Assembly: GCA_021831565.1 (NCBI GenBank)
Contig: JAKBMM010000005.1
Coordinates: 16,998 to 80,997 of the forward strand
Source: Planctomycetota bacterium
GTDB lineage: Bacteria > Planctomycetota > Phycisphaerae > WQYP01
Length of the DNA: 64,000 nt
Reading direction: 5' to 3'
Below are positions 1 to 64,000 of the stretch, one piece after another. Under the pieces are notes generated by a model. That model made no database searches. It had not been told where the DNA came from and saw only the letters and a list, made by a program, of their open reading frames with translations. The position numbers and the translations under genes were made by a program. How positions within the stretch are numbered: the stretch's first letter is position 1; each line of letters opens with the position of its first letter.

Positions 1-2
1 GG

Positions 3-1847
3 ATGGTGATGAAATTTCCCACAGCCATTTTGGCGACGTTAATCCTGGCGGGGGGCACGGCCTTCGTGATCACCGCGCCGAAGATGTCGTTTGCCAATCC
101 CTTGGCCGGCGGGGCGCCAGCCAATGTTCTGATCTATCACAACGATGGCTTCAACGACGGGCAAAACCTTAAGGAAACCGTGTTGACTCCCGATGTCGTC
201 CGCAGCGCCAACTTCGGCAAGCTCTTGAGTATACATTTGGCCGGGGCCGAAAGCGGCCAGCCGCTGTTCAAGGCGGGTGTGAACATTACGGTGGGACCGC
301 ACCAAGGTGTGCAGAATGTTGTCTTTGTCGCCCTGAATAACGACAGTGTCTGGGCGATCAATGCCGACACCGGCGCGGTTCTGTGGAAGACCAGCCTGCT
401 GACCAGATTCCATGGTGTCGCGGATACGGTGGCCGCGGCTGACGGCAACCGCAGTACCGGCAGGGGCCTACCTCTGGAAGACACCCCGGCCATTGATCCA
501 AACACAAACGTGCTCTATGTCGAATGCGAAGAAAGCGAAAAGGGTCCCGGTACGGACGGCGCGCTTCACTGGATCCACATGTTGTCCGCCCTGAACCTTG
601 CCAACGGCACCCGCTACGCCAAAACCGTAAACATTGCCGAGGGCACGGCGAATGCCGGTTACATCAGTGGACCCGCAGTTAACAGAATCGGCGGCGGACG
701 CGACGTATTTGACGCGCGCGACCTGACCTGCCGCTGCCTGACTCTCGACATGGTCAATCACACTCTCTACATGGCCTGGGGCGACCCCGGTGATGGCGGA
801 CCATACAATGGCTGGATCGTCGGCTACGATGCCGTCAAAAATAGGGCGGACACTTTGCATCTCCAGGCTCTGTGGTGCGCCGTGCCCAGCGGTCACGGTA
901 CCGGCAGCACGCGCTTTAGCGACGGCGCCGGCGGCATCTGGCAGGGGGGCGGCGGCATAGCCGTGGATGCCCGCGGAAATCTCTATGTAGAGACTGGCAA
1001 CGGAACATTCGACACCCAATTGATCAAGGCCCCTTATAGCGGGCGTTTGAACACGGATGTGCCCAACCTGCGAGTGCCTTGCCGCGGCGATTATGGCGAT
1101 TCCTGCGTAAAGTTATCTCCGGATTCGGACACCGCACAGCAGGCCGACAACCCCAATGGCTTTGGCCTGCATGTGAGCGATTACTTTACGCCCAAAGACG
1201 AGCAGTCGCTTAATGCCGTCGATCAGGACCTTGGCTCGAGCAGTCCGGTTCTGCTGCCCAATTCCGTAGGCAACGCGCGACACCGGCAACTGATGATCAT
1301 TAACGATAAGCAAGGCACGATTTACCTCCTCGACCGCAACCACATGGGTGGCTACCACGGCAATGCCGCGGGCCGGGGCGGGGGCGCCAACAATGTGGTG
1401 CAGGAGTTGAAACAAGCGACGGGCAGGACATTCAGCACGGGCGCCTTCTATGCCGGAACCAGCGCCAATAGCGGCATGATTTACTATGTCGGGATAGGTA
1501 GTTACGTCCGGGCTTTTTTGATCTCCCACGCGCGGATTCACGCACGTCCGATAGCGACCTCGCGGACCAGCTATGGCGCCTATAGCTATCCCGGTTCGAC
1601 TCCGGAAATATCCGCCCATGGCGGCCGGGACGGAATCCTCTGGACCCTGGATGAACGCCGGGACCGTCTGGTCGCCTACAATGCCTTAAATCTGCATGAT
1701 CTTCTGTTCTGCAGCGATCAAGTTGCCGCCGATGCGCTTACGGGGAAAATTGTGACTTTCAACACGCCCATGGTCGCCAATGGCCGCGTCTACGTGGGTA
1801 CGAGAGATGCCTTGAACGTCTATGGCCTGGTGGGCGGCTGGCATTGA
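3..1847 (+). CDS. Secreted PQQ-like/beta-propeller repeat protein
   Basis: 614 aa ORF with N-terminal hydrophobic signal; propeller-type motifs (VVFVALNNDSVWAINADTGAVLWKTSL; GTIYLLDRNH). The true start could lie upstream of the window. Confidence 0.7.
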   Translation: MVMKFPTAILATLILAGGTAFVITAPKMSFANPLAGGAPANVLIYHNDGFNDGQNLKETVLTPDVVRSANFGKLLSIHLAGAESGQPLFKAGVNITVGPHQGVQNVVFVALNNDSVWAINADTGAVLWKTSLLTRFHGVADTVAAADGNRSTGRGLPLEDTPAIDPNTNVLYVECEESEKGPGTDGALHWIHMLSALNLANGTRYAKTVNIAEGTANAGYISGPAVNRIGGGRDVFDARDLTCRCLTLDMVNHTLYMAWGDPGDGGPYNGWIVGYDAVKNRADTLHLQALWCAVPSGHGTGSTRFSDGAGGIWQGGGGIAVDARGNLYVETGNGTFDTQLIKAPYSGRLNTDVPNLRVPCRGDYGDSCVKLSPDSDTAQQADNPNGFGLHVSDYFTPKDEQSLNAVDQDLGSSSPVLLPNSVGNARHRQLMIINDKQGTIYLLDRNHMGGYHGNAAGRGGGANNVVQELKQATGRTFSTGAFYAGTSANSGMIYYVGIGSYVRAFLISHARIHARPIATSRTSYGAYSYPGSTPEISAHGGRDGILWTLDERRDRLVAYNALNLHDLLFCSDQVAADALTGKIVTFNTPMVANGRVYVGTRDALNVYGLVGGWH

Positions 1848-1903
1848 ACCACACCGGGGCGGCGCGATAGATTATGCCGCGCGTGGGCTGGTTCCATTTG
1901 AAA

Positions 1904-1975
1904 AGCCGATGGTGGGATTCGAACCCGCAACCTACGGTTTACAAAACCGTTGCTCTGCCATTGAGCTACATCGGC
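1904..1975 (-). tRNA. tRNA-Thr (anticodon UGU)
   Basis: Reverse complement GCCGATGTAGCTCAATGGCAGAGCAACGGTTTTGTAAACCGTAGGTTGCGGGTTCGAATCCCACCATCGGC folds as a cloverleaf: 7-bp acceptor GCCGATG/CATCGGC, anticodon loop TTTGTAA, T-loop GGTTCGAATCC. No encoded CCA. Confidence 0.95.
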
Positions 1976-2205
1976 GCGAACGTGCAGAAAATCCTTGCAA
2001 ACGGCGGTTTTCGCTTGGATTATTCGCATTTTCTTCACCTATGCTATCCGATGGTTTCAGTTCGTCCAAGTTCGCCGAAGTCAGCAATAGTTATCGCCCC
2101 CAGGTTATTCATGTTTGCGATTTTACGGCGCTGCCTATTATGAGTGAAATCATCTTCCCCCAAAAAAAAATGGAAATTTTTCAAACCAACCGGTATGATG
2201 ATTCG

Positions 2206-2316
2206 TATAACAGAGCAGAGTGGATCAGCCGAAGAGGCTGATTCGTTCATGAGTTCCTTCCTTCTCCCCCACGAAAGCCGGTGGTCGTCTCCCACGCGAC
2301 CATCGGCTATTTTTTT
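2206..2316 (+). ncRNA. Candidate small RNA ending in an intrinsic terminator
   Basis: TATGAT (2194-2199) or TATAAC (2206-2211) as possible -10; hairpin ATCAGCC-GAAGA-GGCTGAT; then terminator hairpin plus T tract; no CDS on this strand. Confidence 0.35.
2276..2316 (+). terminator. Rho-independent terminator
   Basis: AGCCGGTGGTCG-tctcccacg-CGACCATCGGCT (12-bp stem with one G-T) followed by ATTTTTTT. Confidence 0.75.
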
Positions 2317-2402
2317 CCTGTTTCGAAGCGGTAAAGAATAACTGTATGGATGGTTACGATATCCCGCAGCGTATAGCCGCGGATATCCGCTTTCCGATGC
2401 GG

Positions 2403-5400
2403 CTAGGAACATCCTAACGAATTACCGCAATTGAGACACTTGTAGCAGCTTCCGTTACGAACGGTAATGCTGCCGCAGGTGCATACCGGTGCATCGGTGG
2501 TAAGAGCCAGTTGCTGCGAGAGGACATTGCCAAAAGCGGGGGCGGTTGAAACCGACGCGCTGAACCGGCCGCCAGCCAGTGTCGCCACCGCACTGGAAGT
2601 CTCGGATAAGTGGCCGGAGCCATTACTATTACCATTTCCATTACCGCCGCGGACCGGCACCAGCGCCGCAGCGGGGGTTTCATAGTGCTCTAAATCTTCC
2701 GGAATGGGTTCGTGGCTCCGATTCATACCGCCATTGCCATTGCCGTGCCCACTGGAGTCGCTGGCCCCGGCGATTTTGGCGGCGGCCGGTACGGAATGTC
2801 CCGGTGCGCCGGAATTGGCGACGTGATAACCGGGTACAAACTTCATTCCCAGCCACCGCACCAGGTAGTCAATCGGACTTTTAGCGAATGGAATATCCGG
2901 ATTGGTGGTGATACCGGCCGGTTCGAAACGCATGTACGCGAATTTGCGGACAATGGCGTCTAAGGGTACGCCATACTGGAGATTGAGCGATATCAGCGTG
3001 GCGATGGTATCCATCAACCCACCGACGGTGCTGCCCTGCTTGGCCATGGTGATGAACACCTCGCCGGGACTGCCGTCATCAAACAGGCCGCAGGTGATAT
3101 ACCCCTCATGGCCGACGATATCGAATTTATGAGTGATGCTCGGCCGCGTGTCGGGCAGACGCCGCCGCAATGGCCGTTCCACCACTTTTTCCACGACACG
3201 TTCAACCAGGGAGCCTGCCGGACCGACTTTCACACCGCCGGCAGGTACGGCTCCGTTTCCCAGTAAGGAAGGGCTGGAATCTGAGCAGGGAGGACAGGAT
3301 GCGGACGATTCGACTTTGAGCGTGTCAATTTCCGCATCGTCGGCGGCGTCGTCATCGGCGGTACGGTTGAGCGGCTGGCTGAGTTTCGAGCCGTCGCGGT
3401 ACAGCGCCACGGCCTTGAGTCCCAGTCGCCAAGCTTCGCGGTAAGCCTCTTCCATATCGGCTACGTTTACCTCGTTGGGGAGATTGATGGTCTTGCTGAT
3501 CGCGCCGCTGATGAACGGCTGCACCGCCGCCATCATTTTTATATGTCCGATATGGTGGATAAATCGCCGGCCTTTGCGTCCGCACCTGTTGGCACAATCG
3601 AAAACGCTCAGGTGTTCCGGTTTCAGGTGAGGAGCGCCTTGGACCGTCTGCGAACCACAGATCACGTCGCCGGCTTCGCGAATCTGGCGCCGGGTAAAGC
3701 CCAAGGCCCGTAAAAGGTTGAAGGAATTTTTTCGCCATTGCTCGGCGCTAAACCCAAGGCGGGTCATCGTCGCCTCGCCGAGTGTCCAGGGAGAAAAGGC
3801 GAAGGCCAGCTCGAAAACAGAAGGCAGGCAAGCCTCTATTTTTGCCAGTTCTTCCTCCGTGAAGCCCTTCGCCTTAAGGGAATCGGTATGGATGTGCGGG
3901 GCGCCCTTCAGGGTGAGCGTGCCCAGCGCATAGGTCATGATGTCCTTGATCTGGTCGGGAGCGTAGCCAAGGTTCTTCAATGCCGGCGCCAACGACTGAT
4001 TGGCTATTTTGAAATAACCGCCGCCGGCGAGTTTCTTGAACTTCACCAAGGCGAAGTCCGGCTCCACGCCGGTGGTGTCGCAATCCATCAACAGGCCGAT
4101 CGTGCCGGTGGGGGCGATCACCGTGGTCTGGGCGTTGCGGTAGCCGTACTTTTCACCCAGTCGCACGGCGCGGTCCCAAGCCTGGCGCGCCGTTGAGAGT
4201 AATTGTTCGTTTGCCGTTGGATCATCGCTGAACCAGGCGGAATCGATCGCGAGCGGTTTGGTGGCAAGCCCTTCGTACTGTTGGTTGGCCCAAGCCGCGG
4301 CGCGGTGATTGCGCATCACCCGCAGCATGTCCGCCCGATTGGCGTGATAACCGGCAAATGGGCCTAATTCCCTGGCCATTTCCGCGGACGTGGCATAACT
4401 TTCCGCGGTCATCAGGGCGGTGATGGCGCCGCAAATTGCCCGTGCTTTGTCGCTGTCGTAGGCGATGCCGCCGGCCATCAACATGGTTCCAATGTTGGCG
4501 TATCCCAAGCCCAGCGTGCGGTATTCGTAGCTTAAACGGGCGATTTCGCGGCTGGGGTAGGCCGCCATCAGCACCGAAATTTCCAGCACGATGGTCCAGA
4601 GCCGACAGGCGTGGCGGAACCCGTCGATATCGAAGCGGCGGGTATCGAGATTATAAAACTTCATCAGGTTGATGGAAGCCAGATTGCATGCGGTATTGTC
4701 CAGGAACATGTACTCGCTGCACGGGTTGCTGGCGTTGATGCGGCCGCTCTGCGGGCAGGTGTGCCACTGGTTGATGGTGTCGTCATACTGCACGCCCGGG
4801 TCGGCGCAGCGCCAGGCGGCGAAGGCGATCTGTTCCCATAGATGGCGGGCCTTGCATGTTTTGTGAACCTTGCCGTCGGTCCGACGGATGAGTTGCCAGT
4901 CGCCGTCCGTATCCAGGGCTTTCATGAACCTGTCGGGCACGCGGACGGAGTTGTTGGAATTCTGGCCGGCAACGGTGGCGTAGGCCTCGCCATTGAAATC
5001 ATAATCAAGCTTCAGATCGAGTTTCTCGGCCGCTTCCCGCTGTTCCCGGGAGAGGTGTTTGACTCCTTCCACCATGGCCGCGACTTTGATCTCTTCGCGG
5101 ACTTTCCAGTTGATGAATGCTTCAATGTCGGGATGATCCAGGTCCAGACAGACCATTTTGGCCGCGCGGCGGGTGGTGCCGCCGGATTTGATCGCTCCAG
5201 CGGCGCGGTCCCCGATGCGCAGGAAACTCATCAGGCCGGAAGATTTCCCGCCGCCGGAAAGCGGTTCATTTTCCCCGCGCAGCCTGGAGAAATTGGTCCC
5301 GGTGCCCGAGCCATACTTGAAAAGGCGCGCTTCCCGCACCCACAGGTCCATGATGCCGCCTTCATTAACCAAGTCATCATTCACACTCTGGATAAAGCAG

Positions 5401-5945
5401 GCGTGCGGTTGCGGATGCGTGTAAGCGTCGGCGGCCTGTTCCAGTTGATGGGTTTTGGGGTTCACAAACCAATGTCCCTGCGAAGGCCCCGTCAAGCCGT
5501 AGGCGTAATTCAGACCGGTGTTGAACCACTGCGGCGAGTTCGGCGCCGCCATCTGGTTCAGAAGCATGTGGGCGATCTCATCATAAAAGACTTGGGCGTC
5601 TTGCTTGCTATCGAAGTAGCCGTACTGGTTGCCCCAGTGCGTCCAGCAGCCGGCCAGGCGATGCACCACCTGCCGGACCGACTTTTCCGGTCCGGTTTTC
5701 GGCTTACCATCTACATCCAAGATTGGTTTTCCATCCGCATCCGCCTGGGGCACTCCCGCTTTGCGAAAATACTTGCTGGCCATGATGTCGGTGGCGAGTT
5801 GCGACCACGATGCCGGAACTTCGACGTCTTTCATTTCAAAAACCACCGTACCATCGACATTGCTGATGCGGCTGGTGCGTTTGGCGTAAGAAACGGCGGC
5901 GTAAACATCCGCACCCGATTGGGTAAACCGACGATCGATTTTCAT
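2403..5945 (-). CDS. nrdJ: Vitamin B12-dependent (class II) ribonucleoside-diphosphate reductase
   Basis: 1180 aa; class II RNR motifs (NSPQWFNTGLNYAYG, NPCSEYMFLDNTACNLASINL, APTGTIGLLMDCDTTGVEPDFALVKFKKLAGGG); Cys-rich C-terminus CTCGSITVRNGSCYKCLNCG. Confidence 0.95.
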   Translation of the reverse strand: MKIDRRFTQSGADVYAAVSYAKRTSRISNVDGTVVFEMKDVEVPASWSQLATDIMASKYFRKAGVPQADADGKPILDVDGKPKTGPEKSVRQVVHRLAGCWTHWGNQYGYFDSKQDAQVFYDEIAHMLLNQMAAPNSPQWFNTGLNYAYGLTGPSQGHWFVNPKTHQLEQAADAYTHPQPHACFIQSVNDDLVNEGGIMDLWVREARLFKYGSGTGTNFSRLRGENEPLSGGGKSSGLMSFLRIGDRAAGAIKSGGTTRRAAKMVCLDLDHPDIEAFINWKVREEIKVAAMVEGVKHLSREQREAAEKLDLKLDYDFNGEAYATVAGQNSNNSVRVPDRFMKALDTDGDWQLIRRTDGKVHKTCKARHLWEQIAFAAWRCADPGVQYDDTINQWHTCPQSGRINASNPCSEYMFLDNTACNLASINLMKFYNLDTRRFDIDGFRHACRLWTIVLEISVLMAAYPSREIARLSYEYRTLGLGYANIGTMLMAGGIAYDSDKARAICGAITALMTAESYATSAEMARELGPFAGYHANRADMLRVMRNHRAAAWANQQYEGLATKPLAIDSAWFSDDPTANEQLLSTARQAWDRAVRLGEKYGYRNAQTTVIAPTGTIGLLMDCDTTGVEPDFALVKFKKLAGGGYFKIANQSLAPALKNLGYAPDQIKDIMTYALGTLTLKGAPHIHTDSLKAKGFTEEELAKIEACLPSVFELAFAFSPWTLGEATMTRLGFSAEQWRKNSFNLLRALGFTRRQIREAGDVICGSQTVQGAPHLKPEHLSVFDCANRCGRKGRRFIHHIGHIKMMAAVQPFISGAISKTINLPNEVNVADMEEAYREAWRLGLKAVALYRDGSKLSQPLNRTADDDAADDAEIDTLKVESSASCPPCSDSSPSLLGNGAVPAGGVKVGPAGSLVERVVEKVVERPLRRRLPDTRPSITHKFDIVGHEGYITCGLFDDGSPGEVFITMAKQGSTVGGLMDTIATLISLNLQYGVPLDAIVRKFAYMRFEPAGITTNPDIPFAKSPIDYLVRWLGMKFVPGYHVANSGAPGHSVPAAAKIAGASDSSGHGNGNGGMNRSHEPIPEDLEHYETPAAALVPVRGGNGNGNSNGSGHLSETSSAVATLAGGRFSASVSTAPAFGNVLSQQLALTTDAPVCTCGSITVRNGSCYKCLNCGNSLGCS

Positions 5946-6130
5946 GATTACTCCTGCTTGTGTGTCCCCAGGCTTGTTTTAGAATGATATTGCGGTTCCC
6001 GCTGTTTTCTAAAACAGGAATCCTGGAATCCGTACCTGTTTCTAAACGCCGGCGACATCCCATCCTGCGACATCGCCGGCCACCGGTAGTTGCCGCGCCT
6101 CCGTGTTTCGCGGCTTTCCGTCTGGACCGG

Positions 6131-6685
6131 TCAATCCACCCGCGGTAGCGTCAGACCGGATTGATTCTGGTACTTCCCTTTTTTGTCCGCATAGCTGGTG
6201 CGGCAGACTTTTTCACCACGCAGAAAAATGATCTGGGCGATGCCTTCATTGGCATAAATTTTGGCCGGCAGCGGCGTGGTGTTGGAAATCTCGATGGTGA
6301 TCCGTCCCTTCCATTCCGGTTCCAGCGGAGTTACGTTCACGATGATCCCGCAGCGGGCATACGTGCTCTTGCCCACGCAAATCGCCAGGATGTTGCGCGG
6401 AATCTCGAAGTACTCCACGGTTTCGCACAGTGCGAAACTGTTGGGCGGAATAAGCACATGGCCGGCGGTGTCGGCATCCACGTCTACGAAACCGCGGGGG
6501 GAAAAATTTTTGGGATCAACCACTTCCGAGTTTACGTTGGTAAAGATTTTGAATTTCGAGCCTACGCGCACGTCATAGCCGTAACTCGATACCCCGTAGC
6601 TTACGCAACCGGTTCGCTTGACGGACTGCTCAAAGGGTTCGATCCGAACCTCTTCCTGAATCTGATAATCAGCAAGAATGCCCAT
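6131..6685 (-). CDS. dcd: dCTP deaminase
   Basis: [10 protein letters not shown]... with SYGYDVRVG and [34 protein letters not shown] typical of Dcd; start set at the internal Met of the longer 6131-6799 ORF. Confidence 0.93.
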
Positions 6686-6898
6686 GATGTCACCGTGCTC
6701 TGAGCGCTCCAGCGCCTCGCCTGACTGCCGATATGGAAGGCAGGTTCGGTTTCTGTTAGCATATCGCAACTCCGCTGCCAGCTCAAGAAGTGTTGCCACA
6801 CCATGAAGGAGTCTGCGGCCGTTGCATTGGGCCCATCATTTTCTCACAGGAAACCACTTTCCCGTGTGTTAAGGTTCTGATAAGACCCGACTTGAGTA

Positions 6899-6926
6899 AC
6901 TATACCGCTATATCTTGTGGTGTCAA
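6899..6926 (-). promoter_or_regulatory. Sigma70-type promoter for dcd(-nrdJ)
   Basis: On the minus strand TTGACA (6926-6921), 16-bp spacer CCACAAGATATAGCGG, TATAGT (6904-6899). Confidence 0.65.
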
Positions 6927-6951
6927 GTCATTTTTTAACTAAATATTGACA
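6905..6951. promoter_or_regulatory. Candidate NrdR box pair
   Basis: Box 1 CCGCTATATCTTGTGG (6905-6920; 12/16 to ACACWATATATWGTGT) and box 2 TAACTAAATATTGACA (6936-6951; 10/16 overall, 10/11 in the core); centres 31 bp apart. Confidence 0.55.
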
Positions 6952-6975
6952 AACAGGTTTTCCACAACGTAAACT
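6946..6975 (+). promoter_or_regulatory. Putative mutY promoter
   Basis: TTGACA (6946-6951) and TAAACT (6970-6975), 18-bp spacing, shortly upstream of the GTG start at 6994. Confidence 0.5.
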
Positions 6976-6993
6976 CTTTTAGCCACAGCAGTT

Positions 6994-8166
6994 GTGGTAT
7001 TAAAAAAATGGGCACTATTGGTGGTAGTCGTAAAGAGTTTACCGTGGACATGTCGCTGTTCGGACAGGCTTTTAGCTTGGTTTGCTCGCAACCAACGCGA
7101 TTTACCGTGGCGGCGCACTCGCGACCCCTATGCCATCTGGCTTTCAGAAATGATGCTTCAACAGACGAGGGTAGAGAGCGTCGTTGCCTATTTCCAGAGG
7201 TTTTTGCGCCGTTTTCCCACCCTGGACTCGCTGGCCGCGGCGTCGCAGGAAGAAGTTCTCAAGCTTTGGTCGGGACTGGGCTATTACCGCCGCGCCCGCC
7301 AGTTGCACCAGGCGTCGCGCCGCATGGCCGGCGGCCGGGAAAAACAGATTCCATCAACATATAAAGAATTAATAAAACTACCGGGCGTCGGCCGCTATAC
7401 CGCCGGCGCCATCGCCAGCATCGCCTTCGGCGAGCCAGTTCCCGCGCTCGACGGCAACGTCATGCGCGTGTTGACGCGGCTGCTGGCCCTGCCGGATGAT
7501 CTGGCGCGCCAAGCGACGCGGAACAAACTCCAGCAAATCGCGGCAACCCTTGTACCGGAAAAAAATCCCGGCGATTACAACCAGGCCATGATGGAACTCG
7601 GCGCGACTCTTTGCACGCCGCGTCATCCCGCCTGCGGGTCATGTCCCCTGCGCCGCCTGTGCCGCGCGCGGGACGCCGGGAATCCCGAAAAGTTTCCCGT
7701 CAAAGCCGCCCGCGGAAAGGCCCCGCGGGTCAAGTGCACCTCCGTTGTGGTGCGACAAAATGGAAAATGGTTGCTGCTCCGGCGGCCCGCCGGCGGTCTC
7801 TGGGAGCATCTGTGGGAGTTCCCCACGCTGAGTCGGTCAAAACAAGATTTATCCCCGGCCGAAGTTCAGCGACGGATCGGGCGAATGCTGGGCCTGGACG
7901 CCCAGGTGAAAAGCCAGGATATCCGATTGCGGCATCAGCTCACTCATCGCCGTATGGAATATCGCGTGTTTGCCGCCACAGCCATCCGCCGGCCGAAAAA
8001 AATTTCCTTGCCCCTTTGCGGCCCGGGCCGCTATGAGGCGTATCGCTGGGTCGCCGATCTTGATGAGGTTCCCGTGGCCGGCATCACGCGTAAAATCCTG
8101 GAGGAGGTTCGTGCTAATTTGATTACCCGCCGCCATGGAAAGATTGCCAAGCTGGACGGCGTATAA
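6994..8166 (+). CDS. mutY: A/G-specific adenine DNA glycosylase
   Basis: WFARNQRDLPWRRTRDPYAIWLSEMMLQQTRVESVVAYFQRFL; HhH LPGVGRYTAGAIASIAFG; 4Fe-4S cysteines CTPRHPACGSCPLRRLC; C-terminal NUDIX-like domain. Confidence 0.95.
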   Translation: MVLKKWALLVVVVKSLPWTCRCSDRLLAWFARNQRDLPWRRTRDPYAIWLSEMMLQQTRVESVVAYFQRFLRRFPTLDSLAAASQEEVLKLWSGLGYYRRARQLHQASRRMAGGREKQIPSTYKELIKLPGVGRYTAGAIASIAFGEPVPALDGNVMRVLTRLLALPDDLARQATRNKLQQIAATLVPEKNPGDYNQAMMELGATLCTPRHPACGSCPLRRLCRARDAGNPEKFPVKAARGKAPRVKCTSVVVRQNGKWLLLRRPAGGLWEHLWEFPTLSRSKQDLSPAEVQRRIGRMLGLDAQVKSQDIRLRHQLTHRRMEYRVFAATAIRRPKKISLPLCGPGRYEAYRWVADLDEVPVAGITRKILEEVRANLITRRHGKIAKLDGV

Positions 8167-8293
8167 ACCGATTCGCCGTGTATACTTCCGGTTCTGACGG
8201 AGTTTCGCGCGGTGGTCAAGAACGACCGATGAGGGCGCCGGCCCTACATTTTTGTGGTGGGAACACCCGCGCTCTTCGGTTCTTGCTGATTTA

Positions 8294-8926
8294 TCAGGGA
8301 GGGAACCAGGATTGAAGGGTCTTCTTGAATTTCAAAAATGCCCGATCGGCGCAGCGATCCAAACCCACCTCCCTGGCCATATCATCGTATAGCGAGGAGG
8401 TGCGCGGCCGTTTCATTTCAAGCAGCACGGCTTCAAGAGCTTCTTTCGGTCGAAGTGGTTTCACCCGGCCCGCCGCCAGAAACCCCTTTTGTTCAAGCCA
8501 GTGACGTAATGGTAATGCCGGTTTTTTTTCCCTCCAACCAAGAATCCTATCGACCACCGGTGAATCTGACCATATCCATGCCTCAAGCTCAGGTTCGATC
8601 ACCACTGCGGCCGCCCGGTTCGACCAACCCGCCTTTGGCAATTCGCGTTCAACGATTGTCTCCGTGTCTTGGGCACTCGCCTTGGTCCCCGAGCCTTCAC
8701 AATCAAACAGCACGATTGCGTGTTCGTATATCCTTGTGAATGCACTTAGAAATTGTGCGCTGCGGACCCGGCAGCCGGTATCTTTTTGCGGATGGCGGTA
8801 TACATCAAAGGTGATGTTCCGGATACGCAGCGCTTGCGGTCTGCACAGAGCGCTACGGACTGCGGCTTCCATGCTTTTGTCGGCCACCAAAACCACAAGG
8901 TCTTTATGCGGCGCCGTTTGGTTCAC
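8294..8926 (-). CDS. Small Toprim-like / MAD4-like protein, partner of the adjacent AAA ATPase
   Basis: 210 aa; acidic motifs LVADKSMEAAV, AIVLFDCEGSG, VIEPELEAWIW; GTG start overlaps the ATPase TGA stop (GTGA, 8923-8926). Confidence 0.6.
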   Translation of the reverse strand: MNQTAPHKDLVVLVADKSMEAAVRSALCRPQALRIRNITFDVYRHPQKDTGCRVRSAQFLSAFTRIYEHAIVLFDCEGSGTKASAQDTETIVERELPKAGWSNRAAAVVIEPELEAWIWSDSPVVDRILGWREKKPALPLRHWLEQKGFLAAGRVKPLRPKEALEAVLLEMKRPRTSSLYDDMAREVGLDRCADRAFLKFKKTLQSWFPP

Positions 8927-10137
8927 CCCAACACTCCGCCGGCGAAAAGCGTTCCCAAATCAACATCGCCTTTCCAATCACGCAGCTGCAAATGCTGGTC
9001 CCCCCGCACAATCCTGACACCCCGTTGATTGTCACGGGCGAAGACGAGCAATTTATTGATATCGGTCATCGTCAGCACAATCGGCGCATGGGTTGTCATC
9101 AGAATTTGTACATCGTAAACCGAGGAAAGCGACTGCATCACTGCTTCAATGTTCAGGGGGTGAAGGTGCGATTCCGGTTCCTCAATCATCCATGTGCGAC
9201 CACCAATCGAAGATTCGTTCTGAGGAAGGAATGCCAGGATCGTCAACGCCAGAAGATGAAGCGTACCTTCGGAAAGCAGCCAGGATGGAAATTCGACGCC
9301 GTTCTTCATTCGCAGCGCGATGTACCTTTTTTTATCTTCCTGGCGAAGGTGAAGTTGAACCGAATCCAATTCCGGAAAAACCGTCCGCAAATGATCCTGC
9401 CAATATCTCCATTTATCGTCGCCATATTTTTGCAAGTGCTCCACCATATTTGGCAATCCATCACCACTCCACCTCGTTCGCATCCCCACCCTCGGCGGGC
9501 TGGGATCGCGCAACGCGGCGCTCTGTAGGACAACCAGCGACGGAAACATTTGCATAAATGATTGGATGTAAGGGAGATCATTAGGGCGAAAAATAATCGC
9601 CATAATCTGCCGGAAGAAAGTATCCCGGAGCATACCATTTTCCAAACGATGATGGAGAGATGGGTCGGGGAAAATAAGTTTCCCCTGATTGTAAAAAATG
9701 GTGGACGGCATGGTATCCGCAGAACATGGCGTTGGCCCGTCATTCGGCCCCAGAATCCGCACTTCCTCCTTAAGAATTCCTCCCGCATTGTGTGCTTGAT
9801 CGAGGCCGATGGCTACGCAATAACGCACGGCTTGTTTTCCGTCGGCGGCAAGTACGTCCGGCAGCGCTAACTCAATCGCAAGCTCGAAATGGTTTTGGGC
9901 CGGGTTGCCAAAGCACTCACTTTCTGGTCCTTGCCAAAATAAATCCAATATATTGTCGGTTCGGTATTTTATCGCCGCATCCAGACCGGATTGGAACATC
10001 GTATAGATAAAATCGGGCACATCCAGAAACGTCGATTTCCCGCTGGCGTTGGGTCCCACCAACACGTGAAAAGGCCCCAAGGGTTGACGTACATAACGCA
10101 GACAGCGATAGTTCAGCGCTTCAATCAGGCGGATCAT
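8923..10137 (-). CDS. AAA family (SMC/ABC-type, AAA_15/MAD3-like) ATPase
   Basis: IEALNYRCLRYV...HVLVGPNASGKST (Walker A), LLSEGTLHLLAL (signature), WMIEEPESHLHP (Walker B), THAP (H-loop). Confidence 0.8.
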   Translation of the reverse strand: MIRLIEALNYRCLRYVRQPLGPFHVLVGPNASGKSTFLDVPDFIYTMFQSGLDAAIKYRTDNILDLFWQGPESECFGNPAQNHFELAIELALPDVLAADGKQAVRYCVAIGLDQAHNAGGILKEEVRILGPNDGPTPCSADTMPSTIFYNQGKLIFPDPSLHHRLENGMLRDTFFRQIMAIIFRPNDLPYIQSFMQMFPSLVVLQSAALRDPSPPRVGMRTRWSGDGLPNMVEHLQKYGDDKWRYWQDHLRTVFPELDSVQLHLRQEDKKRYIALRMKNGVEFPSWLLSEGTLHLLALTILAFLPQNESSIGGRTWMIEEPESHLHPLNIEAVMQSLSSVYDVQILMTTHAPIVLTMTDINKLLVFARDNQRGVRIVRGDQHLQLRDWKGDVDLGTLFAGGVLG

Positions 10138-10330
10138 ATTTGCGGTCTCGCTTTCACACCATCGGTATTTTCACACAAAACAATCTTTCTGTCGCCCCTC
10201 CCAGCTCTTATGATGGAGCAATCGAGGTCGCGCTCTCGTCCTGGTGCGACTGGATTCCTTGCGGCATTGCCGAGGAAAATCGGTTAGAATAACCGTTGCG
10301 GATATTGCATATCGAGAAAGGCGGTGGCCG

Positions 10331-12472
10331 ATGTCGGGACCGAAACGTAGTGGCCGCAAAAGCGGTGCGCCGGAACTCGGGCCGACATGCGATCCGGCGC
10401 CTGCGGTTCCCCCGAGCGCCCCCAGCTCGGCCGTTACCCCCGGTCAAGATTCCCCCGCTTCTTCCGACAAGCGATTGAACCACACGGGCTTTTCACCGCC
10501 TTCCACGATGGCTCCCGGACCGGGCGCCATCACCCGCTTCCATAGCGAATATGGCGACGGACGGGCGGTTCATCCGCCGCCGGCAAACGCCGGACCGGTA
10601 TTCTCCCCGCCGCGGGTGACCAAGCCTAAGATGAAAACCTCCCGCCCCTTCCTGAACACCGCCCCGGCGGCCGATGCCGATCAGCAGCCGCTGCTTTTTG
10701 AAATCGCCTGGGAAGTCTGCTGGCAGCTCGGCGGTATCTATACGGTGCTGCGATCCAAGGCTGGTTCGATGGTCAACGCCTGGGGTGATCGGTATTACCT
10801 GATCGGACCGTATAACGCCGACACCGCCGCGGTGGAGTTTGAACCGGCGGCGCCGACCGGTTGGATGGCCCAGGTCATCGAGCGATTGGCGGACGTGTCC
10901 ATCCGCGTCCACCATGGTCGCTGGCTGATCGACGGCCGGCCGCGCGTGATTCTGCTTGATTATCCATCCGCCTTCGAGCGTCTGGGCGAATTCAAATACA
11001 TGCTCTGGAAAGACCACGGCATTCAGGCGAATGACGATGACGGCGACATCAACAATGTCACCGCTTTCGGATTCCTGGTCGGCCTGTTTTTTCAGGAACT
11101 CTGTCGGAGCCGCGGGGCGGGGCCGATCATCGCTCATTTCCACGAGTGGATGGCGGGCCTGGGGCTTATGCGGCTGGCGTACCTCAAACTGCCCGTGGCC
11201 AGCGTCTTCACCACGCACGCGACGATCCTGGGTCGATATTTGTGCACGGACAATCCGGATTTCTACGGGAAACTCGATTCGATCAACCCCGATCACGCCG
11301 CCGGGCATTATCGCATTTACCAGCGCTACTGCATCGAACGCGGCGCCACGCACTGCGCCGATGTGTTCACCACGGTTTCCGACGTAACCGCGCTGGAGGC
11401 CGAAAGGCTCCTGAACCGCAAGCCGGACATCATCACGCCCAACGGTCTGAACATTCAGAAATTCGCCGCCCTGCACGAATTTCAGACTATGCACAAGCAG
11501 TATAAAGAGGCGATTCACACGTTCGTTGCCGGGCACTTTTTTCCGTCGTACACCTTCGATCTCGACCGCACCATCTATTTATTCACCGCCGGCCGCTACG
11601 AATACACCAACAAGGGCATCAATTTGTTCATTGAGTCGCTGGCTCGTCTGAACCACTGGTTGCGGTCGGGCAACATTCCGGTCACCGTGGTGGCGTTTAT
11701 CATCACGCGTGCGCCGTATAAGTCGATCAATGTGGACGTGCTGCGAAGCCAGGCCATGTTCGATGAGTTGAAGCTTGCGTGCGAAAACATCGCCGCGAAA
11801 ATGGGACGAACTCTGCTTTCCGCGGTCAGCATGGGCCGCCTGCCCGAAGGGTCGGAACTTCTCACCGAGGAGTCGGTGATTCGCCTCAAGCGCGGCCTGC
11901 ATGCCTGGCGCACCTGGAAACAGCCGGCGATCGTTACGCACGATCTGTGGGATGACGCCAACGATTCCATTCTGCAGCAGTTGCGGGCCTGCCGCCTCTT
12001 CAACGCGCGGGAAGATCCCGTCAAAGTGGTGTTTCACCCCGATTTTCTTTCCGCCACTTCGCCGTTGATCGGTCTGGATTACGACCAGTTCGTCCGCGGT
12101 TGTCACATGGGTGTTTTCCCCAGCTATTACGAACCGTGGGGCTACACTCCCATGGAATGCGTCGCCAGCGGCGTGCCCGCGGTCACCAGCGACCTGGCGG
12201 GTTTCGGCAGCTACGTGCTCAAGCACATCCAGGATCCGCCGGCCAACGGCTTGTTCGTGATTGGGCGGCGGTATACCGCGTTCGACCAGGCCGCGCACCA
12301 ATTGACGGAAATTCTTTTTAACTTTGCCCTGAAAGATCGGCGCGAGCGCATCGAACTGCGCAATCGCGTGGAGCGGCTCTCGGAATATTTTGCCTGGACC
12401 AACCTGGTTTCGCACTACGCCCACGTCTACCGCCTGGCGCTTTTACGAAAGTTTCCAGCCGCGGTGTCGTAA
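10331..12472 (+). CDS. GT3 (animal/fungal-type) glycogen synthase
   Basis: FEIAWEVCWQLGGIYTVLRSKA, HFHEWMAGLGLMRL, TTHATILGRYLC, ITPNGLNIQKF, GVFPSYYEPWGYTPMECVASGVPAVTSDLAGFG. Start uncertain; the N-terminal ~120 aa are low complexity. Confidence 0.9.
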   Translation: MSGPKRSGRKSGAPELGPTCDPAPAVPPSAPSSAVTPGQDSPASSDKRLNHTGFSPPSTMAPGPGAITRFHSEYGDGRAVHPPPANAGPVFSPPRVTKPKMKTSRPFLNTAPAADADQQPLLFEIAWEVCWQLGGIYTVLRSKAGSMVNAWGDRYYLIGPYNADTAAVEFEPAAPTGWMAQVIERLADVSIRVHHGRWLIDGRPRVILLDYPSAFERLGEFKYMLWKDHGIQANDDDGDINNVTAFGFLVGLFFQELCRSRGAGPIIAHFHEWMAGLGLMRLAYLKLPVASVFTTHATILGRYLCTDNPDFYGKLDSINPDHAAGHYRIYQRYCIERGATHCADVFTTVSDVTALEAERLLNRKPDIITPNGLNIQKFAALHEFQTMHKQYKEAIHTFVAGHFFPSYTFDLDRTIYLFTAGRYEYTNKGINLFIESLARLNHWLRSGNIPVTVVAFIITRAPYKSINVDVLRSQAMFDELKLACENIAAKMGRTLLSAVSMGRLPEGSELLTEESVIRLKRGLHAWRTWKQPAIVTHDLWDDANDSILQQLRACRLFNAREDPVKVVFHPDFLSATSPLIGLDYDQFVRGCHMGVFPSYYEPWGYTPMECVASGVPAVTSDLAGFGSYVLKHIQDPPANGLFVIGRRYTAFDQAAHQLTEILFNFALKDRRERIELRNRVERLSEYFAWTNLVSHYAHVYRLALLRKFPAAVS

Positions 12473-12475
12473 AGC

Positions 12476-13432
12476 TTACTTCTCCTGCCCGACGGTCAAG
12501 ACAATCTTGCCGAAACCGCCGCCCTTTTCCAGGGCTTGGTGCGCCTCGGCTACATCTTCCAGAGCCAATACCCGGCTGATGACCGGTTTGATTACCTGTC
12601 GCTCGAGCAGCGATCGGAGCTCCAGGAGAAAATCCTTCCGTCGCCGGAGAAACTCAAAGTGAATGCTCACATTGCGCCGATAGGCCAGGCTTAATTCCCC
12701 GCTGGGATTCACAATGGTGACGATTTTTCCCATCGGTTTGACGATCGGGATCGAGCGCGCCACCAGATCGCCTCCAAAGCAGTCGTATACCAAATCCACG
12801 CCTTCGCCGCCGGTCTCTTGCGCCACCACCTGGGCAAAATCCAACTGATTTCGCTCGATTACGTGATCTGCCCCAAGCGAACGCACCAGCGCCGCATTGG
12901 GCGCCGCGCAGACGGCGAATACATAAGCGCCTGCGGCGTGGGCAAGTTGCGTAGCCCAGGAACCCACTCCGCCGGAAGCGCCGTGAATCAGAACACTTTG
13001 CGCCACCCGCACCCCGCCGCGTTCGACGATTCCATCCCACGCCGTCATGCCTGCCAGGGGAACGGCGGCGGCTTCCAGCAAGCTCAGATTCGCCGGCTTG
13101 GGGGCGACAATCCCGGCATCCACCACGTGATACTGCGCATAAGCGCCGGGGCCGGAAAAATCGGGCGAGTAGAAAACTTCATCTCCCGCCTTAAAGTCGC
13201 GCACCGCCGCGCCGGTTTTCTCCACCACGCCGGCGGCGTCGAAACCCAGCACGCTCCCGGGTCCATAGCCGAACGCGCCACTGCGGCGGATCTTGTAATC
13301 AACCGGGTTGACCGTAGTGGCGTAAACTTTGACCAGCAATTGGTTTGGTCCCGGCTCGGGAACCGGTAATTCCCGTTCCTGGAATACTTCCGGCGGGCCG
13401 TTGGCGGTTATGACCATCGCTTTCATTATCAT
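12476..13432 (-). CDS. Zinc-type alcohol dehydrogenase / quinone oxidoreductase family (MDR)
   Basis: MKAMVITANGPPEVFQ, GFDAAGVVEKTG, VLIHGASGGVGSWATQLAHAAGA. Confidence 0.9.
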   Translation of the reverse strand: MIMKAMVITANGPPEVFQERELPVPEPGPNQLLVKVYATTVNPVDYKIRRSGAFGYGPGSVLGFDAAGVVEKTGAAVRDFKAGDEVFYSPDFSGPGAYAQYHVVDAGIVAPKPANLSLLEAAAVPLAGMTAWDGIVERGGVRVAQSVLIHGASGGVGSWATQLAHAAGAYVFAVCAAPNAALVRSLGADHVIERNQLDFAQVVAQETGGEGVDLVYDCFGGDLVARSIPIVKPMGKIVTIVNPSGELSLAYRRNVSIHFEFLRRRKDFLLELRSLLERQVIKPVISRVLALEDVAEAHQALEKGGGFGKIVLTVGQEK

Positions 13433-13504
13433 TCACATCACCATATAACAAATCGTTTTCAGGGAGCGGGCCGGCGGCGGCTTTTTCGGGCCGGGCGGCG
13501 GATT

Positions 13505-14398
13505 TTATGGTCCGCCGCGCCAGGCCCGCCAGGCGATGCGCGCCTTGGCCAGGCCGCCCAGGCCTACACGGCCATGGAGCACCCGCGCGGGCGCCGCGGC
13601 TATTTTCAGCAAAATGCCGTGGTAAATCGCGGTCATCGCCGCCAGGGCGGGACGACTCTCCGCGGTGATACGGATATCCAGCTCTTGCGAGCACCGGTAA
13701 AAACTTTCAGCGCGCTGAATCTGCCACCGCATGAATTCGCCGAAGCGGATCGAATCGCGTCCCTGGATGATGTCCTGGCGCTCCAGACCAAAGCGCGCCA
13801 GTTCCGCCCGCGGTAGATAGATGCGGCCGCGCCGGGCGTCTTCCCGAATGTCGCGCAGGACATTGGTGAGCTGGAAAGCGATTCCACGCTCGTCGGCCAT
13901 CGCTTGCGTTTGAACGCCGCCGGTGTGGCCCCATATTGCAATGCTGGCCAGACCCACCACGCCGGCCACGCGGTGACAATAAAGTCGCAGTTGCTCAAAT
14001 GTTTCCGGCTCAATGAAATCCAGGTCCTGCTTTTGACCGTCGATCATGGCGTCGAAAAGAGCCGGATCGACGCCATGGCGTCGCACACAAGCGATAAAGG
14101 CGGCCCAACCGGGCCACGGGTTATGATCCGGGATGCGGTTTTCCCGGGCGGCCAGGCGGGTGGCCAGGCGAAATTCCTCCACGCGGCGGTGCGAGTCGGC
14201 GGAATTGCCGGCGACCGCATCGGCAAGATCGTCGGCGCAGCGCATCCAGGCGTAGAGTGCGAACATGGAGGAGCGCTTCGGTTCCGGCAGAAGTTTCAGG
14301 CCGTAGTAGAAATTTCGCGCCTGTCGACGAGTGACATCGCGGCAGAAGATTTCGGACGCCTGGAGTGCCCGCGGCTCATCGGCAAGGGTGCTTATCAT
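13505..14398 (-). CDS. hpnD: Presqualene diphosphate synthase (HpnD-like squalene/phytoene synthase)
   Basis: RRQARNFYYGLKLLPEPKRSSMFALYAWMRCADDLAD; QLTNVLRDIREDARRGRIYLP. Confidence 0.85.
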   Translation of the reverse strand: MISTLADEPRALQASEIFCRDVTRRQARNFYYGLKLLPEPKRSSMFALYAWMRCADDLADAVAGNSADSHRRVEEFRLATRLAARENRIPDHNPWPGWAAFIACVRRHGVDPALFDAMIDGQKQDLDFIEPETFEQLRLYCHRVAGVVGLASIAIWGHTGGVQTQAMADERGIAFQLTNVLRDIREDARRGRIYLPRAELARFGLERQDIIQGRDSIRFGEFMRWQIQRAESFYRCSQELDIRITAESRPALAAMTAIYHGILLKIAAAPARVLHGRVGLGGLAKARIAWRAWRGGP

Positions 14399-15375
14399 GA
14401 CGGCCGCCCTTTGCAGAGCGAGCCGGTCCCGCCAGCCAGCGGGATAGCCAGCGAGACAACGGCCCGGGCCATCAGGCTCAGTTTACGCAATCGTCCCAGC
14501 GTTGGGCGGCTGGTGAGCGTGTCGTAATTCCTGCGGCGAATGGCCGCCAGCACCGCCATTCCGCCGTCGCCGAAGAGCCGAATCGGTATCCGCAGGGAAG
14601 GGCGAATCAACGGGAGCAGCTGGCGCCCCTCCTCAAACATGGCTGCGGCGCGCTCCACTTCAAAGCGCAGCAGACGGCGGTAGTTTTCGTCGCAACGACC
14701 TGCGCGAAGCTGCTCGACGCTCACGCCGAAGCGGCGCATGGAATCCCGGGGCAGATAGACGCGATCGCGCTGGAGAATATCGCCGCGCACATCCTGCCAG
14801 AAATTGGCCAGTTGCAGCGCGGAGCAGGTTTTATCGGAGAGCATCTGGCGTTGCGAATCCCGATAGCCGGTTACGTAGAGCACCAGGCGGCCGACCGGAT
14901 CGGCGCTGCGGCGGCAATAGGCCAGCACCTGATCAAACGTCTCGTAGCGACCGACGCGCTGATCCTGCTCGAAAGCGTCGATCAGATCTAAAAACGGCTC
15001 GCTGGGAATATCATGACGGCGGATTGTTTCGCACAGAGCGGTGCATACGGCGGTTCGCACTTTACCCTGGTAGCAGTCCACAATCTGACGGCGAAAATCG
15101 GCGAGGTATTGCAACGCCAGGGCGCGATCGCCAACTTCATCGCTCAGATCGTCGGCGGTCCTACAGAAAGCATAGATATTGCAAAAATCCTGACGCATTT
15201 CACGCGGCGCCAGCCGCCAGATTACCGTGAAATTTTCGTAGTGCTCATGGGCCAGGCGCCAGGTGTAAAGGCGGGCGGCTTGCGGATCGGTCATGGTCTG
15301 GCGGGCCATTTGTACGGTCCGGGGCGGCTTGTGCTCCGGTACGGGGGTCGAAGGTTGGGCATGCAAGATGGTCAT
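14395..15375 (-). CDS. hpnC: Squalene synthase HpnC-like
   Basis: HYENFTVIWRLAPREMRQDFCNIYAFCRTADDLSDE; LQLANFWQDVRGDILQRDRVYLP; 4-bp overlap with hpnD. Confidence 0.87.
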   Translation of the reverse strand: MTILHAQPSTPVPEHKPPRTVQMARQTMTDPQAARLYTWRLAHEHYENFTVIWRLAPREMRQDFCNIYAFCRTADDLSDEVGDRALALQYLADFRRQIVDCYQGKVRTAVCTALCETIRRHDIPSEPFLDLIDAFEQDQRVGRYETFDQVLAYCRRSADPVGRLVLYVTGYRDSQRQMLSDKTCSALQLANFWQDVRGDILQRDRVYLPRDSMRRFGVSVEQLRAGRCDENYRRLLRFEVERAAAMFEEGRQLLPLIRPSLRIPIRLFGDGGMAVLAAIRRRNYDTLTSRPTLGRLRKLSLMARAVVSLAIPLAGGTGSLCKGRPS

Positions 15376-15378
15376 GTT

Positions 15379-16419
15379 TTATCCCAAGTTCCGCGGCAGT
15401 AATAATATCGCCACAATGCTTAATGTACCAAAGACCAGGCTCACCAGCCCATTGACCGTCATAAATGCCAGATTGATCCTGGAAATATCCTCCGCCTTCA
15501 CCAGCGACTGTTCGACGGTTAATAGCAGAAGCACGATGAAAAACCCCGTCCAATACCACGGTCCGAGCGCTATTCCATCACCCCATCCCAATCCGAAGCC
15601 CAACAGATACAGGACGGTTAGTATGTGGCAGGCGCGTGAAATCCACAGGGAACCGCCGATTCCCAGCGCCGCCGGTATCGAAAAGAGTTTTTCCTGGCGA
15701 TCCACCTGAATGTCCTGAAGCGCGTAAAGAATGTCAAAACCCGCCGTCCAGAACGCCACCGCCACGCCCAGCAAAACCACCTGTACCGACAGAGCCGGGC
15801 CATGCGGCGGAACTATGGCGACCCAGGCGCTAAGCGGCGCCAGCCCCAGTGACGTTCCGAGATAAAAATGGCACAGCCAGGTAAAACGCTTGGTAAAGCT
15901 GTATAAGGCGATCCAGCCGAGCACCGGCACGGCCAGCAGCACGGGATAAATGTTGCCCAGCAATGGTATAAAGAGCCAGGCGGAAAAGATGAATAAACCG
16001 CCACACATCACCAGAGCCCCGACCATGAAGCTGATGGAAATATCGCCCGTGGCGCTGGGCCGGCGTTGGGTGCGGGGATTGCGCCGGTCCAATTCACGGT
16101 CCGCCAGCCGGTTGAACGTCATGGCGAACGTCCGCGCCAGGATCATGCACAGGACAATCAGCGCCAACCGCAGCCAGCCCGGCCACAACAGGCCGATCCG
16201 CCGCGCCGCCAGAAACGTCGCGATCAGCGCAAAAGGCAACGCAAATATCGAATGGGAAAATTTGATCAGTTCCAGGAAATGACGAACCCGGCGCCAGGGA
16301 CCGCCGGGGGAACGACCAGAGAGCCAAGAGAAAGCGCCCATTGGTTTGACCACTTCGGCGTCGCCGCCCCCCATCAACTCACCGCGCGCCGGCGCCTCGC
16401 CAACACGTGTTCCAGTCAT
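15379..16419 (-). CDS. UbiA-family polyprenyltransferase
   Basis: FSHSIFALPFALIATFLAARR; AMTFNRLADRELDRRNPRTQRRP; YALQDIQVDRQEKLFSIPAALG. Confidence 0.9.
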   Translation of the reverse strand: MTGTRVGEAPARGELMGGGDAEVVKPMGAFSWLSGRSPGGPWRRVRHFLELIKFSHSIFALPFALIATFLAARRIGLLWPGWLRLALIVLCMILARTFAMTFNRLADRELDRRNPRTQRRPSATGDISISFMVGALVMCGGLFIFSAWLFIPLLGNIYPVLLAVPVLGWIALYSFTKRFTWLCHFYLGTSLGLAPLSAWVAIVPPHGPALSVQVVLLGVAVAFWTAGFDILYALQDIQVDRQEKLFSIPAALGIGGSLWISRACHILTVLYLLGFGLGWGDGIALGPWYWTGFFIVLLLLTVEQSLVKAEDISRINLAFMTVNGLVSLVFGTLSIVAILLLPRNLG

Positions 16420-16978
16420 GCTCCAGGCCCAACATGTCGAGCACCCGCCCGGCCACCATGTTCACCAGGTCGTCGATGGTTTGGGGATTCATGTAAAACC
16501 CCGGACTGGCCGGGCAGACGATCGCGCCCGCCTGCGTTGCGCGGACCATGTTCCGCAACTCGATCAATCCCACCGGCATTTCCCGGTGCAGCAGAATCAA
16601 TGGCCGGCGCTCCTTGAGCATGACCTGGGCGGCGCGGGTGATCAGATTGTCCGCCAGGCCATGGGCCACCTGCGCCAACTTGTTGCTGGAGCACGGCGCG
16701 ATGATCATGCCATCCGTGGGGAACGATCCGGAGGCCACGCAGGCGCCGATATCGTGATAAGCCAGCGGCACGATTTCACCGCGGATCGATTCGTCCAACA
16801 CGCGCTCCGGTTCGGGTTTCTCCACGCCCAGTTCATCGTGCAGCAGCCGGCGTCCGGCCGGCGAGATCAACAGATAGGTCCGCACGTCCGGCCGATTCAG
16901 TCCCTGTGCGATCCGCCGGGCGTAAATGGCGCCCGATGCCCCGGTGATCGCCACGATGAAGTTGCGCCTCCGGCTCAT
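16379..16978 (-). CDS. ubiX: UbiX flavin prenyltransferase
   Basis: FIVAITGASGAIYARRIAQGL; GMIIAPCSSNKLAQVAHGLADNLITRAAQVMLKERRPLILLHREMP. Confidence 0.93.
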   Translation of the reverse strand: MSRRRNFIVAITGASGAIYARRIAQGLNRPDVRTYLLISPAGRRLLHDELGVEKPEPERVLDESIRGEIVPLAYHDIGACVASGSFPTDGMIIAPCSSNKLAQVAHGLADNLITRAAQVMLKERRPLILLHREMPVGLIELRNMVRATQAGAIVCPASPGFYMNPQTIDDLVNMVAGRVLDMLGLEHDWNTCWRGAGAR

Positions 16979-17292
16979 AATTCCTCCTGGGCCACCAGGC
17001 GCGATTCCACCATTGCATGGATACTGAACCATTCATGAATATTCGGATGATTCAAAAAATCCTTTCCGAAACGGCTCCGCAATTCTTGCGAAAAGTCCGT
17101 CGCGGCGCAGTCGCGTAAATGGTCCAACAGCGCCATGGCGGCAAAAAACCACGTCGGCCGGGGGGAATCCGGCAGGCGCGTGCCGTAAAATGCCACGTTT
17201 TCCGAGCCAAAAATCGCCCGGCAACGCCGGCAGCGCCACGCGCAAAGCACGATTCGCCGCATCATGCGCTCGTCTTCGATGATTTTATGCAT
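16975..17292 (-). CDS. Conserved-looking hypothetical protein
   Basis: 105 aa ORF overlapping both ubiE (8 bp) and ubiX (4 bp), i.e. compactly embedded in the operon; CAWRCRRC cysteine motif. Confidence 0.6.
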   Translation of the reverse strand: MHKIIEDERMMRRIVLCAWRCRRCRAIFGSENVAFYGTRLPDSPRPTWFFAAMALLDHLRDCAATDFSQELRSRFGKDFLNHPNIHEWFSIHAMVESRLVAQEEL

Positions 17293-18088
17293 GGCGCACG
17301 CCCTGGTAGCACAAACATACGCCGCAAGTAAGCGACCGGACCGATACGGCGGCGAACCCCGCCCGCCCCAGGTGCTCCATCATCTGGTCGCGGTTGATGA
17401 ATGTGTGGACGCTTTGCGGAAGATACCGGTAGGCGCCGGTCTTGTCGCCGCTGAGCCACGTGGCTGTTCGGGGAAGAATTCGTTGAAAATAAAAATTGTA
17501 CAGGCCACGCAGCGCGGCGCTTTCCGGCAGCGAGAATTCCAGGATAATAAGTCGTCCGCCCGGCCGCAACACGCGATGGAATTCATCGATGGCGCGTCGC
17601 CAGTCAGCCACATTGCGGATGCCGAAGGCGATCGAAACCACATCCGCGCTCCGATCCGCCAGGGGTAGTCGCAGGGCATCGCCGGCGTGAAATGAAACTC
17701 GCCCATTCGGCGGTTGACGGCGCCGGGTCTTTTTCAACGCTTGCAGGAGCATGGGCCGGCAAAAGTCGATGCCAATGATTTTTTTCGGTCCGGCCTTGTC
17801 AAACGCCAGCGACAGATCTCCCGTGCCGCAGGCAATGTCGGCCACGATATCGGTTGATTGAATTCCAGCCATACGCACGGCCGCCCGGCGCCAGCGCTGG
17901 TCCAGCCACAGCGAATGCAGGTGGTTGTTCCAATCGTAGGAACCGGCGATAGCCGAAAACATCCTCCGCACGCGCGCCGCCTTGTCGGGTGCGGCGTGCG
18001 GATCGGCCAGGTCTTTATCTTCCCAACCGGGAGCAGGAAGAGGATGTTGAATTTCAATCGCCATGCCGCTTCCACGTGGGTTTGCCAA
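17285..18088 (-). CDS. ubiE: UbiE/MenG demethylmenaquinone/demethoxyubiquinone methyltransferase
   Basis: VRRMFSAIAGSYDWNNHLHSLWLDQRWRR; DIACGTGDLSLAF; FGIRNVADWRRAIDEFHRVLRPGGRLIILEFS. Confidence 0.93.
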   Translation of the reverse strand: MANPRGSGMAIEIQHPLPAPGWEDKDLADPHAAPDKAARVRRMFSAIAGSYDWNNHLHSLWLDQRWRRAAVRMAGIQSTDIVADIACGTGDLSLAFDKAGPKKIIGIDFCRPMLLQALKKTRRRQPPNGRVSFHAGDALRLPLADRSADVVSIAFGIRNVADWRRAIDEFHRVLRPGGRLIILEFSLPESAALRGLYNFYFQRILPRTATWLSGDKTGAYRYLPQSVHTFINRDQMMEHLGRAGFAAVSVRSLTCGVCLCYQGVRHA

Positions 18089-18094
18089 CCCCGG

Positions 18095-18496
18095 CTATTT
18101 GAGTTCGACTGTGGCGCCTTCGGTTTCCAACTCCTTCTTGAGTTTTTCGGCCTCGGCCTTATCCAAACCGGCCTTGACTACCTTGGGCGCGCTGACCACC
18201 AGGTCTTTGGCCTCTTTCAGGCCCAGATTTGTGGCGGCACGAACGATCTTGATAATCTGGATCGTTTTTTCACCGGGGGCCTTGAGCAGCACGTCGAACG
18301 TGGTCTGCTCCTGGGCGGGGGCGGCCGCGGCGGCGCCGCCGGCGCCTGCCGCCGGCGCTGCCATGATCACGCCGCCACCGGCGGGTTCAATGCCGTGCTT
18401 TTCCTTCAAATAATTGCTGAGCTGTTGTGCCTGCAAAAGGGAAAGAGCGACGATCTTGTCGCCCAGTTCCACGATTTCCGTAGGATGGTCCGCCAT
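18095..18496 (-). CDS. rplL: 50S ribosomal protein L7/L12
   Basis: [36 protein letters not shown]...[15 protein letters not shown]. Confidence 0.97.
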
Positions 18497-18592
18497 GATA
18501 AACCTCTTTCTTTATCCACTCGTCATCTCCAGCCGGGACCACGCGCCCCGTTTTAACTGCTCGCGGCAGGCTGTAAGACCGACGAAAAAAAC

Positions 18593-19177
18593 TTAGTTAC
18601 TCTCCTGCACGCCGACTCCCCGGCCTGCCGGCTCTGGCGCGGCGTCCTTCGCCGGCGTTTCTTTTTCCTTTTTTTGGATCACCGCCTGGACCAGTCCCGC
18701 CACCCGTCGACCCGGTGCGACAATCTGTCCCGCCAGCCTCCCAGCCGGCGTCAGCGCCTGGGCAAGAATGGTCATCCGCAATTCCTTACGGGTGGGCATG
18801 TCCGCCAGCGCCTCGGTCGCCTTCCGGTCAAATAACCGGCCTTCGACCACCGAACCCTTAATTCGGAGCTTTGCCAAATCCCTGGCCTGGGCGACCAGCT
18901 CCTTGACGACGTCCACCACCGAGTCTCCGCCGTACGCCAGAGCATTGGTGCCGACCAGCAGCGTGTCCGCTCCCGGAAGGCCCAGAGCCTTGAGCGCCTT
19001 GGCCGCCTGCGCGTTGGGAACCACCGTGAACCGCACGTTCTTTTTCCGCAGACCGCCGCGGAGCCTGTTGGTATCGTTGGCGTTGATGCCCGCGTAGTCG
19101 ACGACCACCACGCTATCCATGCCGGCGAGCCGTTTCTGGAGTTCCGCGGCGATCAGGTTCTTCACACGTTTGCTCAT
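18593..19177 (-). CDS. rplJ: 50S ribosomal protein L10
   Basis: MSKRVKNLIAAELQKRLAGMDSVVVVDYAGI...LRGGLRKKNVRFTVVPNAQAAKAL. Confidence 0.96.
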   Translation of the reverse strand: MSKRVKNLIAAELQKRLAGMDSVVVVDYAGINANDTNRLRGGLRKKNVRFTVVPNAQAAKALKALGLPGADTLLVGTNALAYGGDSVVDVVKELVAQARDLAKLRIKGSVVEGRLFDRKATEALADMPTRKELRMTILAQALTPAGRLAGQIVAPGRRVAGLVQAVIQKKEKETPAKDAAPEPAGRGVGVQESN

Positions 19178-19185
19178 GGTTTACC

Positions 19186-19902
19186 TCAGGCGCTTGGCGC
19201 GGTCTCGACGTCCAGGTGGGAGATATCCAACGGCACGCCCGGACTCATCGTGCTGTGCATCGTTACCTTCCGAATGTACTGTCCCTTGGCTGTTGCCGGT
19301 TTCAGGCGACGGATCGTGTTCAAGAAGGCGTGCACATTGGCGGCCAAATCGTGCTCGGGAAAGCTCAGCTTGCCGACCGCCGCGTGCACGTTGCCGCCGG
19401 CGTCGTTGCGGAACTCTACTTTGCCCGCGGCGTATTCCCGCACGGCTGTGGTCACATCGGTGGTCACTGTGCCCGCCTTCGGACTGGGCATTTTTCCCTG
19501 CGGGCCAAGAATTTTGCCCAGCTTGGTGATCTTGGGCATCATATCCGGCGTGGCGATGGCCACGTCAAAATCCAGCCAGCCATCGTTTATTTTCTTGATC
19601 AGATCATCGGCGCCGGCCTCGATCGCGCCCGCGGCCCGGGCCGCCTCGATATTGCTTCCCTGCACGAAGGCAATCACGCGCCGTGTTTTTCCGATCCCCT
19701 TGGGCAGGCTTAGCGAGCCGCGAACCATTTGGTCCGCTTGCTTGGCGTCGATACCCAAGTGAACCACCAGGTTTACGGTTTCATCGAACTTGGCCAACTG
19801 GAATTTCTTGAGAATCGGAACCGCCTGTTCCACCGTCACCGGCCGGGCGGGCACATTCTTGAGAGATTCCTTGTACCGTTTGCTGCGAAAGCGTCCGGCC
19901 AT
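19186..19902 (-). CDS. rplA: 50S ribosomal protein L1
   Basis: FDETVNLVVHLGIDAKQADQMVRGSLSLPKGIGKTRRVIAF; LGPQGKMPSPKAGTVTTDV. Confidence 0.97.
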   Translation of the reverse strand: MAGRFRSKRYKESLKNVPARPVTVEQAVPILKKFQLAKFDETVNLVVHLGIDAKQADQMVRGSLSLPKGIGKTRRVIAFVQGSNIEAARAAGAIEAGADDLIKKINDGWLDFDVAIATPDMMPKITKLGKILGPQGKMPSPKAGTVTTDVTTAVREYAAGKVEFRNDAGGNVHAAVGKLSFPEHDLAANVHAFLNTIRRLKPATAKGQYIRKVTMHSTMSPGVPLDISHLDVETAPSA

Positions 19903-19945
19903 GAAGTAGCTCCATCAGGCGCCGACGTAAAACAATTTCCGATTG

Positions 19946-19963
19946 GTCCGAACCCGTTCGGAC
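19946..19963 (-). promoter_or_regulatory. Perfect 8-bp inverted repeat in the rplA 5' leader
   Basis: GTCCGAAC-CC-GTTCGGAC, about 44 nt upstream of the rplA start. Confidence 0.35.
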
Positions 19964-20115
19964 ATCGTTTCAAGCCGTATCTTCAAGACTCGGGAAAATG
20001 CGGGAGGGAAGAAAACCGCAGTTTGCGGCGCGGATGGCAAACCTCGTCGTTGCGCCACCCAATCGCCGCCCCGGCGAAAAAACGCCCGGCGCTCCCGTCT
20101 TGAAGCTCCCACTGT

Positions 20116-20142
20116 TTAAGAGCCTATCCGAATAAGCTCTAA
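20116..20142. repeat. AAGAGCCTATC-type dispersed hairpin, copy A
   Basis: TTAAGAGCCTATCCGAATAAGCTCTAA; AGAGC/GCTCT ends; closely matches copy B on the opposite strand. Confidence 0.6.
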
Positions 20143-20203
20143 GCCCGTGGTCCGGCATTATCAGGAAATATGCTACCGGCCATGTTCTTCTTTGTCAAAC
20201 CGC

Positions 20204-21541
20204 CTACCACAACGGATTGATCACCATGCCGGTGGCGGGCTTCGGATAAAAGAAAGTGCTTTTCTGCGGCATCAGCTCGTGGGCATTGCCAAGCTCGCGG
20301 ACCGCGTCCAGCGGCGTCGGCTGGAGCAGAAATCCAGCCTGAAATTCCCCGCCGCGGCACAACTGGGTCACTTCCCGCGCCTCGTGCGGGAAGGCCCAGT
20401 GCAGCGGTTGGGCCGCCGTGAAATGCGGTGAAAGAATGCTTTCGAACAAAAAGTGCTGCAAAATGGCTGTATCAAGCTGCCGCCAGGCGGCGGATTTTCC
20501 GTCCAGGGCGGCGTTGTTACCGAGCGCTGCGAGCGGGTCCGGTTGCGTCGGTTGAACCACGATCGCTTCGTCTCTGGCCGGATCATAAATTCCCATCGCA
20601 TGAAGTCCGAATTCCGGCAGTTTTTTTTCCAACTCGCCAAGCCGGGCGCCGGTCCAGCTTCCGGGCAGCCGCCGCAGTCGGCCCGCGGAAGCCTGCAGCA
20701 GCGCCGCGCACGAAAAGCCCCGGAGATTGGCCGCCGCGCGGTGCGTGGGCAGCACAATCAAGCCGGGATCATGCATGGCGACAAGAACAAAAAGAGCGAA
20801 ATCCGCCGGATGCGCCGCCGGCGGCGAACCGCCATCCTGCGCCGCCAATTCCCGGCGCCACAGCAGGCATGTGGTGTAACGATGGTGCCCATCGGCGATG
20901 TATATATGTTTGTCACGAAATAACTCCTGAACATCGGCGATGGCGGCGGCATCCGGAACGCTCCACAAGTCGGAGATAACCTGCGAATGGCCGTCCTGCG
21001 CGAGCAGTTTTGCGGCCGCCGTCGGAGTGCGGTTGGCCACCGCGGCGAACAAGCGACCGGTCACACGGTTATCCGGATCATCAAAAAGACCGAATACCGG
21101 TGAAAGGTTGGCCCGCGTAGCACGCATCAGCATCAGCCTGTCCTCTTTCGGCGCGCTGAATGTCTGTTCATGCGGATGAATTGCACCGGTTGTGTTTAAT
21201 GGCTCCAGGCGCACACGGCAGAACAATCCGCGGCGTTGATACCGCGCACCGTTGTACATATAAGTTTGCTGATAGGCGTAAAGCGCGGGCGCGGAATCGC
21301 GGCGAAGCACGCCGGTGGACAACCAGTTTTGAAATATTCTGGCGGCGTCGTCGTAGAGTTCCTTCGGCCCGGCCTGCTTGGCGGGCGCGTGCGGCAGATC
21401 AATCGCCACAATATTGTGAGGATCGCCCGCCAGGTATTTTCGCTTATCCTGGGCGGAAAGAACGTCGTATGGCGGCGAAACCAGCGACGTCTGATCTGAC
21501 CGGGTGTATCGTATCGCGGCAAGCGGTTGAATGTCGGCCAT
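20204..21541 (-). CDS. DUF1015 family protein
   Basis: IQPLAAIRYTRSDQTSLVSPPYDVLSAQDKRKYLAGDPHNIVAIDLP; HIYIADGHHRYTTCL; IHPHEQTFSAPKEDRLMLMRATRANLSPVFGLF. Confidence 0.88.
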   Translation of the reverse strand: MADIQPLAAIRYTRSDQTSLVSPPYDVLSAQDKRKYLAGDPHNIVAIDLPHAPAKQAGPKELYDDAARIFQNWLSTGVLRRDSAPALYAYQQTYMYNGARYQRRGLFCRVRLEPLNTTGAIHPHEQTFSAPKEDRLMLMRATRANLSPVFGLFDDPDNRVTGRLFAAVANRTPTAAAKLLAQDGHSQVISDLWSVPDAAAIADVQELFRDKHIYIADGHHRYTTCLLWRRELAAQDGGSPPAAHPADFALFVLVAMHDPGLIVLPTHRAAANLRGFSCAALLQASAGRLRRLPGSWTGARLGELEKKLPEFGLHAMGIYDPARDEAIVVQPTQPDPLAALGNNAALDGKSAAWRQLDTAILQHFLFESILSPHFTAAQPLHWAFPHEAREVTQLCRGGEFQAGFLLQPTPLDAVRELGNAHELMPQKSTFFYPKPATGMVINPLW

Positions 21542-21699
21542 GAGTAATTTCCTTTGGCATTATTATTTCGCCGGGAATTGTAAGGGCTCTGACCTCTGAT
21601 CACCACGCGCGCCGGCGAAAGATGAAAATATGGATGCCGCCGACAATTTCCCTCAGCGTTGCTTATCCCGGAGGTTTCACAACGTTTCGCCCCGGCGGT

Positions 21700-22488
21700 T
21701 CACCAGCCGTGCGAACCGATCAGCGGCACGAACCGACAGGCAAGAACGTCTTTTTCATACACCCGTCCGCCCTCGTACGAAATTCGCTTGAGCATTTGAG
21801 AGGCGCGGTCGCCGGTGGGAATCACGAGGACTCCCCCCTCGGCAAGCTGTTTCAAGAGTGGCTCCGGAACACCGGGAGCAGCGGCGGTGACCATGATGCG
21901 ATCAAAGCAGGCGTGTTCCGGCCAACCCTGCGAACCATCGCCGACACGGTAATCCACATTATTCAGCCCCAATGCCGCCAGACGGGCGTGGGCCTCGCTG
22001 GATAAGCTGACAAAACGTTCGATGGTGTGCACATGGCCGGCCAACATGGCCAGAATCGCGGTCTGGTAGCCGGTTCCCGTTCCAATTTCCAGCACGCGAT
22101 GATGGTTATGCACGTCCAGGGAATCGGTCATGACGGCGACGATCAGCGGCTGGCTGATGGTTTGCCGCTCGCCGGCGGAAAGGGCGTTGTCGCTGTACGC
22201 TTCCAGTCGCTGGGCGTCGGAAAGAAACAGGTGGCGGGGAACGCGGGCCATGGCCCGCAACACGTGCGGATTGGTCACGCCGCGGGCGATCAATTGTTCC
22301 CGCACCATGTCGTGGCGGCGCCGGCGATCGGCAGACGTATCTAGTGATGGCGCGACTTCCAGCGGGAATAAAAAAGAAGCGGCGCGACGCGCCAGCCGGC
22401 TTACATGCGGTGTGGCTAATCCCACCCCCAGCAGGGCCGCCGCGCTGGCGCATAATCCGGAATAGACGGCACGAATCATCAAAATCAT
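21700..22488 (-). CDS. pcm: Protein-L-isoaspartate O-methyltransferase with N-terminal hydrophobic extension
   Basis: RVPRHLFLSDAQRLEAYSDNALSAGERQTISQPLIVAVMTD; VLEIGTGTGYQTAILA; about 60-residue hydrophobic N-terminal extension. Confidence 0.92.
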   Translation of the reverse strand: MILMIRAVYSGLCASAAALLGVGLATPHVSRLARRAASFLFPLEVAPSLDTSADRRRRHDMVREQLIARGVTNPHVLRAMARVPRHLFLSDAQRLEAYSDNALSAGERQTISQPLIVAVMTDSLDVHNHHRVLEIGTGTGYQTAILAMLAGHVHTIERFVSLSSEAHARLAALGLNNVDYRVGDGSQGWPEHACFDRIMVTAAAPGVPEPLLKQLAEGGVLVIPTGDRASQMLKRISYEGGRVYEKDVLACRFVPLIGSHGW

Positions 22489-22504
22489 TATAATCCACCG
22501 GTGG

Positions 22505-23929
22505 ATGAATATGACCCATATTCCTGGCCCCGGCGAACTCCTGGAATGGGACCGCCGCTACGTCTGGCATCCCTTCACCCCCATGAAGGCCTGGCTGGAA
22601 AAGACCAATCCGCCGGTGATCGTCCGCGGTCAGGACGAATTTCTTTTCGACACCGAAGGCCGGCGTTACATCGACGGAGTGAGTTCCCTCTGGTGCAATA
22701 TTCACGGACACCACGTGCCGGAACTGGACGAAGCCGTCCGCCGGCAGCTCGATCAGATCGCCCACAGCACGCTGCTGGGACTGTGCAATGTGCCGAGTAT
22801 TCTGCTGGCCAAACGTCTTATCGAAATCGCCCCCGCGGGGCTTACCCGCGTGTTCTATTCGGATAACGGCAGCACGGCCGTCGAAGTCGCCTGCAAACTG
22901 GCCTACCAATACTGGGTTAATCGCGGTCGGCCGCAACGCAGTCGATTTATCGCCTTCGAAGGCGCCTATCACGGAGACACGCTCGGTGCGGTGTCCGTCG
23001 GCGGCATTCCGGCTTTTCACCAGGTGTACCAACCCCTGTGTTTTCCGGTGGATCGCGTCGCTCCGCCGCTGCTGCCGCCGTTTTCGCCGGTGGATGCCGC
23101 CGGCGCCGCGCCGGCACAACCGATCGCCGTCGCCGGCAACACCAAATGGTCCGAGCATATCGAGACGCTGCTGGTGGCTAATCCCGATCAATACGCCGCG
23201 ATTATTATCGAGCCGCTGGTGCAAGGCGCCGGCGGCATGTTGATGCACCCGCCGGACACGCTGCGGCAAATACGCCGGCTCGCCGACCGCCATGATCTCC
23301 TGCTGATAGCCGATGAAGTTTTGACGGGGTTTGGTCGCACGGGCCGCATGTTCGCCTGTGAACATGAAAACATCACGCCGGATTTTCTTTGTCTGTCCAA
23401 AGGATTGACCGCCGGCTACATGCCGTTGGGCGCCACGCTGACCACCGATCGTATTTTCGACGCCTTTTATGCCGATCCGCGCGCCGGAAAAACTTTTTAT
23501 CACGGTCATACTTTTACCGGCCATCCCCTGGCCTGCGCCGTGGCCGTTGCTTCCCTGGATTTGTTCGCGCGCCGCCATCTGCTGGAACACACCGCGGCGG
23601 TGCGCGAGGTGCTGGCCGCTGGTCTGGCGCCATTGAAAGACCATCCCCACGTGGCTGATGTGCGGCAAATAGGCTTGATAGCGGCCGTTCAAATTGTCAA
23701 AAGCCGCCCCACAGGTGAACTTTATCCTCCCCATTGGCGGATCGGCGGGGAATTGTGCACGCGGGTGCGATCCCAGGGATTGATTCTGCGCCCATTGGCC
23801 GACGTGCTGGTGCTTATGCCGCCCCTGGCCATCCAGCCTGAAAACGCCCGACGAATGGCCGAAATTGTGGTAAAATCGTTGAGTTGGCTGCCGGAAATCG
23901 TCCGGCTCAAAGAGGCGGGCGCCGCTTGA
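22505..23929 (+). CDS. bioA: Adenosylmethionine-8-amino-7-oxononanoate aminotransferase
   Basis: WDRRYVWHPFTPMKAW; SLWCNIHGHHVPELDEAV; LIADEVLTGFGRTGRMFACEHENITPDFLCLSKGLTAGYMPL. Confidence 0.95.
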   Translation: MNMTHIPGPGELLEWDRRYVWHPFTPMKAWLEKTNPPVIVRGQDEFLFDTEGRRYIDGVSSLWCNIHGHHVPELDEAVRRQLDQIAHSTLLGLCNVPSILLAKRLIEIAPAGLTRVFYSDNGSTAVEVACKLAYQYWVNRGRPQRSRFIAFEGAYHGDTLGAVSVGGIPAFHQVYQPLCFPVDRVAPPLLPPFSPVDAAGAAPAQPIAVAGNTKWSEHIETLLVANPDQYAAIIIEPLVQGAGGMLMHPPDTLRQIRRLADRHDLLLIADEVLTGFGRTGRMFACEHENITPDFLCLSKGLTAGYMPLGATLTTDRIFDAFYADPRAGKTFYHGHTFTGHPLACAVAVASLDLFARRHLLEHTAAVREVLAAGLAPLKDHPHVADVRQIGLIAAVQIVKSRPTGELYPPHWRIGGELCTRVRSQGLILRPLADVLVLMPPLAIQPENARRMAEIVVKSLSWLPEIVRLKEAGAA

Positions 23930-24924
23930 AACAGGTTGCACGCAAACACGCGGAATCAGACAACGATCCGTGGGAGATCCTGCGCGCCTGCGGCCAACCG
24001 GGGCTGTTTATCACCGCCACCGATACGAACATCGGGAAAACCACGGTTACCGCCGCACTGGCCGGCGCTTTTACCCGCCTGGGAGTGAAAGTTGGAATTT
24101 GCAAGGCGGTTGCCAGTGGCTGTCCGAGGCATCGACTCCGAGGCTCGGCGAGAGGCGCCGACGATGACAAACTGTTCTCGCCGGATGCGGCGATTGCGGC
24201 GAAGATGGCGGGCCTCGATCCGACCGATACGGAACTTCTCAAATTTCTCAGCCCCATCCGCTTTGCCGCGCCCGTTTCGCCGCATGTGGCGGCGCGCCTC
24301 GAACGGCGCCGACCGGACTGGCGGCGCCTGGCTGAAGCGATCGACTACTGGCGCCGCCATTGCGAGTTGCTTTTGGTGGAAGGCGCCGGTGGCTGGTTGG
24401 TGCCGCTCGACGACAATCTTTTTACCGTTGCGGATCTGGCGATCATTCTGGCTTTACCCGTGGTGGTGATAAGCACGGCCTCTCTCGGAACTCTCAATCA
24501 CTCCTGGCTGACGGTTGAATCCATTCGCAGCCGGCGACTGCCCCTCGCCGGCCTGGTGGCCAACCGGGTACGCCAGCCGCCCGACCTCATCGCCGCCACC
24601 AACCTGGAGGAGATGCCGCGATTGATGCGCACGCCCCTGTTGGCCGCCCTGCCGGAGACAACCATGGGGCGAAAAGGTGATATTCCCGCGTCTTTGGTCG
24701 AGGCGCTGGCGCCTTTTGCCGAACAATGGTGGCAAAACTACGGTGGATCATCTGCCGGAAAACCGCGCTCTTACTCCAGAATTCCCGGCCGGGGTGGGGT
24801 AAGCAAAGTAACCGTCTGCCCGGACGGCGGCGCGTCGGTCGCGGGTCGATCAACCGGCAGAACGGCGGCCGCGGCTGCTGGTTCGCCGGCCGTTTCCGCC
24901 GGTGACATTTTGTACTCGTTCTGA
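23926..24924 (+). CDS. bioD: Dethiobiotin synthetase
   Basis: LFITATDTNIGKTTVTAALAGAF; LLVEGAGGWLVPL; TTG start at 23926 overlaps the bioA stop (TTGA). Confidence 0.92.
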   Translation: MKQVARKHAESDNDPWEILRACGQPGLFITATDTNIGKTTVTAALAGAFTRLGVKVGICKAVASGCPRHRLRGSARGADDDKLFSPDAAIAAKMAGLDPTDTELLKFLSPIRFAAPVSPHVAARLERRRPDWRRLAEAIDYWRRHCELLLVEGAGGWLVPLDDNLFTVADLAIILALPVVVISTASLGTLNHSWLTVESIRSRRLPLAGLVANRVRQPPDLIAATNLEEMPRLMRTPLLAALPETTMGRKGDIPASLVEALAPFAEQWWQNYGGSSAGKPRSYSRIPGRGGVSKVTVCPDGGASVAGRSTGRTAAAAAGSPAVSAGDILYSF

Positions 24925-26147
24925 AAGATCATGCCAATCTTAAACGCGGCTACTACAAGCCATCCGAAGAGAACCACATAGATACCCAACGCCAGCGTGG
25001 TTGGAATAAGCACAATGACCAGGGCAAAACTCACAAACATTATGGTTAAGCCGTAACAGATCAGGACCGCCTTTCGCACGGAAAATCCGTATTTGAGCAG
25101 GAAATGGTGGAAATGACCGGAATCGGGCGAGAATATCGGCCGCCGATTGAGCTTGCGGCGAATGATCGCCAGAAGAGTATCCAGCAGCGGCAGCCCAAAA
25201 ATAACGACCGACGCCAGGAACCAGCGGAAAATGCCGTCGTTGCCAAAGAGAATAATCATGGCGCCGCATACGTAGCCGAGAAACATGCTTCCGGTATCAC
25301 CCATAAAGATCATGGCGGGATTGAAATTGAACGGCAGGAAGCCCAGGACCGCTCCGAGCAGAGCCAGGCTCAAGGTAATGCGCGCGGGATTCAGCGACGC
25401 AATTCCCGGGGAAACCAGGCCATTGGACGCCAGATATACCGAAAGGAAAAGATAACCCGCCGCCATAATGCCCGTTACCCCGCTGCACAGACCGTCTAAC
25501 CCATCAATCAGATTCATGGCGTTGCAGGCGCCCATGATGATAAACACCACCAGAGCGGCGCTGAACATGCTGGCCATGGTCAGGTAAAAACCGGGAGCCA
25601 TCTGTTGAATCGGCCCGATAAGACCGTGCCGTTCAAGCGGAAAAACAAACATGTTCGCCAGATCGACTCGAACGCCGAAAAAGCCGGACCGGTTTACGCT
25701 TAAGAAAAAAAGCAATACCGCCCCGAGGAACTGCCCAAAGAGTTTGAGTCGTGGCGTGAGGCTGTATACATCGTCGATCAGGCCGAAAATCATGACGATC
25801 CCGGCTCCGGCGATTACGCCCGGCGAGACTTGTACGCCGCTGGCCAGGGTTGGGTCCATGCCCGGCGGATGAACGGTGATCGACACAAGCACCCCGGCGA
25901 CCCAGCCGAGAAAAGTCGCCACTCCGCCAAGATAAGCGATGGGGCGCGCATGAATTTTTCGCTGGCCATCCGGCTCATCAATCACCCCGTGCTTGAGAGC
26001 CAGGTAGCGCATCAGCGGGGTAAGAACCAGTGTCACCAGGAAAGAGACAAAAAACACCGGCATGTACGGTTGGAGCGTTGTCACAAACGAAGGCATGTCG
26101 AACTGGGCGACCAACATCATAAACCGCCCCTGTCGTTTCCATTCCAC
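24771..26147 (-). CDS. WecA/TagO/MraY-type UDP-GlcNAc:polyprenyl-phosphate GlcNAc-1-P transferase
   Basis: DEPDGQRKIHARPIAYLGGVATFLG; NAMNLIDGLDGLCSG; FNFNPAMIFMGDTGSMFLGY; DSGHFHHFLLKYG. Confidence 0.93.
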   Translation of the reverse strand: MEWKRQGRFMMLVAQFDMPSFVTTLQPYMPVFFVSFLVTLVLTPLMRYLALKHGVIDEPDGQRKIHARPIAYLGGVATFLGWVAGVLVSITVHPPGMDPTLASGVQVSPGVIAGAGIVMIFGLIDDVYSLTPRLKLFGQFLGAVLLFFLSVNRSGFFGVRVDLANMFVFPLERHGLIGPIQQMAPGFYLTMASMFSAALVVFIIMGACNAMNLIDGLDGLCSGVTGIMAAGYLFLSVYLASNGLVSPGIASLNPARITLSLALLGAVLGFLPFNFNPAMIFMGDTGSMFLGYVCGAMIILFGNDGIFRWFLASVVIFGLPLLDTLLAIIRRKLNRRPIFSPDSGHFHHFLLKYGFSVRKAVLICYGLTIMFVSFALVIVLIPTTLALGIYVVLFGWLVVAAFKIGMIFQNEYKMSPAETAGEPAAAAAVLPVDRPATDAPPSGQTVTLLTPPRPGILE

Positions 26148-26316
26148 AACACCCCGCTCGCGGGGAGATCGCGCGCGTGCTTTCCTCGCCGGGGATCATC
26201 CATTGATTTTATTAGCATACTCTTAATTACCAGACATTTGCAAATCTTTTCCTGGAAGGGGGTGTATCCCTTCCGCGGCGTGGAGTATAATCATTGCGTT
26301 TTAGACGGGTGTTGGC

Positions 26317-26736
26317 ATGGCTGGAGCGGATTCTTCGAGCGTTCCGGGGCAATTGTCGCGCACCTATGCCGCCGGTGCGGTTGGTGCGGTGGCGAACATG
26401 TTCGCCGCGTGGCTGCTTGCCAAGACGGGCGCCTTCGCCCTGCTGGGCTGCCGCATCGCCATTGAACCGACCAAGGAATGGATTTATTCGCGCCTGGTAT
26501 GGGGCGGCATATTTGGTCTGTTTTTTGTCCTGCCCATTTTGTCCAATTCCGTCGTCAAACGCGGCCTTCTGCTGGGCTTACTGCCGGCGTTTTTTCAGTT
26601 GCTGGTGGTCTTTCCGATCCTTCTGCACAAGACCATTCTCGGCCTTGATCTGGGCTATACCACGCCGGTGTTTGTCATTGTTCTTAACCTGATCTGGGGA
26701 CTCGTCGCCGCCGGCTGGCTGCAGATGACGGGCTGA
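26317..26736 (+). CDS. Hypothetical integral membrane protein
   Basis: 139 aa, several hydrophobic helices; -10-like TATAAT near 26285 and GGAAGGG-N7-CCCTTCC inverted repeat at 26254-26274 upstream. Confidence 0.6.
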   Translation: MAGADSSSVPGQLSRTYAAGAVGAVANMFAAWLLAKTGAFALLGCRIAIEPTKEWIYSRLVWGGIFGLFFVLPILSNSVVKRGLLLGLLPAFFQLLVVFPILLHKTILGLDLGYTTPVFVIVLNLIWGLVAAGWLQMTG

Positions 26737-26758
26737 ACGCCCGCTTCCGTCCGCCGGT

Positions 26759-26783
26759 TGGAGCTTATCCGGATCGGCTCTAT
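26759..26783. repeat. AAGAGCCTATC-type dispersed hairpin, copy B (inverted)
   Basis: TGGAGCTTATCCGGATCGGCTCTAT; reverse complement ATAGAGCCGATCCGGATAAGCTCCA matches copy A. Confidence 0.6.
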
Positions 26784-27141
26784 GGCCGGTTCTTTATTCC
26801 GCAACTATTTCTAAACGTCCGAATAGTCCCGGCGCAGCGGGACCGGCGTGGTGCGCCATCCCGCTTCTTGATTATCAGAACCATATACGGTCTACGTCCT
26901 AAAAAAGATTGGCGGCGATTTTCGTTTATTTTTCGCGACTCTTTGATGCGATAGATATTCATGTACACGTTGAATTGTGCGGTTCCGAAAATCGCACCAT
27001 ATCGCGGAACCGTACAGCGCAGATCGTTTTGTTCGCCGCCAAAATCCGCCGCTCTCTTTGCATTCGCGTTGCGGTCGGGCGGCGCGGGCAAATCCAATCG
27101 GGTTTTCGGGGCTTGGCCCGAAACAACTGGAGGATTCAGAG

Positions 27142-28467
27142 ATGAAAAATTGGCGGAAAATCTCCACCGATGGTTACACGCTCGAAATTCCAGCGGAGTT
27201 TACCAGCGAGATAAGACCGGACGGACATTTGCTGATTCACGATCCTTCCGCAAGTGTGCGGATGGAATTCCGTTTCGCCGACGAGAACGGTCAGGCAGAG
27301 GGATCTGGCCGGGGAAATAGTTCGTCGTCGTCGGACATTCCCATAAGCTCGCGGGAAGCGAGAAGCCAGTTCCAACAATGGTTCCGGGAACTGCCGGTGA
27401 TGGATATTCGGCGGCAACCGCAACTGGTAACGGGCGAGCATCATACGATGGTCACGGCCCAGGGTGTGGCGCGGCCGAAGAACATCACTGGATGGTTGCG
27501 GACCATCCTGAAAGTGAATCCCGATAGCCGGCAGGATTGGCGTTTATGGGCCGTATATGCGGGAGAGAGGACACTGCTGGTGACGGCGCACGGCCCGCGC
27601 CAGATGATGGCGCAGTTCCGCTCCACATTGGACGCCATCACCGCCGGTTTGTGTATCCACCCCGCGGCCGATGGGTTGAAAACGCCGTTTATTGAGGTGG
27701 TCGTGAACCTGGCCCGCCAGCAGGTGGGGGCGTCCTCGATCAGCGCGATCGACGATGACACACTGAGCGTCGGAGGCATGAGAATCAAAGTTTCTCCCCT
27801 GCACCAGACCTACCTGGAGCAACCCGAGGCGCTGGTCGACAACGTCAAACGATTCTTCGACGATCTGCTGGTGGAAAGCACCGACCGGGAGTCCGACGAC
27901 AAGGGGTGGACGGGAGTTCGAAACAGCGTATTTCCGATCCTTCTGCCCCGCTCGCTGGTTGAGTCGATGGGACCGGACGTTGTCCGCGAGGAATGGATTA
28001 ACTCGTTGATGATCTGCTACCAGTTTCGCCACAAGAGCAGCCCGATCACGCGCAGCGATTGCCGGCAATGGGGCGTCGACGGCGAGACGCTTCATGAGCA
28101 CGCCATCAGCAATCTGCTGCGCCGGACGCGCGAATTAAGCATGACCGGCGGTCCCGCGGAAAATTACACCCTTTTCGGTTTCCCCCAGGAAGATTCGCTC
28201 AATTCGTCCCGCATGTTGCTGCCTCTGATTTATCGCCACCTGCGCCCCCATCTGGGCGTCACCTTTTATATGGCCGCGCCGGATCGCGACGTGCTGCTGG
28301 CTTTCGCGGCGGAAGATGAGAAGACCGTTGCCTGGTTGCGGCGGCAGGTGGAAATGCGATACGCCCAGGCGGCCCACCCGCTAAGCGACAAGCTTTTCCT
28401 GGCGACGCCGGACGGCATTGTCGGCGACGTGCAAACACCGGCGCCGGAAAATCCGCCGGAAGATTAA
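27142..28467 (+). CDS. DUF1444-like protein with unknown N-terminal domain
   Basis: Start at MKNWRKISTDGYTLEIPAEF after GGAGGATTCAGAG; C-terminal half (SVFPILLPRSLV...WINSLMICYQFR...FYMAAPDRDVLLAFAAED) resembles DUF1444/YtpQ. Family assignment tentative. Confidence 0.6.
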   Translation: MKNWRKISTDGYTLEIPAEFTSEIRPDGHLLIHDPSASVRMEFRFADENGQAEGSGRGNSSSSSDIPISSREARSQFQQWFRELPVMDIRRQPQLVTGEHHTMVTAQGVARPKNITGWLRTILKVNPDSRQDWRLWAVYAGERTLLVTAHGPRQMMAQFRSTLDAITAGLCIHPAADGLKTPFIEVVVNLARQQVGASSISAIDDDTLSVGGMRIKVSPLHQTYLEQPEALVDNVKRFFDDLLVESTDRESDDKGWTGVRNSVFPILLPRSLVESMGPDVVREEWINSLMICYQFRHKSSPITRSDCRQWGVDGETLHEHAISNLLRRTRELSMTGGPAENYTLFGFPQEDSLNSSRMLLPLIYRHLRPHLGVTFYMAAPDRDVLLAFAAEDEKTVAWLRRQVEMRYAQAAHPLSDKLFLATPDGIVGDVQTPAPENPPED

Positions 28468-28483
28468 GAACCTGTCTCCATAG
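28464..28483. repeat. AAGAGCCTATC-type element, copy E (half element)
   Basis: TTAAGAACCTGTCTCCATAG is 17/20 identical to the reverse complement of copy D (CTAAGATCCTGTCTCAATAG). Confidence 0.5.
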
Positions 28484-28510
28484 ATTATCGAGGCCACGGC
28501 ACCGGCCCGC

Positions 28511-28534
28511 CCCCTGCCTGCCGGCAGGCAGGGG
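28511..28534. repeat. 24-nt perfect palindrome
   Basis: CCCCTGCCTGCCGGCAGGCAGGGG. Confidence 0.85.
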
Positions 28535-28768
28535 TTCCCACCCGCCCGAATCAGGAAAAAGCCCTCGAAGATGATGAATCAGCCTGATTTTTACGGTTAT
28601 TTTCGTCACGCCCGGGAAGATCGCCGCGTCGTCACCGTCCACCGAAGGACCTGGCGGATATTTTGCGGAAAGTGCGCTATAATAAAGTTGTGATTATGGG
28701 TTGTCGGGTCAAAAGTGTTCTATGTTTGTTGAGCGCCTGCTGACCGGATGCAAGCATGAGGCGGTCTG

Positions 28769-29644
28769 ATGGCGTCGTCCAAAAGTTTTCTCCAGCGCAC
28801 CCTTCGCGATGGCCGCAAGGTTCATCTTCGATTTTTTTATATGTTTGTATTTGCCGTGTTGCACATCCTCGCGCTGGTCGCTTTTCTCCCAATGTTCGTG
28901 AATCTTTCGGCTCTGGCGGTTTTTGCCGTCATGGCCTGGCTTTCCGGAGGGCTGGGCGTGACGCTCGGTTATCACCGGTTGCTTACGCACAGAAGTTTTG
29001 TCACCTATAAACCTATTGAATACGCGCTGGCCATTTTCGCGTGTCTCGCCTGGCAGGGAGGACCGGTGCAATGGGTGGGAACCCATCGCCTGCATCATAG
29101 CGAATCCGACGAACCGGGTGATCCGCATTCACCGCGCGATGGATTCACCTGGTCGCATATCCTGTGGATTGTTCACTCCGGGCGGCCGGGCGATGATCCG
29201 CGCCAACTCACGAAAGACATCCAGCGGGATCCGGTCTTGTGTTGGATAAACCGTTATTGGTATCTGCCGCAGTTTTTGCTGGCCCTGCTGCTGTTTGTTC
29301 TTGGCTGGAAATGGCTCGGTTCGCCCGCCGGTGGATTATCATGGGTGCTCTGGGGAGTCTGCGTACGTGTGGTGGTCATGTACCATGCGACATGGTTCGT
29401 TAATTCCGCGGCGCACACCTGGGGATATCGGAATTTTCCAACCAAAGACAACTCGCGCAACAACTGGTGGGTGGCGCTGCTGTCTTTCGGCGAGGGTTGG
29501 CATAACAATCATCATGCCCAGCAGCGTTCCGCTGCGCATGGGATGCGCTGGTATGAGGTTGATCTGACCTATTGGACCATTCTGTTCATGCGCGCCTGCG
29601 GTCTGGCCTGGAAGGTGGTCAAACCCCAGCGCCCCGGCGCATAA
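28769..29644 (+). CDS. Acyl-CoA/acyl-lipid delta-9-type fatty acid desaturase
   Basis: Histidine boxes HRLLTHRSF, GTHRLHHSESDEPGDPHSP, GWHNNHHA. Confidence 0.92.
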   Translation: MASSKSFLQRTLRDGRKVHLRFFYMFVFAVLHILALVAFLPMFVNLSALAVFAVMAWLSGGLGVTLGYHRLLTHRSFVTYKPIEYALAIFACLAWQGGPVQWVGTHRLHHSESDEPGDPHSPRDGFTWSHILWIVHSGRPGDDPRQLTKDIQRDPVLCWINRYWYLPQFLLALLLFVLGWKWLGSPAGGLSWVLWGVCVRVVVMYHATWFVNSAAHTWGYRNFPTKDNSRNNWWVALLSFGEGWHNNHHAQQRSAAHGMRWYEVDLTYWTILFMRACGLAWKVVKPQRPGA

Positions 29645-29665
29645 CGCCATACGTTATCAGTTTTT
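29641..29665 (+). terminator. Weak intrinsic terminator after the desaturase gene
   Basis: ATAACG-CCATA-CGTTAT followed by CAGTTTTT. Confidence 0.5.
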
Positions 29666-30505
29666 AGGCAGTCCCTTGCCGTCGTCGGCGTCGTAGGCGC
29701 CGTCCCGCTCGGTCCCGCACAGATCGCACCGGGCTACGCTGAGCGCTTTGCCGGAGGACTCGTCCACGCTTGCCAGAATGCCGCATAAGCGGGGATCGCC
29801 GGTGGCTATTTCAAAGAAAAACGGCATCCCCGTAAGTAGATGTTTGAGCACGCGGTCTTTTCGCCGGCCCAAGACGCTCTCATACGGGCCGGTCATGCCC
29901 AAATCGGAGACAAAAGCCGTGCCGCCGGGCAGGACGCGGGCGTCGGCGGTTGGCGTATGGGTGTGGGTTCCGAAATTAATCGATACCCGCCCGTCGAGGT
30001 GCCAGCCCATGGCGATTTTTTCGCTGCTGGCCTCGGCATGGAAATCCACGATCCGTACCCGCACGGCGCGGGGAATTTCATCCAATATGCGGTCGATGGC
30101 CTGGAAAGGGTCGTCGATGGGATTCATGTGCAGACGTCCCATCACTTGCGTGATCGCCACCGCCGTGCCGCGGCGCGATTGGATCACCGTCCAGCCCTTG
30201 CCCGTCGCCCGGGCGGGATAGTTTCCCGGTCGGATCAGGCGGTCGGACGATTCCAGAATCGGCATGATCTCCCGTTTACGATAAGTGTGATCGCCCAGGG
30301 TGCAGATATCCACACCGGTGCGCAATATTTTTTCAAACAGCGGAGGGGTAAGACCGGAACCCCCGGCGGCATTTTCAGCATTGGCCACCACCAGATCGAT
30401 CTGTTCGCGTTCAATCAACGACGGCAGAAGTTCCGCCATCACCTGGCGGCCCGGTTTGCCAACGATGTCGCCGATGCACAATATTTTCAGGGGCAAGACC
30501 CCCAT
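29657..30505 (-). CDS. TIGR00282/YmdB-family metallophosphoesterase
   Basis: KILCIGDIVGKPGRQVM; VVANAENAAGGSGLTPPLFEKI; DFHAEASSEKIAMGWHLDGRVSINFGTHTHTPTADARVLPGGTAFVSDLGMTGPYESVLG. Confidence 0.93.
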   Translation of the reverse strand: MGVLPLKILCIGDIVGKPGRQVMAELLPSLIEREQIDLVVANAENAAGGSGLTPPLFEKILRTGVDICTLGDHTYRKREIMPILESSDRLIRPGNYPARATGKGWTVIQSRRGTAVAITQVMGRLHMNPIDDPFQAIDRILDEIPRAVRVRIVDFHAEASSEKIAMGWHLDGRVSINFGTHTHTPTADARVLPGGTAFVSDLGMTGPYESVLGRRKDRVLKHLLTGMPFFFEIATGDPRLCGILASVDESSGKALSVARCDLCGTERDGAYDADDGKGLPKN

Positions 30506-30596
30506 CCTTTCCAGGGTTTGCCGTGGACAGGCACACCAGCCGATTATGCTACCGCTTCCGCTGGCGCAAGGGAAATGACGCAACCGTTCTTTATCT

Positions 30597-32552
30597 CTAC
30601 CCGCCGGAAGCGGCGCCCGTCTTTTGCCTTCGCCGCCGCGGCGCGCCGTTTTCTTGAATGGCCCTGGCAATAATGGATTCTATGCCGCCGGTCTCGTATA
30701 GATTGGTGCTGATAAACTTCCCATTCGGACCAATCAGATATAACTGCGGGATGGCGCTCGGGTAATCATCCGCAATAGAGTGCCGCCTCAGGCCACTGCC
30801 TGCAACCGCCTGTAGCCAGGGAATCTTTTTGGCGGCCACATATTTTCGCGCCCACTTCAGATGCGTATCGTACGTGATGGAAATGATCACCAGCTTGCCC
30901 GACTTGCCAAACCGGTCATATATTCGCTTCAATCGTGGCGTCAAAGCGCGGCAGAACTCGCACCACGATGCCCAGAAATCCAAAAGCACAAATTTACCTC
31001 TGAATTGGGACAGGCTCAGAGTTCCGCGGCCGGCAAGCTTCCGGAGCGTGAACGGCGGCGCCACACCGCCGTCTTGGGGGTTATTCAGACGAAACATGGG
31101 TATGGCCCCAATATCAATGGGCGTAGGTTTAACCCCTACGGCAGCCGGCGGCACGGTTACACAAGCCGTGGCCAAGGCCAGATCCGGCAACCTCCAACTT
31201 TTGGCATTATGGGCGAAGCAATAAAAATCATATTTTCCGGGTGGTACGTGCGGGACAAGGAAAGTTCCATGCGGCCCAATCGATATCGGGATCAGGTTAC
31301 CTTCATGCGCCCGGTAGAATCGCCCGGCGGCGGTTTTCAGCCAGTGTTTCATCCAGACTTTTCTGCGTGACCGGCTTAGGGTGAACCAATTGCCCGGGAA
31401 GGGGATTGGCGGCTGGTGAAAATTCAATTGTGCCGCCAGGGAATACTGCGTGCCGGCGGGCGGCCTGGAACCGGCGGGCCAGACTATTCGGCCCGTGATC
31501 GTACGGCCGCCACGGAGCTTTACCTTCCGCACCTGATCAGTCACGTTGACCTTTACCTTACGCCCCTGATCAAGCACTATGCCGGAATAGCGCTTGATAT
31601 CAATGACAGATTTCCCGTCCGGCGTCCGCCATTGGGATTCCGTCGCCAGACTGCCGGAAGTGCGGACGCAGTCAATGGTGAATTTTCCGGCCGGGATAGG
31701 CTTGTCGATGGAAATATGGGAAATGACAATGTTCTCGGTGAAAAGCCCTCGCCATGGCCCTATGGGCCTCGAGATGCCCGTTTTTTCAATCGCCACCGGT
31801 AAAAATATCTTTCGCCCGGACGGAAGTTGAAATGTCCGGTAGTTAATCCGGCTTAGGCGAATATATGCTCCGGGATAGCGGAACTGCTTTGCTGTCCAGC
31901 CGGTCACCAGTGGATGGGGCATCCCACCGCCGATCGTAAACCTGACCTGCGCGGGAGTACCATTAACTGCACCCAAGATGCAGCCTTGCAGTCCGCGGCC
32001 CGGGCCCGTCATTCCGCAACTCCGAACTGCACGGCAGCGATTGAAGACCGACTGGGGATTCCGTGCCATTCGCGCGAGATTCACCCACCACCAGTGCGGC
32101 GTTTGAAGACGCCATGAAAAATAAGGCGCCAGTGGTGCCAGAGGTTCCAGGATGGGGTTTTGCATACCGGGCGTCGCAAAATAGATCGGATGCGTAGGCT
32201 CAATGGTCAGAAAATGGGGAATACGGTTCAACATACGATAATGTCTGCCGTTATCTGTAACCAGAACGTCGAAATGGGCTTTCGGGGCTGATTGCTGAAA
32301 GTCGATGCGGTATTTTATCCCCTCTCCCCAGTATTCGTAACGTTGCGTGAAAGTCTCTTTCTTGCCTTTCACCGTCGTTACCGTGCTATGGGCTACGGCC
32401 TGAAAATGAATGGTTTTAACATGCGTGTATTGCCGTGCCTGCCAGAGCAGGGCTTGCGCAACAGGATTGGGTTGCGTTGGGGGAGACGCCGCACGGGCGC
32501 GAGGCGCAAGCATCCCCCCGACAATCCCGGCGGCAAGCCAGAATTTCATCAT
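30597..32552 (-). CDS. Secreted protein with C-terminal TlpA/thioredoxin-like redoxin domain
   Basis: Signal peptide; C-terminal FRGKFVLLDFWASWCEFCRALTPRLKRIY (WCxxC). Confidence 0.85.
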   Translation of the reverse strand: MMKFWLAAGIVGGMLAPRARAASPPTQPNPVAQALLWQARQYTHVKTIHFQAVAHSTVTTVKGKKETFTQRYEYWGEGIKYRIDFQQSAPKAHFDVLVTDNGRHYRMLNRIPHFLTIEPTHPIYFATPGMQNPILEPLAPLAPYFSWRLQTPHWWWVNLARMARNPQSVFNRCRAVRSCGMTGPGRGLQGCILGAVNGTPAQVRFTIGGGMPHPLVTGWTAKQFRYPGAYIRLSRINYRTFQLPSGRKIFLPVAIEKTGISRPIGPWRGLFTENIVISHISIDKPIPAGKFTIDCVRTSGSLATESQWRTPDGKSVIDIKRYSGIVLDQGRKVKVNVTDQVRKVKLRGGRTITGRIVWPAGSRPPAGTQYSLAAQLNFHQPPIPFPGNWFTLSRSRRKVWMKHWLKTAAGRFYRAHEGNLIPISIGPHGTFLVPHVPPGKYDFYCFAHNAKSWRLPDLALATACVTVPPAAVGVKPTPIDIGAIPMFRLNNPQDGGVAPPFTLRKLAGRGTLSLSQFRGKFVLLDFWASWCEFCRALTPRLKRIYDRFGKSGKLVIISITYDTHLKWARKYVAAKKIPWLQAVAGSGLRRHSIADDYPSAIPQLYLIGPNGKFISTNLYETGGIESIIARAIQENGAPRRRRQKTGAASGG

Positions 32553-32815
32553 GATAAGAACTCCTCCATACGAAGCGATTCCCGCAGCCGCAAAAGGGGC
32601 TTGCGGCCACCCACCTGAATTCGAAACTGATTGTAACCTCGTCCCATAACAATATCAAGATGATAGATCCGAGGTTGGCTTGCTCGGAGGAGAGTTTGAC
32701 AATAGCATCATGTTGCGAGCTGTCGGGACCGGCCAGAGGCGAAAAGTCCTGGCGCCGCCGGCAGTATGTTCATGGCGCTGCGAACCGCACTGCTTTAGAC
32801 ACGCTGGAGTTCGGT

Positions 32816-34096
32816 ATGCCCTATACGATGGAAAAAGGCGGAAACCTTCTGTTGGAGAATCCACTCTCCACACCGGAGCTTTCCACCAATTCCAACCTGT
32901 GGACGTTGAATTTCGGACCGCAGCACCCGGCCACTCATACCGTGATCCGGCTGGTGATGGAAATTGACGGGGAACGCGTGGTTCGCGTGTTGCCGGTGAT
33001 CGGCTATCTTCATAGCGGCTTTGAGAAAAACGCCGAGGTTCTCGATTACAACCAGTACACAACCATTGTGGACCGGATGGATTACCTGGCGCCCATCGGC
33101 AACGAAATGGCGTGGATACGGGCGAGCGAAACCCTTTTCGGGGTGGACCCCACGCCACGGTGCAAGGTTTACCGCACCATTCTGGGCGAGCTGGCGCGCA
33201 TCCAGAGCCACCTGCTGTGCGTGGGCGCCGCCGCCCTGGACCTCGGCGCCTTTACCGCATTTCTCTTCGGCTTTAACGAACGGGAAATGATTTACGACAT
33301 CATGGAATACGTGACCGGTTCGCGTTTCCACACCAGTTGGTGCCGTGTCGGCGGAACCATGACGGATGCCGACGACAAAATCTTCCGCCCCCTGGTCAAA
33401 AGATTCATCAATGAATCGCTGCCGCGCGCCATCGCGGATATTGAAAAACTGCTTAACCGGCTGCGCATTTTTATCGACCGCACCCAGGGCATCGGCGTGA
33501 TCAGCAAAGAGGAAGCGTTGCGCTGGAGCCTCAGCGGCCCGCTGGCCCGGGCCAGCGGCGTGATGCGCGACGTTCGCAAGGACGATCCTTACTGGTGCTT
33601 CCAGGACAACTGGGACGGCAAGGGCGCGCCGGCGGTGCGATTCCAGTCGCCGATCATGCACACGGGCGACGTGCTGGCGCGCTACCTGGTTCGCCTGGAG
33701 GAAATTAAGCAGTCCATGAACATTATCCGCCAACTCATAGACGATATCCCCGGCGGACCGATGAACGTAAGCCCGGAAGGCAAGGAAGTTCTGCCGCCGA
33801 AATCGCAGGTGTACGGAAGCATTGAGGGGCTGATTCAACACTTTGAAATGGTGATGACCAATCGCGGCTTTCAACCGCCCGTGGGGGAAATCTACGGGTG
33901 CTGCGAAACCGCCAACGGTGAACTGGGGTATTATCTGGTCAGCGACGGCGGAAAAAATCCGTGGCGCGCCCGCACCCGCCCGCCATCGTTTATTCATCTA
34001 AGCGTGTTGCCGAAGATGATGGAAGGCCACATGATTTCCGATGTGGTCGCGGTGCTGGGCAGTTTGAACATCATCGCCGCCGAATTGGATCGTTGA
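32816..34096 (+). CDS. nuoD: NADH-quinone oxidoreductase subunit D
   Basis: LNFGPQHPATHTVIRLVMEIDGE; GYLHSGFEKNAE; YYLVSDGGKNPWRARTRPPSFIHLSVLPKMMEGHMISDVVAVLGSLNIIAAELDR. Confidence 0.96.
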   Translation: MPYTMEKGGNLLLENPLSTPELSTNSNLWTLNFGPQHPATHTVIRLVMEIDGERVVRVLPVIGYLHSGFEKNAEVLDYNQYTTIVDRMDYLAPIGNEMAWIRASETLFGVDPTPRCKVYRTILGELARIQSHLLCVGAAALDLGAFTAFLFGFNEREMIYDIMEYVTGSRFHTSWCRVGGTMTDADDKIFRPLVKRFINESLPRAIADIEKLLNRLRIFIDRTQGIGVISKEEALRWSLSGPLARASGVMRDVRKDDPYWCFQDNWDGKGAPAVRFQSPIMHTGDVLARYLVRLEEIKQSMNIIRQLIDDIPGGPMNVSPEGKEVLPPKSQVYGSIEGLIQHFEMVMTNRGFQPPVGEIYGCCETANGELGYYLVSDGGKNPWRARTRPPSFIHLSVLPKMMEGHMISDVVAVLGSLNIIAAELDR

Positions 34097-34113
34097 AACC
34101 GCGGGGAAGCATC

Positions 34114-34641
34114 ATGGCCTGGATCGTGGAAGACCGTTTGAAGCCGTATTCACCGACGCGATCGGAACCGTACCTTTCCCCCGCCATCAGGAAGCAGGTG
34201 GAGGAAAAGTACTTCCCGCGTTACCCGGACAAACGGGCCGCGCTGCTGCCGTTGTTTCACATTATCATGCACGAATATGGTTACATTGCTCCGCAGGCGA
34301 TCGATGAAGCGGCGGAATTTCTCGGCCTGGCGCGGGCGCAAGTGCAGGATGCCGTCACATTTTACGAGGAATTTCGCCTTCAGCCGAGCGGAACCTACGT
34401 GATCAACGTGTGTCGGTCCATATCCTGCGAGTTATTGGGTTATCGCGCCGTGCTGGAGAAGATTCGCCAGACGTTCGGAATCGATCCGGGTGAAACTACC
34501 GCGGATCACAAAATAACCGTACAGGAAGTGGAATGTCTGGGCGCCTGCGAACAGGCCCCTTGCGCCCTGGTCAATGAAGAACTGCACGGTTGCCTCCAAC
34601 CGGAGGAATTCGTCCGGCGTTTGCAAGAGTTGTCCCGCTAG
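34114..34641 (+). CDS. nuoE: NADH-quinone oxidoreductase subunit E (24 kDa)
   Basis: FHIIMHEYGYIAPQAIDEAAEFL; TFYEEFRLQPSGTYVINVCRSISCELLG; VECLGACEQAPCALVNEELHG. Confidence 0.95.
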   Translation: MAWIVEDRLKPYSPTRSEPYLSPAIRKQVEEKYFPRYPDKRAALLPLFHIIMHEYGYIAPQAIDEAAEFLGLARAQVQDAVTFYEEFRLQPSGTYVINVCRSISCELLGYRAVLEKIRQTFGIDPGETTADHKITVQEVECLGACEQAPCALVNEELHGCLQPEEFVRRLQELSR

Positions 34642-34678
34642 CTGGCGGGTCCGCCAGCACGAAAAGGAAAGGTCATCC

Positions 34679-35992
34679 ATGGCTTTTGCCGGTCCTGTTT
34701 TGCTCAAGCGAATTCCCGCCGATCCGGCGCAGCGCAAGCTGCACCGCTGGGCCGATTATGTCGCCACCGGCGGCTACGAAGGGTTCCAAAAAGCCCGGTC
34801 CATACCGCCGGAGGACGTCATCAAGCTGGTGATCGAATCAGGTCTGCGCGGCCGCGGCGGCGCCGGCTTTCCCTGCGGAACCAAGTGGACCTTCCTGCCT
34901 AAAGACGTGCATCCACGCTACCTGGCGGTGAATTTCGACGAATCCGAGCCGGGAACGTTCAAAGATCGCTACCTGATCGATCATGATCCGCACGTTCTGC
35001 TGGAGGGCATCGCGATCGCCGCGTACGCCAATCGCATTACCACCAGCTACATCTATATCCGCGGCGAATACCACCGCCAGGCGAAGGTGCTCGAAGAGGC
35101 CATCGCCGAAGCCTACGCCCACGGTGTTTTCGGCGGGAAACATCCGGGAACCGACATCATCCACAACTGTTACGTGCATCGCGGCGCGGGGGCCTATATC
35201 TGCGGGGAAGAAACGGGGCTGCTCGAATCGCTCGAGGGCAAGCGTGGCTGGCCGCGCATTAAGCCGCCGTTCCCCGCCGTGGCCGGCGCGTTCGCCAAGC
35301 CGACCATCATCAACAACGTGGAAACCCTGGCTTGCCTGCCGCACATCATGCTCAATGGCGCCGCCTGGTTCAAGAGCATGGGCACGCCGAGTTCCGCCGG
35401 GCCGAAGCTTTTCGGCGTCAGCGGCCACGTCCATAAGCCCGGCGTATTTGAAAACGAGTTGGGCGTCAAAATGTCGGCGCTTATTGAAAAACACGCCGGC
35501 GGCGTCAAGGGCGGAAAATACAAGGCGGCCATTCCCGGCGGCGTATCGATGGGTATTCTGGGAACCGATCAGTACGACGCCGAGTTGGATTTCGACATCG
35601 GTAAAAAATACAACGTGCTCGGCTTGGGCACCGCCGGCGTGATTGTGATGAACGACCAGACCGATCTGGTGCTGGCGCTGCGCAACATCGTACGGTTTTT
35701 CGCCCACGAAAGCTGCGGGCAGTGTACGCCTTGCCGCGAAGGCACGGCTTGGATGCACAAAATCCTCAACCGCATCGCGGCCGGCTTCGGCAAGCCGCGG
35801 GATTTTGATCTGTTGATGGAGGTGGCATTGAGCATGGGCGCCATGCCCGGAACGACCATTTGCGGCTTGGCCGACGGCGCCAACTGGGCGGTTCGCACCT
35901 TCCTGCAGAAGTTCCCGGAGGAATTCAAGGCGCGGCTCAAGTCGCCGCAAGTGCAGGGGGTGAATCTCGCACCGGTCGCAGCGACGGTGTAA
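34679..35992 (+). CDS. nuoF: NADH-quinone oxidoreductase subunit F (NADH-binding)
   Basis: GLRGRGGAGFPCGTKWTF; VNFDESEPGTFKDRYL; GAGAYICGEETGLLESLEGKRGWPR; ESCGQCTPCREGT. Confidence 0.97.
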   Translation: MAFAGPVLLKRIPADPAQRKLHRWADYVATGGYEGFQKARSIPPEDVIKLVIESGLRGRGGAGFPCGTKWTFLPKDVHPRYLAVNFDESEPGTFKDRYLIDHDPHVLLEGIAIAAYANRITTSYIYIRGEYHRQAKVLEEAIAEAYAHGVFGGKHPGTDIIHNCYVHRGAGAYICGEETGLLESLEGKRGWPRIKPPFPAVAGAFAKPTIINNVETLACLPHIMLNGAAWFKSMGTPSSAGPKLFGVSGHVHKPGVFENELGVKMSALIEKHAGGVKGGKYKAAIPGGVSMGILGTDQYDAELDFDIGKKYNVLGLGTAGVIVMNDQTDLVLALRNIVRFFAHESCGQCTPCREGTAWMHKILNRIAAGFGKPRDFDLLMEVALSMGAMPGTTICGLADGANWAVRTFLQKFPEEFKARLKSPQVQGVNLAPVAATV

Positions 35993-36086
35993 CCGGGACG
36001 GATGAGGCTCAATCCGCCGCCGACCGCGGAGCAGGTTCAACACTTTGGGTATAATTTCCCGTTTCTGACAATCGAAGGATTTCCCT

Positions 36087-37730
36087 ATGCCCACGATGGA
36101 AGTTGATGGAAAGAAAGTTTCCTGGGAAGGCCGGAAAATGATTCTCCAGGCCTGCCTGGACAACGGCGTGGAACTGCCGCATTACTGCTACCACCAGGGT
36201 CTTTCGATCGTAGCCAGTTGCCGTATTTGTCTGGTGGAAGTGGAAAATCCCGATCCGAAGGATCCGGGCAAGCTGGTGAAGATTCCCAAGTTGATGCCGG
36301 CGTGCCAAACCCCCGCCGTGGACGGCATGAAGGTGCATAGCCTCTCGCCCAAGGCCGCGGCCAATCAGAAGGCGGTGCTGGAATTCCTTCTGCTAAACCA
36401 TCCGTTGGATTGCCCCGTGTGCGATCAGGCCGGCGAGTGCTACCTGCAGGATTACAGCTTCCGCTACGGCCGCGCCCAGAGCCGTTTCGAGGAGGACAAG
36501 GCCAAAAAACCCAAGAAGGATATCGGCAAGCACGTGTTGCTCTATAGCGATCGCTGCATCATGTGCACCCGCTGCGTGCGCTTCACGCGGGAAATTTCCG
36601 GCACGGGCGAACTGGGAGTCTTCGGGCGCGGGCATAAAGAAGAGATCGATGTATTTCCCGGCCAATCGCTGGACAATCCTCTTTCCGGCAATGTGATCGA
36701 CATCTGCCCGGTGGGAGCGCTGCTGGATAAAGATTTTCTGTTTACCCAGCGCGTATGGTTTCTCAAGAAAACACCGAGTATTTCGCCATTTTCCAGCGGC
36801 GGCGAGAATATCTTCATTGAGCACAACCAGGGCCGCGTCTATCGTATCAAGCCCCGTTTCCACAAGGATATCAATCAGTGGTGGATTTCCGACGATATCC
36901 GCTATGGCTGGAATTTCATCCACAACAACCGCCAGAAGCGCATTTCCGTCCGCGGCTCGGCTGATTGTGCAAGTTGGGAATACTCCCTGGGCCGGCTGGA
37001 ACAGATGTTCAGGAAAGCGGCGGCTGAGAAAGGCGCTGGATCCACCGTGTTGCTGTTAAGCCCTTTTGACTCCACGGAGGAAATGTTTCTCGCCGCCAAA
37101 TGGATCCGCGGCATCGATTCGCAAGCGCGGTTGATTCTCAATCCACCGAAGATCGAAGGCCGGGACCAGGTATTCCGAAACCCCGCCACCGGAGCGGTTA
37201 CATACATCATTCGCGCGGAGAAAGCCCCCAACCGCCGTGGCGCGGAAAAGATCATTGCGCATTTCGGCGAGCCTCCCGCCGGCCGGACGGATTCCCTGGA
37301 CGAGCTGGCCGATAGGGCGAAGAATGGCAATATTTCCGCGGCCCTCGTCCTGGTGGATCCGATTGCGCACAACGATTCCCGCCTCGGAGAAGTGTTCGCC
37401 GACCTGGAAAATCTGGTGACGCTGAGTACCCGACCGGATGGTTTGGTCGGTCGGGCCGCACTGGCTTTACCGGTGTGCACGTGGGCGGAAAAGTCGGGTG
37501 TCTTCGAGAATTGCGAAGGCCGCATCCAGGCGTTTGAGCGGGCTGTTGCGCCACTGGAAGAGACCCGCAGCGCCGGCGAAGTGTTTTGGGATTTGCTCTC
37601 CCAGGCCGGTACGTACAACGCCGCCGCCGTTCGCCGCCTGATGGTGCAAGCCGGCCTGGCCGAATACGCCGATGTATCCATCCCGCAGCGCGAAAAAGAG
37701 GTGGAGTTGATGCAGTTTGTGGAATTGTAA
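36087..37730 (+). CDS. nuoG: NADH-quinone oxidoreductase subunit G, short form
   Basis: N-terminal 2Fe-2S (CYHQGLSIVASCRICLVE), NHPLDCPVCDQAGECYLQDYSF, DRCIMCTRCVRFTREI; 547 aa. Confidence 0.93.
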   Translation: MPTMEVDGKKVSWEGRKMILQACLDNGVELPHYCYHQGLSIVASCRICLVEVENPDPKDPGKLVKIPKLMPACQTPAVDGMKVHSLSPKAAANQKAVLEFLLLNHPLDCPVCDQAGECYLQDYSFRYGRAQSRFEEDKAKKPKKDIGKHVLLYSDRCIMCTRCVRFTREISGTGELGVFGRGHKEEIDVFPGQSLDNPLSGNVIDICPVGALLDKDFLFTQRVWFLKKTPSISPFSSGGENIFIEHNQGRVYRIKPRFHKDINQWWISDDIRYGWNFIHNNRQKRISVRGSADCASWEYSLGRLEQMFRKAAAEKGAGSTVLLLSPFDSTEEMFLAAKWIRGIDSQARLILNPPKIEGRDQVFRNPATGAVTYIIRAEKAPNRRGAEKIIAHFGEPPAGRTDSLDELADRAKNGNISAALVLVDPIAHNDSRLGEVFADLENLVTLSTRPDGLVGRAALALPVCTWAEKSGVFENCEGRIQAFERAVAPLEETRSAGEVFWDLLSQAGTYNAAAVRRLMVQAGLAEYADVSIPQREKEVELMQFVEL

Positions 37731-37790
37731 TCCCGGACCCATGCGTCCGGGACGTATGGTTTTGAACAAAATACAACAAGAGGACACGTC

Positions 37791-38615
37791 ATGGGAAAAA
37801 TCAGCCTTGGCGTCAACATGGAATTCATCCGCCACGACGACAAACCCTTTGAATGGGGCGTCCAGACGGCGGCGGCACTCGGCTATGAGTATGTCGAGCC
37901 GATGGTGCATTGGGGGCGCGAGCTGCTGAGCGAAGCGGGTTATTTCCATAGCGTGTCCATGCTGGACGATCCGTACCGCGTGAAAAGGGCGTGCGCAAAA
38001 GCGGGCATAAAACTCTCGGGGCTTTCAGGTCATTCGGTGCTGGTCCGGCCCGATATCGGAACGGATTATCTCAAACAGGCCGTGCGGTTTGCCGCCGAAT
38101 GCGGCGCGCCGGTCGTGAACACCGATGAAGGTCCCAAGGCCCCGTGGACCACGGAGGCGGAGGACTTTGTTCTGATGAAATATACTTTGCGCGAAGCCGC
38201 CGCCGTTGCCGAGCCGCGAAACATTCTGATCGGTCTGGAACCGCACCAGCAATATACCAAGCACCCGGACGGGCTGGACCGCATCCATGCCCTCGTGCAA
38301 TCACCGGCGATCGGCATTAATTTCGACACCGGAAACAGTTACTTGTGCGGGCATGATCCTTATGTCTGGTTGGAGCGCGTCCGGGACCGGCTGGTGCACC
38401 TGCACGCCAAGGATATTTCCGCCGCCCAAGCCGGCTCCGAACGCGGTAAGGTGACCGGTACACCCGTCGGCTGCGCCTGCGGCCAAGGCGTGATCGACTG
38501 GGCGCGCGTGATCGAAATATGTCGCGGCTGCCCCCGCGACATTGTTCTAAGCGTGGAATGCGGCACGGTACCGCAGGCCGCGGCAAGCATCAAACATTTG
38601 AAGAATCTTCTCTAA
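37791..38615 (+). CDS. Sugar phosphate isomerase/epimerase (xylose isomerase-like TIM barrel)
   Basis: LIGLEPHQQYTKHPDGLDRIHALVQSPAIGINFDTGNSYLCGHDP; LVHLHAKDI. Confidence 0.88.
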   Translation: MGKISLGVNMEFIRHDDKPFEWGVQTAAALGYEYVEPMVHWGRELLSEAGYFHSVSMLDDPYRVKRACAKAGIKLSGLSGHSVLVRPDIGTDYLKQAVRFAAECGAPVVNTDEGPKAPWTTEAEDFVLMKYTLREAAAVAEPRNILIGLEPHQQYTKHPDGLDRIHALVQSPAIGINFDTGNSYLCGHDPYVWLERVRDRLVHLHAKDISAAQAGSERGKVTGTPVGCACGQGVIDWARVIEICRGCPRDIVLSVECGTVPQAAASIKHLKNLL

Positions 38616-38707
38616 AGCGGGCGTGGCGCCGGTGAGTGGCTCGCCGATAGCCGGCGCGCGAAGGCGCCGGGCGGCGTGCGAATAGAAAAAAACGGCGAAA
38701 TTCGAGT

Positions 38708-40366
38708 TCAGCGCAGCGCGAAGAAGCTTTTCATCCGTTGGAGCAACGATTGATGAAGTTCGGCGGGCTGGTTGGCGCTTCCCTCGGACGGGGCCATGTC
38801 CCGCAACAACAATACCCGCTGGGCGTGGCGGTCGGCGACCACCCGGGAAACGTTCTCCAGCACTTTCGGATTATTCCGGAAAATGCGCTCCAGGGCCTCG
38901 CTGCCGATCTCGAAGCATACGGTTTCCGCCAGAGCGCAGACTGAGCCGGCGCGGGGCGTACCCATCAGCGCGCTAAGTTCACCGAAATATTCTCCATCGT
39001 GCAGCGCCTCGCAATGGACGCCGCGACCCGCGTTGCGGACGATCCGCAGTTCCACCGCGCCCCGCTGGATGACGAACAGGCTTCGGCCCGGATCGTCCTG
39101 GCGATAAAGCGTATCGCCCGCCGCCAGGAACCGGATGGCGACGTTGCGGGCCAGTTGGGTCATATCATCCGCCGGCAGGGGGGCCAGCAGCGGCACGCGC
39201 GAAAGCAACTCGACGCGCCGCTGAACTTCCGCCGCGCGGGCCTGCTCGCGATCTTTTTGCGGATCCACCATCTGAACGGTGCGGATGGGAAATGGCATGC
39301 TCATGCCCGCCGCCCGGAGACGATACCACGCCAGGATGCGCACGCGGCTTTCAATGTTCATGTGCTCGCGCGGCTTGTTGATCCAGAACCGCAAATGATA
39401 TTCGATGGAAGAATCTCCGAAGGCGCTCAGGTACACCATCGGCGGCGGACTGGCCAGTACGCCCGGGGTTTCGCGCATCGCCTCCAGCAACACCTCCCGC
39501 ACCTGGTCCGGGGGGCTGGAGTACTCCAGTCCGATGCCAATTGTGCGCGCCGTGGCGACGGTGGGCGTATGATAATTGACGATTTTTTCCCGGGCCATCA
39601 TGCTGTTGGGAACCAGCACGTAATTGTCTTCCAGCGTCAACAGAGTAACCGCCCGCCAGGTCATGTCCACCACTTGCCCTTCCACGCCGGCGCAGGTCAC
39701 CCAGTCGCCGATGGTGAACGGCGAACTGGTCTGCATCACCATGCCGCTGAAAAAATTTCCCAGCGGTTCCTGCAGAGCCAGTCCGAGCACCACGGTGATG
39801 ATCGCCGAGCCGGCCAGGAATTTGTTGATGTCCAGATGGAACGCCCAACTGCAGAAGCCCAGCACCGCAAACACGTACGCCACCAGCAGAATGATCTGAT
39901 GGATGAACCGTGGCAGCGGCAGCTTCCCGCCGCGGGTCAGCAGCGGAATCAGCGCCAGCCGGTCCAGCAGTTGCAATCCCACGATCACCAGCAGGACGAT
40001 GAAAATACGTTTGATCCACCAGGCGGGGGCGTCCAGGAGGGGATGATTCATGCGCTGCGGGTGCAGAAACCACAGGGCCAGATACAGCGCGACGAGTTGC
40101 GCGCCCAACAGGACCAGACGCGTGATGCTTTTGCGTTGGAGCCGTTCCCGGAACCATGCCCACAGCAGCCAGAGAATCCCCTGCGCCGCAAGAAATACAA
40201 TCAGGGCGTTGCGAAACTCGCTTAGCGAAGGCATCCACGTCGGCGTGGTGAACAAGGCGCGTACCAGCAGGTGCGCCGCCGCCGAGCGGGTAGCGGGCGG
40301 AAGAACCGCGGCCGCAAGGGTTGCGGGTGTCCATGTCCATACGAACCGCGTGCTGAAAAACGCCAT
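38708..40366 (-). CDS. MscS-family mechanosensitive channel fused to a cyclic-nucleotide-binding domain
   Basis: ITVVLGLALQEPLGNFFSGMVMQTSSPFTIGDWV; C-terminal cNMP-type DGEYFGELSALMGTPRAGSVCAL. Confidence 0.9.
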   Translation of the reverse strand: MAFFSTRFVWTWTPATLAAAVLPPATRSAAAHLLVRALFTTPTWMPSLSEFRNALIVFLAAQGILWLLWAWFRERLQRKSITRLVLLGAQLVALYLALWFLHPQRMNHPLLDAPAWWIKRIFIVLLVIVGLQLLDRLALIPLLTRGGKLPLPRFIHQIILLVAYVFAVLGFCSWAFHLDINKFLAGSAIITVVLGLALQEPLGNFFSGMVMQTSSPFTIGDWVTCAGVEGQVVDMTWRAVTLLTLEDNYVLVPNSMMAREKIVNYHTPTVATARTIGIGLEYSSPPDQVREVLLEAMRETPGVLASPPPMVYLSAFGDSSIEYHLRFWINKPREHMNIESRVRILAWYRLRAAGMSMPFPIRTVQMVDPQKDREQARAAEVQRRVELLSRVPLLAPLPADDMTQLARNVAIRFLAAGDTLYRQDDPGRSLFVIQRGAVELRIVRNAGRGVHCEALHDGEYFGELSALMGTPRAGSVCALAETVCFEIGSEALERIFRNNPKVLENVSRVVADRHAQRVLLLRDMAPSEGSANQPAELHQSLLQRMKSFFALR

Positions 40367-40421
40367 GTGTTTGTCCCCTCGTCTCGGCTTGGCCCCGTCT
40401 CTCGGGAGAGCGCGGCGGCGA

Positions 40422-40450
40422 CTAAGAGCCTATCTATTAATATAGGCTCT
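40422..40450. repeat. AAGAGCCTATC-type dispersed hairpin, copy C
   Basis: CTAAGAGCCTATCTATTAATATAGGCTCT; perfect 9-bp stem AGAGCCTAT/ATAGGCTCT; shares 17 nt exactly with copy D; 12 bp past the dapF stop. Confidence 0.7.
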
Positions 40451-40461
40451 CACATTTGTTT

Positions 40462-41367
40462 CTACTGTTCCGGCCATTCGCCGGTGTATACTTCCACCGC
40501 CGGACCGGTCATATAAAGGCATTCGTCGGTCTGGTTCCATTTAAGCGCCAAGCGTCCGCCGGGCAGGTTCGCCAGGATGATGCGATTGGTCCGATCGGTA
40601 AGCACGCCGGCGGCGCAGACGGCGGCGGCGCCGGTGCCGCAGCCCAGCGTGACGCCGCTGCCGCGTTCCCACGTGCGCATGGTTACTTCGCCCTGGTTGT
40701 GCAGTTGCACGAAGTGGACGTTGACGCGCCGTGGAAACAGCGTGTGCTTTTCCAGCAGAGGCCCCACCATCTCCAACGGAACTCTATCCACGCGCCGGCA
40801 ATAGAACACCAGATGCGGATTGCCCAGGGACAGGCAGGTCATCCGGTCTTCCAGACCACACGCCTTGATCCAGTCCGGACCGGGCGGCATCTCGGCCAGC
40901 CCCAGGGTCGCCAGGGCCGGATGATCGATCACCTGGTCCAGGCCCATGATTAAAACGGGGATGTCCTTCGGGTTCAGGATCGGCCTGCCCATATTTACCG
41001 TCACCTGGTTGACCTTGCCATGCTGCATCCACAGGTCCAGCGTCAGCACCCCCCGGCCGGTTTGCACCCGCAGGGGATTGACCATGGCAATCTGATGATC
41101 GTAGGCGTACTTGGCGACGCAGCGCACGCCGTTGCCGCACATTTCCGCTTCGCTGCCGTCGGCGTTGAACATGCGCATGCGCACGTGAGCGCCCTGGCGC
41201 CGGCCCTCTTCCGTTGGCGGACCGATCAGGATCAGGCCGTCGCCGCCCACGCCGAAATGGCGATCGGAAATTCGCACCGCCAGCTTTTGCGGATCCACCA
41301 CCGACTCGTGGAATGTATTCACATATACGTAGTCGTTCCCGATTCCGTGCATCTTGGTAAATCGCAT
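40462..41367 (-). CDS. dapF: Diaminopimelate epimerase
   Basis: MRFTKMHGIGNDYVYVNTF; FNADGSEAEMCGNGVRCVAKY; WERGSGVTLGCGTGAAAVCAAG. Confidence 0.96.
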   Translation of the reverse strand: MRFTKMHGIGNDYVYVNTFHESVVDPQKLAVRISDRHFGVGGDGLILIGPPTEEGRRQGAHVRMRMFNADGSEAEMCGNGVRCVAKYAYDHQIAMVNPLRVQTGRGVLTLDLWMQHGKVNQVTVNMGRPILNPKDIPVLIMGLDQVIDHPALATLGLAEMPPGPDWIKACGLEDRMTCLSLGNPHLVFYCRRVDRVPLEMVGPLLEKHTLFPRRVNVHFVQLHNQGEVTMRTWERGSGVTLGCGTGAAAVCAAGVLTDRTNRIILANLPGGRLALKWNQTDECLYMTGPAVEVYTGEWPEQ

Positions 41368-41781
41368 GAGAACTCCCCGAATTGGCCACCCCGCCCGGAA
41401 GGGGCGATCCACAGTTCCTGTCCACCGCCGCGCCAACGCGGGCGCGCCTGACCCGCCGGTTGGCGGGTCTTATTCCCGCGGATATTCCGGCCACGCGCGC
41501 ATCGCGAATCCCGATGATTACCGGGACGGCCCGCAGGGCAAAACCGGGCTGTCGCGACGGCCCGCGTCGTACTTTCCGCCGGTTGGTAAGGTAGCCGCAT
41601 TCACGGCATACTTCCACCCTCCCACACCCCCGGCGCGGAAAAAGGGCGGCGCTCCTCCGGCGGAGAAGCAGAACCAAGGCGGCCGGGAAGGCCCGCCACG
41701 GAGCGGTCCCTCCATATTCTTGGCTTTTCGCGTCATGTGTGAAGAATGTTTTTCATGGAGGAGGAATCTGCGCGGGAACTG

Positions 41782-42648
41782 TTAATTTTCCGCCATCGCC
41801 ATCGTTGGCTTTCCAATCACCGAGCCGCGCGCCGAATTCGCGCCCGTCCGCCACGCCACCGCCGAAAGAATATCCCGCCGGTCGCGCACGATGATCACAT
41901 CCGCCCGCGCCTGGGTCGCCTCCGCCAGGCGGGCGTTCGGCAGGTCAATCCGCTTGACCCATTCCTTGGCCTGGACAAGAGTTTTACCATTTTCCATGCG
42001 TCGGTTAACCAGGTTGGCGAGCACCGTCGCCGCCGGCGCCTCCAGATATATCCGTAGATCGAATAAGTCCGCAATTCCGTCATACGGTTCAACGTCCAGC
42101 AGCAGGTAGCTGCCCTCCACCAGGATCAGGTTGTACCGGCTGCTGATGCGGATGGAGCCGGGCGACGGATCATGTGTTCGACGGTTGTAATCCGGCCAGG
42201 TGATTTCCTCCGGTATTTGCCGGATTTCCAGCAGGCGCTGCCGCAGCGCGGCTGCGTCGAATGTTTCCGGGGCGCCCGGGCAGTCGCGCAGGGAGATTTT
42301 CTCGCCGGTTGGAAGCGTGAGGTTCCGTCCCCCCAGAACGCGGTTGGGATAATGAAAGCCGTCCATCGACAAGGCGACCCCCCGGCTGCCGGGAATAAAG
42401 TCATGCTCGGCCAACCACGCCAACTGGGCGGCGAAATAGGACTTGGCTGATCCGGGCGTGCCCACAATCGCCACCATCATCCGCCGTGGCTGGAGCTTCT
42501 GGCAATCGACGATCATCCCCAGCAGGGGGCGCCAATGGTCCGTCCACTCCGAGGCCCGAAGGTGCATGATTCCTTCGCCGCCCTCGAATTTCAGAGGAAG
42601 ATCCTTGTGAAGAAACCAAGGAAAAGGATCAATGACGTTCAGGGACAT
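41782..42648 (-). CDS. Nucleoside/nucleotide kinase family protein (uridine kinase/PRK-like P-loop)
   Basis: MVAIVGTPGSAKSYFAAQLA; LSMDGFHYPN; TWPDYNRRTHDP; LILVEGSYLLLD. Confidence 0.83.
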   Translation of the reverse strand: MSLNVIDPFPWFLHKDLPLKFEGGEGIMHLRASEWTDHWRPLLGMIVDCQKLQPRRMMVAIVGTPGSAKSYFAAQLAWLAEHDFIPGSRGVALSMDGFHYPNRVLGGRNLTLPTGEKISLRDCPGAPETFDAAALRQRLLEIRQIPEEITWPDYNRRTHDPSPGSIRISSRYNLILVEGSYLLLDVEPYDGIADLFDLRIYLEAPAATVLANLVNRRMENGKTLVQAKEWVKRIDLPNARLAEATQARADVIIVRDRRDILSAVAWRTGANSARGSVIGKPTMAMAEN

Positions 42649-42772
42649 GCGGCACCTTTAATACAAACCGTGCGGGCCGGGCATTTATTGTCCATCGGTC
42701 AAACCGCGCCGGAATATGAACATACTTTCAATATCGGAACCGCACCGCGTCGGATAAACTTCCGGGCGGCAT

Positions 42773-43825
42773 TCAGAAGAGTTCCGGCGCGCCGGAGGCG
42801 TTAGCCTTCCGGGGAGGCGGGAGTTCCAGATGTGCGTAGCCCGCCGGCGTAAGCTGGCGCCCCTTGGGCGTGCGGCGGATCAACCCTATTTGCAGCAAAA
42901 AAGGCTCCACCACGTCCTCCAACGTGTCCGACTCCTCGCCCATGGTGGCCGCCAGGGCTTCCAGACCCGTGGGACCGCCCTCATAATCGCGCGCCAGCAC
43001 CTGCATAAAACGTCGATCCAGCGCGTCCAGCCCCTGTTCATCGATGCCTTCCAGCCGCAGCGCTTCCGCGGCGACTTGCCCAGTGAGCCTGCCCTGGCCG
43101 CGCACCAGGGCGAAATCCCGCACCCGCCGCAGTAGCCGGTTGGCCACCCGCGGCGTGCCGCGGGAGCGCCGGGCGATTAACTCCAGCGCTTCACTCTGGC
43201 TGGGCAAATCCAATAGCGCCGCCGAGCGGACGATAATTTTCATCAGATCGTCCCGCCCGTAAAAATCCAGATGATGCGCGATGCCGAAACGCGAGCGCAT
43301 CGGTCCGGAAAGCAGGCCCGCCCGCGTGGTGGCGCCGATAAGCGTGAATGGCTTGATATCCATATGCATGGAGGCGGCGTGCATGCCGCTTCCGGTCACC
43401 ACGTCGATGCAGAAATCCTCCATGGCCGGATAAAGATATTCCTCCACGGCCGCGGGAATGCGGTGAATTTCATCGATGAACAGCACTTCGCCCTGCTGGA
43501 GATTCGTGAGCATGCTCACCAGGTCGGTTGGCCTCACCAGAGCCGGGCCGCTGGTGATCTTGGGAACCGAACGGTTGAGTTCGGCGGCGATGATGTAAGC
43601 CAGCGTAGTCTTACCCAGCCCCGGCGGGCCGTGCAGCAGCACGTGCTCCATCGCCTCGGATCGTTTCTGCGCCGCGGTGATGCTGATCCGCAGCTTTTCC
43701 ACCAGTTCCTTCTGCCCGATGTAGTCAGCCAGACGGCGCGGGCGCAAGGTGGGCGTCGCCGACTTGTCGGGACTCGCTTCATCCTCCGGCAGCGCCGTAC
43801 CGGTTACAATTCTTTCGCGAACCAT
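42773..43825 (-). CDS. ruvB: Holliday junction branch migration ATPase RuvB
   Basis: LRPRRLADYIGQKELVEKL; LLHGPPGLGKTTLAYIIAAEL; LFIDEIHRI; GATTRAGLLSGPMRSRFG. Confidence 0.97.
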   Translation of the reverse strand: MVRERIVTGTALPEDEASPDKSATPTLRPRRLADYIGQKELVEKLRISITAAQKRSEAMEHVLLHGPPGLGKTTLAYIIAAELNRSVPKITSGPALVRPTDLVSMLTNLQQGEVLFIDEIHRIPAAVEEYLYPAMEDFCIDVVTGSGMHAASMHMDIKPFTLIGATTRAGLLSGPMRSRFGIAHHLDFYGRDDLMKIIVRSAALLDLPSQSEALELIARRSRGTPRVANRLLRRVRDFALVRGQGRLTGQVAAEALRLEGIDEQGLDALDRRFMQVLARDYEGGPTGLEALAATMGEESDTLEDVVEPFLLQIGLIRRTPKGRQLTPAGYAHLELPPPRKANASGAPELF

Positions 43826-43872
43826 GGTCTTCCGTTATTGCCGATTCCCGCGGCACCGTGTGGTCGCGGGCG

Positions 43873-44493
43873 TCACCCGCCGCCGCCTTTGAGCTTATAA
43901 GCGGCTTTGACGATGTCCGCCGATTGTGCCAGTGCCGGATCGACCCGACACGCCCGATCCACCCAATTTTCCGCCTCGGCCCGCCGCTCGCCCAGGGCCG
44001 TCAGCGCCGCGATCGCCTGGCGCTGTTCCTCCGTGCGCTGGACTTCCCCGGCGGGAACGGATGGTCCGGCGTAAATATCCACCCGACCGGAAAGTTCGGT
44101 GATAATCCGCTCCGCGGTTCGTTTGCCGATCTCCGGCAGGGTGGTGAGAAAATGGGTATCTTGGCGCACGATGGCGGCGGCGATCTGAGCCACCGGCGCG
44201 GCAATCGCCCGCAACGCCCGCCGCGTCCCGATTCCCTTGACCGTGGTGAATAACATGAAAAAGTCCCGGTCCTGTTCGCGCAGGAAACCCAGCAGGCGGG
44301 GGGCTAATTGGCCGAAGCTGGCATTACCTTCAATATATTGCATGGTAAACAGGGAAATGCGCTGCCCCACCCGTGTTTGCAGATGGGCAATGTCTCCCGC
44401 CGGCACCAGCACCTCGTAACCCAGTTCCCCCACATTCACCAGGATTGCCTCCTGGCTTACCTTTTCCACCGTACCATTGATTCGGGCGATCAT
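43873..44493 (-). CDS. ruvA: Holliday junction branch migration protein RuvA
   Basis: MIARINGTVEKVSQEAILVNVGELGYEVLVPAG; LFTTVKGIGTRRALRAIA; LPEIGKRTAERIITEL. Confidence 0.94.
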   Translation of the reverse strand: MIARINGTVEKVSQEAILVNVGELGYEVLVPAGDIAHLQTRVGQRISLFTMQYIEGNASFGQLAPRLLGFLREQDRDFFMLFTTVKGIGTRRALRAIAAPVAQIAAAIVRQDTHFLTTLPEIGKRTAERIITELSGRVDIYAGPSVPAGEVQRTEEQRQAIAALTALGERRAEAENWVDRACRVDPALAQSADIVKAAYKLKGGGG

Positions 44494-44735
44494 ACGCGCT
44501 GCTTCCCGCCGGTCTAACCACGGCCAAGAGTATACGCATTTTCACCCCGGACTGTATGGGCGGCGGGAGAGCGAATATTTATGATGTGCCCCGCAGGCGC
44601 ATGTTTTGTAAAAATACTTGAAAATAGACGCGGGACCTGTCTGCCCAGACACAGGCAGGCTCGTTGCGGCGCAGGTTACAGACGTTGGTGCGGACGATAC
44701 GCTGTAGGGCGCCGGTATGTGAACCGGAGATTCTT

Positions 44736-46457
44736 ATGCGCATGGCCATGGCTCAACTCAATCCCACCGTGGGCGACATCGCCGGCAACGCCGCCCGTAT
44801 CATCGCCGCAATTGAGGAAGCGCGACGGCGCGGAGCGGAACTGCTGGTCACGCCCGAATTGGCTCTGATCGGTTATCCCCCGCGCGATCTGCTGCTCAAA
44901 CCCATCGTCTTGGCGCAAATGGAGCAGACTCTGGAACAGATCGCCCGGGAAAGCCGGGGAATCGCCGCACTGGTCGGCTATGTCCAGAAAAATCCCGCCT
45001 CCGTTGGCCGCCCCTTCTACAACGCCGCGGCGCTGGTAAAAGACGGCGCCGTTCTGCATCGCGGATACAAAAGCTTGTTGCCTACCTACGACGTGTTCGA
45101 CGAAAGCCGCTATTTTGAACCCGGCCCCCGAGTGGAAATCACGCCGCTGGGCGGCGAAAAGCTGGGCCTTTCCATTTGCGAGGACCTGTGGAACGATGAG
45201 CAAGTCTTAGGCCGGCGCTTGTATCATTTCAATCCCGTGGAAGCCCTGGCGGAGGCGGGCGCCGGTGTTCTGATCAATATCAGCGCTTCGCCCTTTGAGC
45301 TTGGCAAGAATGATTTTCGCCGCCGGCTTATCACACACCAGGCGCGACGCTGGCATATACCGATTATGTATGTCAATCAGGTGGGGGCGAATGACGAGTT
45401 GATTTTCGATGGGAATTCAGTGGTGGTTGATGCGCGGGGAAACCTGCTGGCCCAGGCGCGCGATTTTCAGGAAGACCTGGTCGTGTTCGACCTGCCACTG
45501 CGGCAGGCGGGCCTTTCCGAAGCACCGCCGGCCTCCCTGCCCGAACCGCGCCGCGATATGGCGAGTCTGCACGCCGCCCTGCTGCTGGGTTTAAGCGATT
45601 ATGTCCGTAAGTGCGGCTTTCAAACCGCGGTGCTGGGTCTTTCCGGAGGAATAGATTCCGCCGTTGTCGCCGCTCTGGCCGCCGAAGCACTCGGCGCTGC
45701 AAATGTCGTGGGCGTGGCCCTGCCCTCGCGCTACAGCAGCGATCATTCCCTCCGCGACGCCAAACTGCTGGCCGAAGCGCTCGGCGTTCATTTCCACGTC
45801 GTGCCGATCGAGGCGGTCCACCAGGCCATGGAGGCCACACTCGCCGGGCTGTTCGCCGGCGCCGCCCCCGGTCTGGCCGAAGAAAACATGCAGGCCCGTA
45901 TCCGCGGCGCCATTCTCATGGCGCTCTCGAACAAGTTCGGTCATCTGTTGCTGACCACGGGCAACAAAAGCGAAATCGCCACCGGGTACTGTACCCTCTA
46001 CGGCGATATGTGCGGGGGACTGGCGGTACTCAGCGATGTGCCCAAGACCATGGTGTACCGGCTGGCGCAATTCATCAACGACCGGGCCCGGGCCGCCGGC
46101 CGCAGCGCGCCGATTCCGGAGGGTTCGCTGAGCAAACCGCCCAGCGCCGAGTTGCGCCCCAATCAGAAGGACCAGGACACCCTCCCGCCCTACGACGTAC
46201 TGGACGCCATACTGGAGCGTTACGTGGAAGAGGAAAAATCCGTCTGGAACATCATCGACGAAGGGTTTGATCCCCGGATCGTTCCGCGGGTGGCCCGCCT
46301 GGTTGATCTCAACGAATACAAGCGCAAGCAAATGCCGCCAGGTTTGAAAGTTACGTCGCGCGCCTTCGGTTACGGCCGCCGCATGCCCATCGCGCAGAAA
46401 TACGACCCCGCCGCGATGGCCCGGCGCCCGCCGGAGCCGCCCGCGGCGGGCCAATAA
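44736..46457 (+). CDS. nadE: Glutamine-dependent NAD+ synthetase
   Basis: MRMAMAQLNPTVGDIAGNAARI (nitrilase domain); AVLGLSGGIDSAVVAALAAEALG; LLTTGNKSEIATGYCTLYGDMCGGLAVLSDVPKTMVY. Confidence 0.96.
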   Translation: MRMAMAQLNPTVGDIAGNAARIIAAIEEARRRGAELLVTPELALIGYPPRDLLLKPIVLAQMEQTLEQIARESRGIAALVGYVQKNPASVGRPFYNAAALVKDGAVLHRGYKSLLPTYDVFDESRYFEPGPRVEITPLGGEKLGLSICEDLWNDEQVLGRRLYHFNPVEALAEAGAGVLINISASPFELGKNDFRRRLITHQARRWHIPIMYVNQVGANDELIFDGNSVVVDARGNLLAQARDFQEDLVVFDLPLRQAGLSEAPPASLPEPRRDMASLHAALLLGLSDYVRKCGFQTAVLGLSGGIDSAVVAALAAEALGAANVVGVALPSRYSSDHSLRDAKLLAEALGVHFHVVPIEAVHQAMEATLAGLFAGAAPGLAEENMQARIRGAILMALSNKFGHLLLTTGNKSEIATGYCTLYGDMCGGLAVLSDVPKTMVYRLAQFINDRARAAGRSAPIPEGSLSKPPSAELRPNQKDQDTLPPYDVLDAILERYVEEEKSVWNIIDEGFDPRIVPRVARLVDLNEYKRKQMPPGLKVTSRAFGYGRRMPIAQKYDPAAMARRPPEPPAAGQ

Positions 46458-46473
46458 AGATGGATTTAAATGT

Positions 46474-47169
<696 letters not shown>

Positions 47170-47353
47170 GCGCGCGTTGAAATTCCGGCGCCGGCCGGCT
47201 GGGAGCACGGGCCTTGCCGGTCTGACCTACCCGCGGGCGGGTCGGCAGGCAGGTGTCCTCACCCGCAATGTCGTCCCCGCTGGGAGCGCAGCGCAAAGCC
47301 GGACCGCAGGGGTGGCCGGCAGCGCCGGCGGTTTTGTGGATGGAGTCGCGAAA

Positions 47354-48577
47354 ATGGCTTTATGGCGGGAATTTCTCAGGAATCGGCGCCAGCCGAACGT
47401 CTCCGGGGGCGATGGCGATTTGCCCGTGATGTCCTTCGGCGATCACCTGGATGAACTGCGCCGCCGGCTGATCTACGCGCTGCTGGGCAGTTCCATCGGC
47501 GTGGCCCTGGGTTTGTATTATGCCGACAACATCATCAACTTTCTTTATCAACCTTACCTGCTGGCCCTGCGGTGGGGCGGATATCCGCCCCATCTGAGTT
47601 ACTTCAAACCCGCCGGCTCACTGATTCTCTACCTCATGACCGGTATGAAGGCCGGCCTGGTGCTTGCCAGCCCGTGGATTATTTACCAGTTCTGGAAATT
47701 CATCGCCGCCGGCCTTTATCGCCGCGAACGCGTGGTGGTCTACCGGTATATCGGACCGAGCATTCTGCTGTTCGCCCTGGGCGTGGCGTTCTTCTTTTTT
47801 CTCGTGCTGCCGTTCATGCTCAAATTTTTCATGCAGTTCAATCATGAAGTGCGCATGCCATCCCTGGCGCCCAACGCCTGGGAACGGGTTATTTACGGCG
47901 GGGGGCTTGCGTCCAAAAGCACAGCCCACCTTCCCGCCGGCGATGCCGCCAAACTGCCCCGCATTCCCATTGTCCGTCGCGATCCGACGCATTTTCCCGC
48001 CCACAAAGCGGTGCTATGGTTCAATGCCGTGGACAATCAGCTTCGTCTCCACGTCGGTTCGCACACGCTGGAAATCAACACTCAGCCCGCCAACGCCCTG
48101 TTTACCCCCATACCCATGCTCCATGATTATCTGAGCTTTGTTCTCGTCATGTGCCTGGTTTTCGGCCTATCGTTTGAGGTGCCGATGGTGATGATGATTC
48201 TTACCCAGATCGGCGTAGTCAGCGCGCCGCAATTCCGTAGTTTTTGGCGATTTGCCGTACTGGCCCTGGCCATCCTCTCGATTCTTCTGGCCCCCACGCC
48301 TGATGTCGTTACTTTTCTGAGCATTTTCGTGCCGCTGCTGGCGCTGTATTTGCTCGGTTTGGCGCTCTGCGGCCTGGTGGAGCGCAAGACACAGCGACGG
48401 GACGATCCGCGCGATCAGGAAAATCAGCCGTGGCGACCCGCGGCGGAGAATGATCATCCGGCGGAGTCTCCCCACCAGGAAGGACCGCCGGACCAATCGG
48501 ATCAGCCGGACCGGCGGGATCAACCCAAGCCGCCCGATCAGCCCGGCGGCCGCGAAGATTCCGACGATCCCGCTTGA
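47354..48577 (+). CDS. tatC: Sec-independent protein translocase TatC with enlarged periplasmic loop
   Basis: MSFGDHLDELRRRLIYALLG; YLSFVLVMCLVFGLSFEVPMVMMIL; LLAPTPDVVTFLSIFVPLLALYLLG; extra segment before YLSFV; Pro/Asp/Gln-rich tail. Confidence 0.92.
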   Translation: MALWREFLRNRRQPNVSGGDGDLPVMSFGDHLDELRRRLIYALLGSSIGVALGLYYADNIINFLYQPYLLALRWGGYPPHLSYFKPAGSLILYLMTGMKAGLVLASPWIIYQFWKFIAAGLYRRERVVVYRYIGPSILLFALGVAFFFFLVLPFMLKFFMQFNHEVRMPSLAPNAWERVIYGGGLASKSTAHLPAGDAAKLPRIPIVRRDPTHFPAHKAVLWFNAVDNQLRLHVGSHTLEINTQPANALFTPIPMLHDYLSFVLVMCLVFGLSFEVPMVMMILTQIGVVSAPQFRSFWRFAVLALAILSILLAPTPDVVTFLSIFVPLLALYLLGLALCGLVERKTQRRDDPRDQENQPWRPAAENDHPAESPHQEGPPDQSDQPDRRDQPKPPDQPGGREDSDDPA

Positions 48578-49007
48578 GTCATCCATAGGATCGGCACCGC
48601 GTGTATGCTTTACCGCCGCCGCGCCGCCTCTGCCGGCAGGCCGGGGATTGCGGGGAGAAAACGCACGACGTTTTGCGGATCCGCGCAAAGAAAAACCGCG
48701 CCTCAAAGGCGTTTCGCACGCACCGGTCATGATGAAAAATAGATGGCGTGTAGATTTCCGGTTCGTTGCGATCCGACATTTGCGACGCGGTTTTCCGGTT
48801 CAACCCCGATGGTTATCGGGGGCGGTGAACCCTGCTTGTCGATCAACCTCCTTTCCAACACTTGGTGGACTCATCCGTAAATTATTATCGATTATTCTCC
48901 CCATCGATGCAACAAAAATCCCGTGTCGGTCAAAATTCGCCGGAACTTTGCGATATTTTTCACAGGCGATCCGGAAGCGGCAAACAAGCGGATAAGAAAG
49001 CGTCGTT

Positions 49008-49079
49008 GCCTGAAAATCAGTGGTTCCGCCAACCCCGGCTATCCCCGATAGCTTGTTGGGAGAGCCACGCCTTTCAGGC
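49008..49079. other. Long imperfect hairpin (candidate structured RNA or DNA element)
   Basis: Colinear pairing GCCTGAAA/TTTCAGGC, GTGGTTC/GAGCCAC, CCAAC/GTTGG, GCTATC-CCC-GATAGC (26 bp in 72 nt). Confidence 0.5.
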
Positions 49080-49166
49080 CATATCTCCGGCTCATTTGGC
49101 TTAATTGGGCGTTGATATTCCGTCCGAAACAAGGATAATGCGTTCTTTTCCCGGAGGAGGAATTCT

Positions 49167-49952
49167 ATGGATCGCTCCATTCTCGTGCGCCTGGTAGGGT
49201 ACCGGGCGGGCTTTTTTCATGGCGATTTTCTTGTTTACGACCGCTGGCGATGGCTCCGGAAACGATTGCCCAAAACACGTAACGGCGAGCGATTGATTGA
49301 TGTGGGATGTGGAACCGGCCAATTCACCATCGCGGCGGCGCTGCGGGGATACGACGCGATCGGTCTGTCCTGGGATCGTCGCAACCAGGATGTTGCGAGC
49401 CGGCGCGCCTCTCTATGCCGCGCGAAGGCGGCCTTTCCGATTCAGGATGTGCGAAAGCTGCATGAAAAAAACGAATTCGTCGGCCAGTTTGATATCGCCG
49501 TCTGCTTTGAAACCATTGAACATATCATGGATGATCGGAAACTTGTCCGGGATATCCACGCCTGCCTGCGTCCCGGTGGAACGCTTTTGCTGACCGCGCC
49601 GCGGTACCTCCTGCGAGCCATCACACCGGAGGACAATGGCCCGTTCCGAAAGGTCGAAGATGGCGGTCATCTCCGGCGCGGCTACACCCCGGCAATGCTG
49701 CGCGAACTCTGCGCGCAAGCGGGCTTCGCCGTGGAAGAGATATCCTCGTGCAGCGGGTTCTTCGCGCAAAAGTGCACCTGGCTCCTGCGGAAACTGCGCC
49801 GCGGACCGGTTCCCCTAGTCTGGCTTACACTACTTCCTTTACGGATTCTGCCGCCACTGCTGGATCGACTGCTCGCGCGTCTTACAGGTTGGCCTGATTT
49901 CACCATTTGCCTCGTGGCCTACAAGCCTCGTTTCCCGCCAGAGCCGCGGTGA
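49167..49952 (+). CDS. Class I SAM-dependent methyltransferase
   Basis: LIDVGCGTGQFTIAAALRGYDAIGLSWD; FDIAVCFETIEHIMDDRKLVRDIHACLRPGGTLLLTAP; preceded by GGAGGAGGAATTCT. Confidence 0.88.
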   Translation: MDRSILVRLVGYRAGFFHGDFLVYDRWRWLRKRLPKTRNGERLIDVGCGTGQFTIAAALRGYDAIGLSWDRRNQDVASRRASLCRAKAAFPIQDVRKLHEKNEFVGQFDIAVCFETIEHIMDDRKLVRDIHACLRPGGTLLLTAPRYLLRAITPEDNGPFRKVEDGGHLRRGYTPAMLRELCAQAGFAVEEISSCSGFFAQKCTWLLRKLRRGPVPLVWLTLLPLRILPPLLDRLLARLTGWPDFTICLVAYKPRFPPEPR

Positions 49953-51085
49953 GCTTCCTGCAGCCTGCACATGCCGATAGGTCCTCCAAAGCCCTGGGCG
50001 ATGGTGATACTTCGCCCTCCCGCTTCCAAAGGGCGGCCGTCGAGCGTGCAACGCTTTCGATGACACACGGCCGAAAGGATCAGCGCGACCAGGCCGGAAG
50101 CGCCCAGGCTGTGCCCCAGCCATTGCTTGTGGGAGAATACCGGCGTACGTTCGCCGCAAACCCGGCGGATCGCCGCCAACTCGTAACGATCGTGCCGTGT
50201 GCCGGTCGCATGGGCATGGACGAAAGCAACAGGCAAACCATCCGCCAGGCGGCTCAGCCCGGTCGTCAGGGAATGGGCTTGCGCATCGGCGGAAACCAGG
50301 TGTGTCGCATCAGATCCCAGCCAAGTCGCGCCGATGGCCGGCGAGGCGTGTGCGGCGCGACTCAGACATATTGCCGCGGCCGCTTCGGATATGAAAAAAC
50401 CCGTGCCTTCATCGGAAAATGGCCGACAATGGCGATGCGCATCGGCCCCGGGCGGCGCCAATACCCCCAGATTGTTCAAACCACTTTCAAAAAACGGATG
50501 CACCGAGGCGTCCGCCGCCACCACGATGGCCCGCCGGCATTCGCCGCACCGCAGCGCTTCCACAGCGCGATGCGCCGCGACCAGCGCACTGGCGCACGCC
50601 GCCACCGAGGTATGGACGGCGCCTTCCCATTCGAGAATCTCGGCCAGCGCCGCGCCGAGAGCCGCCGGTCCCATGGCCACGTGCCAGGCGTTAGATTCGC
50701 TTAAGAGCCCGGGCAAACCGGTCTTCAGCGCGCCGCAGGCGGCAAGCCAGGTCAAGGCCGGTCCTTTGCTGGTCGCCAGGAACAGACCGGTATCGCGGCG
50801 GCGGAATTCCGGCGGCCAACCGGCGTCGTCCCAAGCGCTCAGCGCCGCGGCGAGAGCCAACACAATCGAGCGGTCCCAAGATAGATGGTGGAATTTTTGC
50901 GGACAAGCAAATCCGCACTTGCCCACCCGCAAGGCTCTCTCGATCAGCTCATCGGGTATGACGCCGCGATCCACCAGGCGTCGATCATTGCGGATGGCCC
51001 GCCAGTGCGCCTCGACTCCCAAGCCGAGCGGACTTAAAAGACCCAGTCCGTGGATGAAAACGAGATCATTTTTCGCGGTGGTCAC
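49919..51085 (-). CDS. Beta-ketoacyl-ACP synthase (KAS I/II, FabF-like)
   Basis: Catalytic triad contexts: VAACASALVAAHRAVEAL (Cys), FVHAHATGTRHDRYE (His), KQWLGHSLGASGLV (His). GTG start overlaps the bioB TGA stop. Confidence 0.85.
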   Translation of the reverse strand: MTTAKNDLVFIHGLGLLSPLGLGVEAHWRAIRNDRRLVDRGVIPDELIERALRVGKCGFACPQKFHHLSWDRSIVLALAAALSAWDDAGWPPEFRRRDTGLFLATSKGPALTWLAACGALKTGLPGLLSESNAWHVAMGPAALGAALAEILEWEGAVHTSVAACASALVAAHRAVEALRCGECRRAIVVAADASVHPFFESGLNNLGVLAPPGADAHRHCRPFSDEGTGFFISEAAAAICLSRAAHASPAIGATWLGSDATHLVSADAQAHSLTTGLSRLADGLPVAFVHAHATGTRHDRYELAAIRRVCGERTPVFSHKQWLGHSLGASGLVALILSAVCHRKRCTLDGRPLEAGGRSITIAQGFGGPIGMCRLQEAHRGSGGKRGL

Positions 51086-52200
51086 GAACGAAACATGTCC
51101 ACGGCATCCTGACGCACGGCCACTTCCCCTTCATAAATGATGGGAATGTTGAAACGCCCCGTGTGGCTGATTCGCGAAAGCCGGGGATGTTCGCCGGCCG
51201 GCTCGACCGGTCCATCTTCATAGGTTTGCCAGTCCAGACCGAGATCACGAACCATTTGGTGATCCAACTGGGGGCTGCGGCCATAGGTGGTCAGATAATC
51301 GCCGATCATGGTGCTGTCGGCGCCGGCGAAGAACATCCAGCTTTGCAAATCGCGCAGGCACACTTCGCGGCCACCGGCGACTTTCAATTCAACCCGCGGA
51401 TATATAAACCGGCAGATGCTGATAATTTTCAGGCACTCCATCGGCGCAAGTTTGGGCTGATGTTCCAGCGGAGTGCCGGCGATGGCATTGAGGAAATTCA
51501 GCGGCATGACATCCACACCGATGTCGCGCAGGGTAAAAATAAGGTCCAGGCGATCTTCCCAGCTTTCGCCCATGCCGAAAATGCCTCCCGAACAGAGGGA
51601 AAGGCCCGCTTTCTTGGCGGTGCGAAGCGTGTGGAGCCGCTCGGAATATGGATGGGTCGAAACGATGCTCGGATAGAAGCGCTCGCTGGTTTCAAGATTG
51701 TGATTGATACGCCGCACGCCGTTTTCAAAGAGAAAGCGAGCGGTTTCGCCCGTCAGCGCACCCAGGGTGGCGCAGGCGCGAGTTTTGCCGTTGCGGGCTA
51801 TTTTTCGCAGCAGCGGGGCCAACCAGTTTTCCAGTTCAGAGCGCGTCGGGCCACGGCCGGAGTTGACGATTCCAAAACTATCGGCTCCGACCGCGGCGGC
51901 ATGTTCGGCTGAATCCAGCACCTGTTGGTCGGTAAGTTTGGCGGCGGCGCTCCGCGCGGTCGAATAATGCGACGACTGCGCACAGAACTTGCAATCTTCC
52001 GAGCAGCCGCCAACTTTGGCGGCCACGATGGCGCAAAAGCGTATATTCCGCCCCTGGAAGCGGATGCGAATCTTGTTGGCCCAGTAAAACAGATCGGGAA
52101 TATCGTCGCCTTGGAGGCGGATCAGTTCGCTTGCCTCCGAGCGATTGAGCCATTCACCAGCCAGAACCTTTTCGGCCAGTCCGCGCACGAAATCCAGCAC
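51082..52200 (-). CDS. bioB: Biotin synthase
   Basis: Radical SAM motif GGCSEDCKFCAQSSHY; RINHNLETSERFYPSIVSTHPYSERLHTL; GGIFGMGESWEDRLDL. Confidence 0.97.
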   Translation of the reverse strand: MLDFVRGLAEKVLAGEWLNRSEASELIRLQGDDIPDLFYWANKIRIRFQGRNIRFCAIVAAKVGGCSEDCKFCAQSSHYSTARSAAAKLTDQQVLDSAEHAAAVGADSFGIVNSGRGPTRSELENWLAPLLRKIARNGKTRACATLGALTGETARFLFENGVRRINHNLETSERFYPSIVSTHPYSERLHTLRTAKKAGLSLCSGGIFGMGESWEDRLDLIFTLRDIGVDVMPLNFLNAIAGTPLEHQPKLAPMECLKIISICRFIYPRVELKVAGGREVCLRDLQSWMFFAGADSTMIGDYLTTYGRSPQLDHQMVRDLGLDWQTYEDGPVEPAGEHPRLSRISHTGRFNIPIIYEGEVAVRQDAVDMFRS

Positions 52201-52330
52201 GCCCCGCTCCTTTCAAAAAACAGTCGCCCGACTGGATGGCCGCCCATGGTGGTCTCATTCGCGTTCCACCGGTATGGAAAATCCATCGCAAAAAAAGACG
52301 CGGTCCTCTATTTCGGCCACCGGATGGATT

Positions 52331-52362
52331 CTAAGAGCCTATCTATTGAGACAGGATCTTAG
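52331..52362. repeat. AAGAGCCTATC-type dispersed hairpin, copy D
   Basis: CTAAGAGCCTATCT-ATTG-AGACAGGATCTTAG; 13-bp stem with 2 mismatches; contains the stop codon of the 97-aa ORF. Confidence 0.65.
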
Positions 52363-52652
52363 CGCAGTCGCGACGAATGCGAATGCAAGCGATTTTTCAG
52401 ATTCACCACATGAATCAGTACCAGCCTCGTTCCATTAAGCGAGTAGATCAGCACCAGCCCCTGGCGATTGTCAATGACGTTGAGCATATTCACGTTGCCA
52501 TAAGAGGAGGACGACGTAAGCAGAGTGTAATCGCTGCTGGGAGCAAAAACATCGGCACGCGCGGACCGGCCCGAGTGGTAAACGGCCAGCACAACCGCCA
52601 GCACGAGAGCGCCAAGCACCAGCAAACCAATGAGCATGGAATCACGTTTCAT
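52359..52652 (-). CDS. Small single-pass membrane protein, paralogue of the adjacent 101-aa ORF
   Basis: 97 aa: TM helix, then YTLLTSSSSYGNVNMLNVIDNRQGLVLIYSLNGTRLVLIHVVNL. Confidence 0.6.
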   Translation of the reverse strand: MKRDSMLIGLLVLGALVLAVVLAVYHSGRSARADVFAPSSDYTLLTSSSSYGNVNMLNVIDNRQGLVLIYSLNGTRLVLIHVVNLKNRLHSHSSRLR

Positions 52653-52766
52653 TATTTAACTCCCGAAGCATTGCCGTTGGAACGCCAGCTACCTCGCGCC
52701 TCCGGTCCCGCCGGCTGCCTGTCTGCGTGCCATGCGCCGGCCGATCGAGATTACGGTTACGGGAAG

Positions 52767-53072
52767 CTATCGCAGGCGGTGTTGCAGGCGCCTAATGTCC
52801 TGTGAAATACTCTCTGGGGCGATGAACACCAGTCGGCGTGGGTTGGTCGGGGAGATTATCCATCCCCCCAGCACGCCCGTATCGACGTCCATCACGTAAA
52901 CGGCGCCACCGGCGCTGCTGGAGCCGGAAACGGTCAGATAATGACCCCCTCGCAAAATCGCCCGGGCACGGGCGGCGTGCGCGCGCCAGCCGCCGATCCG
53001 GCAGATAAGTCCCGCGGCCAGCACGGCATTGAGAATCAGCAGACCGAGGATGAGCCAATGTCTATTTTTCAT
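52767..53072 (-). CDS. Small single-pass membrane protein, paralogue of the adjacent 97-aa ORF
   Basis: 101 aa: TM helix, then HYLTVSGSSSAGGAVYVMDVDTGVLGGWIISPTNPRRLVFIAPESI, aligning colinearly to the neighbour. Confidence 0.62.
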   Translation of the reverse strand: MKNRHWLILGLLILNAVLAAGLICRIGGWRAHAARARAILRGGHYLTVSGSSSAGGAVYVMDVDTGVLGGWIISPTNPRRLVFIAPESISQDIRRLQHRLR

Positions 53073-53149
53073 GGGGCGCCTCTGTCACAACAAGGACCAC
53101 CCTGGACCCACGAGCGATGCGGTTCATCGGCGTCGCCCTGCAAATCCGG

Positions 53150-53425
53150 TTATTTTTCCCGCCCACCGCCGCGCGTTCCGCGGTGCGCGTTGCGAAAAGC
53201 CATGATAATTATTCCCAGCGCGGCGGCCAAGGCTATCCCGTAAGCCGGTATGGGACTCGCATGAGTCGTGATCCGGGGTATAAAAGCCGGGATATTTCTT
53301 TTGGCCAGTTGAGCCAAGGCTAAATCGGGCGAGAGAAATAGGAACAGGCCCGTCAATACACGCAAAAGGAGTCGATGCAAGCGGAACGTATCCATGACTG
53401 GCATCATAAACCGTCCGTCTTTCAA
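53150..53425 (-). CDS. Small secreted/membrane hypothetical protein
   Basis: 91 aa with N-terminal hydrophobic signal (LLLRVLTGLFLFLSPDLALAQ) and C-terminal TM (YGIALAAALGIIIMAF); same strand as the following small ORFs. Confidence 0.5.
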   Translation of the reverse strand: MKDGRFMMPVMDTFRLHRLLLRVLTGLFLFLSPDLALAQLAKRNIPAFIPRITTHASPIPAYGIALAAALGIIIMAFRNAHRGTRGGGREK

Positions 53426-53506
53426 GTCAAGAACTCCCGCTCTTTGCCCGCACCGGGTCGTGCACGGTTACCGCCGGTCCATGTTGTTCTTCCTTGTGAT
53501 TTTTTT

Positions 53507-56500
53507 CTATCCCGGCGCACCGGGGCCGCGGAAGGTCCCAACCACCTGGCTGGTCAGGCTCACGGTGCGTGCCGGGGAGCGGAAACGGCCGTCGGCCTTG
53601 CCGGCGGCGATGGCATTTTGCACTTCGCGCACGCGATTCTGGGCGGCCTCCATTTTGGGATAGCGAACCTCTCGAAAACCGGTCACCGTTTGCGGCGCCT
53701 GGAGAATGTCGAGCCAGAGATTGTAAAGCCACGGCTCGTGCAACTCGCAGGTATCGACCAGGCGCAGGTACCAGTCACGGAACGAGCGTTCCCGGGCGTG
53801 CCAGGCGGGAAGAAGGGTGCGCAGCCAGCGGCAGTGGCGCAGGATGCGCATCTGCCAGTCGTAACCCTTGAGATGGAATCGGATTCGCAGGCCGCCGATC
53901 TCAAATTCAGGACGATTCAGATGCACGTATTTGATATGGTCGCCGTTGGCGGGGTTCACGTTGAAGCGGCGGCGATCCCGCCGATACTTTTCCGGGCTGG
54001 TGTACATCATGGCGACGTACACTTCGTCCTTGATCATCAAGACGCGCGCCAGGTTTCCGATGACGGCGCGCGTGACGGCAAAATTTCGTTCGGCATTGTC
54101 CTGCTGGTATGTTTTGACCACGCGCGCGGCATAGCCGCGGCCATAGGGAAGTCCACCCCATTGAATCGCGTCGAACAGGCGGATGACATAATCGCGTTTC
54201 GCGGCGGCGTCCAGAAGCGGCATCCGGGCGAGCGTGTCGCGGCAGATGACGCGGTACTCCGCGGCGTTCTTTTTTCCCCAGAGAGAGCTGACGATCAGGA
54301 TGTTGGCTTTGCGGTCCATGGCCTGGTCGAACGTTTCGACCTCGTGGACGGCGGCCACACCGAAAAGGTCCGGCCGCAACACGATTTTGCGGCCGATGTT
54401 GAACGCGCGGTAATTGCGTTCAAACTCGCGGCGCACGGCGTGCCGAATGGCCCAGGTGATGCTCTTGTAGGAAACAGGTATAAACCCCAGTTGGTAGGCT
54501 ACGCCGAGCATCATGATATTGGCGTAAAGTTTGGAATCCAGCAAGCGTTCACATAGATCACTTACGTTGAAACTGAAGAACCGTCCCGGCTGGCACTGGG
54601 TCCTGATGGTTTCGGAGAGCCGTTCCGGTGAAAAATCCTCGCATCCAAGCAGGCTAAGAATCGTCTCTGTTTTACCGGTATTGATGACCGCATGGGTATG
54701 GGCGGGCGAGGCCACGCGAAGATAATCGTTGGGGGAAATGGCCCGAGCCGCCTCGAGTGCGTCGATGCCGATGAGCAGGTCCGCCTTGCCGAAGGGCGTG
54801 ATCGCGGAACCCTGGATGGGATTTTTAGAAAACAACAGTTGACTGAAAACACCGCCGTTGCGGATGGCCAGGCCTTTCTTATCAACAAAGGCGATGTAAT
54901 AGCCCTCTTTGTGGCCGGCGCGCACCAGAATTTCACCGGCCACGCCGATGCCCATGCCGCCGACGCCGGCCAGGTAGCAGCGCCACTGGTCGCCCATTTT
55001 CATCAGCGGCGGTTCGGGCATGCCGGTCAAATCGACCACTTCATCGGGCATGCGCGGCGGGCGCTTGCGGGTGACGATGACCTGTTCAAAACTGGGGCAG
55101 GCGTCGATGCGCGCACAGGCGCCGTCATTGACGCAGGTGGTGAAGCCGGTCTGGATTTTCGGACCGTAATCCGTTGACGTCACTTTCAACCCCGGGCAGC
55201 CGGTTTGCCGGGTGCACTCCAGGCAATATTCGCACACTTCCTCGGCGACGTTCATGTACGCCTTCTGGTGCACAAAGCCGTACTCTTTCTTCTCCTGCAC
55301 CTCGGCGCGATGCTGGCGACGATGGAAGGTAATGCCGCATTCTTTGTCGGCGATGATTACCTTTACGCCGTCTTCCAGGATGACGCGCTCAAGAATGTCG
55401 CGGTAGTTGTCGCGGTCGGCCGGATTCATGCGGATGACACGCGGCTGCGGTTCATTGCGGCCATCCTTGCCGCGGATGCGCAGCGGGCCGGCGACGTCGG
55501 GGATCATGGACCGGACCATGCGTTCGATATCATGCGCCATCGCCATCTGGCCGGTGATATCCTCCTGAAGCGTGGGGTTGGGCTGGTGGCCAGTCATGGC
55601 CGTGGTCTTGTTCTCCAGGATGATATAGGTGATGTCCTGGCCCTGGTTGATGGAGTTGGCGATGGCCAGTTGCCCGGAATGAAAAAACGTTCCGTCGCCC
55701 ATGAACACAATCTGCTTGTTGGTGATGAAGGGGTCCACGCCTCCCCCGGTGGCGCCTCCCAGCCCCATGCCGCTGTAGTTGTGCATGAGAGGTTTGTTCG
55801 GCTCGAACATCATCATGGTATAGCAGCCGGTGTCGCCATGCGCGACCAGATCCACCGGCGGGCGGTTGTAATGTTGCTGCATGTATTGCGGGTCGAGCAG
55901 GTGACGGCGAATTTCCAGTAGGGCGCTGGACGAATCGCGATGGGGGCAACCGGGACAATACGCCGGCGTTCGCACCGGAACACCGGCGGCGACCAGGCCG
56001 GCCTGCGCGATGGTTTGGAGTTCTTCCGTCAGACGGCCGTTGGAAAGATCGTGCGGAATGTTGGGAGTTTCGCGCAGGAAATCGGCGAGCCGTTCAATCA
56101 GAATGGATGGGTGCAGACCACGTGTCGACGGAATGCCGGCCCGCCCCTGGGGAAATGTCTTACCCCAGATCTGTACACGGCCATTGGGATGATCCGGATG
56201 GATTTGCCGCTGGCGGGTAAGATGCTCGGCGATCTGCTTTTCCAGAAAGCTGCGCCGCTCTTCCACTACGATAATGTGTTCGCACATGCCGGCGAGTTCA
56301 TCAATCAAGCCGCCGTCCAGGGGATAGCTCAAGGCCAGTTTGAGCATCGGAAACGTCCCGAGCAGATCCATTTCCCGCAAGGCGTGCGCGAGCAGCGTGT
56401 GCGACATGCCCGAAGAAATAAAGCCCAGCGGCGCCCGCTCAGACCGGCCGCCGCGCCAGGTTCTTTCCATTGGATAAAGAATGCGGGAAAGTCCCAATTG

Positions 56501-57235
56501 CCGGCAGCGTTGATGCAAAGCCGCAAAGCGCTGATCAAAAGTAAGTTCCCGGCGCCAACTTCGCGGCGGCAGCAACACGGTTGTTTCAACCGGAATTTTC
56601 TCCGTCTCGATGGCGATCCGGTCTTTCGTGTTAATCGTGGGCCAATGGTTGGGTCGGCATTCCACCGTGCCTCCGCCGTCGGCCAGAGCAACGGTAACCA
56701 TCATGCCGATGTAGAGCTTGACCGCCGTCGATAGGTCAAACGCCAGCGCCACCCAGTCCTTGAGTTCCTGCGAATTGGCCGGTTCCATGACCGGAACGCG
56801 AAGATGTTCAAACAGAAACCGCGAGTCCGCCGGGACCTGGGTGGAATCGCTCCAGGGATCATCGCCGGAAACCACCACGGCTCCTCCACCGGGGTGGGGG
56901 ATTCCGGCGAGATTGCCCAGGGCCAGCGCATCGGCGGCCACATGCAAGCCAATCGATTTAAATACCGCGATGCCCTTGACTCCGACCATCTGCGCCCCGT
57001 TAAGCATCGCCACGCTGATGGCCTCGTTGTTGGCCATCTTGGCGCAGATGCCTTTTTCATTAAGCAGCGGGCCGATGTCGTGGCAGGAATCGAAAAAGCC
57101 GGCCAGCGGCGAACCGGGGTAACCGGTAAGAAGGGCTACCCCGCCGGGAGTTTCCAGGCAACCCTTGAGAAGCAATTCCGAACCCGTGAAGATTTCGACG
57201 CCGCTCTCGACTTGGAAACGATGATCTATTTTCAT
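53507..57235 (-). CDS. Indolepyruvate:ferredoxin oxidoreductase-family protein, fused alpha plus gamma plus C-terminal (DUF6537-like) domain
   Basis: GYPGSPLAGFFD; APAYCPGCPHRDSSSAL; TPP motif FMGDGTFFHSGQLAIANSINQGQDITYIILENKTTAMTGHQPNP; Fe-S cysteines VCEYCLECTRQTGCPGL; gamma-like AGVGGMGIGVAGEILVRAGHKEGY. Confidence 0.9.
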   Translation of the reverse strand: MKIDHRFQVESGVEIFTGSELLLKGCLETPGGVALLTGYPGSPLAGFFDSCHDIGPLLNEKGICAKMANNEAISVAMLNGAQMVGVKGIAVFKSIGLHVAADALALGNLAGIPHPGGGAVVVSGDDPWSDSTQVPADSRFLFEHLRVPVMEPANSQELKDWVALAFDLSTAVKLYIGMMVTVALADGGGTVECRPNHWPTINTKDRIAIETEKIPVETTVLLPPRSWRRELTFDQRFAALHQRCRQLGLSRILYPMERTWRGGRSERAPLGFISSGMSHTLLAHALREMDLLGTFPMLKLALSYPLDGGLIDELAGMCEHIIVVEERRSFLEKQIAEHLTRQRQIHPDHPNGRVQIWGKTFPQGRAGIPSTRGLHPSILIERLADFLRETPNIPHDLSNGRLTEELQTIAQAGLVAAGVPVRTPAYCPGCPHRDSSSALLEIRRHLLDPQYMQQHYNRPPVDLVAHGDTGCYTMMMFEPNKPLMHNYSGMGLGGATGGGVDPFITNKQIVFMGDGTFFHSGQLAIANSINQGQDITYIILENKTTAMTGHQPNPTLQEDITGQMAMAHDIERMVRSMIPDVAGPLRIRGKDGRNEPQPRVIRMNPADRDNYRDILERVILEDGVKVIIADKECGITFHRRQHRAEVQEKKEYGFVHQKAYMNVAEEVCEYCLECTRQTGCPGLKVTSTDYGPKIQTGFTTCVNDGACARIDACPSFEQVIVTRKRPPRMPDEVVDLTGMPEPPLMKMGDQWRCYLAGVGGMGIGVAGEILVRAGHKEGYYIAFVDKKGLAIRNGGVFSQLLFSKNPIQGSAITPFGKADLLIGIDALEAARAISPNDYLRVASPAHTHAVINTGKTETILSLLGCEDFSPERLSETIRTQCQPGRFFSFNVSDLCERLLDSKLYANIMMLGVAYQLGFIPVSYKSITWAIRHAVRREFERNYRAFNIGRKIVLRPDLFGVAAVHEVETFDQAMDRKANILIVSSLWGKKNAAEYRVICRDTLARMPLLDAAAKRDYVIRLFDAIQWGGLPYGRGYAARVVKTYQQDNAERNFAVTRAVIGNLARVLMIKDEVYVAMMYTSPEKYRRDRRRFNVNPANGDHIKYVHLNRPEFEIGGLRIRFHLKGYDWQMRILRHCRWLRTLLPAWHARERSFRDWYLRLVDTCELHEPWLYNLWLDILQAPQTVTGFREVRYPKMEAAQNRVREVQNAIAAGKADGRFRSPARTVSLTSQVVGTFRGPGAPG

Positions 57236-57527
57236 GAGCCATTCCGTGCAGGGGGCGAATCGACTTCGTACAGGCCGGCTTGCGGTTGGTTAATATGCCT
57301 CTCCGAACGCGGGTAAACGCGCCAAGGCGCCTCTTGCGCACATCATCCGTTTGCGTCTCCAACCGCAGGCCGATGGTGCACAATCCCAAGCCATCGTGGC
57401 GAGTCGTATTTTACCAGCCGGCGGCGGAAAACGCCATCTTTTGTAACGGCCTGCGGGGCGGTCTATTGCCTTGCCTATGCAACATTGTTGTCGGTGCCGG
57501 CGGGGGCCGGTACAGCTTTTGAGAATA

Positions 57528-57679
57528 GTAACCGTTCACGGGCAAAAGTGGCGTAATCAGCAAAAAAACGCCACTTTTTGCCTTGCAGAGCACTTTTTTT
57601 GTGATTTTTATGCTCCATAAACTTCAGATTCCACATTATTTCTTTGATTTTAAGCGGTTTTTGGCCCGTGAACGGTTAC
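57528..57679. mobile_element. MITE with IS66-like termini (152 bp)
   Basis: 16-bp perfect TIRs GTAACCGTTCACGGGC (57528-57543) and GCCCGTGAACGGTTAC (57664-57679), flanked by 8-bp direct repeats TGAGAATA (57520-57527 and 57680-57687); no ORF inside. Confidence 0.85.
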
Positions 57680-57778
57680 TGAGAATATGACCAATGCATG
57701 ACTCTCTGCGGTCCCTTTTTGATATACTCTGCATCGTCGGTGCTTTGCCAGCACATAATGGGTGACACAGGAGAGTTT

Positions 57779-59065
57779 ATGGCGGCGGGAAAATTGCGCG
57801 TCGTGGTTATGCAGGATGGCGCGCGGCTTCACTATGCGATGCCGCGGGCCATCCGGCGCGCCGATATGCTCGCGGCCCTCTACACGGATTGGTACAACGA
57901 TAAGTCCAAGTTGGCCCGTATGATTATCGTTCTTGCCCGGCGAGTACGTCCATTGCGGGCGGTTCGGATGGAGCAACGACGTTCGGACGATCTGGACGGC
58001 GTGCCGATATTCGACGCGAAGCTCTTAAGCATACCCATCCTGTCTCTCTGGCCCCGTTGGGAGATTATCCAGACGATACAACGCGGGGCGATCTGGCTGC
58101 GCCACCGGCGGCTCTTTCACCGCGGACCGATTGCGGCGCGATCACGGGTCGTTGATGTCGTTTTGGCTTTTACCTATTTCGTGAGTCTCCGCTATTGCCG
58201 TGCCATGCAGTCCCGCGGCATCAAGGTGGTGGCCGACCAGCCTATCGCCTCGGCACGGGAGCTGACCCGACAGCGCAGCTTGGCCGACCACCGGTGGCCG
58301 GGATGGGAACCCCGGCAAACCGGCGACTGGTTGGCGCAGGAGATCCGGCGGGAAGCGGCTCTATTACCTATACTCGACCATCTCCTCTGCGCGTCGCAAT
58401 TCGTCAAGGATTCTCTCGTGGCGCAGGGAATTGACGCAGACAAGATTAGCGTTGTGCCCTATCCGACGGATACCGTGAACTTTGCGCCTCTGGACCGTCG
58501 GGGGCGGACGGGGCCGGTTGTGGTCGGCTTCGTGGGCTCAGTGAATCTGCGCAAAGGGGCGCCCTGGTTTCTTGAGGTCGCCAGACGTTGCGACCCGAAG
58601 CTGGTGAAATTCGTCATGGTCGGGCCTATCGAGTTGACCGGCTATGGTCAGGAGCAGCTTCGCCGGCACGTGGAACTGATCGGTTCGGTTCCACGATCCG
58701 AGGTAAGCCAATGGCTGGAACGTTTCGATATCTTTCTGTTCCCATCCACATGCGAAGGCTCGGCGGGGGTGGTGATGGAGGCCATGGCCACCGCATTGCC
58801 GATCATCACCACACCCAACAGCGGCACGGTGGCGCGCAACGGCGTGGACGGTTTTATCGCCGCTTATGACCAAAGCGACCTGCTGGCGCAACGCGTGATG
58901 GAATTGGCCCGGGATAGCCAGATGCGCCAGGCGATGGGGCAATCGGCCCGTAAACGAGCCGAGGAATTCGACATCGATCGCTACAGTCGCGAATTGTCGG
59001 GATTGTTGTCGCGTATCGCCGGGACGCAAAACACCGCCCGGGAGGCGACGCCGCCGGCGGGATAA
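57779..59065 (+). CDS. Glycosyltransferase family 4
   Basis: VVGFVGSVNLRKGAPWFLEVARR; FLFPSTCEGSAGVVMEAMATALPIITTPNSGTVARNGVDGFIA. Confidence 0.9.
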   Translation: MAAGKLRVVVMQDGARLHYAMPRAIRRADMLAALYTDWYNDKSKLARMIIVLARRVRPLRAVRMEQRRSDDLDGVPIFDAKLLSIPILSLWPRWEIIQTIQRGAIWLRHRRLFHRGPIAARSRVVDVVLAFTYFVSLRYCRAMQSRGIKVVADQPIASARELTRQRSLADHRWPGWEPRQTGDWLAQEIRREAALLPILDHLLCASQFVKDSLVAQGIDADKISVVPYPTDTVNFAPLDRRGRTGPVVVGFVGSVNLRKGAPWFLEVARRCDPKLVKFVMVGPIELTGYGQEQLRRHVELIGSVPRSEVSQWLERFDIFLFPSTCEGSAGVVMEAMATALPIITTPNSGTVARNGVDGFIAAYDQSDLLAQRVMELARDSQMRQAMGQSARKRAEEFDIDRYSRELSGLLSRIAGTQNTAREATPPAG

Positions 59066-59169
59066 CCGGGCGGAAGCGCACGAACCGCTGCGCCTTTCCC
59101 GGCCCTCTTTCCAATTCGGATCGATCCTGTGATAATCCGGTGGGAAAGCAGCGTGTACCGGAGATTCCC

Positions 59170-59469
59170 ATGATTATCGCCAAGGTCATCGGAAAAGTGG
59201 TCGCGACGATGAAAGAACCGGGCTTCCATAGCAAGAAGCTGGTGGTGGTCCATGCGCATCTAATCAAAGATGGGCGGCTTGTTCCGGGGCAGACCGTAAT
59301 TGTCGCCAACGACGAACTGGGCGCCAGAGAGGGCGACTTGGTGGCGGTAACCCAGGGCAGCTCAGCCCGGCTGGCGCCGGGTATGAAAAACTGCCCCACC
59401 GATGCGGTGGTGATTGCGCTGATCGACCGCATTGATGCGGAAGGCAAAGTCGTTTTTCGCAAGGGATAA
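59170..59469 (+). CDS. BMC-P shell vertex protein (EutN/CcmL family), copy 1
   Basis: MIIAKVIGKVVATMKEPGFHSKKLVVVHAHLIKDGRLVPGQTVIVANDELGAREGDLVAVTQGSSAR...CPTDAVVIALIDRIDAEGKVVF. Confidence 0.92.
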   Translation: MIIAKVIGKVVATMKEPGFHSKKLVVVHAHLIKDGRLVPGQTVIVANDELGAREGDLVAVTQGSSARLAPGMKNCPTDAVVIALIDRIDAEGKVVFRKG

Positions 59470-59484
59470 TTCAGGAAACCGGCG

Positions 59485-59745
59485 ATGTTTACGGCTCTGG
59501 TCAAGGGATCCGTTACCAGCACGTCCAAACACGCTTCCCTGAAAGGCGCGCGGCTGCTGATTGTGCAGCCCCGCGAGCCGCTTTCCGGCCAACCCAACGG
59601 TTTTGCCCAGATCGCGGTGGACGTGCTCGGCGCGGCAGTCGGCGCCCAAGTGCTGGTGAGCAGCGACGGTCGCGGGGTTCAGGACATGCTCAAGGTGGGC
59701 CGGGATTGTCCGGTCCGGCTGGTGATTGTGGCGTTGGTGGGTTAG
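59485..59745 (+). CDS. BMC-P shell vertex protein (EutN/CcmL family), copy 2
   Basis: MFTALVKGSVTSTSKHASLKGARLLIVQPREP...QIAVDVLGAAVGAQVLVSSDGRGVQDML...CPVRLVIVALVG. Confidence 0.9.
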   Translation: MFTALVKGSVTSTSKHASLKGARLLIVQPREPLSGQPNGFAQIAVDVLGAAVGAQVLVSSDGRGVQDMLKVGRDCPVRLVIVALVG

Positions 59746-59839
59746 GTTCCGACTTCCAATGGTTCGCGGCGCCGGCGGCTGCGTCGGGATTGGCTTGGCC
59801 GGAGAAATAACACCGGCGCGTTTGGGAAGTACTCACCGC

Positions 59840-60106
59840 ATGTATATGGCTCGTATAATCGGTCACGTGGAAGCCCGCATTCGTTCGCCGGGATTGGAAG
59901 CGCACCGTCTGGTATTGCTCCAACCGCTGGATTTTAACGAACAGCCGATTCGCTGGAGCCTCATCGCCATGGACCTCACCGGCGCGGCGACCGGTTCGCT
60001 GGTAACCTTTGAGGAAGGCCGGGAGGCGGCCAATCCATACGATCCACCTTTGCCGGTGGACGCTTGCGTCGTGGCCGTGGTCGATCACTTCCAGTATCAG
60101 CCGTAA
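59840..60106 (+). CDS. BMC-P shell vertex protein (EutN/CcmL family), copy 3
   Basis: MYMARIIGHVEARIRSPGLEAHRLVLLQPLDF...LIAMDLTGAATGSLVTFEEGREAAN...PVDACVVAVVDHFQ. Confidence 0.88.
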   Translation: MYMARIIGHVEARIRSPGLEAHRLVLLQPLDFNEQPIRWSLIAMDLTGAATGSLVTFEEGREAANPYDPPLPVDACVVAVVDHFQYQP

Positions 60107-60147
60107 GTTCGACTTTTGCCGATTTTGTAGAGCATGATGGAAAAGAC

Positions 60148-61332
60148 TTACGACGCCGGGTCAAAGCGGAATACCACGTCGAAAACCTTGCCCCCATGCC
60201 GCTGGGCGATAATTTCTTCCTTGATCATGCACAGCTTTACGGCGGCGACGTGGAAAGGAGTCTGAAAGTTGCTCTCCAGACCACGCCCCATGCCCTCCAG
60301 AAAAATAAGATCGGCGGCGGCGGCATGCGCGTTGCATTCTTCGGATACGCAGCGCAGATCAAGCAGCGGCGTGGCGCCACCGGAAGAGGCCGCCCGAATC
60401 CGTCCCGCGCTCATCATATCGTTAAAAACGCGATCCACTTTCCGCACGCTCGCCAGTAACGGATGCAATTCAACAATGGTCATGTCGTTGAGCGCCGGGT
60501 GTTCGTTGGCCAGCAGGCACACGGTTACGCCGCGCTGCGCCAGCCATCGCGCCAGTGGAAATACGCCCAGGACGGCGTCGCTGCCGGCGTTGTCCATGAA
60601 AAACAAGGCTTTGCGGTAGCCGGGTGGATTCAACAGGCTTTGGGCGAAGGCATCGAAATGATCGACCAGCCAGGAACGCTTGCCATCCAGGTCAGCGCGA
60701 ATCTGGAAGAAGTCCGGAGAATTTCCAGCGAACATGCCGGCGGTGGCCGTGGCGCCCAAGTCGAAAATGTTGCCCGCAAACACCCCTTCCACAAGCAAGC
60801 GCAGCGTTTCCAGGGGATCGACGTGGCGATCTATTTCGGCGATCAGAGCCGGATACAACTTCAGCATGGCGTCGTTTTCGCGCTGCTTGGCCAGCAGGAA
60901 GGGGTCGGGCACGTCGAATTGCTGGAGATATTTCTGGCGGATCAGCCCAAGAACCTGCAAGTTCAATTCGCCGTATTGCCCGGGTGCATGCCGGAGCAAT
61001 TCGAGTTCGGCGGCCAGGGCGGCGCGGCAGGCTGTGGCCCGTGCGGCGCCGGCGGGACCATAGGTTTGGCCGGCCAGACGGATGATCAGATCAAAATGCC
61101 AAACAAAATGGTCCAGCCAGTAATTGCGGAACGCGGCATCCACCAGCATATTTTCCGTGCAGGGGTAGTATTCGGCGGGGTTCGAAAGCAATGAAAAAAA
61201 AGGCAGGGGCGAAGCGCCTTTCGTTTCGCGGGCGCCGCCTGGTCCAGGGTTGGTTTCCGGTCTGGCCGGCCAGGGATCGGCGTCGGACGTTGGCGCATCG
61301 TCAGTTTGTGCAGAAGCGGTATTCAAAGGCAT
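60148..61332 (-). CDS. DUF89 / ARMT1-like damage-control phosphatase family protein
   Basis: KALFFMDNAGSDAVLGVFPLARWLAQRGVTVCLLANEHPALNDMT; DLIFLEGMGRGLESN; GNIFDLGA. Confidence 0.8.
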   Translation of the reverse strand: MPLNTASAQTDDAPTSDADPWPARPETNPGPGGARETKGASPLPFFSLLSNPAEYYPCTENMLVDAAFRNYWLDHFVWHFDLIIRLAGQTYGPAGAARATACRAALAAELELLRHAPGQYGELNLQVLGLIRQKYLQQFDVPDPFLLAKQRENDAMLKLYPALIAEIDRHVDPLETLRLLVEGVFAGNIFDLGATATAGMFAGNSPDFFQIRADLDGKRSWLVDHFDAFAQSLLNPPGYRKALFFMDNAGSDAVLGVFPLARWLAQRGVTVCLLANEHPALNDMTIVELHPLLASVRKVDRVFNDMMSAGRIRAASSGGATPLLDLRCVSEECNAHAAAADLIFLEGMGRGLESNFQTPFHVAAVKLCMIKEEIIAQRHGGKVFDVVFRFDPAS

Positions 61333-62338
61333 GGCGGTATTCTTCTCCCGGTGCAAGCATGATTGTGGGAAAATGGGGATGATGAACGGCATTGGGAAAG
61401 TGCTGCGTTTCCAGGCACACGCCGGAATGTTGTGGGTAGGCGCCGCCAATTCCCCGGATGCCGCCATCTAGAAAATTTCCGGTGTAAAGCTGAACGCCCG
61501 GTTGCGTAGTGTAAACCTCCAGTATGCGGGCGGTTTGAATCTCGCGCAGGCGGGCGGCGAGGTGGAGCGGATCGGGACCCTGGCGTAGAACGAAGTTGCA
61601 GTCGTAACCGGGCGGAATCTCGCCCATGCGCCGACCGATGGGCGTGGGTCTGGTGAAATCAAACGGTGTTCCCGCCACCGAGCGAATCTCACCGGTGGTG
61701 ATGAGTTGGGAGTCGCTGGGCGTGTAATAATCGGCGGGGATAAAAAGCTCGTGGTCCAGAATGGTCCCGTTGCCGGCCCCGTGCAGATTGAAATAGTTAT
61801 GATTGGCCAGGTTCACGGGCGTAGGCTGATCGGTTCGCGCCAGCATGTCGATTCGCAGGGTGTTCTTGGCGAGCAGGCGGTAAACCACCGTTACCCGCAG
61901 GTTGCCGGGAAAGCCTTCTTCGCCGTCCGGACTTTCGTAGACGAATTCAACCGCCGGGCCGTCGGCGCTCTGGCGGGCGGCGGCTTTCCACACGCGCCGG
62001 GCCATGCCCTGTGGACCACCATGAATCGCATTCGGTCCGTCGTTGGGCGTAAGCTTATACGTTTTTCCGCGATAACTGAAAGCGGCGCCGCGAATGCGGT
62101 TGACCACCCGTCCGACCATGCAGCCCAGATAGGGATGCGTGCGCAGGTAAGGCGCCAGCTCCGCGAAACCGAGTGCGACGTCGGCGGTTTCGCCGTGGCG
62201 GTCTGGAACGTGCAACTCGGTGATGGTTGCGCCATAGGAGGCGAGTTTCACCACCATGCCGTTGTCGTTGGTAAGAGTGAAAAGTTCGACGGGTGTGCCG
62301 TCGGGGGTTTTACCGAATAGCGATTGCTGAATTTTCAT
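61301..62338 (-). CDS. galM: Aldose 1-epimerase
   Basis: LTNDNGMVVKLASYGATITELHVPDRHGETADVALGF; YLGCMVGRVVNRIRGAAF; NDGPNAIHGGPQG; NLANHNYFNLHG. Confidence 0.93.
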   Translation of the reverse strand: MKIQQSLFGKTPDGTPVELFTLTNDNGMVVKLASYGATITELHVPDRHGETADVALGFAELAPYLRTHPYLGCMVGRVVNRIRGAAFSYRGKTYKLTPNDGPNAIHGGPQGMARRVWKAAARQSADGPAVEFVYESPDGEEGFPGNLRVTVVYRLLAKNTLRIDMLARTDQPTPVNLANHNYFNLHGAGNGTILDHELFIPADYYTPSDSQLITTGEIRSVAGTPFDFTRPTPIGRRMGEIPPGYDCNFVLRQGPDPLHLAARLREIQTARILEVYTTQPGVQLYTGNFLDGGIRGIGGAYPQHSGVCLETQHFPNAVHHPHFPTIMLAPGEEYRHAFEYRFCTN

Positions 62339-62410
62339 GCGGCTTATTATGAACCCTACCCGCCGGCGACACAACCTCGCCCCCCAAGGTGGATTATTGA
62401 CTACCCGGCG

Positions 62411-63751
62411 TCAACTTCCACCCTTTTCTTTCGCGCGGCGCAGCCAGGGTCCCTCCGCCGCCAGAGACGCCAACAGCCCGCCGATACTCAGCAGAGGGAT
62501 GCATATATAGCCTCCAAAATGAACCAGGAGGCCGGCCATATAGGTGCCCGCCACAGTGGCGACGGCATTGGCCGCATTGTTGAGTCCCTGCGCCGCTCCC
62601 TGGCTGATCGGGCTTAGATCGGAAGTAAGCTCCGTACCGGTGACGCTTATCACCGGCCAGGAAAGAACCACCAGCGCGAAGCCTGTCAGCGCCGCGCCGG
62701 TCGCCGCCGCCCCGGGCTGGAGAGCCATCAATCCCAGGAGCAGCAGGAAACCAACCAGCCGCGCCGCGCGGCCAAGAAAGTAAATACGCTCGGCGCCAAA
62801 CCGCAAGGCCCATTGCCCCGCCAGATTGTAGAGCATGACGCCGCCGCCCGCGGCAATGGCGTAGGCTAGCGAAGTGGTTGCCGGCGCAACACCAAAGCTG
62901 GTTCGCATGAACAGCGGAAAATAGGCGAAGAAACCGGCTACGCCCAGGAATAAGAAAAACCAGGAGAGAATAAATCGTCCGAAACGCGTGGGCAGCAGCT
63001 TCGGCAGATTTTTCAGGGCCGCCACATTCAGTACGTGGAAATGCTTGAGTAACCCGCCGCCGAGTAGTTCCACGCGGGAGAATCGCGCCAGCTCATTGAA
63101 TTGCAACCCCAGACCACGCTGGTTGGCGCCTGCTGTGAGGAGAGGCTTGCCGCCGCTTTTGACTCCGCTTCGCGGAGCGCTTATGAAGCCGAGGGCCAGC
63201 CCGACCGCCAGCATACCCGCTCCGGTCCACAATCCCAACCGGTAGCTCACCGCCGCGAACATGCCCGCCAGCAGCAATCCCGCGACCTGACCCGTTCCGT
63301 TAAATGTCTGCAACCAGCCGATCCGCGGTGTCCACTGTTCACGGGGATGGAATTCCACCACGAACAACGTGGCACAGGTCGCCACCGCAGCGCTTCCAGT
63401 GCCCATCAGCAGCGCGATCGGCAACCATCCCAACAAACCCGGCGCCAACGGAAACGCCACCAGCGCCGCCATTTCCAGGATAAAGCCTCCGAAAAAGATC
63501 GGACGATATATTTTCCTGCGGTCCGCCAGGTTGCCCCAGAACGGTGAGGTAAGCGCGCCCAGATTGAATGCGCCCACCACGTAACCCACCGTGGCCAGAC
63601 TGTGGGAAATCGCCTCCATCATCAGGGGAAGCAAAACCGGTATAAGCCCCGACGATACCGCGCCGAGCATCGCGTAGGAGCCATACCAGGGCTCCAGCCA
63701 GCGGCGCGGCCCGCGAAGGGTATTCCAAAAAATATTTTCCGTGCTGGTCAT
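62411..63751 (-). CDS. MFS transporter
   Basis: 446 aa, about 12 hydrophobic segments; GAFNLGALTSPFWGNLADRRKIYRPIFFGGF. Confidence 0.87.
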   Translation of the reverse strand: MTSTENIFWNTLRGPRRWLEPWYGSYAMLGAVSSGLIPVLLPLMMEAISHSLATVGYVVGAFNLGALTSPFWGNLADRRKIYRPIFFGGFILEMAALVAFPLAPGLLGWLPIALLMGTGSAAVATCATLFVVEFHPREQWTPRIGWLQTFNGTGQVAGLLLAGMFAAVSYRLGLWTGAGMLAVGLALGFISAPRSGVKSGGKPLLTAGANQRGLGLQFNELARFSRVELLGGGLLKHFHVLNVAALKNLPKLLPTRFGRFILSWFFLFLGVAGFFAYFPLFMRTSFGVAPATTSLAYAIAAGGGVMLYNLAGQWALRFGAERIYFLGRAARLVGFLLLLGLMALQPGAAATGAALTGFALVVLSWPVISVTGTELTSDLSPISQGAAQGLNNAANAVATVAGTYMAGLLVHFGGYICIPLLSIGGLLASLAAEGPWLRRAKEKGGS

Positions 63752-63930
63752 GGTCTGGAGTCTTTTGGAGAAAGCTCCGCAGCTTTCGCCGCCTTTTCAA
63801 GCAAACCCATAGTGAATTGAATAGCGGATTTGTCCGCGCCGGGCAAATCGCGTGCGATAGCGGGCGCTCCCGAGAGCCATCGGAATTGGCGATCACCATC
63901 GCAGGGCAATTGCATGTAGATTCTCACCAA
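63748..63930 (-). CDS. Small hypothetical ORF coupled to the MFS gene
   Basis: 60 aa; stop overlaps the MFS start (ATGA 63748-63751). Start codon uncertain. Confidence 0.4.
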   Translation of the reverse strand: MVRIYMQLPCDGDRQFRWLSGAPAIARDLPGADKSAIQFTMGLLEKAAKAAELSPKDSRP

Positions 63931-64000
63931 ATAATTCGCGTCCGCGAAATTTGCGCATTTTAAAATGATGTGGTAAATAGTGGTTGTGCCAGAGTGTTTC

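What the first reader, a model, noticed from the sequence alone, without database searches (positions are those of the whole stretch)
59170..60106. Three consecutive BMC-P vertex proteins without a BMC-H hexamer gene
Seen: three tandem EutN/CcmL-like ORFs (99, 86 and 88 aa), divergent from each other, flanked by a GT4 gene and a convergent DUF89 gene. No BMC-H or trimer gene and no aldehyde dehydrogenase or aldolase core is visible in the window. Known: Planctomycete/Verrucomicrobia microcompartment loci carry three BMC-P paralogues but normally with BMC-H genes and a fucose/rhamnose aldolase pathway. Inference: a detached satellite shell locus, or vertex proteins with a different role.
Basis: partly seen in the sequence, partly recalled or inferred. 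Interest (0 to 1): 0.66.

Follow-up and report, generated by a model that had tools for sequence, protein, structure and literature searches.

The report
Detached vertex genes of bacterial microcompartment
Three genes for the corner proteins of a protein-shelled bacterial organelle sit far from the genes for the rest of that organelle, and this split, with its own promoter, is kept across a whole family of uncultured planctomycetes.

Summary
Window 59170-60106 (+) encodes three tandem EutN/CcmL (PF03319) BMC-P proteins, the only ones in a 95%-complete genome. They are not orphans. On another contig (C3) lies an otherwise complete PVM-type microcompartment operon: PduL, BMC-H, BMC-H, AckA, BMC-H, AldDH, unknown, class II aldolase, LDH/MDH-like, DeoR. 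It has no BMC-P. In related families the same operon carries P1, P2 and P3 at three separate internal positions. In the window's family exactly those three genes are missing, the rest keeps its order, and P1-P2-P3 sit together elsewhere. In 15 of 15 genomes with both parts they are on different contigs. The operon has a direct-repeat operator over its promoter that occurs once in the genome. No triplet has it; most have a conserved -10 promoter element instead. Best reading: the triplet supplies the vertices of the PVM shell from a separate, differently controlled transcription unit. The family's BMC-P proteins branch far longer than the rest of the organelle, so they were either replaced by foreign copies or evolved very fast after moving; the trees cannot decide. 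This is a new variant of the known 'satellite locus' arrangement, not a new function.

The parts
59108..59136 (+). Promoter of the triplet: TTTCCA, 17 bp, extended -10 TGTGATAAT, 34-39 bp before the P1 start
   Evidence: Consensus scan; [GA]ATAAT at similar distance in 12 of 16 relatives, 0.4 expected
59170..59469 (+). P1, BMC-P of the GSSAR type, 99 aa
   Evidence: PF03319 E 8e-24; groups with the P1 position of integrated PVM loci
59485..59745 (+). P2, BMC-P, 86 aa
   Evidence: PF03319 E 2e-19; groups with the P2 position of integrated PVM loci
59840..60106 (+). P3, BMC-P of the GREA type, 88 aa
   Evidence: PF03319 E 8e-16; groups with the P3 position of integrated PVM loci, support 97/72 in the larger tree
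57698..59065 (+). Upstream neighbour, GT4 glycosyltransferase; not part of the system
   Evidence: Pfam; shared next to the triplet only in the same genus
60148..61467 (-). Downstream convergent DUF89/ARMT1-like gene; not part of the system
   Evidence: Pfam; not found next to the triplet in the other genera

Best explanation
The three genes encode the complete pentamer (vertex) set of a PVM-type bacterial microcompartment. The facets (three BMC-H) and cargo (aldolase, AldDH, PduL and others) are encoded in a separate operon on contig C3. Proposed working: a sugar isomerase and kinase encoded elsewhere make a sugar 1-phosphate; the encapsulated class II aldolase cuts it to DHAP and lactaldehyde or a similar aldehyde; AldDH, PduL and AckA turn the aldehyde into an acid with ATP gain inside the shell; P1, P2 and P3 from the detached unit close the shell's corners. 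The main operon is controlled at a direct-repeat operator, probably by its own DeoR protein. The vertex unit has its own promoter without that operator, so vertex supply need not follow induction of the rest. Shown: gene content, orthology, family-wide split, operator and promoter difference. Inferred: co-assembly into one shell, DeoR binding, substrate, independent expression.
For: Only three PF03319 genes in the genome, all here; only three PF00936 genes, all in the C3 operon. C3 holds a standard PVM gene set without BMC-P. Same-class families f6, f9, f10, f12, f15, f18 and two genomes of other classes have the same operon with P1, P2, P3 interleaved; f1 lacks exactly these. Each f1 gene groups with its positional counterpart. 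Presence of both parts agrees in 16 of 17 f1 genomes at least 90% complete: 10 both, 6 neither, 1 BMC-H only (by hand, Fisher p about 6e-4, ignoring relatedness). Purifying selection. Operator at the main operon, unique in the genome at up to 3 mismatches, absent from all triplets; own -10 element at the triplet.
Against: No expression, binding or assembly data. One genome 91% complete has BMC-H but no P (G015), which may be assembly loss. P1 and P3 are more divergent than the rest of the organelle, so compatibility with these hexamers is assumed. Physical distance in the window's own genome is only guaranteed to be about 9 kb, because both loci lie near contig ends; larger distances come from relatives.
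Confidence: 0.88

Rival explanations
1. Origin by replacement: the native, interleaved P genes were lost and a foreign contiguous P1-P2-P3 cassette from an unsampled PVM-like lineage took over, so the shell is a chimera of two histories. This concerns origin; the function in the best explanation stands.
For: f1 stem 1.07 in the concatenated triplet against 0.071 in the main operon; all integrated PVM triplets form one clade without f1, 100/99; P1 and P3 of f1 are less like f15/f18 (44, 35%) than f15/f18 are like f6 (56, 49%).
Against: No donor found in 392 genomes of the phylum. The AU test does not reject f1 with f15/f18 (p 0.12), and without the outgroup the difference falls to 1.2 log units (p 0.41), so long-branch attraction is possible. 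P2 shows no such excess.
Confidence: 0.4
2. Origin by relocation: the native P genes moved, for example by duplication of the operon and complementary loss, and then evolved fast for a while.
For: P1-P2-P3 order equals the order in the operon, whereas the other tandem cassettes in the phylum read P1-P3-P2. P3 alone places f1 with f15/f18, weakly.
Against: Needs roughly tenfold or more faster change on the stem than within the family. No remnant of a duplicated operon next to any triplet.
Confidence: 0.5
3. The three proteins have a role other than shell vertices.
For: Strong divergence of P1 and P3; separate promoter.
Against: They are the only pentamers in genomes that otherwise encode a full PVM compartment, and they co-occur with it.
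Confidence: 0.05
4. Assembly or binning artefact: the two parts are really one locus broken by the assembler.
For: All f1 genomes seen are fragmented assemblies; in the window's genome both loci are within 5 kb of a contig end.
Against: Different contigs in 15 of 15 genomes; at least 27-34 kb apart in G002, G006 and G018; both loci carry unrelated flanking genes, and the operon is complete and continuous without P genes.
Confidence: 0.03

Closest known systems
PVM-type microcompartment locus (Planctomycetes and Verrucomicrobia; Axen 2014 PMC4207490; Sutter 2021 PMC8217296)
   Same: Class II aldolase, AldDH, PduL, acetate kinase, LDH/MDH-like dehydrogenase, DeoR, BMC-H; three BMC-P paralogues of the same three kinds.
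   Different: All three BMC-P are outside the operon, together, with their own promoter; three BMC-H in the operon.
Satellite BMC loci (Axen 2014; Sutter 2021)
   Same: Contiguous shell genes far from the enzymes, completing another locus of the genome. Sutter reports a type I HO satellite with two BMC-P and an aldolase.
   Different: Here the satellite holds every pentamer and nothing else, so the enzyme locus is not a 'main locus' by the published rule (needs BMC-H and BMC-P).
Relocated ccmO of beta-cyanobacteria (Sommer 2017 PMC5853843)
   Same: A shell gene leaves the main locus in a lineage, with loss of co-expression reported there.
   Different: ccmO is a BMC-T; the pentamer gene ccmL always stayed in the main locus.
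FRAG microcompartments (Sutter 2021)
   Same: Scattered shell genes with a BMC-P triplet.
   Different: Here a defined PVM enzyme operon exists; only the pentamers are apart.
PVM-like locus of Candidatus Solibacter usitatus without BMC-P (Axen 2014)
   Same: A locus without BMC-P is thought to be completed by another locus.
   Different: There the second locus is itself a PVM-like locus; here it is a pure triplet.

Membership tests
BMC-P (EutN/CcmL, PF03319) | Match to the PF03319 profile over its length, above cut-off | tested here: met
   58.7-84.4 bits, cut-off 25
BMC-P (EutN/CcmL, PF03319) | Pentamer fold | tested here: inconclusive
   Sequence matches to solved pentamers; own model of P3 too poor, pLDDT 62
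PVM-type BMC | Signature class II aldolase with AldDH, PTAC, acetate kinase, LDH/MDH-like dehydrogenase and DeoR regulator around BMC-H genes | tested here: met
   C3 operon
PVM-type BMC | BMC-P genes in the same locus | tested here: not met
   None on C3; all three in the window
PVM-type BMC | BMC-P orthologous to those of PVM loci | tested here: met
   Position by position in trees
PVM-type BMC | Breakdown of L-fucose or L-rhamnose through lactaldehyde | not testable with these tools
   Fucose isomerase family protein and rhamnulokinase-like kinase are present elsewhere, RhaA absent
Satellite locus (Axen 2014) | Only PF03319 or only PF00936, contiguous shell genes | tested here: met
   Three adjacent PF03319 genes only
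Satellite locus (Axen 2014) | At least one non-satellite BMC locus elsewhere in the genome | tested here: not met
   The only other locus has PF00936 but no PF03319, so by the strict rule the pair has no main locus; it works like a satellite all the same
FRAG BMC (Sutter 2021) | Shell genes remote from known enzymes, no defined locus organisation | tested here: not met
   BMC-H lie in a standard PVM enzyme operon
BMC-P triplet (Sutter 2021) | One member each of the gray and orange clades plus a third | not tested
   The published colour models were not at hand; three distinct kinds are present

The most novel reading that the evidence does not exclude
The whole vertex set of a microcompartment was exchanged as one cassette for copies of different ancestry and put under a separate promoter without the operon's operator, giving a chimeric shell in which corner closure is controlled independently of facets and cargo.
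Probability: 0.35. Interest if true: 0.68.

Novelty: new variant of a known kind. Interest (0 to 1): 0.47.

Why it matters
BMC shells need few pentamers but are capped by them, and why many loci carry three BMC-P paralogues is an open question. A family-wide natural case in which all three, and nothing else, left the operon together suggests that the triplet is one functional module whose dosage or timing can be set apart from the rest. It also shows that locus rules requiring BMC-H and BMC-P side by side would find no main locus in a genome that encodes a full compartment.

Tried and rejected
Remnant or artefact: rejected (selection, 15 of 15 genomes, long flanks in relatives). A hidden second set of BMC-P: none in the genome. 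A donor lineage for the triplet: not found; best hits of the f1 P3 profile outside the family are BMC-P of other families' triplets, mostly P1-P3-P2 cassettes, at 50-74 bits, against 169 for the window's own P3. Replacement versus relocation: AU tests undecided. A first rpoB tree was spoiled by antisense ORFs and redone. AlphaFold2 of P3 with 8 sequences gave pLDDT 62 and was not used. Rfam found no RNA element near the triplet. A first synteny script failed and was fixed. I found no paper describing this split, but only openly licensed papers were searched and no supplements could be read.

Full report
Observation. The three ORFs are real PF03319 (BMC-P) genes, related by sequence to solved BMC-P pentamers. 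The window is part of contig C37 of a 2.81-Mb, 95%-complete genome in 86 contigs. That genome has no other PF03319 gene. Named relatives with close P2 proteins are Planctomycetota metagenome bins.

The rest of the organelle. The genome's three BMC-H genes lie on contig C3, 9.8-12.2 kb, inside an operon in the order PduL, BMC-H, BMC-H, AckA, BMC-H, AldDH, a 261-aa protein without family match, class II aldolase, LDH/MDH-like dehydrogenase and DeoR regulator. This is the PVM gene set described by Axen 2014 (PMC4207490) without its BMC-P genes. AldDH and the 261-aa protein at their N-termini, the aldolase at its C-terminus and PduL near its N-terminus carry helix-like stretches of the kind used for encapsulation (sequences; reading them as encapsulation peptides is my inference).

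Comparison. In same-class families f6, f9, f10, f12, f15 and f18 the operon is PduL-H-H-AckA-H-P1-AldDH-P2-unknown-P3-aldolase, and two genomes of other classes (G077, G144) have the same P positions. In the window's family f1 every other gene keeps its place and the three P genes are gone. P1-P2-P3 stand together elsewhere, in the same order. Of 18 f1 genomes with P and 17 with BMC-H, 15 have both, always on different contigs. In G002, G006 and G018 the contig flanks imply at least 27-34 kb between them (computed by hand from the coordinates); in the window's own genome the contigs only guarantee about 9 kb. The genes next to the triplet are shared within a genus only, apart from one short downstream gene shared by g2 and g7. 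Presence of the two parts agrees in 16 of 17 f1 genomes at least 90% complete.

Orthology. Trees of 78 and 109 BMC-P domains place each f1 gene with the integrated PVM genes of the same position. So the triplet corresponds to the operon's missing genes; it is not a triplication of one pentamer.

Two histories. For PduL, AckA, AldDH and aldolase together, f1 is sister to f15/f18 with a very short stem, 0.071; mean identities f1 to f15/f18 are 62-74% across enzymes and BMC-H. For P1 and P3 the same comparison gives 44% and 35%, below the 56% and 49% between f15/f18 and f6; P2 is unremarkable at 42% against 45%. The concatenated triplet puts f1 outside all integrated PVM triplets with a stem of 1.07. 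In rpoB f1 is about equally far from all families of the class compared, stem 0.22, so the main operon may itself have passed between the f1 and f15/f18 lineages. The triplet was thus either replaced by foreign copies or evolved very fast after moving. AU tests do not settle it (p 0.12), and removing the outgroup removes the signal against f15/f18 (p 0.41). I leave this open.

Control. Upstream of the main operon in most f1 genomes lies TTGCAAAATRTTTCA-N9-AAAATRTTTCA, a direct repeat with a 20-bp period overlapping, in the window's genome, a TTGCAA/TAAAAT promoter-like pair. It scores 17-26 of 26 in 14 of 16 genomes, each above its own shuffle maximum of 15-18, the weakest being G011 (17 against 15); the two genomes of genus g9 lack a match. 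In the window's genome the repeat is found once at up to 3 mismatches, at the main operon. In 16 triplet upstream regions the best scores are 12-17, at shuffle level or at most one base above it. Instead 12 of 16 have [GA]ATAAT at -31 to -55, with 0.4 expected. That the operator is bound by the operon's DeoR, and that the triplet is expressed independently, are inferences. A precedent is ccmO in cyanobacteria, which loses co-expression with the main locus when relocated, while the pentamer gene ccmL stays in it (PMC5853843).

Pathway. A fucose isomerase family protein and a rhamnulokinase-like kinase are encoded elsewhere; RhaA is absent. A fucose-type substrate is plausible, not shown.

Verdict. 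An ordinary protein family in an unusual and conserved arrangement: all vertex genes of a PVM microcompartment detached as one unit. The concept (satellite loci; PMC8217296) is known; this is a new variant.

Noticed in passing
window 53507-57235 (-): 1242-aa protein with TPP-enzyme C-terminal, POR and DUF6537 domains, like an indolepyruvate ferredoxin oxidoreductase.
   Followed up: no
L007 14868-18253 (contig C3): HdrC/HdrA-like genes (iron-sulfur and heterodisulfide reductase type, named from the sequence only) lie next to the main BMC operon in the window's genus; the same block is seen in G001.
   Followed up: no
G024 (L121 and L122): Two triplets in one bin; the flanks of one are 98-100% identical to those of G003, so the bin is probably contaminated or holds two strains.
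   Followed up: partly
L128-L130, L132, L134, L136-L140, L182, L189: Other Planctomycetota orders have tandem BMC-P triplets in P1-P3-P2 order, mostly followed by an aldolase-like gene and with no BMC-H recognised in the stretch fetched; possibly further satellite loci.
   Followed up: partly
G011:C174:6774-7001 (L067): A BMC-H match with one in-frame TAG stop in one f1 genome; assembly error or pseudogene.
   Followed up: no
L088 7641-8063, L105 1550-1885: A short gene directly after P3 is shared by genera g2 and g7 only, about 50% identical.
   Followed up: no
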